Origin: a virus
Virus record (IMG/VR): IMGVR_UViG_3300047356_000163
Location: 1 to 32,121 of that record
DNA length: 32,121 nucleotides
Reading direction: 5' to 3' (one strand)
Shown here: positions 1 through 32,121 of the stretch, piece by piece
How the letters are laid out: each line of letters starts with the position of its first letter
How positions within the stretch are numbered: the first letter of the stretch is position 1
Made by a program: the position numbers and the translations under genes
The notes under the pieces: generated by a model
What the model saw: the letters and a program-made list of their open reading frames with translations, nothing else
Databases searched by the model: none
What the model was told of the DNA's origin: nothing

Positions 1-144
1 AGGAACAGTTACATAATTAAGAGTCAGAATTGCTGCTGACCAACCAAGAATAATAACTCGGACGAGAGTTGATACACCCTCATCCGCCCACTCAAATTTG
101 TTTTCCTTTTTGGCTTCCTCTTTCTTCTGTGGATTTGATTCCAT
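1..144 (-). CDS. Small membrane protein, C-terminus cut by window edge
   Basis: I do not recognise this gene. An open frame starts at ATG 144-142 and runs off the left edge; 48 residues are visible, beginning MESNPQKKEEAKKENKFEW. The first 20 or so residues are strongly charged (Lys/Glu). A hydrophobic stretch follows (about residues 28-46, VRVIILGWSAAILTLNYV), which looks like a membrane segment. A short charged head followed by a membrane helix would fit a holin-like or other small phage membrane protein, but nothing proves that. An ATAAATA late promoter lies 21 bases upstream, so late expression is likely. There is no strong ribosome-binding site. Confidence 0.6.
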   Translation of the reverse strand, partial: MESNPQKKEEAKKENKFEWADEGVSTLVRVIILGWSAAILTLNYVTVP

Positions 145-165
145 GAGTAAAGAGTTAGGCAGCTC

Positions 166-172
166 TATTTAT
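166..172 (-). promoter_or_regulatory. T4-type late promoter (ATAAATA)
   Basis: On the minus strand the sequence reads GTGATAAATAGAG, matching the T4 late -10-like element. It sits 21 bases upstream of the start at 144. The promoter's first base is also the last base of the TGA stop codon of the preceding gene (172-174). Confidence 0.65.
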
Positions 173-423
173 CACTCAGCAGGTGTTTCTTCTTGTGCTG
201 CTTGATATGCTGCTACAACTTCTTCAGTCCATAAAGTTGTAGCGACGGCAGCAACTCTATCATCTTCATTGCTTACATCATCACCAGGAGCAATTACGTG
301 ACGATGGAAAGTAGAAGCAACTTCCACACCATCTTTAAGAATCTGATCTCTTCTTCTTACTTGAATACATCCGTTGAGTAGAACTTCAATTTTATCTACT
401 ACTGATTTTTCTTGTAATGCCAT
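172..423 (-). CDS. Conserved cyanophage small hypothetical protein (83 aa)
   Basis: An 83-residue acidic, soluble protein with no membrane segment and no motif I can assign. It begins MALQEKSVVDKIEVLLNG and has a mixed central part (QVRRRDQILKDG) and a Glu/Ala-rich tail. I recall similar short proteins next to tail-fibre genes in T4-like cyanophages, so a structural or assembly role is possible; this is inference from context only. Its own late promoter lies 38 bases upstream. The leader carries a small inverted repeat (441-454) and a GGAG about 10 bases before the ATG. Confidence 0.7.
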   Translation of the reverse strand: MALQEKSVVDKIEVLLNGCIQVRRRDQILKDGVEVASTFHRHVIAPGDDVSNEDDRVAAVATTLWTEEVVAAYQAAQEETPAE

Positions 424-440
424 TAGGATTGTTCTCCAAA

Positions 441-454
441 CTAAACAGGTTTAG
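441..454 (-). other. Small leader hairpin
   Basis: CTAAACAGGTTTAG is a 5-bp stem with a 4-base loop. It lies between the late promoter (462-468) and the start codon at 423, so it would be part of the late mRNA leader. Function is unknown and it may be chance. Confidence 0.3.
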
Positions 455-461
455 GCAGAGG

Positions 462-468
462 TATTTAT
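462..468 (-). promoter_or_regulatory. T4-type late promoter (ATAAATA)
   Basis: The minus strand reads CAATAAATACC, 38 bases upstream of the start at 423, in the gap between two tail-region genes. Confidence 0.7.
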
Positions 469-476
469 TGATTGTT

Positions 477-1502
477 TTAAGTTGACCTGTAAACCGCAAA
501 TCCATCGAAGTTGTCAGCACCGTTTATGGGACCGCCGTTATCATATCTACGTAGTGTGCTAATCCGACTGTTTATTATCCCTTCACATTGAAATAAAGAT
601 CCAGTCGCTCCACTTCGAGCATTACCAGCGTTGGAGTATTGAACTGTGCCCTCGGCAGGAAACGGTAATCCCGCAACTCCTACATTAAATCCACCAGAAC
701 CAGATATTGCAGTGTATCCTGTTTCAAACTCAAGAAAGACCATTTTACCAATTTTTACATATACTCCAGCTCCAACACCATCATCAGTAATAGTACGTCC
801 ACTTGGATTATAAGTAAGAACTGTTGTAGGAGTCCAAGTGCCTTCCTCATAATCATCAAGCACCTCACTAGACATTCCAGTGGCGTTGGCATTAGCAGAG
901 AAGTCAATACCAGTTCCTGCTGTTGAGAATTTTAGGTTACCATTAGCAATTTGAACTTGACCACTAGAAGTTATCCTCATTCTTTCAGCAGTGTTATTAC
1001 TACCGTCAGATGTTGTTCTAAATACCAATCTGCCTGGATAATCGTTGGTGCCGCAAACTCCATCTGCTATACAGTCAATCCCTGCATATTTTCCAGGTCT
1101 TGTGTCACCAAATAAAATTCTTCCAACTGGTTCTCCAGCTAGACTGACTTCTGTGACATCACCGTTTTCATCTTCAGCAACAATATTGATACCATTTCTA
1201 ATATGAGCAGTAGCGTTCACATTATATACAGTATCCATTCCAACTAACAGATTACCGCCAAATCCTGAAGTTATACGAACTCTTTCGGAACCACCTGCGT
1301 CAAAAGTAACATTACCACCGGTCCAAGCTAGATTATTACTACCATCAATCGCTAACGTATTGCTACCCTCAACTAATCTATTAGTAGGAGTGGAACTCAG
1401 TCCAATCCACTTATTTGGATTTACCTGAACACATTTGTATGTAATAGACCCAGCAATGAATGTATCATTTAAAGTAGGACTTGCTGGAAATACAATTGCC
1501 AT
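477..1502 (-). CDS. Tail-fibre-like structural protein with C-terminal DYEEGTW region
   Basis: A 341-residue virion structural protein, probably a tail fibre or adhesin. The N-terminus (MAIVFPASPTLNDTF, then TYKCVQVNPNKWIGL) has the same plan as the N-terminus of the 324-residue protein at 11817-12791 (MAINFP...TYSWNGESW). This suggests a shared attachment domain. The middle holds two related segments: ERVRITSGFGGNLLVGM near residue 73 and ERMRITSSGQVQI near residue 175. Both are of the beta-strand type common in marine phage fibres. From about residue 212 comes LDDYEEGTWTPT, which I know as a recurrent start of C-terminal domains in cyanophage and pelagiphage fibres; the rest is glycine-rich. 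It has its own late promoter 28 bases upstream. The exact receptor and role are not readable. Confidence 0.8.
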   Translation of the reverse strand: MAIVFPASPTLNDTFIAGSITYKCVQVNPNKWIGLSSTPTNRLVEGSNTLAIDGSNNLAWTGGNVTFDAGGSERVRITSGFGGNLLVGMDTVYNVNATAHIRNGINIVAEDENGDVTEVSLAGEPVGRILFGDTRPGKYAGIDCIADGVCGTNDYPGRLVFRTTSDGSNNTAERMRITSSGQVQIANGNLKFSTAGTGIDFSANANATGMSSEVLDDYEEGTWTPTTVLTYNPSGRTITDDGVGAGVYVKIGKMVFLEFETGYTAISGSGGFNVGVAGLPFPAEGTVQYSNAGNARSGATGSLFQCEGIINSRISTLRRYDNGGPINGADNFDGFAVYRST

Positions 1503-1530
1503 TTTATTTTAAACTAGAGATACCCTGATG

Positions 1531-1537
1531 TATTTAT
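1531..1537 (-). promoter_or_regulatory. T4-type late promoter (ATAAATA)
   Basis: The minus strand reads GTAATAAATACATC, 28 bases upstream of the start at 1502. Its first base is the last base of the TAA stop codon of the 1424-residue gene (1537-1539). Confidence 0.7.
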
Positions 1538-4500
1538 TACTTAGCGTTAGCTGTTTGGAATGGCGACTCAGCAAATGCCATGAAGATATATGTTGTTCCA
1601 TCTTGGTTTTGGTGTGCATCATCATCTCTCAATTTAAAACCATTAGATAGGAAATCCATTCCAGTTTCAGTTGTTTCTGGTCCAATATTAACTGGAAGAA
1701 TATGTTTATTATTTTGGTTGGTTGGACATCTTGAAGAATCAAGTAATCTCCAATTTTCATTACCAGAACCGTTAATTTTTTTAATCAAAACCCAAGCAGG
1801 TTTAAATCCACAATACACAAAGGGTCCATCATTATTTCCATTTCCAACATAACTAGAAATTTTACTAAAACCTTCTATTTCTGCCCACGAATAAGCGATA
1901 TAATTATTACCACTTTGGTTGAACCAATTGTATACATTGTTATTAGTGTCAATAACACTAGAACTAGATGATTGAGCAGCTGCCCCTCCCCAAACTGAGG
2001 ACATATCTCCATATTCCCAACTACCTGATGCGTTTGTCATTACAAACCAAGGAGTAGAAGAACTGCTTCTATTCTTAATCATAACAAATTTTGGAGCAAT
2101 TCCCAAACCATGTCCAAAGGTGTAATTTCCCGTGCTACCAGAATAAGCAGCAATACTAAACCCAGCATCCTGATTAGCACTCACCTGTGATGTGATAGTT
2201 CCATCAGTGTTTAATACTGCGGCACCACCAGCCTTCCAACACCAGGCAACATATGGTTCACCATTAGCATTTTCATCACCGCCAGAAGATGAAAGAGAAA
2301 AACCATCTTCATCAAAACTATTTACTCCTCTATCTGTATATTCAAGAAGTTCATTATTTGTAAATACTGTTTTCTTAGGACCACGAATAACATCATTTAG
2401 TATATGATTTAAAGATGATCCATCTCTTCCCTTCAACCAGACAAAATCTGGTTTGAATCCAACACCAGTAACTGAATGACCACCAACTCCATTACCAGTA
2501 TAAAGCACAGACTTAAAATACTTACCAGGATCAGCAATAGCAGGAGCAGGTAAGTTATCCCCACATAATGCTAGGAAACCAGTTGAAGGAGCATACTTAA
2601 ACAGTCCCTTACCACTATCATCAGCGTTTGTTCCTGCTGTGAAGCTACCAGATAGTGTTGGATTTTGACCAAAGTTATGAACAACAATAGAATCTCCTTG
2701 TCTCGCCAAAGATTCAATTGTCCAATTTGTACCAGAAACAGCATGTGCTGGGAAATTATATGTAGCAGCAGACACTCCATTTTTGAAGAACTCTACATCT
2801 CCATTATCAATATCTAAAGCAACACCAATAATATCACCAGCGACATAAGTAGCATGAGTTCCTGTTGCTGGATCAGATCTACTAGATCCATTTCCCAAAA
2901 ATGCTCCACCAGTTTCTCTATATAAAATTGCGTATCCAGGACCACTAGATCCATCTACACCACCTATGTTTGGTGCTACAACACCAACTCCACTAGCCTG
3001 ACTACTAAGTCCAGTAGCACTAGGTAGAGTTGTTTCAAAATACCACTTACCTGATGAAACTATGAAACTGCCTCTTGCTGACTGGTTAGCAGTTCCATCA
3101 GTTGCTACAGTTAAATTGCCATCTGATAGTGATAAATTAAGTCCGCCACCAGATGAATTTTTTGCAGATAAAGGACTCATGGTCATAAAGTTATTCTTAC
3201 AAGTATCAGCAGTTGTTCTAAATGCCTCAATACCTACTGGTGTATAAGGTTTGGGAACATCAAAACCACCTTTGTATTTTGCTAGACCTTTGTAGACGCG
3301 AACATCTTGTATAAGACCATTAAATCCATAGTCTGCACCATTGCTTCCATCACTTTCAGATCCAATTGTAAATGGAACAGTAGAAGTATTTCCTGCTGTT
3401 GGTGTGCTTACACCAACTCCAACAGCAACACCGTTTACATATAAAGTAAGTACACTTCCATATTTTTCCACAGCAATATGATGCCACTGATTTAGTGCTA
3501 ATACTGGTGAATTTCCAGTATTATAATTAGTGCCACCAGAGTTAAAATATGAAATAACCTGGCTTGATGTATTAAAATTTAGTTGGAAATTTCTATTTGT
3601 TCCACCACCAGATTGCCATTGACCAATTATAGCTGCTCCATTAGTTGGAGTTGCATTTGGATATATCCAACATTCCATAGTAACATCACCACCAAAAACA
3701 AAATCACTACTGGTTGGAACATTAATCACATCTGTATTTCCAGAAGCATTTGTTCCATCATTATCAAAGGTCATTGCACTTCCATAATATCCAGGAATTT
3801 CATAACCCACACCAGCATTACCAGTTGCTGTAAGTGTCTTATTAGTTCCACTACCTTTGATATCAGCAGAGTAATCTTTCACATCAGTCTGTAGTGCCAC
3901 AACTTTTATATTATCAATAGTAACTGAAGATGTTGTGCCCTCATATCTTGCCACACCTATACCATCCTCAGCATCAGCTGTAAATGTATATCTATAACTA
4001 CCAGTAGCAGAAATTAAGATTTCATCACCACCAATGCCACCACCAGTAGAGTTTGCTGTTCCAAACTTCACTGTACCGGAAATTGCCGTAACATCAACAG
4101 TCGCAACATATAAAGTACCACCAATTAATCCAAGATTATATTGGTATAATGGTTGATAACTACCAGTGGATGGCATTGAGGCAGAACCACCAGAAATGGT
4201 CCACTGACTAGATTTTTCCCAATTACTATCCACAGAAAAATTTCCGTTAGTAACCAAATCTGGATTGGAAGTTGTAGAAATACCAGGAACAGCAAGAACA
4301 ATAGAAGCATCTAATTCATTTCTACCAGCAGTTAGACCATCTCCCTCAGTTAGAACTGATAAAGTTCCAGGTGATACAGCAGCAGCAGTTGGTGATGATG
4401 GAGACTGGCAACAAAGAAGAACAGTATTAGTTACTGCGGTAAGAGCAGATGTTGGTGGTGTAAAGTTTGAAGTATAAAGGGCAGTTCCATTTACAACACG

Positions 4501-5811
4501 AACGTTTGAAATGAATCCCTTGATGGCTTTAAATCCAGCAGCAGTAGCACCAGCACCTGCTTCGCATCCAACTCTACACCCAAACGCACTGGTGTTATTA
4601 TAGTTTTCTGTGTGGGAAGTATCCTCCACCACCATTCTACCATCAATAAACAGACGGAGTGTATTTCCACTTCTACAAGCAGCATAATGATACCACTTAC
4701 CTGTTTTAAGACTTCCTGCAGGAAATGTTGCTTCTACTTTTGTAGAGTTTGAGAAACTACCAGCAAATGCACCAGCAACAATACGATCCGATTCAACAGC
4801 AAATGCAAATGTAGTAGTATTGCTCTGAGATGAATTCATAAAGATATACTGCAAAGAATTTTGCGGAATATCACTATGATAAACAAAAGCTTCTACAGTA
4901 AATTCACCAGTTCCAAGATTGATTGCATCGCCACTATCTTGTAATGCATTTCTATTTGTTGAAGTAAAATTAACGACACCATCATTAAACAATTCACCTG
5001 TCTGTGTTCTCAGTTGACTGACATAAGCATCAGAAGTTGTAGGAGCTCCATTACGTGGTTGTGGTACGTCCTCTCCCTTAAGTTTGATAATACTATTAGG
5101 ATCACAGTGGAAGTCAGCACCAGGATTAGAACTATCATTCATAGGCAGATAGAATCCATTGGCACCAAATCCACCACTACGATTGATCGTATACTTGATT
5201 GACTTTGGTGCTCTAGGACTCCATTGTCCTGGTCTAAAATCAGTTGCTTTTTCAGTTCCAGAAGACATATAACCGTCTCCATCTTTATAGAAACCAAACA
5301 CATCTGGTGTGAGTGCTTGACCGTCTACGAAGAAAATATCAAATGCTCCGCCTTCTGCATAATCTCTGCCACTAGAACTATATTTTCTGGCTAAAACATT
5401 ATGCTCTTTACCTACAACATTAAATGCAATACTATCAAAGTTTTTAGCAACATAAGCACCAATTCCACCGCTTGTAGTTGTATCAACTTCTACACCATTA
5501 ATGTAAATAAGACTTCTTTTTCTTTCACTTTCTAATGTAGTGTTTAAAGCAAAAACTATATGAAACCAGTTACCAGTATCTCTATACTTATTGGTAGTAT
5601 CAAATCCATAAAGTGTTGAACCACCACTCAGATATCGTAAAGAATCTGCTCTAAATCCAATTTCTTCTTGCTGTAAACCACTATTGTATGCATTAAATAT
5701 ATCAAAACGAGTTGATCCATCAGCATTACTTTTCTTAAACCATCCAGCATATGTAAATACTCTTCTATTACCACTACTGGTAGGAGTTCTCTTTAAATAT
5801 TCGTTTGCCAT
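1537..5811 (-). CDS. Giant multidomain adhesin: LamG, CBM-like, SPRY-like and three C-terminal repeats
   Basis: A 1424-residue virion protein, probably a distal tail or fibre adhesin. Three concanavalin-A/LamG-like units are visible at about residues 15-165 (YAGWFKKS...NWFHIVFALN...LIYINGVEV), 295-455 (FTVEAFVY...KWYHYAACR...LRLFIDGRMV) and 675-845 (VTMECWIYP...QWHHIAVEK...LTLYVNGVAV). Between the second and third, about 515-640, is a CBM-like segment (LVTNGNFSVDSNWEKSSQWTI). A SPRY-like part covers about 895-1050 (GKWYFETTLP...DIDNGDVEFFKNG). The last 330 residues hold three copies of one repeat, opening GFKPDFVWLK, GIAPKFVMIK and GFKPAWVLIK and closing YVAWCWKAGG, YIAYSWAEIEGF and YIFMAFAESPF. 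LamG and CBM folds commonly bind glycans, so surface polysaccharide recognition is likely but inferred. The start directly follows the stop of the 60-residue gene (TGATAAATGG), suggesting coupled translation. Confidence 0.85.
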   Translation of the reverse strand: MANEYLKRTPTSSGNRRVFTYAGWFKKSNADGSTRFDIFNAYNSGLQQEEIGFRADSLRYLSGGSTLYGFDTTNKYRDTGNWFHIVFALNTTLESERKRSLIYINGVEVDTTTSGGIGAYVAKNFDSIAFNVVGKEHNVLARKYSSSGRDYAEGGAFDIFFVDGQALTPDVFGFYKDGDGYMSSGTEKATDFRPGQWSPRAPKSIKYTINRSGGFGANGFYLPMNDSSNPGADFHCDPNSIIKLKGEDVPQPRNGAPTTSDAYVSQLRTQTGELFNDGVVNFTSTNRNALQDSGDAINLGTGEFTVEAFVYHSDIPQNSLQYIFMNSSQSNTTTFAFAVESDRIVAGAFAGSFSNSTKVEATFPAGSLKTGKWYHYAACRSGNTLRLFIDGRMVVEDTSHTENYNNTSAFGCRVGCEAGAGATAAGFKAIKGFISNVRVVNGTALYTSNFTPPTSALTAVTNTVLLCCQSPSSPTAAAVSPGTLSVLTEGDGLTAGRNELDASIVLAVPGISTTSNPDLVTNGNFSVDSNWEKSSQWTISGGSASMPSTGSYQPLYQYNLGLIGGTLYVATVDVTAISGTVKFGTANSTGGGIGGDEILISATGSYRYTFTADAEDGIGVARYEGTTSSVTIDNIKVVALQTDVKDYSADIKGSGTNKTLTATGNAGVGYEIPGYYGSAMTFDNDGTNASGNTDVINVPTSSDFVFGGDVTMECWIYPNATPTNGAAIIGQWQSGGGTNRNFQLNFNTSSQVISYFNSGGTNYNTGNSPVLALNQWHHIAVEKYGSVLTLYVNGVAVGVGVSTPTAGNTSTVPFTIGSESDGSNGADYGFNGLIQDVRVYKGLAKYKGGFDVPKPYTPVGIEAFRTTADTCKNNFMTMSPLSAKNSSGGGLNLSLSDGNLTVATDGTANQSARGSFIVSSGKWYFETTLPSATGLSSQASGVGVVAPNIGGVDGSSGPGYAILYRETGGAFLGNGSSRSDPATGTHATYVAGDIIGVALDIDNGDVEFFKNGVSAATYNFPAHAVSGTNWTIESLARQGDSIVVHNFGQNPTLSGSFTAGTNADDSGKGLFKYAPSTGFLALCGDNLPAPAIADPGKYFKSVLYTGNGVGGHSVTGVGFKPDFVWLKGRDGSSLNHILNDVIRGPKKTVFTNNELLEYTDRGVNSFDEDGFSLSSSGGDENANGEPYVAWCWKAGGAAVLNTDGTITSQVSANQDAGFSIAAYSGSTGNYTFGHGLGIAPKFVMIKNRSSSSTPWFVMTNASGSWEYGDMSSVWGGAAAQSSSSSVIDTNNNVYNWFNQSGNNYIAYSWAEIEGFSKISSYVGNGNNDGPFVYCGFKPAWVLIKKINGSGNENWRLLDSSRCPTNQNNKHILPVNIGPETTETGMDFLSNGFKLRDDDAHQNQDGTTYIFMAFAESPFQTANAK

Positions 5812-5814
5812 TTA

Positions 5815-5997
5815 TCAACCCAGTGTGGTGGAACCTGATGGAACATAGTCAGTAAAGATCTCTACCCACTCAGTGCCATTATATATTTTGTAAGCATTCT
5901 CTACAGTATTGAAGTATTGATCTCCTTCAGTGTTGTTGCTAGTTGGATCACTAGCAAGGGCACCTAACATCTTTGTGCCGTTGACATATAGTGCCAT
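5815..5997 (-). CDS. Small tail-region protein (60 aa)
   Basis: A 60-residue protein beginning MALYVNGTKMLGALASDP. It contains YKIYNGTEWVEIF, a short beta motif resembling the NGxxW segment found near the N-termini of neighbouring fibre proteins (for example YSWNGESW in the 324-residue protein). It may be a free-standing version of that attachment domain or a small adaptor; this is inference. A strong ribosome-binding site (AGGAGG, 8 bases before ATG) supports the start. The ATG overlaps the stop of the 1243-residue gene by one base, and a late promoter lies 46 bases upstream inside that gene's 3' end. Confidence 0.7.
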   Translation of the reverse strand: MALYVNGTKMLGALASDPTSNNTEGDQYFNTVENAYKIYNGTEWVEIFTDYVPSGSTTLG

Positions 5998-8900
5998 TAG
6001 TTTACCTCCTGAAGCATGAATTTGTACTTCTTACCGCTCCTTCTATTTATCAGGAACAGGTCTTCCTCACCCTCTTGAATTGTGTATTGACCCCACGTTC
6101 CATCTACATCATTAGCAGCACCCTCGTTAGATAGTTGAAGGTCAGCAGAGTAGATGTTTGCCCAACGCTTAGTTGGTGAACCAAGATTACTTGAATTATC
6201 AACATCTGGAGTAATATCTCCAGAAACAACTAGATCAGTTGGTGTTCCGTTTGGTGAGGCATCAACCCACTGAGATGTAGCTCCGTCATTATAGTATACA
6301 AACAAACGAGCATCATCAGAATCATACCAGAGATCACCACTTGCCGCAGAAGAAGGAGCACTACTTGAAATTTCTACACCACCACCAATTGCTCCCCAAG
6401 CAGTACCATCATATCCTTCAAATACATTTGATGTATCATTCCAGCGTAGCATACCTTCTGCTGGAGATCCAGGTCTTTGAGCATCAGTTCCAGAAGGTAG
6501 TTGTATATATCCTGTTCCAGTTAGACTTACATTACCAGATACTGTTAGAGCAGTTAAAGTTCCAACAGAAGTCAAAGATGATGTTGTTACACCAGCACCA
6601 AGTGCGATAACTCCAGTTGACGGACCAATCTGAGTAGATGTTAAGAAGTTGACATTATTAATTCTATACTGTTTTCCACTAGCAAGATCAAAGTTTTCCG
6701 AAGATGTCCAAGCAGTATATTGGTTGACCCAAGACAATGTTTTATCACCGGCAGAACTCTTGATTGTAATTCCACCACCGTCTGCTGATAAATCAGAAGG
6801 TCCAATAGCATCAAACGAACATAAACCATCAGCTGCTGCGTTGTTGTTGAGAACAACACTGTTTCCAGTAATAGAAACAATTCTAGTTCCAGATGGGAAG
6901 TTAAATCCAACTGTTGTGGGTTGAACTTCCATTCCAGGAATTAGTCCAGTAGTTGGTGTAACTCCATTAATAGTAGCATTTCCAGAAATACAAGTTGCTT
7001 GGAACTGAGTACTAACAACTGCTGCCAGTTCAAGGTTCTTATCAGAAATTTGTACAATATTTGACTTGGTAATAGTTTGAGTACCATTAACAATCAAATT
7101 ACCCTCAACGGTTGTATCACCAACAACACGAACATCATTATCAAATGTTACATCAAAATTAGAATCACCTTTAATCCAAGCATTAGTTCCAGATCCAATA
7201 ACTAATTGCCTATTACCAGATGGATTTGGTGGTCTAAATGTAACGTCAGTTGTATTTTCATTATCTGCTGGACCAATAAGAACATTGCCACTGCCAGTAG
7301 CACTATGTCCAGCATAATGTCCGATACAAACATTAGAATTACCAGCAGAAGCAGTTTCTAAAGTACTTCTACCAATAGCAATATTATTATCCCCTTCAGT
7401 AAGAACACGCAGTGCTAATGGTCCAATGGCAACGTTAGTATTACCAACACCACAAGCTCTAAGTGCTTCAAAACCAAAAGCGGTGTTACCTGCACCAGAA
7501 TTATTTGTAAATAATGCTTGATAACCGAAAGCAGTATTTTGCGAACCAGAACTGTTATTTTGTAGGGCACCAACACCAACTCTGGTGTTTGAACCTACAC
7601 CGCCACCCCCTCTACCAACTGACATAGGATCAGTAAGAGTTCCTCTGATTAAAATGTCTGCATTAGCAGAATTAACTGTTCCATTGAGTACTATATTATC
7701 AGAAATTCCAGTACCAACAGTTAAAGATTTAATAACCTCTAGACTATTATTAATTGTCGTAGTACCAGACGAAGATCCAATACTCATTGCTTGAGTAGCA
7801 CCACCAAAATCTATAGATGTTGCAGTAGCATTTAATAGAGAAAAGGTCGTAGATGAAGTGGTAATGCTTGTTAATAAATTAGGACTTGTTTGGAAAACAA
7901 GTCTATCAAGACCAGTAGTATCAGTGATTAAACCACGCATCTGTGTAGACGTAGTGGAAGAAAATGTTGCGAGAGTATCAGATGTATACGCAACATTACC
8001 ACCCACTCTGAAGTTGACAGAAGTAGAAACGTCTGGTTGGTTTGTTGTAAGGTCTAAACTTCTGCTGACTTCAACAGTTTTAGAAGAAGCAATCTCCAGA
8101 ACCGCAGATGCTGTAGTAGTAATCTCAAGACCATTAATACTTGTAGCAGTTGCAGCACCAATTGAAGGAGCAGTTAATGTTGGAGAGGTAAGAGTTTTAT
8201 TTGTAAGAACTTGCGTTTCATTTTCTGTTACAAAACGATTATCAACCGATCCATCCCAAGATCTCCAATATCCGCCAGCATTATACCATTGTAATTGATT
8301 GTAAGATGTGACAGCACCAGTAGAATTTGTTGTTAGATTAAGTTGTATACCACCATCAGATCCGGTAAGATTATTGCCTTTTCGCAGTTCAATACTATTA
8401 TCTTCAACTTGAAGAACAGATGTATTAAGAATGGTTTGTGTACCAGAGACAACTAAGTCTCCACCAATAGTAATTGTAGTTCCATCATCTGTAATTAAAC
8501 TATCAGCAATCTGAGAATTACCAGAGTCCCATTTTAAAATAGTGTTACCACTAAAATTACTAGCGTTCTTTATTTTAAAGGAACCATTATCAAGAATAAG
8601 ACCGCCGCTAGCACCAAGAGAAGCACCAGTATCATCATTTGCAGAAGTAACAGTAATTGTTGTTACACCGTTTGAAGTACTCTGACTTAAACTTGTAGCG
8701 CCACCACCCGCAAATCTAAAATCACCCGAACTAAGTGTGTTTGAATCAGCAGCAATTTGAGTAACAGTATTTGTATCTGTACTAGCAACAGTAATCACAC
8801 CTCCCGACTGAGATACCGTAGCATTTGTTCCACCAGTAATAGTAATATCACCAGAAGTTAAAGTGCCGGTTGAACCACCTTTCAATCTAGTTACAGTATC

Positions 8901-9728
8901 AGTAGAACTAATTGTAATAGTTGGGTTGCTGCTACCATCAACACCCTGAACTACATTTGTAGCTCCACCAGAAAGAAAAGTAAAATCTCCGGGGTTATAA
9001 GATTGTCCAGTAGTTGCTCTTAGTCTTGTAACTGTATCAGTATCTTGACCAGTAATAGTAATATTATTACCAGATTGTGATATTGTAGTGAAATTTCCAG
9101 CAGAAAGAACCACAGCACCAGTAACAGGACTTCCACCAGTACCAGATTCTAAAGTGGTAATAGTATTATTATCAACTACTGTACCAGATATAGTTATTTC
9201 ATCACCAGATCTATCAATCAGTAAACTAAGAGCATTAGACCCAGAAGGAATAGTTGAAGGAGCTCCTACTCCAATAATAATATCATCATTAATTCCTGCT
9301 CCAGAATTTCCACCAGATGTCAATCTTAAAATTTTCTCATTAGCAGATAATCCATCTACAGCAGCGATAGCATAAGTAGTGTTATTATCAGGGGTTATTA
9401 CAGTTCCACCCAGAGAAATAGTAGATCCATTAATTGTAATTCCAGAGTTTACAAGAGAACTATTTGGAAGGTTTGTTACATTATTAAGAGATCCAGAAAG
9501 TGAACAAGTTTCTAACGTTTTGTTAGTTAATGTTTGTGTTTGTGTTAAGTAAACATCACCAGGAGAATTCCAGAATACGGTAGTTCCATCGCTACTTAAA
9601 TACTTACCAGCACCAGTATCGCCACTAACAACAATCCCGTTGCCAGTTAATTCTAAATTGTCTCCTGATACAATTTCCTCAATCTTCTTTGAAATTGCAT
9701 TAACAATTAACGGAAAGCGGTCAGCCAT
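5997..9728 (-). CDS. Long tail fibre protein with YadA-like head repeats
   Basis: A 1243-residue fibrous virion protein rich in Thr, Ser, Gly and Asn. After a short N-terminus (MADRFPLIVNAISKKIEEIV) come beta-repeats at about 200-370 with recurring DTVTRL, DTNTVTQI and SGDITITGG elements. Two related blocks (DLVVSGTQTILNTSVLQVEDNS near 424 and NLIVNGTQTITKSNIVQISDKN near 877) flank the centre. At about 713-822 seven imperfect 16-17-residue units (NTAFGYQAL, NTAFGFEAL, NNIAIGRSTL and so on) match the left-handed beta-roll repeats of trimeric YadA-type heads, implying a trimeric fibre. Near 1120-1160, SGDLWYDSDDARLFVYYND...QWVDASP is shared with the 721-residue fibre. The C-terminus (LGSPTKRWANIYSADLQLSNEG, then GKKYKFMLQEV) is of a type I recall from cyanophage fibres. 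A late promoter lies 31 bases upstream. Confidence 0.85.
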   Translation of the reverse strand: MADRFPLIVNAISKKIEEIVSGDNLELTGNGIVVSGDTGAGKYLSSDGTTVFWNSPGDVYLTQTQTLTNKTLETCSLSGSLNNVTNLPNSSLVNSGITINGSTISLGGTVITPDNNTTYAIAAVDGLSANEKILRLTSGGNSGAGINDDIIIGVGAPSTIPSGSNALSLLIDRSGDEITISGTVVDNNTITTLESGTGGSPVTGAVVLSAGNFTTISQSGNNITITGQDTDTVTRLRATTGQSYNPGDFTFLSGGATNVVQGVDGSSNPTITISSTDTVTRLKGGSTGTLTSGDITITGGTNATVSQSGGVITVASTDTNTVTQIAADSNTLSSGDFRFAGGGATSLSQSTSNGVTTITVTSANDDTGASLGASGGLILDNGSFKIKNASNFSGNTILKWDSGNSQIADSLITDDGTTITIGGDLVVSGTQTILNTSVLQVEDNSIELRKGNNLTGSDGGIQLNLTTNSTGAVTSYNQLQWYNAGGYWRSWDGSVDNRFVTENETQVLTNKTLTSPTLTAPSIGAATATSINGLEITTTASAVLEIASSKTVEVSRSLDLTTNQPDVSTSVNFRVGGNVAYTSDTLATFSSTTSTQMRGLITDTTGLDRLVFQTSPNLLTSITTSSTTFSLLNATATSIDFGGATQAMSIGSSSGTTTINNSLEVIKSLTVGTGISDNIVLNGTVNSANADILIRGTLTDPMSVGRGGGGVGSNTRVGVGALQNNSSGSQNTAFGYQALFTNNSGAGNTAFGFEALRACGVGNTNVAIGPLALRVLTEGDNNIAIGRSTLETASAGNSNVCIGHYAGHSATGSGNVLIGPADNENTTDVTFRPPNPSGNRQLVIGSGTNAWIKGDSNFDVTFDNDVRVVGDTTVEGNLIVNGTQTITKSNIVQISDKNLELAAVVSTQFQATCISGNATINGVTPTTGLIPGMEVQPTTVGFNFPSGTRIVSITGNSVVLNNNAAADGLCSFDAIGPSDLSADGGGITIKSSAGDKTLSWVNQYTAWTSSENFDLASGKQYRINNVNFLTSTQIGPSTGVIALGAGVTTSSLTSVGTLTALTVSGNVSLTGTGYIQLPSGTDAQRPGSPAEGMLRWNDTSNVFEGYDGTAWGAIGGGVEISSSAPSSAASGDLWYDSDDARLFVYYNDGATSQWVDASPNGTPTDLVVSGDITPDVDNSSNLGSPTKRWANIYSADLQLSNEGAANDVDGTWGQYTIQEGEEDLFLINRRSGKKYKFMLQEVN
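6044..6050 (-). promoter_or_regulatory. T4-type late promoter (ATAAATA), intragenic
   Basis: The minus strand reads CTGATAAATAGAAGG inside the 3' end of the 1243-residue fibre gene, 46 bases upstream of the start at 5997. It would drive the 60-residue gene and the giant adhesin gene. Confidence 0.6.
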
Positions 9729-9759
9729 TTAACTACCAATGAATACTAGTGCTCTTGTT

Positions 9760-9766
9760 TATTTAT
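9760..9766 (-). promoter_or_regulatory. T4-type late promoter (ATAAATA)
   Basis: The minus strand reads GGCATAAATAAAC, 31 bases upstream of the start at 9728 and just after the stop of the subtilase gene. Confidence 0.7.
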
Positions 9767-9769
9767 GCC

Positions 9770-11815
9770 TTACGATATAATGATCTGTCCTACCATGCCA
9801 CCATGAAACTGACAGATATAATAGTAGGTTCCAGGTGTTACTCCAGTGGTATCCCATGTGACAGCACCATTAACAGTCCCTTGTCCGGTAATAGTTCCAG
9901 TGCTAACTTGATTGCCTGTTCCAGTAGTAGCAGATGTCTTTACATAGAATGGATGACCAGAAGCACTCACATTAAATACTAATGTATCACCGGCATTACA
10001 GTTAATTGCTGGATCATTAGCATTAATGTGTGTTCTAGTAGAGTCACTTCCAGTAATTATATAATGTGATGCTCCGCTATTACCTACAGTAAACGTGTAT
10101 GTTTGTGTTGTTGGTGGGACTGGTGCGGGAGCTGGTCTATTAAATGTAGCAGTCCTAGGGAAGGTAAGTCCAGTGGATCTATTACCCTCTACTTCACGCA
10201 AATATCCAAATACACGTCTTGGGTTTTCAATATGAAGATACTTGTTAGGACTTCCCTGGCGACATGTATTGTCATCCAATCCTCCACCATTAAGATCGAA
10301 AGTCATATCATTATCAATACTATATTGATTTAAGTATCCCTTTACAACAGTATTAGACATTCTTTCTTTACCTGTAGCAAGACAAGCAATTACACCACAT
10401 ACTTGAGGTGATGCCATACTAGTTCCCTGAATAGGATAAAAGAAATTTCCAGATCCTTGTGTATATTTTGAATCATTTAATCCAGTATTACCATAAGCAG
10501 AAAGAATATTATCACCAGGAGCAAAAATATCAACACCAGGACCATATTGTGTATAAGTTGATCTTCTAAAATCTGCTTGCTTACTTAAAGCACCTACACT
10601 GATAGCACCAGTATCATGTGTAATAGGCCATGCTCCCCTATTATAATATATTGTTCCTGTGCCGGTAATAGTTACAGTATTATCCCAGTCTTCACTTACA
10701 AATGGATATATTGTTGACATCAATAAATTATCATTACCCGCAGCACCAATAACAACTACACCATCATCAATAGCATCTTGAACATCAGCAGCAACAGCAG
10801 AAGAATATGAAGGATATGTATCAACTCCAAATACTAACCCAAAATCTGCTTCAAGACCTGCTTGTGTCCAACCGGATGGTCCAGGTACTCCAGCATCATA
10901 TGGAACTCCCTGATAATTAACTGCAGTTACATCAGCAAATTGTAAGTTATCATTTGGCATAGATCTAATACCACCATAACTATGATTAGTAATAGTAGGA
11001 TTTTTCTTTCCAGTCTCAGGATTGATAGATTTATTTAAATGGAATGCTCTAAGGTAATCAAATATAAGTAAAGCACCTACCTGCTGACCCGATGGCCATG
11101 GATCCGTAACTGCCATATTATAAATGTTTGCTTCTCGCGCCCATCCATAATGCTGACCACATGCTGTTCCTGTTACATGATTGCCATGGAACTGAGATGT
11201 AGCAGAGTTAGTACCATATGTAATAGTTCCTGTAGGCAATGACTGTCCGTCATCATCTATAGATCCAACAGCAGTATTTAATTCAGTGAACCATTGATAC
11301 TGAACAAACCTTGTTTGATTAGATGATGGACTATACCACTCTTCACTATCATAAGATACAGGATCATCTACAATAACTACATCAACATGTTTACCACTAT
11401 TGAATATATCTACATTACCATTTACTTTTTCATAAGAATATCCAGAAGCGATAGGACCAAATTGTCCCTTACCTCTCTGTGCTTGATCTCCAGCACAGTG
11501 AATATGTCCCCACTGTAAATCAGTAGAACTTACACTTGCTGGACCTACAGTATCCGCTTTCCAAAAATCTCCAATAATATTATAAGGTTCGTTGTTAACA
11601 ACTTGTCGTTTAATTTGGAAACTATCTACTGCTTCGACTCCCCATACTCTAGGATCTTGACGTAATATTTCTGCCTGTTCTTCTGTCATAATATAGTGTG
11701 TGTTCCTACTCATAGGACGCTTCAACACTAAAGGAAACCCAGTAAGTTGCATCTCATTATAAAAGTGCTCCAGATCATTTTTATCATGGAGAGTTACAAC
11801 ATATTGTTTATCCAT
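9770..11815 (-). CDS. Subtilisin-like serine protease (S8) fused to a C-terminal cupredoxin domain
   Basis: A 681-residue protein. The S8 catalytic set is complete: Asp150 (VDVVIVDDPV), His210 (QFHGNHVTGT), oxyanion Asn361 (GAAGNDN) and Ser466 (QGTSMASP). An N-terminal part (about 1-90, VVTLHDKNDLEHFYNEM...) resembles an inhibitor-type prodomain in position. After a Pro-rich linker (about 560-570, RPAPAPVPPTTQ), residues about 570-681 form a plastocyanin-like cupredoxin. The type-1 copper ligands appear intact: His621 (SGHPFYV), Cys668, His671 and Met674 in YYYICQFHGGMVG. No signal peptide is seen, so it is likely assembled into the virion among the fibres. It could mature fibres or cut host surface proteins; the substrate is unknown. 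The start follows the upstream stop within two bases (TTGATATGG), so translation is probably coupled to the 324-residue gene. Confidence 0.88.
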   Translation of the reverse strand: MDKQYVVTLHDKNDLEHFYNEMQLTGFPLVLKRPMSRNTHYIMTEEQAEILRQDPRVWGVEAVDSFQIKRQVVNNEPYNIIGDFWKADTVGPASVSSTDLQWGHIHCAGDQAQRGKGQFGPIASGYSYEKVNGNVDIFNSGKHVDVVIVDDPVSYDSEEWYSPSSNQTRFVQYQWFTELNTAVGSIDDDGQSLPTGTITYGTNSATSQFHGNHVTGTACGQHYGWAREANIYNMAVTDPWPSGQQVGALLIFDYLRAFHLNKSINPETGKKNPTITNHSYGGIRSMPNDNLQFADVTAVNYQGVPYDAGVPGPSGWTQAGLEADFGLVFGVDTYPSYSSAVAADVQDAIDDGVVVIGAAGNDNLLMSTIYPFVSEDWDNTVTITGTGTIYYNRGAWPITHDTGAISVGALSKQADFRRSTYTQYGPGVDIFAPGDNILSAYGNTGLNDSKYTQGSGNFFYPIQGTSMASPQVCGVIACLATGKERMSNTVVKGYLNQYSIDNDMTFDLNGGGLDDNTCRQGSPNKYLHIENPRRVFGYLREVEGNRSTGLTFPRTATFNRPAPAPVPPTTQTYTFTVGNSGASHYIITGSDSTRTHINANDPAINCNAGDTLVFNVSASGHPFYVKTSATTGTGNQVSTGTITGQGTVNGAVTWDTTGVTPGTYYYICQFHGGMVGQIIIS

Positions 11816-11816
11816 A

Positions 11817-12791
11817 TCAAGCCTCTAATGGAACTAAAGTTAATGTAATTTGTAAATTTACTTGACTGCCACTCTTATTAACAATTTTAGCATACGTAGT
11901 GTTAGATCCACCACTATTGAAACAAACTGTTCCTGGAGTAATCAACTGTGTTGCAGCAGATGTAGTTACAATTTCTGCTAACACACCAGAACCAGGAACT
12001 GGATCAGTAGTTTCTGATCTAGTACTATCATTTGTTCTGCTAGTTGTATCAGAATACAATGTCGCCCAAACAGCATGGGATGTTTCTATCTTCAATAGAG
12101 CATATGTTTTTGGTGTTGTAATTGAAATGTTGGTAGCAACATTATCTTGAATTCCAGTAGCAGTATAAGAAATAGTTTTTCTAACACTAGGAGCATCTTG
12201 ATTAACCCAATTACTACCATTATAACTAAGAACTTGTCCTGTAGTAAGAGTTGTCTCTACAACATTACCAACATCAGATAGTGATGCTAACGATCCAGCA
12301 GATCCATCAACACTAATATTATAAGATCCTGATAGTCTAGCAGCAGGTAATGTGCCAGCAATTTGATTGGTAGAGTTTAGATAGTAAGATCCCTCTTGTC
12401 CGTCTAAGAAATCAGCATCGAGTCCACCACCAATTCCAGCAGCAGTATTTTCCCACTTAAGATTTGATTGGTTCCATGCTAACACATCTCCATCAGAAGG
12501 AGTGCCATGGTTGACATCGGTATGTGTATTAAGAACACCAGTGGATGTCAGATAAGACGAAAGATCTGGAGGAGTAAAAGTAAATACGCCATCATTAAAG
12601 TTGTATGCTAATGAACCACCACCCGAAGCAGAAGCATTAGTAGCACTAAAGACAGTTCTATCAGTAGCAGTGGCACCTGATCCTGCAGCAGTCCAACTCT
12701 CACCATTCCACGAGTAAGTAATACCTGCTACAACATAGGTAAATGTTCCATCTACTGCTTGCCCTGCTGTTGAGGGAAAATTAATTGCCAT
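11817..12791 (-). CDS. Tail-fibre-like structural protein (324 aa)
   Basis: A 324-residue structural protein. The N-terminus MAINFPSTAGQAVDGTF...TYSWNGESWTAA resembles that of the 341-residue protein at 477-1502. Around residue 62 it carries LAYNFNDGVFTFTPPDLSSYL, a unit that also occurs twice in the 721-residue fibre, showing module sharing. The C-terminal 120 residues (KTYALLKIETSHAVWATLYSD, then AKIVNKSGSQVNLQITL) look like a compact beta-sandwich tip domain of a type I recall from other cyanophage fibres. A GGAAGGAG site precedes the ATG by about 11 bases, and a TCTAAATA late promoter variant lies 23 bases upstream. Confidence 0.78.
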   Translation of the reverse strand: MAINFPSTAGQAVDGTFTYVVAGITYSWNGESWTAAGSGATATDRTVFSATNASASGGGSLAYNFNDGVFTFTPPDLSSYLTSTGVLNTHTDVNHGTPSDGDVLAWNQSNLKWENTAAGIGGGLDADFLDGQEGSYYLNSTNQIAGTLPAARLSGSYNISVDGSAGSLASLSDVGNVVETTLTTGQVLSYNGSNWVNQDAPSVRKTISYTATGIQDNVATNISITTPKTYALLKIETSHAVWATLYSDTTSRTNDSTRSETTDPVPGSGVLAEIVTTSAATQLITPGTVCFNSGGSNTTYAKIVNKSGSQVNLQITLTLVPLEA

Positions 12792-12814
12792 TTCTTAAGA
12801 TGCTCCTTCCGTAG

Positions 12815-12821
12815 TATTTAG
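12815..12821 (-). promoter_or_regulatory. Late promoter variant (TCTAAATA)
   Basis: The minus strand reads AATCTAAATACTAC, 23 bases upstream of the start at 12791. The TAA within the element is the stop codon of the 721-residue gene (12818-12820). The same C variant occurs at 31295-31301. Confidence 0.5.
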
Positions 12822-14983
12822 ATTGCGTAGACAGCAACAGCAACTGATGCCTGTGTAGCATTAGCAGATGATGTCAAGTTATAAATTAACATATCAAAAT
12901 ATTGTGGGTGAGTTTTACGAATAGAGTGTCCGTAAACATGCCCCACTGTGCCAGGATCATATACCGTAGCTTGGATTGTATAATCATTGAGACCAGAGAA
13001 TGCTGTTGGGAAACTGACTCTAACATAATCACTTTGGAATCCACCACCACCTTCAGCAGTTCTAACAGATACTGTCACACCGTTATTACCTTCCCAACTA
13101 ACTTGGGTTCCAGAATTATAAAGAGTGACTTCACCAACATATACAGGCACGTTCTCATTTGTTAGTGGAGGTGAAGCATCAACCCACTGTGTACTATCAG
13201 TATCATTGTAGTAAATCTTTAGGCGTCCCTTATCACTTTCCCACCAAAGATCACCGGCACTAGCAGATCCAGGAGCAGTGTCTGAGATGGTTACATTAGC
13301 ACCACCGCCTCCCCCAGTAGGAGCAGCAGGACCCCAGTTAGCACCATCCCATGTCAAAACATCACTGGTACTTGGTGCTGTAGTAGCAACATCAGCAAGT
13401 TCACTTAAGTTAGAACCAGTATCTACTAGTTGCGTCCAGGCACCAGCATGTGCAAAGTATCCATGATTTTCAGCATGAACGTGAGCGAACATACCATGAT
13501 AGGTAGTTGCACTTGGAAGATCTCCAAGCGTGGCAAAGTTATTAGAGAAATATACTTTACCAGTGGTAGTAATATCTTGTGTAGTTGTTGCTCCGAGTGT
13601 TAATACAGCATCTAATGTTTGTGTTTCTGCTGTTAAATATCCAGCAACACTATGATCACCCCACCCATATGCTGTATCCCATTCAGTAATCTTAGCAGTA
13701 GTAACTCCACCAGCATCACCAAGAGATGTTAGATAACCAGCAGTAGAATGATCGCCCCAACCATATGCTGCCGTCCACTGATTAATATTTGTCTGTAGGA
13801 TACCAGATGCTACATGAGCGGAGAAGATAGGATCAGTTTCTGTTGTTAGATAAGGAGTAAGATCAGGTGGTGTGTATGTAAAGACTCCGTTAGTATCATT
13901 ATAAGATAGTGCTGCTGTTCCTACAGCATTTTCAACAACAGAAAGATCGTTAAACGCAATACCACTAGCACCACCAACTAAATCATTAGCAGGTTTCCAG
14001 GATGATGACGACGCTTCCCATTTAAGAACTTGCTGATCTTGTAGTCCACCAGCAATATTAACGTTATCTAGATCTTCAATATCAACACCACTTACTGTGC
14101 CAGAAACACTAAGATTACCAGAAATATCAACACCAGTATCTGTTGTTTGAATTCTTAGTAATTCAGTAGACCCATCAATATCATGGTAGATATTTACAGA
14201 ATTACCAGATGCACTTCCAGGTTTAAGATTAATACCAGCAACACTTTTAATCTCAAGAGATCCATTAACATTAAGATGTTGTAGTGTTGATACATTACTT
14301 ACATCATTATGTTGTAATTGGACATCACCATTTCCAGTGCCACCACCAACGCCAAGAATATCAGCTCTAACACCAGCATTAGCAATAATTTGAACAGAAG
14401 TAGTAGCACCTCGCGCCATTACTGATTGTAAAGTATCAGATTCAGCAGTGAGATATCCAGCAACTCCATGATCACCCCAACCATATGCTACGTCCCAGTT
14501 AGCAGCATTTGCTACAGCAGCATATCCTGCTTGAGCATGATCACCCCAACCGTATGCCGTATCCCAATTTGCTACATTAGTATTAGCAGCATAACCAGAA
14601 AGATCTGGTGGAGTAAATGTAAATTCTCCGTTCGCCTGGTTATATGCCAACGCAGAAGTTCCTGCGGCATTAGTTACAATACTAGGTTGTGCCGGAATAA
14701 CTGGTTTGTTTAAAATAGCAGCAACACTACCACCGCTAGCATTCCAATCAGCATTTACTTGTGCTGCTGGAATTGTAGGTTTATTTGTAAGAGTAAGATA
14801 ACTACCATCAAAAGGTGTCGCCCACTCAATAGAAGTAGGAGTTGCTGTAAGGACTTGACCAGAAGTACCAGCATTACCTGCTGCCTGTAGTGGTTTTCCA
14901 GCAGGAATATTTACACCCTCCTTTACCTCTACTGGAGAGTTATCCCCGTAGTTGGCAATTTGGTTTGCAAGAATTTTTGACAT
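12818..14983 (-). CDS. Tail fibre protein with AYGWGDH repeats
   Basis: A 721-residue fibrous protein. The N-terminus is MSKILANQIANYGDNSPVEV. Four copies of a W-x3-AYGWGDH-x3-GY unit occur at about residues 138-154, 161-178, 401-418 and 433-450. They lie in two pairs, each pair followed by related text (TAESDTLQSVMARGATT and TAETQTLDAVLTLGATT), indicating an internal duplication of a larger block. ALAYNQANGEFTFTPPDLS (about 110) and ALSYNDTNGVFTYTPPDLT (about 358) are a second duplicated unit, shared with the 324-residue protein. Near 575-605, SAGDLWWESDKGRLKIYYND...QWVDASP matches the 1243-residue fibre. The His-rich stretch at 496-512 (HGMFAHVHAENHGYFAH) could bind metal. The start is supported by GGAAGT just before ATG and by a late promoter 37 bases upstream. 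Confidence 0.83.
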   Translation of the reverse strand: MSKILANQIANYGDNSPVEVKEGVNIPAGKPLQAAGNAGTSGQVLTATPTSIEWATPFDGSYLTLTNKPTIPAAQVNADWNASGGSVAAILNKPVIPAQPSIVTNAAGTSALAYNQANGEFTFTPPDLSGYAANTNVANWDTAYGWGDHAQAGYAAVANAANWDVAYGWGDHGVAGYLTAESDTLQSVMARGATTSVQIIANAGVRADILGVGGGTGNGDVQLQHNDVSNVSTLQHLNVNGSLEIKSVAGINLKPGSASGNSVNIYHDIDGSTELLRIQTTDTGVDISGNLSVSGTVSGVDIEDLDNVNIAGGLQDQQVLKWEASSSSWKPANDLVGGASGIAFNDLSVVENAVGTAALSYNDTNGVFTYTPPDLTPYLTTETDPIFSAHVASGILQTNINQWTAAYGWGDHSTAGYLTSLGDAGGVTTAKITEWDTAYGWGDHSVAGYLTAETQTLDAVLTLGATTTQDITTTGKVYFSNNFATLGDLPSATTYHGMFAHVHAENHGYFAHAGAWTQLVDTGSNLSELADVATTAPSTSDVLTWDGANWGPAAPTGGGGGANVTISDTAPGSASAGDLWWESDKGRLKIYYNDTDSTQWVDASPPLTNENVPVYVGEVTLYNSGTQVSWEGNNGVTVSVRTAEGGGGFQSDYVRVSFPTAFSGLNDYTIQATVYDPGTVGHVYGHSIRKTHPQYFDMLIYNLTSSANATQASVAVAVYAI

Positions 14984-15020
14984 ACTTCCAGTCCTGAAGA
15001 CACTATTTCTAAGCTAGAAG

Positions 15021-15027
15021 TATTTAT
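15021..15027 (-). promoter_or_regulatory. T4-type late promoter (ATAAATA)
   Basis: The minus strand reads TTAATAAATACTTC, 37 bases upstream of the start at 14983 and 4 bases after the tRNA-Gly gene. It probably opens the whole tail-fibre operon. Confidence 0.7.
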
Positions 15028-15030
15028 TAA

Positions 15031-15103
15031 AGCGGGAGATCGGACTTGAACCGACGACATTCAGTTTGGAAAACTGACGCTCTACCATCTGAGCTACACC
15101 CGC
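15031..15103 (-). tRNA. tRNA-Gly(TCC)
   Basis: A 73-base cloverleaf with acceptor GCGGGTG/CTCCCGC (one T-T mismatch), D arm GCTC/GAGC, anticodon stem TCAGT/ACTGA with loop TTTCCAA (anticodon TCC), and T arm GTCGG-TTCAAGT-CCGAT. Discriminator base is T. No CCA is encoded. It reads GGA codons. It stands apart from the other three tRNAs, directly upstream of the fibre operon. Confidence 0.93.
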
Positions 15104-15290
15104 ATGTAGGGAGGTGGTCAAACCTCCCGGAGCACATGCACGCCACTTGTTTTATTATTTTAACTGCTAAACAAGAAAACAGCCACACGGAAGGGGTTTT
15201 GGCACCACCACTTACTCTTTAACTGGAAGTAAGAAACCAGGCGGCGAAAGACTTCACCCGCACCAGGGCTAGTTTTAAGTCATACCGAGA
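15104..15290 (-). other. 187-base intergenic region with a hairpin, no gene seen
   Basis: This is the longest gap in the window and no ORF with coding character is visible. A 7-bp hairpin (15109-15115 with 15122-15128, GGGAGGT/ACCTCCC, 6-base loop) lies just upstream of the tRNA; it lacks a T tract on either strand. A weaker repeat, CTTAC...GTAAG, lies near 15212-15235. The central part contains an AT-rich run (TTAAAATAATAAAAC on the minus strand). It could hold a promoter or a small RNA, but I cannot assign one. Confidence 0.4.
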
Positions 15291-15623
15291 CTAACTGAAG
15301 GTGATAGTATCATCATCATTTCTATTGATAACGATGTCTCCTTTGGGGAAATCAAGAACGTTATCTAGGGCATCCATATCACCACCAGGACGGTCGAGAT
15401 AATCAGATGTCAGATTGAAATTGTATTCAAGTCTGTCACTTTCCCATTGTGATGAGTTGTCAGTAAAACGAATAGTATTACCAACTTTTTGATTTAACTC
15501 ACGAACATCATTTAATAAATTAAAGAGGTCAGTGAGATAATAATCTTCGCCCTCAGCAAGAGCATTGATAAGTGCTTGACGTGCAGAATCTTCTGCTTTT
15601 TCAAGATGGGACTTAATTGACAT
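15291..15623 (-). CDS. Conserved hypothetical protein (110 aa)
   Basis: I do not recognise a family. It is a soluble, acidic 110-residue protein. The first half is probably helical (MSIKSHLEKAEDSARQALIN, then LTDLFNLLNDVRELNQK). The C-terminal half is Asp-rich (GGDMDALDNVLDFPKGD and NRNDDDTITF). The start overlaps the end of the preceding gene by 11 bases, in line with an operon of small genes running from the tRNA cluster through talC. No regulatory feature of its own is visible. Confidence 0.7.
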   Translation of the reverse strand: MSIKSHLEKAEDSARQALINALAEGEDYYLTDLFNLLNDVRELNQKVGNTIRFTDNSSQWESDRLEYNFNLTSDYLDRPGGDMDALDNVLDFPKGDIVINRNDDDTITFS

Positions 15624-15873
15624 AGGGATTTCTCACAGAATTGAATTTACGATAGGCACATACATCTGGATCAGGGTCTAACCATTTGGTATACTCTAGA
15701 TCTTCAAGGCAAGTGTCGAGTTGCATCTGATTGTCAAGGAAATACATGTCTGTATAACGCTTAGTCCATTCATTCATTTTTTGAATGCGGTAGTCAGGTC
15801 TACCATTGATCTCTAGAAGACCGCACTGAACATAGCGGTAGGGAGATCTCTCAAGAATTACTGTTGGTTTCAT
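15613..15873 (-). CDS. Conserved hypothetical protein (86 aa)
   Basis: The family is not recognised. I chose the internal ATG at 15873-15871 (MKPTVILERSPYRYVQCG) over an upstream ATG at 15918. AAGGA lies 6 bases before the internal one, and the longer form would overlap the preceding gene by 68 bases instead of 23. The 86-residue product has many Tyr, Asp and Arg residues (for example NEWTKRYTDMYFLDNQMQLD, then LEYTKWLDPDPDVCAYRKF). It has no membrane segment. Confidence 0.65.
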   Translation of the reverse strand: MKPTVILERSPYRYVQCGLLEINGRPDYRIQKMNEWTKRYTDMYFLDNQMQLDTCLEDLEYTKWLDPDPDVCAYRKFNSVRNPYVN

Positions 15874-16264
15874 CAGGTTCCTTGTTACTTCCATATTGTA
15901 GCACCTCCTCATCGTCATGTAAAGGGAGTGGGACAGTTTTCTTTCTGACCTGCTTGCTGCTCCAGAATGCTAGAGCAATCAAGGCAAAGTAGAACAAGGT
16001 ATCATCAATCATCACAAGGAAGAAGATGAGACCACCACCAAACCTTAACCAGTTAGGCAATCTCTTGGTGAGTTTACCTACCACAGGAGCAATCTTCTTT
16101 TCAAACTTGAAGTAAAGAATTGCTGCTAGTGTAACTGTGATCTCACTCATCGGAACGATGAAGTATAGGGACAGGAACACGAAGATAGGCCAGTAGTGTC
16201 TCTCTGGAATCTTTTGAATTAGAGAGACATACTTAGCGATTAACTTTTTAACTAGCATCATCAT
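15851..16264 (-). CDS. Membrane protein (about 3 helices, 137 aa)
   Basis: The family is unrecognised. Hydrophobic stretches at about residues 25-54 (WPIFVFLSLYFIVPM plus VTLAAILYF, probably two helices) and 75-101 (FGGGLIFFLVMIDDTLFYF) point to an inner-membrane protein. Basic segments lie between and after them, with a charged tail (HDDEEVLQYGSNKEPDE). Three consecutive in-frame ATG codons (16264, 16261, 16258) overlap the end of the preceding gene, so the exact start is uncertain. A holin role is possible by topology, but the lysozyme gene is about 2 kb upstream, so I leave it open. Confidence 0.65.
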   Translation of the reverse strand: MMMLVKKLIAKYVSLIQKIPERHYWPIFVFLSLYFIVPMSEITVTLAAILYFKFEKKIAPVVGKLTKRLPNWLRFGGGLIFFLVMIDDTLFYFALIALAFWSSKQVRKKTVPLPLHDDEEVLQYGSNKEPDETNSNS

Positions 16265-16451
16265 GTGTTGTCATCATATCTTCCCAGTCAAGATCAGTAA
16301 CCTGATTTGATAGTTCTTTGTATTCTTCAGCAGGGACTGCCATGACAGCAGTTCCATCTGGTTTACGAACTATAAAGGATTCACCTGCTTCAATGCGATC
16401 CATGTATGCATCGAAGTCTTTTTCAAATTCAGCAAACGGAACTTCAACCAT
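16248..16451 (-). CDS. Phd/YefM-like antitoxin-type protein (67 aa)
   Basis: The 67-residue protein has the Phd/YefM antitoxin plan. An N-terminal beta-alpha DNA-binding part (MVEVPFAEFEKDFDAYMDRI) is followed by the typical turn EAGESFIVRKPDGTAVMAVPAEEY and an acidic C-terminal tail (TDLDWEDMM), which in this family would bind a toxin. No recognisable toxin gene adjoins it. In phages such solitary proteins could neutralise a host toxin or act as repressors; this is inference. The start at 16451 is favoured by an ideal AAGGAG five bases before ATG, lying within the end of talC (8-base overlap). A longer reading from 16475 has no such site. Confidence 0.65.
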   Translation of the reverse strand: MVEVPFAEFEKDFDAYMDRIEAGESFIVRKPDGTAVMAVPAEEYKELSNQVTDLDWEDMMTTHDDAS

Positions 16452-17091
16452 TGATCTCCTTAAAATCTTTTTCAAAAATTGCCAGACCAGAATCGGTCAG
16501 GACATGGTTATACATTTTGTCAAACACAGCAGGTGGCAATGTACATACATTAGCACCATAGAGGAAGCAACGCGAGACATGGTGGACATCTCTCAAACTG
16601 GCAGCAAGGATTTTTGTGCGAACACCATGAGCACAGTACAGACCAGAGATAGCACGAACCAGTTCAACACCACTGAAGGAATTATCATTCATACGACCCA
16701 CGAAAGGTGAGATATATGTGGCACCTGCTTTTGCTGCCATCACTGCCTGAGCAGCACTGAAGCACAAGGTGACGTTAGTTTCGACACCTTGAGCAGTGAG
16801 TTCTTTACATGCCTTTAGACCCTCTACAGTGAGAGGCAGTTTGATTGTAACGTTGTCAGCAATATCACGATACTTAATAGCATTGGTAAGCATCTCAAAG
16901 CAAGAGTCACCTTCTACTTCAGCAGAGATGCTTTCAAAAGCAAAGTTAGTTGCTAGTGTTTTAATGAACTCCACATAGTCTACACCGGACTTGCGAACTA
17001 GTGTAGGATTTGTAGTGATACCATCAACTAGACCAGTCTTATAGCGGTCGGCAATTGCTTCGTAGTCAGCAGTGTCTAGGAAAATTTTCAT
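16444..17091 (-). CDS. talC: Transaldolase (TalC/FSA type)
   Basis: A 215-residue short transaldolase of the TalC/fructose-6-phosphate-aldolase-like group, which transfers a dihydroxyacetone unit in the pentose phosphate pathway. Visible family features are FLDTADYEAI at the N-terminus (Asp6), GITTNPTLV (Asn28), the Schiff-base Lys84 in NVTIKLPLT, then VTLCFSAAQA and YISPFVGRMND. The length is typical. The start is the ATG at 17091 (MKIFLDTA); an upstream in-frame start adds 16 residues unlike the family. Cyanophage talC is well known as a host-like auxiliary metabolic gene thought to favour NADPH and ribose production for dNTPs, which fits the nrdAB genes in this window. It sits in a run of overlapping small genes. 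Confidence 0.95.
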   Translation of the reverse strand: MKIFLDTADYEAIADRYKTGLVDGITTNPTLVRKSGVDYVEFIKTLATNFAFESISAEVEGDSCFEMLTNAIKYRDIADNVTIKLPLTVEGLKACKELTAQGVETNVTLCFSAAQAVMAAKAGATYISPFVGRMNDNSFSGVELVRAISGLYCAHGVRTKILAASLRDVHHVSRCFLYGANVCTLPPAVFDKMYNHVLTDSGLAIFEKDFKEING

Positions 17092-17105
17092 ATTCAGTAG
17101 GTTGA

Positions 17106-17312
17106 TTATACTCCGATGCGTTGCTGCATCGAAATACATTGTTCTTTCATATTATACTGGAGTTTATAGTTCTTTGTCAAGACATAATACCCATTAATGG
17201 TCACTCCATCATCTGTCCACCCGTAGGCGATTACTTTTTCACATGCTCCATCGATAGTAAAGCATTTGTTACTATGTAAGTATTCGTGATAACGAGCGTC
17301 TAGATTAATCAT
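17106..17312 (-). CDS. Conserved hypothetical protein (68 aa)
   Basis: No family assigned. The 68-residue protein (MINLDARYHEYLHSNKCFTI, then AYGWTDDGVTINGYYVLTKNY) is rich in aromatic residues and likely a small beta-containing fold. Its ATG overlaps the TAA stop of the preceding gene by one base (TAATG), which supports it as a genuine coupled gene. It ends 14 bases before the talC start. Confidence 0.65.
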   Translation of the reverse strand: MINLDARYHEYLHSNKCFTIDGACEKVIAYGWTDDGVTINGYYVLTKNYKLQYNMKEQCISMQQRIGV

Positions 17313-17560
17313 TAGCGTTCCTCAAAAGTGATACGGCGGACCTTGCGTTGGCGTCGTTCCTCCTGGTATTTTAGGTCATCCGGTGTCAGGATACCATGAT
17401 ATTTAATATTATTGTCATGTTTCGTTAGAACCACTTGACCTAGATCAATTGCTCCCACGGTATCGTCCACAACCTTCATCTGATTTGGACACCCACAGAA
17501 CTGAACCTTGCTATTGCTTGTCAGTTCTTTGTTGCATAATTTACATCTTGCAGATAACAT
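17312..17560 (-). CDS. Zinc-ribbon-like small protein (82 aa)
   Basis: An 82-residue protein whose N-terminus carries four well-spaced cysteines, CKLC (6-9) and CGC (about 22-24), as expected for a small treble-clef or zinc-ribbon site. The C-terminus is basic (YQEERRQRKVRRITFEER), so nucleic-acid binding is plausible but unproven. It is the first gene downstream of the three-tRNA cluster and is translationally coupled to the following 68-residue gene. Confidence 0.68.
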   Translation of the reverse strand: MLSARCKLCNKELTSNSKVQFCGCPNQMKVVDDTVGAIDLGQVVLTKHDNNIKYHGILTPDDLKYQEERRQRKVRRITFEER

Positions 17561-17588
17561 TAGTAAGCATTTAACCTCATATGAGTAA

Positions 17589-17660
17589 TGCTCGAAGAGG
17601 GGATCGAACCCCCGACAATCTCCGTGTAAAGGAGGTGCTCTACCTCTGAGCTATTCGAGC
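17589..17660 (-). tRNA. tRNA-Val(TAC)
   Basis: 72 bases. The acceptor GCTCGAA/TTCGAGC is perfect, D arm GCTC/GAGC, anticodon loop TTTACAC (anticodon TAC) on a CCTCC/GGAGA stem with one mismatch, T arm GGGGG-TTCGATC-CCCTC. Discriminator is A and no CCA is encoded. It reads GTA. It is the last of three clustered tRNAs. Confidence 0.93.
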
Positions 17661-17663
17661 GAG

Positions 17664-17745
17664 TGTCGGTAAGAGGACTTGAACCTCCACGTCATAAGAC
17701 ACCAGAACCTAAACCTGGCGCGTCTACCAATTCCGCCATACCGAC
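17664..17745 (-). tRNA. tRNA-Leu(TAG)
   Basis: 82 bases with the long variable arm typical of leucine tRNAs. Acceptor GTCGGTA/TACCGAC is perfect. Anticodon stem CCAGG/TCTGG has loop TTTAGGT (anticodon TAG). T arm GAGG-TTCAAGT-CCTC. Discriminator is A. It reads CTA. Only three bases separate it from tRNA-Val, so co-transcription is nearly certain. Confidence 0.93.
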
Positions 17746-17749
17746 AAGG

Positions 17750-17823
17750 CGTCTCAGGAGGGACTCGAACCCCCGACCAATTCATTAGAAGTGAATTGCT
17801 CTATCCATCTGAGCTACTGAGAC
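17750..17823 (-). tRNA. tRNA-Arg(TCT)
   Basis: 74 bases. Acceptor GTCTCAG/CTGAGAC is perfect, D arm GCTC/GAGC, anticodon stem ATTCA/TGAAT with loop CTTCTAA (anticodon TCT), T arm GGGGG-TTCGAGT-CCCTC, discriminator G. It reads AGA, a codon used often by AT-rich phages. Its 5' end directly abuts the T tract of the candidate terminator at 17824-17845. Confidence 0.93.
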
Positions 17824-17845
17824 AAAAAAAGTTAGTTGCCTAACT
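17824..17845 (-). terminator. Candidate intrinsic terminator touching tRNA-Arg
   Basis: On the minus strand AGTTAG-GCAA-CTAACT (6-bp stem, GNRA-type loop) is followed by seven T, with the next base being the first base of tRNA-Arg. The stem includes the TAG stop of the preceding gene (17840-17842). The stem is AT-rich, so termination may be partial. Confidence 0.55.
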
Positions 17846-18079
17846 TATACCAGACATCCAACCAATAGGATTGAGTTGTGTGGTAGTCTTGCCATTAACA
17901 GTGGCAATATCATACATCACCTGATGTATATTTTTTACTTCTGTATAGGTATCAACAAGTAAAAGATTTTCTGCTACTGCTTGATCGTAAGCAAGTTTAT
18001 ATTCTTTTTGGTGGAGAGAAAAAGTAGCAGAACCAAACCAAGGATCATCCTTGAGATATATTGGTGCTGGATATGTCAT
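17840..18079 (-). CDS. Conserved hypothetical protein (79 aa)
   Basis: A 79-residue protein (MTYPAPIYLKDDPWFGSATF, then YKLAYDQAVAENLLLVDTY) without recognisable family or membrane segment. Its ATG overlaps the TGA of the lysozyme gene (ATGA), so it is translated by coupling with the lysozyme. A role linked to the lysozyme is possible from position only. It ends in a candidate terminator before the tRNA cluster. Confidence 0.68.
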   Translation of the reverse strand: MTYPAPIYLKDDPWFGSATFSLHQKEYKLAYDQAVAENLLLVDTYTEVKNIHQVMYDIATVNGKTTTQLNPIGWMSGIS

Positions 18080-18657
18080 GCTAAAACCATTTTTTTAGTG
18101 TAGTCATATGCATAGATTTCACGGTTGCCTTTGATGCCCCATCCCAACCAGTAGTAAGCAGGTTTCATATAGTAAGATACAGTCTGTCCACCGCCTTCAA
18201 ATTGTGGGAGGACACGTTGAAAGATAGGTTCGTTAATCATCCAGCGAGTCTGACCTTCCAGACTACTGGGATCGCACACATATTTAGCACAGAAGTTACC
18301 AAGACCCTTGTAGCGACCAATACTAGTCCACTGAATCAAACCATATCCACCAACCTTACATTCAGTGTAGGATACGCGAGCACCACCTTCACAAATGTTG
18401 GAGATGAACTTACTCTCTTGCTTAATGTTACCCATGATCGTAGCAAGGGCATTACGATCTTTGATTTTAGTTTGTTCCTGAAGTTCTTCTAGAACAAACT
18501 GCTCTTCTGGAGTACAATCTTCGCATTTCCATGTGAGTTCATACTGTATAATAGGAACTTCTACAGCAGGGGGAGAATCAATCTCAGTAATAGAAGGATA
18601 TGCACAAGCAGAACTAGTTAGTGTCAGTGCTGTCAATGCCAGAATTCGTTTCATCAT
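18076..18657 (-). CDS. Exported phage lysozyme (tail-lysozyme/Phage_lysozyme2-like)
   Basis: I start this at the tandem ATGs at 18657/18654, giving MMKRILALTALTLTSSACAYP, a clear signal-peptide-like sequence (basic N-end, hydrophobic core, possible SACA-Y cleavage). A longer frame from 18723 would bury this signal. The product is about 193 residues. The body has the phage lysozyme pattern ALATIMGNIKQESKF (probable catalytic Glu81), then CKVGGYGLIQWTSIGRYKGL and GQTRWMINEP. Six or more cysteines after the signal suggest disulfides in the periplasm. It would cleave peptidoglycan for lysis or virion release. It overlaps the end of the GIY-YIG-like gene by 44 bases and is coupled to the next small gene. 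Family recognition is from memory of the motif pattern. Confidence 0.82.
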   Translation of the reverse strand: MMKRILALTALTLTSSACAYPSITEIDSPPAVEVPIIQYELTWKCEDCTPEEQFVLEELQEQTKIKDRNALATIMGNIKQESKFISNICEGGARVSYTECKVGGYGLIQWTSIGRYKGLGNFCAKYVCDPSSLEGQTRWMINEPIFQRVLPQFEGGGQTVSYYMKPAYYWLGWGIKGNREIYAYDYTKKMVLA

Positions 18658-19105
18658 ACTCAAAATAATCTTTACGGTAGTAGCGTCCGAGGATGTTGCC
18701 ATTATAGAAGGCAGGGGTGCCATCTGTCAAGCTTTCCGTCAGAACACTGTGTAAGAAGAGTTGGCGGGTCTCCTCGTAGTTGACTCGTCCTGGTGTGGTG
18801 TGTAAGGAGAGGATTTCTCTAGCAAAAGACTCCCGTCCATACTGTTTAATATCCTCTTTAAGCTCTGGACAACTTCCAAAGTACTTTCTCCAGTCACTCT
18901 CACTTGTAACTCTTCGCCGCTTGCCAGTAGTATTATTACTTCTAGGCTTTCGTTTTTGCCAGAAGTATTTTCTACCGATGTAGGAACGGTTGGTGGTGCT
19001 ACAGGTAATTTTGTAAACAAAACCATAGTTGTCCCCAATAAGAGACCCGTCAAAGACGCTGCCATGATAGATCCAGGGATTTGGATACTCTTTATTTTCT
19101 GCCAC
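18614..19105 (-). CDS. GIY-YIG-like endonuclease (Seg/homing type)
   Basis: A 163-residue putative nuclease. GFVYKIT (28-34) and SYIGRKYF (41-48) match the GIY and YIG elements and following Arg45. KKRRVTSESDWRKYFGS-type text (here RRRVTSESDWRKYFGS) follows, then Glu111/Glu112 in NYEETRQLF and Asn135 in FYNGNILGR, which fit the remaining catalytic positions. Similar small phage proteins are often annotated as Seg-like homing or putative endonucleases. The first in-frame start is GTG at 19105, which has no close ribosome site; AGAGG lies 15 bases away and instead suits the overlapping ORF at 19113. The late promoter at 19128-19134 is very close. Initiation is therefore uncertain, though the protein frame itself is convincing. 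Confidence 0.78.
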   Translation of the reverse strand: MAENKEYPNPWIYHGSVFDGSLIGDNYGFVYKITCSTTNRSYIGRKYFWQKRKPRSNNTTGKRRRVTSESDWRKYFGSCPELKEDIKQYGRESFAREILSLHTTPGRVNYEETRQLFLHSVLTESLTDGTPAFYNGNILGRYYRKDYFEYDETNSGIDSTDTN

Positions 19106-19113
19106 ATACTCAT
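18739..19113 (-). CDS. Possible overlapping membrane protein ORF (124 aa)
   Basis: A second same-strand frame inside the GIY-YIG-like gene. It begins at ATG 19113 with a fair ribosome site (AGAGG, 7 bases before). The product starts MSMWQKIKSIQIPGSIMAAS, has a clear membrane helix (about 12-36), a Pro-rich linker (LPVAPPTVPTS) and a predicted helical region (LEVIILLASGEELQV, then LEVVQSLKRIL). These traits are unusual for a random shadow frame, but the overlapping frame is strongly family-like, so this ORF may still be spurious. If real, its position beside an exported lysozyme would suit a holin or spanin-like role. Confidence 0.4.
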   Translation of the reverse strand: MSMWQKIKSIQIPGSIMAASLTGLLLGTTMVLFTKLPVAPPTVPTSVENTSGKNESLEVIILLASGEELQVRVTGESTLEVVQSLKRILNSMDGSLLLEKSSPYTPHQDESTTRRPANSSYTVF

Positions 19114-19127
19114 GATTTAACCTCTAA

Positions 19128-19134
19128 TATTTAT
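19128..19134 (-). promoter_or_regulatory. T4-type late promoter (ATAAATA)
   Basis: The minus strand reads ACCATAAATATTAGAGG. The TAA is the stop codon of pcyA (19131-19133). It lies only 14 bases before the ATG at 19113 and 22 before the GTG at 19105, so a transcript from it would have a very short leader. Confidence 0.6.
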
Positions 19135-19817
19135 GGTTCGTCAAATAAGATCTGATTGATATAATCATTAGCCCACACGTCACCAAAATATTTGGCAAGG
19201 ATGCGTCTAGTTTTGTCGTTAAGTTTTTGATTTTTACAGTATTGTATCTGCCCGTCGTATCTTAAATCTGCTCCATAGTTATCTCTATCAGATCTCCATA
19301 CAGCACCAGCATATACATCTAGATATTGATCAACAACACGACAGAAAGTATTTCTTTCATCGTCTGTTCTCAGACTAGCAAACTTACAGTATGGAGAAAA
19401 GATGTTGCCCCATGAAGGTACATCCCTGTTATTCTCAAAACTAAAAAATCTACTGATGTCAGCAATATCATCATATATTAGATGACCGATACCATCTACG
19501 GGAGAGATATCTGTGATAGCAGCACTAACATTATTGTTATTAGCAACAATATCTGCGCCAAAGATTGGCAAATTAAACTCAGGATCTGGATACCAGATAC
19601 AATGTAAGATATCAAGTGGTCCTAGAGTAGCAATCTCTAAGTGTACCTTGCGTAAACCAGTACAACTAAACATTTCATTATGAATGTTTAGATTTCCATC
19701 TTCAGTTTCCTTATAAACTTTTTCAAATTTATCATCAACATCTAATGGCTCTACACATGGTAGAGTTTTTTGATGCTTACGAATAATCTTAGCAAGATCG
19801 TCAATTATTAATCCCAT
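19131..19817 (-). CDS. pcyA: Phycocyanobilin:ferredoxin oxidoreductase
   Basis: A 228-residue ferredoxin-dependent bilin reductase. PcyA reduces biliverdin IXalpha to phycocyanobilin, the chromophore of cyanobacterial phycobiliproteins and phytochromes. The family pattern is clear. RKVHLEIATLGPLDILHCIWYP contains the catalytic Glu61 and His72 (equivalents of Glu76 and His88 in cyanobacterial PcyA). GADIVANNNNVSAAITDISPV contains Asp89 (Asp105 equivalent). WGNIFSPYC, IQYCKNQKLNDKTRRIL and DYINQILFD complete the match. These motifs agree with PcyA better than with the PebS/PebA sequences I recall. Length is slightly below host PcyA. It overlaps the preceding small ORF by 10 bases and lies in the nrd neighbourhood. 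Phage bilin reductases are known auxiliary metabolic genes; the benefit to the phage is not settled. Confidence 0.93.
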   Translation of the reverse strand: MGLIIDDLAKIIRKHQKTLPCVEPLDVDDKFEKVYKETEDGNLNIHNEMFSCTGLRKVHLEIATLGPLDILHCIWYPDPEFNLPIFGADIVANNNNVSAAITDISPVDGIGHLIYDDIADISRFFSFENNRDVPSWGNIFSPYCKFASLRTDDERNTFCRVVDQYLDVYAGAVWRSDRDNYGADLRYDGQIQYCKNQKLNDKTRRILAKYFGDVWANDYINQILFDEP

Positions 19818-19999
19818 GGGTCACGTATTTGTATTTTATTGCCTGTAGTTGAAATGCTTTTGCTAGACTTGACGGACCCCTTGAGAGGAGATCTCTCTCC
19901 TCCTGACTGGGTAGATTTGTCTGTAGGAGGTCTTCCCTCCAACCAGGTAAAGAGTAGTTTGTCACAACTGAAAACCAGCGAACGTATCTTTTTCAACAT
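19808..19999 (-). CDS. Small hypothetical ORF between nrdB and pcyA (63 aa)
   Basis: A 63-residue basic protein (MLKKIRSLVFSCDKLLFTWL, then EGRPPTDKS and a Ser/Lys-rich tail). It fills the 144-base gap between nrdB and pcyA. The start at 19999 overlaps the end of nrdB by 38 bases, and its stop overlaps the pcyA start by 10 bases, which would couple pcyA translation to it. No family is recognised. Two short inverted repeats in its second half (GAGGAGA/TCTCCTC near 19884-19901; GGAGG/CCTCC near 19926-19940) could instead mean a structured untranslated spacer. Confidence 0.5.
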   Translation of the reverse strand: MLKKIRSLVFSCDKLLFTWLEGRPPTDKSTQSGGERSPLKGSVKSSKSISTTGNKIQIRDPWD

Positions 20000-21146
20000 C
20001 TTGCTTAATGCTCCCAATTAAATATGATTCTACTTCTGTTTCCTGAGGAGCAACTTGCATACCTTTAGAAGATAACCAGTGCTCTGTCCATGGAAGAGGG
20101 TTATTACTAACAGGAGTATCAAAGATTGCCTTCAATCCAATAGACTTTAGACGACGATTAGCAGTCCACTCAACATACTTAGCAAGAAGTTTGTCATTAA
20201 GACCAATAAGAGATCCATCTCGGAACAAATACTCTGCCCAAGACTTCTCTTCTTCTACACACTCACGGAACATCTGATAGACATTCTCTTCCTCTTCCTT
20301 AGCAATCTCAACCATCTCAGGATCATCACCTTCCAACCACTTTTTGATAATGTTCTTGGTAATAGTCATGTGTTGACTCTCATCTCTAGCAATGAGACCA
20401 ATAATCTTAGCAGATCCTTCGAGAAGTTTGAGTTCACCAAAAGCAAACGAACAAGCAAATGATACGTAGAAACGAATACCTTCTAGAATATAGACATTGA
20501 CCACAGCACGATACAATTTACGCTTGAGTTCACGAAGTTCTATCTGTGCTGTTGGAACTTCATCCAAAGCATGTTCCCATTGATTACCAGCACCCCATTC
20601 CTGTGCTGCCTGTAGAAACTCATCATAAGCACTAGTAACTGACTGTGCTCTAGCAAGAATCCTGTCATCATCTAAGATTTTATCAAAGACATCAGAAGGA
20701 TCAGCATATACATTCTTGATAATGTGGGTGTAGGAGCGACTATGGATCATCTCCATGGTCTGCCAAATGTTCATGGCACCCTCAAGTTCGGGTAGGCTGC
20801 AATAAGGCATGAAAGCCATGCCAGGACCACGACCTTGTACGGAGTCAAGGAGGATTTGATACTTAAGGTTCGACGTGAAGATGTGTTTCTGTGCATCATT
20901 TAAAATTTGATAGTCAGCGCGATCTTTCTGTAGAGATACCTCTTCAGGACGCCAGAAATAACCTAGTTGTTGCTGTGTAAGTTTATCAAACACAGGATAC
21001 TTAAACTTATCGTATCTCTGAACCCCAAGAGGGGGTCCAAAGAACATTTTTTGCTTGGTGCTGTCAACAATACTTGTATTGAATACTGTCATACCATCTA
21101 CTTGACTACGCATTTGATTATTTGTTCTAAATTTTGCAACTGTCAC
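19962..21146 (-). CDS. nrdB: Ribonucleotide reductase class Ia, small (beta) subunit
   Basis: A 394-residue radical-generating subunit that works with NrdA to make dNDPs. All diiron ligands and the radical tyrosine are present: Asp101 (LLDSVQ), Glu132 and His135 (EMIHSRSYTH), Tyr139 in the same motif, Glu222 (ILEGIRFYVSFAC), Glu256 and His259 (RDESQHM). The start is GTG at 21146, inside the end of nrdA (20-base overlap). The ribosome site AGGAGG lies six bases upstream and is itself encoded by the Glu-Glu-Glu codons of the NrdA tail, so translation is coupled to nrdA. The protein is of normal family length. Confidence 0.96.
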   Translation of the reverse strand: MTVAKFRTNNQMRSQVDGMTVFNTSIVDSTKQKMFFGPPLGVQRYDKFKYPVFDKLTQQQLGYFWRPEEVSLQKDRADYQILNDAQKHIFTSNLKYQILLDSVQGRGPGMAFMPYCSLPELEGAMNIWQTMEMIHSRSYTHIIKNVYADPSDVFDKILDDDRILARAQSVTSAYDEFLQAAQEWGAGNQWEHALDEVPTAQIELRELKRKLYRAVVNVYILEGIRFYVSFACSFAFGELKLLEGSAKIIGLIARDESQHMTITKNIIKKWLEGDDPEMVEIAKEEEENVYQMFRECVEEEKSWAEYLFRDGSLIGLNDKLLAKYVEWTANRRLKSIGLKAIFDTPVSNNPLPWTEHWLSSKGMQVAPQETEVESYLIGSIKQDVEKDTFAGFQL

Positions 21147-23448
21147 AGTCTTCCTCCTCGGTTTCTAGAATTTGGGATAATAAGTCTTCGATAGATTCTT
21201 TTTTCTCCTCTATTGGTTCCTGCAGATCATCTTTGTTATCATATGTGTTTTGGTAATAAGAAGTTTTCCATCCATACTTGTAAGTTTTCAGGAAATCACC
21301 TGCCATGACAGATACTGGAACCTCATTGTTCTCATAGTTCTCTGGATTGTAACTCCAGTTGCCAGAAATTGCCTGATCAAAGAACTTTTGCATGGCAGCA
21401 ACAATTTTGATGTATCCATCATTACCCTTCATATCCCATAGAAGAGTGTAGTTATTCTTGAGACTACCATACTGAGGAACGATCTGTTTGAGTGGTCCCT
21501 TTTTGCTTTTTTTAGTGGACAGAAAGGCTCTAGGTGGCTCGATTCCATTTGTTGCGTTTGACACAACGGAACTGCTTTCTGATGGCATCTGAGCAGACAG
21601 TGTTGAGTGCCTGAGTCCGTAGGTGGCGATAGATGTCCTAAGAGAATCCCAATCATGATTCAACTCCGTTCCACAGAACTCATCGATATCACGCTTGTAA
21701 GTGTCGATTGGGAGGATACCGTCTGCATACTTGGTTCGATCAAAATATCCACACTTGCCCTTCTCTTTAGCGATGGTGTTGCTTGACTTGAGCAAGTAAT
21801 ATTGGAAAGATTCAGACAAGTCGTGGACGAGTTTCCATGCTTTTGGATCATCATAGTGTTCTCCTTGTTTTGCTAAGTAATGTGCGAGTCCGATATAACC
21901 AATACCAAGAGATCTACGATTCTTGGTGCTCAATTCTGCTGCTTCTACTGGATACTCCTGATAATCTACCAGTTCCTCCAGACCACGAACAGCAAGATCA
22001 CAAATTTCTTCTAGTTCATCTTTCTTTGATACTTTACCTATGTTAACAGCAGACAAAATACACAAAGCAATCTCACCATTAGGGTCATCAATATGCTCTA
22101 ATGGTTTAGTAGGAAGTGTGATCTCTTGGCAAAGATTACTCATGTAAACTTTGTCTTTAAAAGATGAATGTGAGTTACAGTGGTCAATATTCATCAAATA
22201 AAGACGACCGGTCTCTGCTCTCTCTTTCAGAATATCTAGAAAGAGTTCTTGTGCCCCGATAGTCTTTCTTGGAATAGACTGATCTGATTCATAGTCCACA
22301 TAGCAAGCGTCAAATGCATCAGTACCAAAAGCATCATAGAGACCTGGTACGTCATGCGGTGAGAAGAGGCTAATCTCTCCATTCGCAATGAAACGTTCGT
22401 AGAAAAGTTTTGAAATTTGGATTGAGTAGTCAAGTTTCCTCACTCGATTGTCTTCTGTTCCTTTATTGTTCTTAAGAACAATAATATCTTCTATTTCCTG
22501 GTGCCAGATAGGAAAGTGAACTGTAGCAGAACCACCTCTGATGCCGTTTTGAGTGCAACATCTGACAGTGCTTTCAAACTTTTTAAGGAAGGGGACAACG
22601 CCTGTGTGTTGTACCTCGCCGCCTCTAATCTTAGAATTGATGCCACGAATTCTGCCTGCGTTAATACCGATACCAGCCCTTTGTGCGACGTACCTACCAA
22701 TAGCCATATCGCTGCTAAAGATACTATCGAGGGAGTCATTAGCATCAACGAGAACACAAGATGCAAATTGACGGAGCGGTGTCCGAACTCCCGCCATGAT
22801 TGGCGTTGGGATGTTGATCTTGTGCTTGCTGATTGCGTTGTAGTATCGTCTGACATAATCCAGTCTAGTCTCTGTAGGATAATTTTGGAAAAGAGTTGCC
22901 GCAATCATCATGTACATGTATTGAGGAGTCTCATACATTTCACCACAACTACGATCCTGAACAAGATACTTATCTACAACCTGGCGAAGACCAGCGTATG
23001 TAAACAACATATCACGATCATGATCCATATAGGAATCAATCTTGTTCCACTCTTCCTGAGTATATTTACGCAAGATACTATCATCATACACACCAGTTGA
23101 AACACATTTCTGTGCGTGATCCAACACCGTAGGATAACCTTGAACCCAATCAGGTCCAAAAACTTGCTTGCGAACTGCGAATAAAAGTAAGCGAGCAGCA
23201 ACGAACTGATAGTTAGGATTGTCCAAACTAATCAAATCACTAGCAGAGCGAACAAGGATTTCTTGAATGTCGCTTGTCTTAATTCCATCAAAGAACTGGA
23301 GACCCGAACTCATTTCCACCTGAGAGGCACTCACACCGCCCCCTAGACCCTCACATGCCTCTTCTACCATCTTATGGATCTTATCAAGGTTCAACGCCTC
23401 TACAGCGCCGTCTCGCTTCTGAACTTTAATACCATGTCCGTTTGTCAT
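21127..23448 (-). CDS. nrdA: Ribonucleotide reductase class Ia, large (alpha) subunit
   Basis: A 773-residue catalytic subunit reducing ribonucleoside diphosphates. An ATP-cone allosteric domain is at the N-terminus (VQKRDGAVEALNLDKIHKM). The active-site cysteines are Cys231 (RQFASCVLVD), the radical Cys440 with Asn438 and Glu442 (SNLCQEITL) and Cys463 (IALCILSAVNIG). The C-terminal thiol pair is CDSC (768-771), which is normally re-reduced by thioredoxin or glutaredoxin; no glutaredoxin gene is present in the window. Its ATG overlaps the TGA of gp61 (ATGA), with GGAAG upstream, so gp61-nrdA-nrdB form one operon. Confidence 0.97.
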   Translation of the reverse strand: MTNGHGIKVQKRDGAVEALNLDKIHKMVEEACEGLGGGVSASQVEMSSGLQFFDGIKTSDIQEILVRSASDLISLDNPNYQFVAARLLLFAVRKQVFGPDWVQGYPTVLDHAQKCVSTGVYDDSILRKYTQEEWNKIDSYMDHDRDMLFTYAGLRQVVDKYLVQDRSCGEMYETPQYMYMMIAATLFQNYPTETRLDYVRRYYNAISKHKINIPTPIMAGVRTPLRQFASCVLVDANDSLDSIFSSDMAIGRYVAQRAGIGINAGRIRGINSKIRGGEVQHTGVVPFLKKFESTVRCCTQNGIRGGSATVHFPIWHQEIEDIIVLKNNKGTEDNRVRKLDYSIQISKLFYERFIANGEISLFSPHDVPGLYDAFGTDAFDACYVDYESDQSIPRKTIGAQELFLDILKERAETGRLYLMNIDHCNSHSSFKDKVYMSNLCQEITLPTKPLEHIDDPNGEIALCILSAVNIGKVSKKDELEEICDLAVRGLEELVDYQEYPVEAAELSTKNRRSLGIGYIGLAHYLAKQGEHYDDPKAWKLVHDLSESFQYYLLKSSNTIAKEKGKCGYFDRTKYADGILPIDTYKRDIDEFCGTELNHDWDSLRTSIATYGLRHSTLSAQMPSESSSVVSNATNGIEPPRAFLSTKKSKKGPLKQIVPQYGSLKNNYTLLWDMKGNDGYIKIVAAMQKFFDQAISGNWSYNPENYENNEVPVSVMAGDFLKTYKYGWKTSYYQNTYDNKDDLQEPIEEKKESIEDLLSQILETEEEDCDSCKI

Positions 23449-24434
23449 ACTTTCTTCCAGTCGTTTAATTTAAGGGTTGCTTCTAATCCAGCATAGACAT
23501 TAGAGTCTACCATGTTCTGAACGTCGTGTCCAGCAAGGAACATATCGTTTATGTCCTTTTCCTGTATCTTCTTTGGCCAAATGACTACCTTATCCCCTTT
23601 GCTAATAACTTTAGAGATTCGGTTGACGATTTCTTTGTTGCGTGGTTCATTATCAAATACCCAGATGTAATTGTTCCAACCAAATGTTCTAACATCAGCA
23701 TCAGATCCTGCCATAGCAACAGAATTACTGAGGAAGGTAGCATCAAATGGTCCTTCCACAATGTATACAGGTTTGTCGTCTTGTATTTTATCCAGTCCGA
23801 AGATCTTTGGGTGTTCTTCGTCTAGCATGATCGTTATATATCTTAGTTTTGCCTTAGGGGCGAGCGATCTGCCTTGGTATCCAAACAGGTTACCTTCTTT
23901 GTCTCGGAATGGAATAATAATGCGAGCACTATCTTGTCTAAGGGTATCAAACATCTTCTTTTGCTCATTTGTCCAAGCTTTAAACTTGGGACAATAGTAG
24001 AAGTAATCTAGATCTTTGATTCCTCGGTTCTCAAGATATTCTCTTGCCGGGTGAGATATATTTAGCGAAGAAATCTTTTCAAGATTTGTATCTTTCTTAG
24101 CAAACTTTGGTGCTTTGAATTCAAACTTAGGATTGGGTACTGTAGTTCCCTTACCAGTCCTACCATCTTTAAATTTCTCCATGACATATTGATCATGGAG
24201 AAACATATCCTGGTCCTTTAAAAAATTAGAAAGTGTTCTACCCATGCCACAGTTATGGCACTTAAACACAAAGTCATTCTTGATTTTAAAAAGATATCCC
24301 CTCGTTTTATTCTTCCTCTTTTGTGAGTCACCACAGTAAGGACACCTGAAATTATACAGGTCTGCCTTCTTGCGACTAAAAAGAGTCAAACGAGAGGATA
24401 CTAGTTGTATATACTTTACGTCAATGAATGACAT
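23445..24434 (-). CDS. 61: DNA primase (T4 gp61-like)
   Basis: A 329-residue primase that makes RNA primers at the T4-type fork, acting with the gp41 helicase whose C-terminus is at the right end of the window. An N-terminal CHC2-type zinc site is seen as Cys31-Cys34 (CPYCGDS) and Cys59-Cys62 (CHNCGMG). A TOPRIM-like core follows: Glu227 in YIVEGPFDATFL, GSDAD near 244, Asp261 in WVFDNEP, and Asp294/Asp297 in EKDINDMF. The gene begins seven bases after the stop of the 138-residue gene and overlaps nrdA by four bases. Confidence 0.93.
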   Translation of the reverse strand: MSFIDVKYIQLVSSRLTLFSRKKADLYNFRCPYCGDSQKRKNKTRGYLFKIKNDFVFKCHNCGMGRTLSNFLKDQDMFLHDQYVMEKFKDGRTGKGTTVPNPKFEFKAPKFAKKDTNLEKISSLNISHPAREYLENRGIKDLDYFYYCPKFKAWTNEQKKMFDTLRQDSARIIIPFRDKEGNLFGYQGRSLAPKAKLRYITIMLDEEHPKIFGLDKIQDDKPVYIVEGPFDATFLSNSVAMAGSDADVRTFGWNNYIWVFDNEPRNKEIVNRISKVISKGDKVVIWPKKIQEKDINDMFLAGHDVQNMVDSNVYAGLEATLKLNDWKKV

Positions 24435-24440
24435 TCACTA

Positions 24441-24857
24441 CTAGGGATTCGCTGGTCTTATAATAGCAGCGTTTGCTTGGGGTGTCAACAATTTTACGAG
24501 AGGTGGAACCACTTGTAATACTGCCACAAGGGTCGCGAGGACTGCTCCTGCACCGATAACAAACTTTGCGTTGGTATCCACTTTCTTCTGGATCTTACTG
24601 ATCCTATTCTGAACCACTTCATGATCCTTATCATGTCTTTCCTTCATCTCTTCCAGCATACCGATGATAAGTTTATCGGCACGTTCAGATTCATCCAAAC
24701 GATTTTCGTGGCGCTCCAAGATTACAGCAACTCTGTTGCTGTTCTCCGAGATTGTTCCAACTGCTCTTTCAAGCTTGTCAAGCATCTCTTTGGAGAGGTC
24801 TTCATAAATATCGAGTTTTGATTCTAATACTGCTAATCTACCAAGACCGAATGCCAT
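24441..24857 (-). CDS. Coiled-coil protein with C-terminal membrane segment (138 aa)
   Basis: A 138-residue protein. After MAFGLGRLAVLESK comes a long heptad-like helical region (about 15-95), followed by a hydrophobic segment (about 98-124, AKFVIGAGAVLATLVAVLQV) and a short tail. This architecture, coiled coil then terminal membrane helix, resembles XhlA-type haemolysin/holin accessory proteins, but I see no specific signature. It has an exact TATAAATA late promoter 32 bases upstream, with a 14-base palindrome in its leader, and no obvious ribosome site. The family is not confidently recognised. Confidence 0.7.
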   Translation of the reverse strand: MAFGLGRLAVLESKLDIYEDLSKEMLDKLERAVGTISENSNRVAVILERHENRLDESERADKLIIGMLEEMKERHDKDHEVVQNRISKIQKKVDTNAKFVIGAGAVLATLVAVLQVVPPLVKLLTPQANAAIIRPANP

Positions 24858-24876
24858 ATGTGCTACATTTAAGTGT

Positions 24877-24890
24877 AAGTATTAATACTT
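24877..24890 (-). repeat. 14-base perfect palindrome in late leader
   Basis: AAGTATTAATACTT is its own reverse complement. It begins at the last base of the TATAAATA element and covers the predicted transcription start. It could be an operator or a hairpin found only in read-through RNA. Confidence 0.4.
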
Positions 24891-24896
24891 ATTTAT
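24890..24896 (-). promoter_or_regulatory. T4-type late promoter (TATAAATA)
   Basis: The minus strand reads TGTATAAATAAG, an exact T4 late consensus (24890-24897). Its TAA is the stop codon of the 236-residue gene (24893-24895). Distance to the start at 24857 is 32 bases. Confidence 0.8.
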
Positions 24897-25603
24897 ACAT
24901 TCCTTACTGCAAAATTAAGTGCAGTTTGATATGAAGAAGCATCTTTGTTCAGCAGATACTGGAACTGTTGCTTATGACTATCATCTAGTTGAGCATAGCA
25001 AGCAGCAATACGTTTTGCTGAGAAGTTATCAAGGTTCTGTGTAGATCCATCGCCAAATTGTACCTTGGCAAACGATCCTTCACCTTGTGGATTGAGTTCT
25101 GATGTCGCAACGTCTAATGCAACTTGAACTACATCTTGATTTTCAGTCATAATTTCACCTGTGGGTTCATAAGAATTTTTTTGTTGGACCTTTTTTTCTT
25201 GATCCTTTGCCTTCTTTTTAAAGTCAGACATACGTGCCTTCATGAGAGTATCCATCTCACCAGACTTATTCATCATTTTTTCTTTCGCCTCTTTACGCTT
25301 TTTCTGCATTTCTTTCTGGCGATTCAATTTCTTACCCTGTTGGATAACTTTCTGTGCCCTCTCTGTATCGGACACAATTGCTTCGTCAATTTGTGTTTCT
25401 AGTTGTTCTTTCATTTTTCTTTTTTGTATACGATCGAAGAGGGTACGAGCGCCGGATGTGCGCCCATCAACTTTGTCTTGGTTGTTCTTTTTATACTTAC
25501 GGTGCTGTCTAGGATTCACCATAACAAAAGCAGGTGGCAATTGAAGACCAGAACCGTCTCCTGCCATCATTTCATTTAAATTAGATTCAGACTTTTTAGA
25601 CAT
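24893..25603 (-). CDS. Basic coiled-coil hypothetical protein (236 aa)
   Basis: A 236-residue protein. Residues about 60-145 are extremely rich in Lys, Glu and Gln (RIQKRKMKEQLETQIDEA, then KKLNRQKEMQKKRKEAKEKM) and probably form a long helix or coiled coil. The last 75 residues look globular (VVQVALDVATSELNPQGEGS, then RIAACYAQLDDSHKQQFQYL). I do not recognise the family; a scaffold, core or nucleic-acid-binding virion role is possible. The start overlaps the preceding gene by 28 bases. Confidence 0.75.
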   Translation of the reverse strand: MSKKSESNLNEMMAGDGSGLQLPPAFVMVNPRQHRKYKKNNQDKVDGRTSGARTLFDRIQKRKMKEQLETQIDEAIVSDTERAQKVIQQGKKLNRQKEMQKKRKEAKEKMMNKSGEMDTLMKARMSDFKKKAKDQEKKVQQKNSYEPTGEIMTENQDVVQVALDVATSELNPQGEGSFAKVQFGDGSTQNLDNFSAKRIAACYAQLDDSHKQQFQYLLNKDASSYQTALNFAVRNV

Positions 25604-25929
25604 TCTTCGTCAGCATCAGTAAAGTTAAGTGGTAATCTATTTAGAAACAACATGAAAGCAGTAATCTGTTTCCAATATGTTGCTTCTGTCTTGTAAAACA
25701 ACAACGGAGTTGCTGCGTCACCAAACACATTATATAATACAATCACATGATTTAAAATAAGATGTGTTTTTAACTCACCCGTCGTCTCATATCGTTTTAG
25801 TAATCGTTTGATATACTTAAATCTCTTTAAGTCTTCTTCAAAATCACTATAAGTTACTGACGACGGGTTGTTATAATTTTGAATAGCAAAGAAGAGCCAG
25901 TTGTCTGGCGTCAATTCATTGAAGTTCAT
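25576..25929 (-). CDS. Conserved hypothetical protein (117 aa)
   Basis: A 117-residue mostly helical protein (MNFNELTPDNWLFFAIQNYN, then FEEDLKRFKYIKRLLKRY and a more hydrophobic middle HLILNHVIVLYNVFG). I recall similar proteins of unknown function in T4-like cyanophages. No catalytic motif is seen. It lies between the Ig-like decoration protein and the coiled-coil protein and starts four bases after the former's stop, so it belongs to the same late transcript. Confidence 0.72.
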   Translation of the reverse strand: MNFNELTPDNWLFFAIQNYNNPSSVTYSDFEEDLKRFKYIKRLLKRYETTGELKTHLILNHVIVLYNVFGDAATPLLFYKTEATYWKQITAFMLFLNRLPLNFTDADEECLKSLNLI

Positions 25930-25932
25930 TCA

Positions 25933-26544
25933 TCAACTTCCGAAGGTTAGTGTTGCTGCACCATCAGACATTACTTCTTCAGTACCACCCGCAGAGGTGA
26001 CCTTGACTCTAAACTTGTTACCATCCAGAGTATCAGCAGCGAGAGCACTATAAGCAAGAGTTGCTGTCGTGAAGTCTGCATAGGTAATGCCAGTGTCAAG
26101 AGAAGCAGTGATGTTAGTCCAACGCTTACCGCCTGCAGTCTGACGCTGCCACTGATATGCAAGTGCTCCAGGTGTTCCTGTTGTTGTAGTGGTGAGGGTG
26201 TAAGTACCAGCACCAGAGGAAGATGTAGAGTTAGCAGGTTGAACCGTAATGGTAACTGCCGATGCTACGTCTGCTGCGATAGTGTCATCTGCCTGAGTTT
26301 CTGTGCCATCAGGATTAGCAACAAAAATAAGTTGCTCTGCCTTATGACGGGTTGCGCCAGAAGAATCAGTATAGGTGAAATAAGACCACCAACCAGGACC
26401 AGTGATACCACGGGACTTGGTTTCGTTTAGTTGTGCTTCAGTCTCGTCAACGAAGACTGTAGTTTTTGCTTGACTTGACGCTGCAATGCCTACACCAGCT
26501 TTGGTTTTATTTGCATTGCTGTCAGTTCTTCCGTATAGAGACAT
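25933..26544 (-). CDS. Virion structural protein with Ig-like domain (Hoc-like decoration candidate)
   Basis: A 203-residue protein. The N-terminal part (MSLYGRTDSNANKTKAGVG, then GPGWWSYFTYTDSSGATRHK) is a pattern I remember from cyanophage virion proteins. The C-terminal 105 residues have an Ig-like beta-sandwich character, with a paired Trp (LAYQWQRQTAGGKRWTNI), a Leu/Tyr core (TLAYSALAADTLDGNKFRVK) and a strand-ending repeat of Thr and Val. Ig-like domains decorate T4-type capsids and tails and bind weakly to carbohydrates. An exact TATAAATA late promoter lies 29 bases upstream, consistent with a structural gene. Confidence 0.75.
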   Translation of the reverse strand: MSLYGRTDSNANKTKAGVGIAASSQAKTTVFVDETEAQLNETKSRGITGPGWWSYFTYTDSSGATRHKAEQLIFVANPDGTETQADDTIAADVASAVTITVQPANSTSSSGAGTYTLTTTTTGTPGALAYQWQRQTAGGKRWTNITASLDTGITYADFTTATLAYSALAADTLDGNKFRVKVTSAGGTEEVMSDGAATLTFGS

Positions 26545-26573
26545 GTTTATTCAGCGTTTATTTTCCTAATGGT

Positions 26574-26580
26574 TATTTAT
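26574..26580 (-). promoter_or_regulatory. T4-type late promoter (TATAAATA)
   Basis: The minus strand reads GAATATAAATAACC, an exact consensus (26574-26581) lying in the gap between the 67-residue gene and the Ig-like gene, 29 bases before the start at 26544. Confidence 0.8.
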
Positions 26581-26584
26581 ATTC

Positions 26585-26788
26585 TCAAGAATCTTTGCGA
26601 GCAGCAATCGCTTTCGATACAACTTCTAGAAGTTGATCGTCCATGTCAGTCTTAGTTAACTTAACTGCTTTAGCAAGAATAGCAAGACAGATCTCAACAA
26701 GTTTCTCGCCCAGTTCTTCATTTTCTGGAATTTTATTAACAGCATCAGAAATAATTTTGGATGCTAGTGGAAGTAGAAAGGATAACAT
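26585..26788 (-). CDS. Small helical hypothetical protein (67 aa)
   Basis: A 67-residue protein: MLSFLLPLASKIISDAVNKI, then an amphipathic helix-rich body (EKLVEICLAILAKAVKLTK) and a charged end. The N-terminal hydrophobic stretch is short (about 11 residues), so it is an uncertain membrane anchor. No family is recognised. It has its own late promoter and a leader hairpin, but no recognisable ribosome-binding site. Confidence 0.65.
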   Translation of the reverse strand: MLSFLLPLASKIISDAVNKIPENEELGEKLVEICLAILAKAVKLTKTDMDDQLLEVVSKAIAARKDS

Positions 26789-26790
26789 TG

Positions 26791-26812
26791 GTTCATGTCA
26801 TAGAGCATGAAC
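26791..26812 (-). promoter_or_regulatory. Leader hairpin between late promoter and start codon
   Basis: GTTCATG (26791-26797) pairs with CATGAAC (26806-26812) over an 8-base loop, ending two bases before the ATG at 26788. On the minus strand the 5' arm lies between the promoter and the predicted RNA start (about 26807). Only RNA arriving from upstream would contain the full hairpin. Confidence 0.5.
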
Positions 26813-26819
26813 TATTTAT
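26813..26819 (-). promoter_or_regulatory. T4-type late promoter (ATAAATA)
   Basis: The minus strand reads GAAATAAATAGTTC, 24 bases before the start at 26788. Its TAA is the stop codon of the 119-residue gene (26816-26818). Confidence 0.7.
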
Positions 26820-27175
26820 TTCTCCCACTCGTCTAAAATAGATGTCAATTTTGACATGAACTGTTTAAAATTTAAAAGTGTTCCAGAACGGTAGTCGCGT
26901 CTTGCTTTTGCTACACCAGTTTCAAAAGATTCTTCTAGCGGATCAAAACCTCTGCCTTTAACAACAGCAGACCATGGAGCATACAAAGGACCCTGATAGT
27001 TCTTTGACTCATTAGTAGGTTTAGTAACCATGCCCTTCTGTCCGTCATTAACAGTAGGCATGACTTCTACAGTGCTCTTTTCTTTTTTCTTGGTTTTTTT
27101 ATTGCAGCAACTCTTCTTGCAGTCTTTGGGGCAACTACTGCCACAATCTTCACGAAGTTGTCTAAATGTTTTCAT
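26816..27175 (-). CDS. Cys-rich conserved hypothetical protein (119 aa)
   Basis: A 119-residue protein starting MKTFRQLREDCGSSCPKDC. Six cysteines lie within the first 25 residues, followed by a poly-Lys stretch (NKKTKKKEK), suggesting a metal- or nucleic-acid-binding head. The rest (YAPWSAVVKGRGFDPLEESF, then a helical end) has no known motif. The MKTFRQLRE start resembles the MKDFKKLRE start of the 85-residue protein at 27701. Its ATG overlaps the TGA of the 184-residue gene (ATGA). Confidence 0.72.
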   Translation of the reverse strand: MKTFRQLREDCGSSCPKDCKKSCCNKKTKKKEKSTVEVMPTVNDGQKGMVTKPTNESKNYQGPLYAPWSAVVKGRGFDPLEESFETGVAKARRDYRSGTLLNFKQFMSKLTSILDEWEK

Positions 27176-27726
27176 TTTTTCTTTGACATACCAATGATCT
27201 TGGAGACCTTCTTACGACGCATGTGGAGATACTTGTCAGACTTATCTACATCGCCATCATTGTCGATGTCAGCATCTGCCTTACCTACGGGGTCAAGTTT
27301 CTTTTCAGTGAGTTCATCACCTTCATATTCAACACCTGCTTTTACACAGTTGTTAACTTCTTTACCACCTTTCTTCTTGGTGCCTTGCTTCTTATATCCT
27401 TTCCAGCATGAGGTGTTGCCGTTGTCATCAACGCCATCCATCTTTACTTTCTCGATGACATAAATCTCGCCATCGATCTCATACTCTTCACGCTCAAGAA
27501 CTTCTACTTCTTCTTTCTTGACCGTTTTCTTTGCTTTCTTTGCTTTTACCGTAGTGTCTTCAATTTCAGCACCATTGGACTGCTGTGGCATACCATCAAA
27601 TGCTGCTTCGCTAATGGTAGTATTCTGGAAGGTGTCTCCACCCATCCATTTACCATATGCTTCCATCAACTCAGACGAAAACTCGTCATTATTGTTAACG
27701 CTATTGACTGTCTTCTGATACTTCAT
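27172..27726 (-). CDS. Protein with dockerin-type calcium-binding loop (184 aa)
   Basis: A 184-residue charged protein. The notable element is DIDNDGDVDKSD (153-164), a perfect EF-hand/dockerin-type loop with Asp at positions 1, 3, 5, 7, 9 and 12 and Gly at 6, followed by a helix rich in Arg/Lys (KYLHMRRKKV) at the C-terminus. The middle carries KKAKKTVKKEEVEVLEREEY and a beta-like segment (EIDGEIYVIEKVKMDGVDD). I recall this C-terminal tag in several marine phage proteins of unknown role. Calcium binding is a reasonable prediction. An exact TATAAATA late promoter lies 27 bases upstream; the leader has CCTCC rather than a ribosome site. Confidence 0.75.
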   Translation of the reverse strand: MKYQKTVNSVNNNDEFSSELMEAYGKWMGGDTFQNTTISEAAFDGMPQQSNGAEIEDTTVKAKKAKKTVKKEEVEVLEREEYEIDGEIYVIEKVKMDGVDDNGNTSCWKGYKKQGTKKKGGKEVNNCVKAGVEYEGDELTEKKLDPVGKADADIDNDGDVDKSDKYLHMRRKKVSKIIGMSKKK

Positions 27727-27958
27727 CGTTTAACAAGGAGGTTCTTCTCGTATTATTTATAGATCTAATATTCCTAATCCATTCTCTAAACATATTACCT
27801 TCTTCAGAAATTACGATAGCATAGTTTCCGCCTACTCTATGAAGATGTCCCTTCTCTCCTGTACGTGATGACATAACAGCATCACCTTCTTTAAATATTT
27901 CTTCCTGTCTCTGTTGTTGCCGTAGTGCTTCTTCTCGTAGTTTCTTGAAATCTTTCAT
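27701..27958 (-). CDS. Small KOW/SH3-like protein (85 aa)
   Basis: An 85-residue protein. A basic helix (MKDFKKLREEALRQQQRQEE) leads into GDAVMSSRTGEKGHLHRVGG and YAIVI, which has the look of a KOW/SH3-like small barrel (Gly-x-x-Gly turn between strands), a fold often used in RNA or protein contacts. The ATG overlaps the TGA of the adenylyltransferase-like gene (ATGA), so they are co-translated. A specific function is not readable. Confidence 0.68.
   Translation of the reverse strand: MKDFKKLREEALRQQQRQEEIFKEGDAVMSSRTGEKGHLHRVGGNYAIVISEEGNMFREWIRNIRSINNTRRTSLLNDEVSEDSQ
27754..27760 (-). promoter_or_regulatory. T4-type late promoter (TATAAATA), intragenic
   Basis: The minus strand reads ATCTATAAATAATACG, an exact consensus (27754-27761) within the end of the 85-residue gene, 27 bases before the start at 27726. 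Confidence 0.8.
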
Positions 27959-28518
27959 TTAAAATTCGCAGGTAGATTTTCTTGTATCTCTTCCATCATT
28001 TTCTGGCACTGTTTGTCATTCAATGCTTTGGGAATACCAGAACGAAATGTTTTAAAGTCGTTAGCAAATGCCGCACGTCTCATCTTCGTTCCAGAAATAG
28101 CAAAGGTATCTCCATCAGCATCTCTGCTACCAGAAGATTGTATCTCGATCTTTCTGAACGAGAAGTCTTTGCCATTGTATTTGTGTAAGAACTGCATCGC
28201 ACTAACACGATCAGATCCAACTAAAAATACAACTTCATTATATCCCCCCAACATTAAGTCTTGCATAATAGCAACAGGATCTTTGGGTCCTGACATTATC
28301 TTACCACGATGTTCTGGAAACATCAAGTTCATGTAATACAATTTACGATCAGGTGGTAAGGGGTTCTTACCTTTAGTATCAAACGTCTGAGAGATATAGA
28401 TCCGATAGTCATGACTACCTGCGATACGTTTCACCCCATCAAAGTTATCTTTGTGTCCTGTGGTAGGTGGTTGAAACCTACCAAATGTAAAGTAGCAAGT
28501 ATTACAATTTAACGCCAT
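27955..28518 (-). CDS. Nucleotidyltransferase of the HIGH superfamily, NMN-adenylyltransferase-like
   Basis: A 187-residue protein of the cytidylyltransferase/NMNAT type. GRFQPPTTGHKDNFD (13-27) is the HxGH-like nucleotide-binding motif in its GRFxPxTxGH form, as in archaeal NadM and NadR-like enzymes. VVFLVGSDR (96-104) and the C-terminal ISGTKMRRAA (141-150) match the second signature (ISxTxxR). Such enzymes join NMN or a similar phosphate substrate to AMP, so NAD synthesis or salvage is one reading; the substrate cannot be told from sequence. Its start overlaps the ligase-like gene's end by 10 bases, and its stop overlaps the next start. Confidence 0.82.
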   Translation of the reverse strand: MALNCNTCYFTFGRFQPPTTGHKDNFDGVKRIAGSHDYRIYISQTFDTKGKNPLPPDRKLYYMNLMFPEHRGKIMSGPKDPVAIMQDLMLGGYNEVVFLVGSDRVSAMQFLHKYNGKDFSFRKIEIQSSGSRDADGDTFAISGTKMRRAAFANDFKTFRSGIPKALNDKQCQKMMEEIQENLPANFK

Positions 28519-29714
28519 TGCTTCTGTAGGGTGAAGTTATTGTATGCAAACTCCAGGCGATTAACAAACTTAATCATGCTGCCATCTTTGTGAAGAACAT
28601 ATCCTTCAGGAGTTGTAACCTTATATCCCTTTTCAGTTTGAACGTATGTTCTAAACTCTTCCAGGTGGTCCAGTTTATCTATAACCATTTGCTTGACTGC
28701 TTGCAGTTCTTTATACAAAGTAAGCATTGCTTTGAACTTGTATACATTATCTACTACGTAGTTCTGACTACCATATACAAGTTCTCTCTTCTTAGTCAGG
28801 TTCGCAACTGTCTTGATCTTGGCAAGTTCTTTACTTGTTTTCTCTTCATAGAAGTTCAACATATCATACATCGTCTCATCGATGTTGGAGATACTACGAG
28901 CATTCTTGATCTCATTATTAAAGAACTGCTTGAGATAAGATGCGATGTGAAATTTAGCATCACCAGTAGTACCTGTCTTGGCAACTAATTCATCTAAGAA
29001 ATTGCCACAGATACCACACATGCGTTCAATCTTAGTAATATAGTTGTCGAATTTTCTTATCTCTGATTTAGAAAACCCAACCCTATCCATAGGTGTATCA
29101 TTAGGAATCACAGCACATTCAGTAATTTTATTGAATGTATTAATAGGAGCACCAGCTCTTGCCTGCATCTCAGCAAGAGAATCGCCAGTGTAGTGCGTAT
29201 GGAACACTACTCCAATCTTAGATCTCCCAACTTGTTTACCAATATCGTGGTCAGTAGGGATGCCATAAGTAATAGTGTTTGGTCGAAATGTGTATAGTCT
29301 CTCTCCATCAACCACCTCTGTATTTACGGTAGAATCTGTATACAATAAATCTCCTTGGATAACTCCTTTGATACCCAACTTACTAAAGTAGCGTAGAGAA
29401 AACTTTAGTTTCTCAGCAAGGTCTCCAGAGTAATATTCATCTACAGCACTTTCAGTAGCACATAGTTTAGGTTCAGTTTTGTTGAATACGGACTTAGTGC
29501 CGACAAAAAATACGCCAGACAAAGGATCAACACCACAGACAACAGAAGGTGCGCCGTCCCATTTGGTTTGCATGAAACCACTGCTCTCCTGCTGACCCAA
29601 CATCTTCCTCAGTTCCTTGAGAAATGATACTGCTGCCTTACATCCATCAACGCCATAGTTCAGCATCTCATCTTCCAAGTGCTCTAGGTGCTTGAGTTGT
29701 TTGACGTTTGCCAT
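28509..29714 (-). CDS. Ligase-like covalent nucleotidyltransferase (KWDG motif)
   Basis: A 401-residue protein with the order of motifs seen in ATP-dependent DNA/RNA ligases and capping enzymes. Motif I is Lys51-Trp-Asp-Gly (QTKWDGAPSVV), the predicted AMP-accepting lysine. A motif III-like site is VIQGDLLY (118-125, Asp122). A motif IV-like site is EGYVL (370-374), and a motif V-like one is IKFVNR (381-386). An unusual helical insertion of over 150 residues separates III and IV, and only about 15 residues follow motif V, so there is no OB domain. I recall related proteins of unknown function in T4-like cyanophages. Nucleic-acid end sealing or adenylylation is the leading idea. It begins 64 bases after the nuclease-like gene and overlaps the NMNAT-like gene by 10 bases. 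Confidence 0.7.
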   Translation of the reverse strand: MANVKQLKHLEHLEDEMLNYGVDGCKAAVSFLKELRKMLGQQESSGFMQTKWDGAPSVVCGVDPLSGVFFVGTKSVFNKTEPKLCATESAVDEYYSGDLAEKLKFSLRYFSKLGIKGVIQGDLLYTDSTVNTEVVDGERLYTFRPNTITYGIPTDHDIGKQVGRSKIGVVFHTHYTGDSLAEMQARAGAPINTFNKITECAVIPNDTPMDRVGFSKSEIRKFDNYITKIERMCGICGNFLDELVAKTGTTGDAKFHIASYLKQFFNNEIKNARSISNIDETMYDMLNFYEEKTSKELAKIKTVANLTKKRELVYGSQNYVVDNVYKFKAMLTLYKELQAVKQMVIDKLDHLEEFRTYVQTEKGYKVTTPEGYVLHKDGSMIKFVNRLEFAYNNFTLQKQWR

Positions 29715-29777
29715 CTATCTATGATACACGATTTTACTTGGTGGTTGAGAAGTATAGGACAGTTTGCGAAGTGTCCA

Positions 29778-31274
29778 TCAGTCCATCAGTTTTACATGAA
29801 CCGATGACTTATCTGTTTGAGATCCAGCATAAGAATATAGTGCTTTCATAATTTCATCTCCCTTACCAGAAGTTAAAATACAATCCAATAAACGAAGACC
29901 CATCAACTTACTATATCTGTAAGATTGACTTTTATTGGCAACCTCAATTTTTGCTTGCACATCTCCAGGATATCCCGCTTTTGCTGATGTACAGTATTTT
30001 TCAAGTAATTCAACCAATTCATTATTAATAGCACCCTTCTTGGATTTATTTGTTGGCTTACAATCGTTCCAAAATGTTTTATTATTCCAACCAGTTGTAA
30101 TGCCAGTGTAAGAAACGTCAAGAGATTTTAGAATTTCAACAATACTTCCGCCACCACAACGACCCTGTGCTGCTGATGATCCTTTCTTTTCTATCTGCCA
30201 AGATGGAGATGACGATCCACCAAAATTTCTTGATTGAAACCTATCTCCTTCTCCACCACCTTTTTTCCAATAAAGATAAACATCCATTGGAAAGGCATCT
30301 TCGCCACCAACGAGTTTAGGATTTTTAAATTTTACCCAGTACTGTCCCCACTTAACATCTTCAAGTTCTTTCATCTTATCATTTGGATCATAGTTCAAAA
30401 TTTTTAATTTTGCTTGATTTTTTATTTTCTTAAGAGAAACACCAATCAGTTCTCTTTCTTTATATTTTTCTTTTATGAATTCATTTATTGTATCAACCGT
30501 TTTGTAATCATCTAACTCACTTACATTGACTGTAGATGATACCATCCAGATATCCGCTGGATTCCATTTGTCTTCAGAAGAAAAAACTACCCTAATATCA
30601 GGGTCTTTCATCATACTTTTTCTAGCTCGTTGATATGCTTTTTTAATTTCTTTATCGTCTGGTCCGCCGCCTCTGCAAAAAACATAACTTTTTCCAGAAC
30701 TATGAAACGTTTCCCATAATTTATTTGCTCCCCTAATAGAAGATATCTGCCATTCTCTTGACAATTCATCTGGAAGTAATTTCTCAAAAGGAACATCAAC
30801 ATCAATCGTTTTTGATGCTTTCTCAAGATCACTTATAGAAACAGGAAGGTCTTCATCTATTGTTCCACGATACACATTGAAAGCAAGGGCAGCATAGAGG
30901 CATTGTGCTGATTCATTCCTCGCAGTTTCTGCAGCGCCACCGCCAGACCCACCACCTTGAGGTTTAATATCAATTCTTAAAATTTTACCACTAACATCAA
31001 TGTCTAATTGATTTCCAGTTCCTTTAGTATCAACAGCAGTATATCCTTTCGCGGATACATTTTGTCCAATCATAGACGCTGCTTTTGTTCTCTTTGCCCT
31101 TGGAACAATTACTTTAAGAGCAAAGAAAATTTTTGCTCTACTAGTTGGATCAGCAATTTTTGTTATATCAAATTCATAAAAAGAAAACTCTTCATTGCCA
31201 AGTGAATCCATAACGTCATAAATTGCTTTTTTATATTCACCACCGATTCCAGATAAATCTATTTGCTTAGACAT
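29778..31274 (-). CDS. Hypothetical protein with possible PD-(D/E)XK-like nuclease core (498 aa)
   Basis: A 498-residue protein. Two segments recall nuclease cores. One is QLDIDVSGKILRIDIKPQGG (89-108, Asp91...Asp102-x-Lys104) followed by a Gly-rich turn. The other is DKWNPADIWMVS (235-246) followed by LIGVSLKKIKN (276-286), an Asp-x-Trp...Ser-x-Lys pair of the kind seen in restriction-endonuclease-like folds. A Gly/Ser-rich part (about 338-378, RFQSRNFGGSSSPSWQIEKK) precedes a helical end. The assignment is from motif resemblance only. The ATG has an ideal site: GGAGG, then seven T, then ATG. That site is the 3' arm of the hairpin at 31281-31310, with a late promoter inside its 5' side. Confidence 0.6.
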   Translation of the reverse strand: MSKQIDLSGIGGEYKKAIYDVMDSLGNEEFSFYEFDITKIADPTSRAKIFFALKVIVPRAKRTKAASMIGQNVSAKGYTAVDTKGTGNQLDIDVSGKILRIDIKPQGGGSGGGAAETARNESAQCLYAALAFNVYRGTIDEDLPVSISDLEKASKTIDVDVPFEKLLPDELSREWQISSIRGANKLWETFHSSGKSYVFCRGGGPDDKEIKKAYQRARKSMMKDPDIRVVFSSEDKWNPADIWMVSSTVNVSELDDYKTVDTINEFIKEKYKERELIGVSLKKIKNQAKLKILNYDPNDKMKELEDVKWGQYWVKFKNPKLVGGEDAFPMDVYLYWKKGGGEGDRFQSRNFGGSSSPSWQIEKKGSSAAQGRCGGGSIVEILKSLDVSYTGITTGWNNKTFWNDCKPTNKSKKGAINNELVELLEKYCTSAKAGYPGDVQAKIEVANKSQSYRYSKLMGLRLLDCILTSGKGDEIMKALYSYAGSQTDKSSVHVKLMD

Positions 31275-31280
31275 AAAAAA

Positions 31281-31310
31281 ACCTCCCGTCTAACTATTTA
31301 GAGGGGAGGT
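31281..31310 (-). promoter_or_regulatory. Hairpin: terminator and/or ribosome-site sequestering element
   Basis: On the minus strand ACCTCCC (31310-31304) pairs with GGGAGGT (31287-31281). Inside it TCTAA pairs with TTAGA (loop ATAG), with one C-C mismatch between the two stems. Seven T (31281-31275) follow, which is the form of an intrinsic terminator for the gp41-mazG transcript. The same GGAGG is the ribosome site of the gene starting at 31274. The stop TAG of the 65-residue gene lies in the loop. Confidence 0.75.
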
Positions 31311-31491
31311 CGAGATAATCTTTTTCATTTTGATAGGGGTGCGTTTGTCCTGTCCATAGTCTATACCCTTCCTTGACTTCTGGCAAGAGCCACTGGTCCA
31401 CACGAACACAATGCTCCCAGTTGACAGGGTGAGCACAACTCACCACTACAACAGAAAAGAATGCTCGTAGGTGGATCCAGAGACTGAACAT
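31294..31491 (-). CDS. Small hypothetical protein after mazG (65 aa)
   Basis: A 65-residue protein: MFSLWIHLRAFFSVVVVSCA (a hydrophobic, signal- or anchor-like start), then HPVNWEHCVRVDQWLLPEV and a polar end with several Tyr. The family is unknown. Its ATG overlaps the TAA of mazG by one base (TAATG), which supports a coupled real gene. Its stop codon lies inside the hairpin loop at 31294-31297. Confidence 0.62.
   Translation of the reverse strand: MFSLWIHLRAFFSVVVVSCAHPVNWEHCVRVDQWLLPEVKEGYRLWTGQTHPYQNEKDYLDLPSK
31295..31301 (-). promoter_or_regulatory. Late promoter variant (TCTAAATA) inside hairpin
   Basis: The minus strand reads CCTCTAAATAGTTAG, 20 bases before the ATG at 31274. By T4 spacing RNA would start near 31289, after the hairpin's 5' arm, leaving GGGAGG free for ribosomes. 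Confidence 0.55.
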
Positions 31492-31895
31492 TATCTGTCG
31501 CCAGCAGCACGAACTTCCGAGTTATGAACATTGAACTCACCACCTGGATAACGCTTCTTGAGTTTGTTGACGTTAGTTTCAATTACCTCATCGAAGGATA
31601 TATCAAGTGCCATTGTAGCTTGAGCAACATACCACATAACATCACCCAACTCAATGATAAGATGCTCACGATTATCTTCGTTCCACGGTTTTCCTTGGAA
31701 GACCATTTTTTTAATGATCTCAAGGAACTCACCGCCCTCAGCATTAATTCCAACACCAGCAGTAAGAAGTCTCTCAATATTGGCACCTTGTCGATCAAGA
31801 TCCCCGATACGATCAGCAAAGTCAACAAAGTTTGTAGAAGCCTCTGAAGTAACTGCTGAAACAAATTCTTCATAGCGTTCAAATTTAATAGTCAT
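31491..31895 (-). CDS. mazG: MazG-like nucleotide pyrophosphohydrolase
   Basis: A 134-residue all-alpha NTP pyrophosphohydrolase. The metal-binding signature is complete: Glu53-x2-Glu56 (AEGGEFLEI) and, 25 residues later, Glu82-x2-Asp85 (IIELGDVMWYV). The C-terminal NVNKLKKRYPGGEF is also typical. Host MazG hydrolyses NTPs and (p)ppGpp; phage forms have been proposed to act on nucleotide pools or on ppGpp, and the true substrate cannot be read here. I take ATG 31895 as the start: it overlaps the TGA of gp41 (ATGA). A GTG at 31904 would add three residues. Confidence 0.9.
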   Translation of the reverse strand: MTIKFERYEEFVSAVTSEASTNFVDFADRIGDLDRQGANIERLLTAGVGINAEGGEFLEIIKKMVFQGKPWNEDNREHLIIELGDVMWYVAQATMALDISFDEVIETNVNKLKKRYPGGEFNVHNSEVRAAGDR

Positions 31896-32121
31896 ACATT
31901 CCACTCAGCAAATTTAGATAGTCGGTTTTGTGTTTGTGCAAATTGTGAGAACTCTTCACCAGGGTTCTCTTCATTAATGTTGATGTCAGAAGCATCTTCC
32001 GCTACATCATACAGCCTCATCTTGGATCTGTCAATTCCCACCATGAATTTTCGTGAGGCAGCGGTTTCGTTGTATCTGTTCTTAAGTTGTTTAACCATGA
32101 TGCGACCCTGTTGTTCAAGCT
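31892..32121 (-). CDS. 41: Replicative DNA helicase gp41, C-terminal fragment
   Basis: The open frame enters from the right edge; 75 residues are visible (LEQQGRIMVKQLKNRYNETA, then KFMVGIDRSKMRLYDVAEDA, ending FAEWNV). The ...VKQLKNRYN... element followed by a strand with VGIDRSKMRLYD matches the end of the RecA-like core of T4 gp41/DnaB-type helicases. An acidic tail follows. This helicase unwinds the fork and partners with gp61. Only the end is present, so the ATPase motifs cannot be checked. A Met at 32098 is internal and is not the start. It is coupled to mazG by ATGA. Confidence 0.72.
   Translation of the reverse strand, partial: LEQQGRIMVKQLKNRYNETAASRKFMVGIDRSKMRLYDVAEDASDININEENPGEEFSQFAQTQNRLSKFAEWNV

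What the first reader, a model, noticed from the sequence alone, without database searches (positions are those of the whole stretch)
31272..31310. Late promoter nested in a hairpin that is both terminator-like and ribosome-site-masking
Reading the minus strand, one 39-base element stacks five functions. They are the 65-residue gene's stop codon, a TCTAAATA late promoter, a two-part hairpin (ACCTCCC/GGGAGGT plus TCTAA/TTAGA), a seven-T tract, and the GGAGG site of the 498-residue gene. RNA arriving from gp41-mazG would carry the whole hairpin and either stop or have GGAGG paired. RNA starting at the nested late promoter (predicted near 31289) lacks the 5' arm and has a free site. In T4, genes e, soc, 49 and I-TevI are known to be silenced in early RNA by such hairpins. 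Here the hairpin also looks like a terminator, making a compact early-to-late switch. The element is seen in the sequence; the switching is inference.
Basis: partly seen in the sequence, partly recalled or inferred. Interest (0 to 1): 0.78.

Follow-up and report, generated by a model that had tools for sequence, protein, structure and literature searches.

The report
Late promoter inside a terminator hairpin
In viruses of marine cyanobacteria, the start signal for a late gene sits inside a hairpin that looks built to stop earlier transcription and hide the gene's ribosome site, so one short stretch of DNA probably ends one gene block and starts the next.

Summary
The hairpin beats all 200 shuffles of the stretch and is kept in relatives. 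The window is from a T4-like cyanophage close to ACG-2014e; the element sits where the replication operon (gp43-uvsX-gp41-mazG-65aa) meets the next gene block.

The early-to-late switch is plausible but unproven. Best reading: an intrinsic terminator with a late promoter in its apical part. Upstream RNA ends there, or has its ribosome site paired; RNA from the nested promoter lacks the 5' arm.

The same nesting recurs upstream of neck gene gp13 in related phages, with strong compensatory changes and no well-spaced ribosome site in the stem, so terminator plus promoter looks like the common core. Masking resembles T4 gene e, whose leader has the same layout without a T-tract. The element precedes 9 unrelated protein clusters, like a portable cassette.

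Against: no covariation among close relatives of this element; 36 of 79 homologues of the downstream gene keep the promoter without such a hairpin; 6 of 10 cyanophage genomes lack the gp13 element; no RNA data.

The parts
31281..31310 (-). two-part hairpin: outer stem ACCTCCC/GGGAGGT, inner stem TCTAA/TTAGA, loop ATAG
   Evidence: pairs hold in 97.8% of 325 cells over 25 close relatives
31295..31302 (-). late promoter-like TCTAAATA (-13 to -6 by T4 numbering), in the inner 5' arm and loop
   Evidence: TAAATA lies within 70 nt upstream of the start in 78 of 79 classifiable loci of the 498-aa family; C precedes TAAATA at 113 of 406 cyanophage sites
31289..31289 (-). predicted start of late RNA, in front of GGGAGG and past the 5' arms
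   Evidence: inference from the -13/-6 spacing (PMC1524935); no 5'-end data
31275..31281 (-). seven-T tract directly after the G+C part of the 3' arm
   Evidence: 6 to 8 Ts in the 8 nt after GGGAGG in 118 of 118 pattern-found instances (Ts were not part of the pattern)
31282..31287 (-). Shine-Dalgarno site GGGAGG of the 498-aa gene, in the 3' arm
   Evidence: ATG follows by 6-10 nt in 117 of 118 instances (GGGAGG itself was part of the pattern)
31294..31296 (-). stop codon TAG of the 65-aa gene, in the hairpin loop
31294..31491 (-). upstream gene, 65 aa, phrog_703, unknown function; last gene of the gp43-uvsX-gp41-mazG block
29778..31274 (-). downstream gene, 498 aa, phrog_1462, unknown function; first gene behind the element

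Best explanation
The element is a compact transcription border: an intrinsic terminator whose apical part contains a T4-type late promoter. RNA polymerase arriving from gp43-uvsX-gp41-mazG-65aa makes the whole hairpin followed by U7 and mostly stops (inferred). Any read-through RNA has GGGAGG paired and is poorly translated (inferred from folding and from T4 gene e). Late polymerase, recognising TCTAAATA, starts near 31289. Its RNA (ACGGGAGGUUUUUUUAUG...) lacks both 5' arms, so it neither terminates nor hides its ribosome site. Shown: the sequence features, the computed fold, the genomic border, conservation of the composite, compensatory changes in the sister element at gp13, and occurrence in front of unrelated genes. 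Inferred: termination, late initiation, timing, translation.
For: Fold and T7. Gene order. Nested elements in 82 loci, 39 unique, after the 65-aa gene (64), after mazG (17, one with a tRNA between) or unassigned (1). 118 pattern-found instances in front of 9 protein clusters, each with 6-8 Ts in the next 8 nt. Upstream of gp13, nested hairpin plus T-tract in 157 of 182 classifiable loci, 63 unique. Over 44 unique gp13 leaders, those without a hairpin included, 88.6% of cells pair; 51 cells changed on both sides against a shuffled mean of 18.1 (0 of 500 as high), covariation score 0.348 against 0.171 (0 of 500), and sliding the partner by 1-3 columns drops this to 8-10 cells and 0.05-0.14. Five Ts in a Shine-Dalgarno spacer are rare otherwise (7 of 601). 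The T4 gene e leader has the same nesting. Mean P(unpaired) of the Shine-Dalgarno site 0.003 (largest 0.161) in long RNA, 0.458 in RNA from the predicted start (78 and 70 unique elements). In S-PM2d the genes gp43, uvsX, gp41 and mazG rise together under phosphate starvation (passages of PMC10976474), in line with one unit.
Against: No RNA 5' or 3' ends, time course or translation data. Among 25 close relatives of this element there is no covariation signal (176 of 500 shuffles as high); part of the 5' arm is coding and the 3' arm is the ribosome site, so other constraints could hold them. 36 of 79 classifiable 498-aa-family loci have TAAATA but no such hairpin. By nested T-tract hairpins occur in 5 of 10 cyanophage genomes (none in Syn9, P-SSM4, P-SSM7, S-SM2, P-HM1; the looser scan lists one in Syn9), and only 4 of 10 have one before gp13. 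The gp13 loci were fetched with queries that have the element, so 157 of 182 is not an unbiased frequency. Computed openness in RNA from the predicted start is only partial and as low as 0.007 in one case. The stop codon in the loop means that ribosomes could open the hairpin.
Confidence: 0.65

Rival explanations
1. T4 gene e-type translational switch only: the hairpin hides GGGAGG in read-through RNA, the late RNA lacks the 5' arm, and the T-tract is just a spacer without termination.
For: T4 gene e has the same nesting without a T-tract (passages of PMC3014915). Computed Shine-Dalgarno openness changes strongly.
Against: Five Ts in a Shine-Dalgarno spacer are rare (7 of 601), yet 6-8 Ts follow GGGAGG in 118 of 118 instances. 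The gp13 element keeps hairpin and T-tract although the AGGGA of its 3' arm lies 12-18 nt before ATG in the leaders read, further than the 6-10 nt here; a weak ribosome site there is not excluded.
Confidence: 0.15
2. Overlap for economy: an ordinary terminator at the end of the mazG operon and an ordinary late promoter for the next gene, packed together without a regulatory link.
For: A terminator-like hairpin with the same arm letters occurs without a promoter: ACG-2014d, L176 1766-1781, CCTCCCC/GGGGAGG with T6. 36 of 79 homologues keep the promoter without the hairpin.
Against: At gp13 the promoter is held in the loop with compensatory changes directly on both sides of it; in 70 of 78 unique elements of this family the predicted start lies past the 5' arm and before GGGAGG.
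Confidence: 0.12
3. Translation-coupled switch: the ribosome that ends the 65-aa gene in the loop holds the hairpin open, so early expression of the 498-aa gene depends on translation of the 65-aa gene.
For: The stop codon lies in the loop here and also in promoter-then-hairpin relatives of quite different sequence (for example L124, L132, L135).
Against: The element persists after mazG, whose stop lies upstream of the 5' arm, and after a tRNA gene.
Confidence: 0.05
4. DNA-level device: the palindrome extrudes as a cruciform or single-strand hairpin that presents an already melted promoter to the late polymerase.
For: TAAATA lies in the loop of the gp13 stems. Base-pair covariation cannot tell RNA from DNA structure.
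Against: It does not explain the T-tract on one side only. Most late-promoter-like sites in these genomes have no such hairpin (26 of 367 at -8 kcal/mol or lower).
Confidence: 0.03

Closest known systems
T4 gene e (also soc, 49, I-TevI) leaders: late promoter inside a ribosome-site-masking hairpin
   Same: the T4 e leader AATACCTTCTATAAATACTTAGGAGGTATT-ATG has the late promoter between the arms and the Shine-Dalgarno site in the 3' arm; long RNA masked, late RNA free (PMC3014915 passages)
   Different: here the stem is G+C-rich and followed by T7, i.e. terminator-like; it stands at the end of an operon and precedes unrelated genes in different phages
PeSL promoter-early stem-loop cassettes of T4-like phages (Arbiol 2010, Comeau 2014; named in PMC4503421 passages; both papers not held, details recalled)
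   Same: composite of terminator stem-loop and promoter at joints where genes are exchanged
   Different: the promoter is of the late type and nested inside the stem-loop, not an early sigma70-like promoter
ordinary intrinsic terminators of cyanophages
   Same: CCTCCCC/GGGGAGG with a T-tract occurs as a plain terminator-like site in ACG-2014d
   Different: here a promoter, a stop codon and a ribosome site are inside it
T4-type late promoters of cyanophages (NATAAATA in S-PM2; PMC2984593 passages)
   Same: TAAATA core at the right distance from the gene
   Different: C at -12 (TCTAAATA), as in the Aeh1 consensus CTAAATA (PMC1524935 passages)

Membership tests
T4 gene e-type late-promoter/RBS hairpin | Shine-Dalgarno or AUG paired in RNA from upstream | tested here: met
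   computed only:
T4 gene e-type late-promoter/RBS hairpin | late promoter placed so that its RNA lacks the 5' arm | tested here: met
   by sequence and -13/-6 spacing; no 5' ends
T4 gene e-type late-promoter/RBS hairpin | read-through RNA exists early and is poorly translated | not testable with these tools
   needs RNA and ribosome data
Intrinsic terminator | stable G+C-rich stem directly followed by a U-tract on the gene's strand | tested here: met
Intrinsic terminator | RNA 3' ends at the U-tract | not testable with these tools
   no RNA data
PeSL cassette | early, sigma70-like promoter joined to the stem-loop | tested here: not met
   promoter is of TAAATA type; sigma70-like matches near it (31386-31358 and 31356-31327, 9 of 12) come from a scan of 27000-32121 with 10 found against a shuffle mean of 13.9
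PeSL cassette | stands at joints between exchangeable genes | tested here: met
   9 downstream protein clusters behind 118 instances; exchange itself not observed
T4-type late promoter | TAAATA core at -11 to -6 of an RNA start used late | tested here: inconclusive
   sequence met; start and activity not tested

The most novel reading that the evidence does not exclude
Cyanophages use a portable 'late promoter in the loop of a terminator' cassette, the late counterpart of PeSLs: it closes one transcription unit, restarts late transcription inside its own hairpin so that the new RNA cannot be stopped or masked by it, and serves as a joint behind which different late genes are exchanged. It stands at least at two conserved borders, after the mazG operon and before gp13.
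Probability: 0.5. Interest if true: 0.75.

Novelty: new variant of a known kind. Interest (0 to 1): 0.6.

Why it matters
If true, it is a very economical way to switch a gene block on late: the same bases that end upstream RNA are removed from the new RNA simply by where transcription starts. It would explain how densely packed cyanophage genomes keep units apart, give a sequence rule for predicting late-unit borders, and extend the T4 gene e principle from translation to transcription termination. It also suggests a late analogue of the cassettes reported to help T4-like phages exchange genes.

Tried and rejected
Rfam, 31100-31500: only two sub-threshold matches (PyrG leader 25.6 bits against a cut-off of 65, E 0.26; an lncRNA, E 0.29); rejected as chance. 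A first nested-hairpin listing missed several elements, among them L010, L017 and L018, because of a filter fault (L017 checked); replaced. MAFFT over 39 elements misaligned those with a shorter distance between arm and promoter, so pairs of this family were counted only on 25 of the 39; distant members with changed arms (L017, L019, L123) are therefore not in that count. An automatic listing of their arms mis-anchored L112, L123 and L098, so I read the arms instead. L079 was dropped from the counts because its 5' arm is the end of a tRNA gene; it is still among the 33 'nested+T'. A first gp13 pair count used 23 of 41 unique leaders, all with a hairpin (97.2% paired, 24 two-sided cells, 0 of 500 shuffles); since that was a selection, the count was repeated on all 44 unique 48-base leaders of L365-L467 (L399, too short, left out), six without a nested hairpin and one with a shifted register included, and the report rests on that. 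The covariance model R1, searched over seven of the eleven whole genomes, found the element in three (E 4e-12 or better); other hits were a symmetric terminator-like site in ACG-2014d (E 6e-4), reverse-strand reads of the same palindromes, and weak matches. In the scan without a T-tract demand many weaker nested hairpins appear in T4 and cyanophages; at -8 kcal/mol TAAATA is not clearly above its anagrams (26 of 367 against 96 of 1794, Fisher p 0.12), so nesting alone is not taken as evidence. Literature searches listed no paper that I recognised, from titles and abstract starts, as describing a late promoter inside a terminator in cyanophages; the Syn9 transcriptome paper and both PeSL papers are not held, and PMC3037559 (passages) predicted late promoters and terminators in cyanophage genomes in tables that I have not seen, so absence from print is not established.

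Full report
What was checked. The minus strand of the window reads ACCTCCC-C-TCTAA-ATAG-TTAGA-C-GGGAGG, then seven Ts, then ATG, from 31310 to 31272. The 65-aa ORF ends with TAG at 31296-31294, inside the loop, and the 498-aa ORF starts at 31274. The stretch folds at -20.3 kcal/mol as RNA; 200 dinucleotide shuffles average -10.6 and none is as good. With the T4 rule TATAAATA = -13 to -6 (PMC1524935, passages) the predicted RNA start is 31289.

Where it is. The region is 99.7% identical over 2401 bases to Synechococcus phage ACG-2014e and 99.0% to ACG-2014i. In ACG-2014e the genes run gp43, a small ORF, uvsX, gp41, mazG, the 65-aa gene, then the element, then the 498-aa gene (phrog_1462, no Pfam match), a DUF6267 protein, a cytidyltransferase and, further on, a head protein. 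In S-PM2d the genes gp43, uvsX, gp41 and mazG are raised together under phosphate starvation (PMC10976474, passages). So the element is at the end of a replication block. That the next genes are late is inferred from their promoters and neighbours.

Relatives of this element. Eighty IMG/VR loci of the 498-aa family and eighty of the 65-aa gene were fetched, the best 80 of each search; some contigs are in both sets. In the 498-aa set, TAAATA lies within 70 nt upstream of the start in 78 of 79 classifiable loci; 33 have it nested in a hairpin with T-tract (one of them, L079, with an arm made by a tRNA end), 8 have a terminator-like hairpin just downstream of TAAATA, 1 is nested without T-tract, 36 have no such hairpin. 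Over both sets there are 82 loci with the nested element, 39 unique, L079 left out; upstream lies the 65-aa gene in 64, mazG in 17 and neither in 1. In L017 a tRNA-Ser gene lies between. Distant members have changed but still matching arms: L017 CCTCTCC/GGAGAGG, L019 CCTCCCC/GGGGAGG, L123 TCCTCCC/GGGAGGA. Among 25 close members pairing is 97.8% but there is no covariation signal (1 cell changed on both sides; 176 of 500 shuffles as high).

The pattern fixed the arms and the promoter, not what follows. In all 118, 6 to 8 of the next 8 bases are T, and in 117 an ATG follows GGGAGG by 6-10 nt (1 at 18). The proteins behind them fall into 9 single-linkage clusters. Ten representatives match phrog_8438, 1462, 13937, 3560 or 26930, all of unknown function; three of the ten match nothing. 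In 21 of 118 a second TAAATA lies just upstream of the 5' arm. The element is thus kept while its neighbours on both sides change.

A sister element. Scanning ten cyanophage genomes and T4 for terminator-like hairpins around TAAATA showed a second nested family: ACG-2014e, S-CAM4, S-PM2 and Syn1 have one directly upstream of gp13, the neck gene, between structural genes. The other six cyanophages (S-SM2, P-HM1, Syn9, P-SSM4, P-SSM7, ACG-2014d) do not. Among 183 gp13 loci from three queries that all have the element, 157 of 182 classifiable have the nested hairpin with T-tract, 14 a hairpin just downstream, 11 none. On all 44 unique leaders of L365-L467 that could be cut, hairpin or not, the letters on both sides of TAAATA change together (CTG/CAG, TTC/GAA, TTG/CAA, ATG/CAT): 88.6% of 484 cells paired, 51 cells changed on both sides (shuffles 18.1, 0 of 500), covariation score 0.348 (shuffles 0.171, 0 of 500); with the partner slid by 1-3 columns there are 8-10 such cells and a score of at most 0.136. 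Related sequences can exceed shuffles without structure, and the structure was read from these sequences, which favours it over the slid versions; but the two-sided changes are many. In the gp13 leaders read, the T-tract is followed by 7 or more bases before ATG and the AGGGA of the 3' arm lies 12-18 bases before it, so masking is an unlikely main reason why that hairpin is kept.

Controls. In the ten cyanophage genomes 7 of 601 starts with a Shine-Dalgarno-like site have five Ts in the spacer; 3 are this element and one is a small promoter-plus-hairpin in S-PM2. TAAATA upstream of starts is nested in a hairpin of -10 kcal/mol or better with T-tract in 7 of 367 cases, against 4 of 1794 for its 14 anagrams (Fisher p 7e-4, not corrected for shared ancestry). 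Without the T-tract demand the excess is small (17 of 367 against 46 of 1794 at -10; 26 against 96 at -8). By the stricter scan nested elements occur in 5 of 10 cyanophage genomes. In T4 the same test gives 1 of 38 against 3 of 408 with T-tract.

Folding of the two RNAs. Mean probability that GGGAGG is unpaired: 0.000 in RNA from 31400, 0.53 in RNA from 31289. Over 78 unique elements it is 0.003 (largest 0.161) in long RNA, and 0.458 (smallest 0.007) in the RNA of the 70 whose predicted start lies before GGGAGG.

Comparison with the known. T4 gene e has AATACCTTCTATAAATACTTAGGAGGTATT before its ATG: the same nesting of late promoter and ribosome site, found here by the same kind of scan, and described as reducing lysozyme synthesis from early RNA 100-fold (PMC3014915, passages). 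The window element adds a G+C-rich stem and T7, the end of an operon, and changing neighbours. PeSLs (named in PMC4503421, passages; original papers not held) combine terminator and early promoter at exchange joints; the present element has a late promoter, so it is not a PeSL but resembles one in layout. CTAAATA as a late core is reported for Aeh1, and C precedes TAAATA at 113 of 406 cyanophage sites, 0 of 39 in T4.

Verdict. Observation confirmed. Mechanism: an intrinsic terminator with a late promoter in its apical part, plus ribosome-site masking in this family. Termination, late start and timing remain inferred. It is a new variant of known kinds (T4 gene e-type leaders; terminator-promoter cassettes).

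Noticed in passing
L365-L467 upstream of gp13; ACG-2014e about 102710-102745: Nested late-promoter terminator upstream of neck gene gp13 with strong compensatory changes; the best-supported example of the architecture.
   Followed up: yes
L037-L042, L081, L124-L125, L132, L135; before gp13 L430-L441, L443, L444: A second layout: TAAATA directly followed by a terminator-like hairpin, with the predicted start inside the 5' arm and often no clear ribosome site before ATG.
   Followed up: partly
pattern-found loci such as L473, L509, L520, L526: Tandem late promoters: a second TAAATA just upstream of the 5' arm in 21 of 118 instances, recalling the two late promoters reported for T4 gene e.
   Followed up: no
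S-PM2 115170-115199: ATAAATACCTCCATATGGAGGTTTTTTATTATG: tiny hairpin after a late promoter-like site with the Shine-Dalgarno site in its 3' arm, upstream of a 115-aa ORF.
   Followed up: no
ACG-2014d 93508 and Syn9 104838: Long hairpin around TAAATA (CTTCATTGAG...CTCAATGAAG, one mismatch in Syn9) upstream of a 107-aa ORF in two distant cyanophages.
   Followed up: no
Syn1 78552 and S-PM2 40757: TAAATA nested in a hairpin without T-tract upstream of an ORF of about 2750 aa in both phages.
   Followed up: no
window 31294-31296; also L124, L132, L135: The stop codon of the 65-aa gene falls in the hairpin loop in two different layouts, which may be chance or may mean ribosome coupling.
   Followed up: partly
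L009 and L016: Relatives with a tRNA-Ser gene just upstream of the 498-aa homologue keep TAAATA but not the T-tract hairpin; L016 has a short AATACCT/AGGTATT palindrome there.
   Followed up: no
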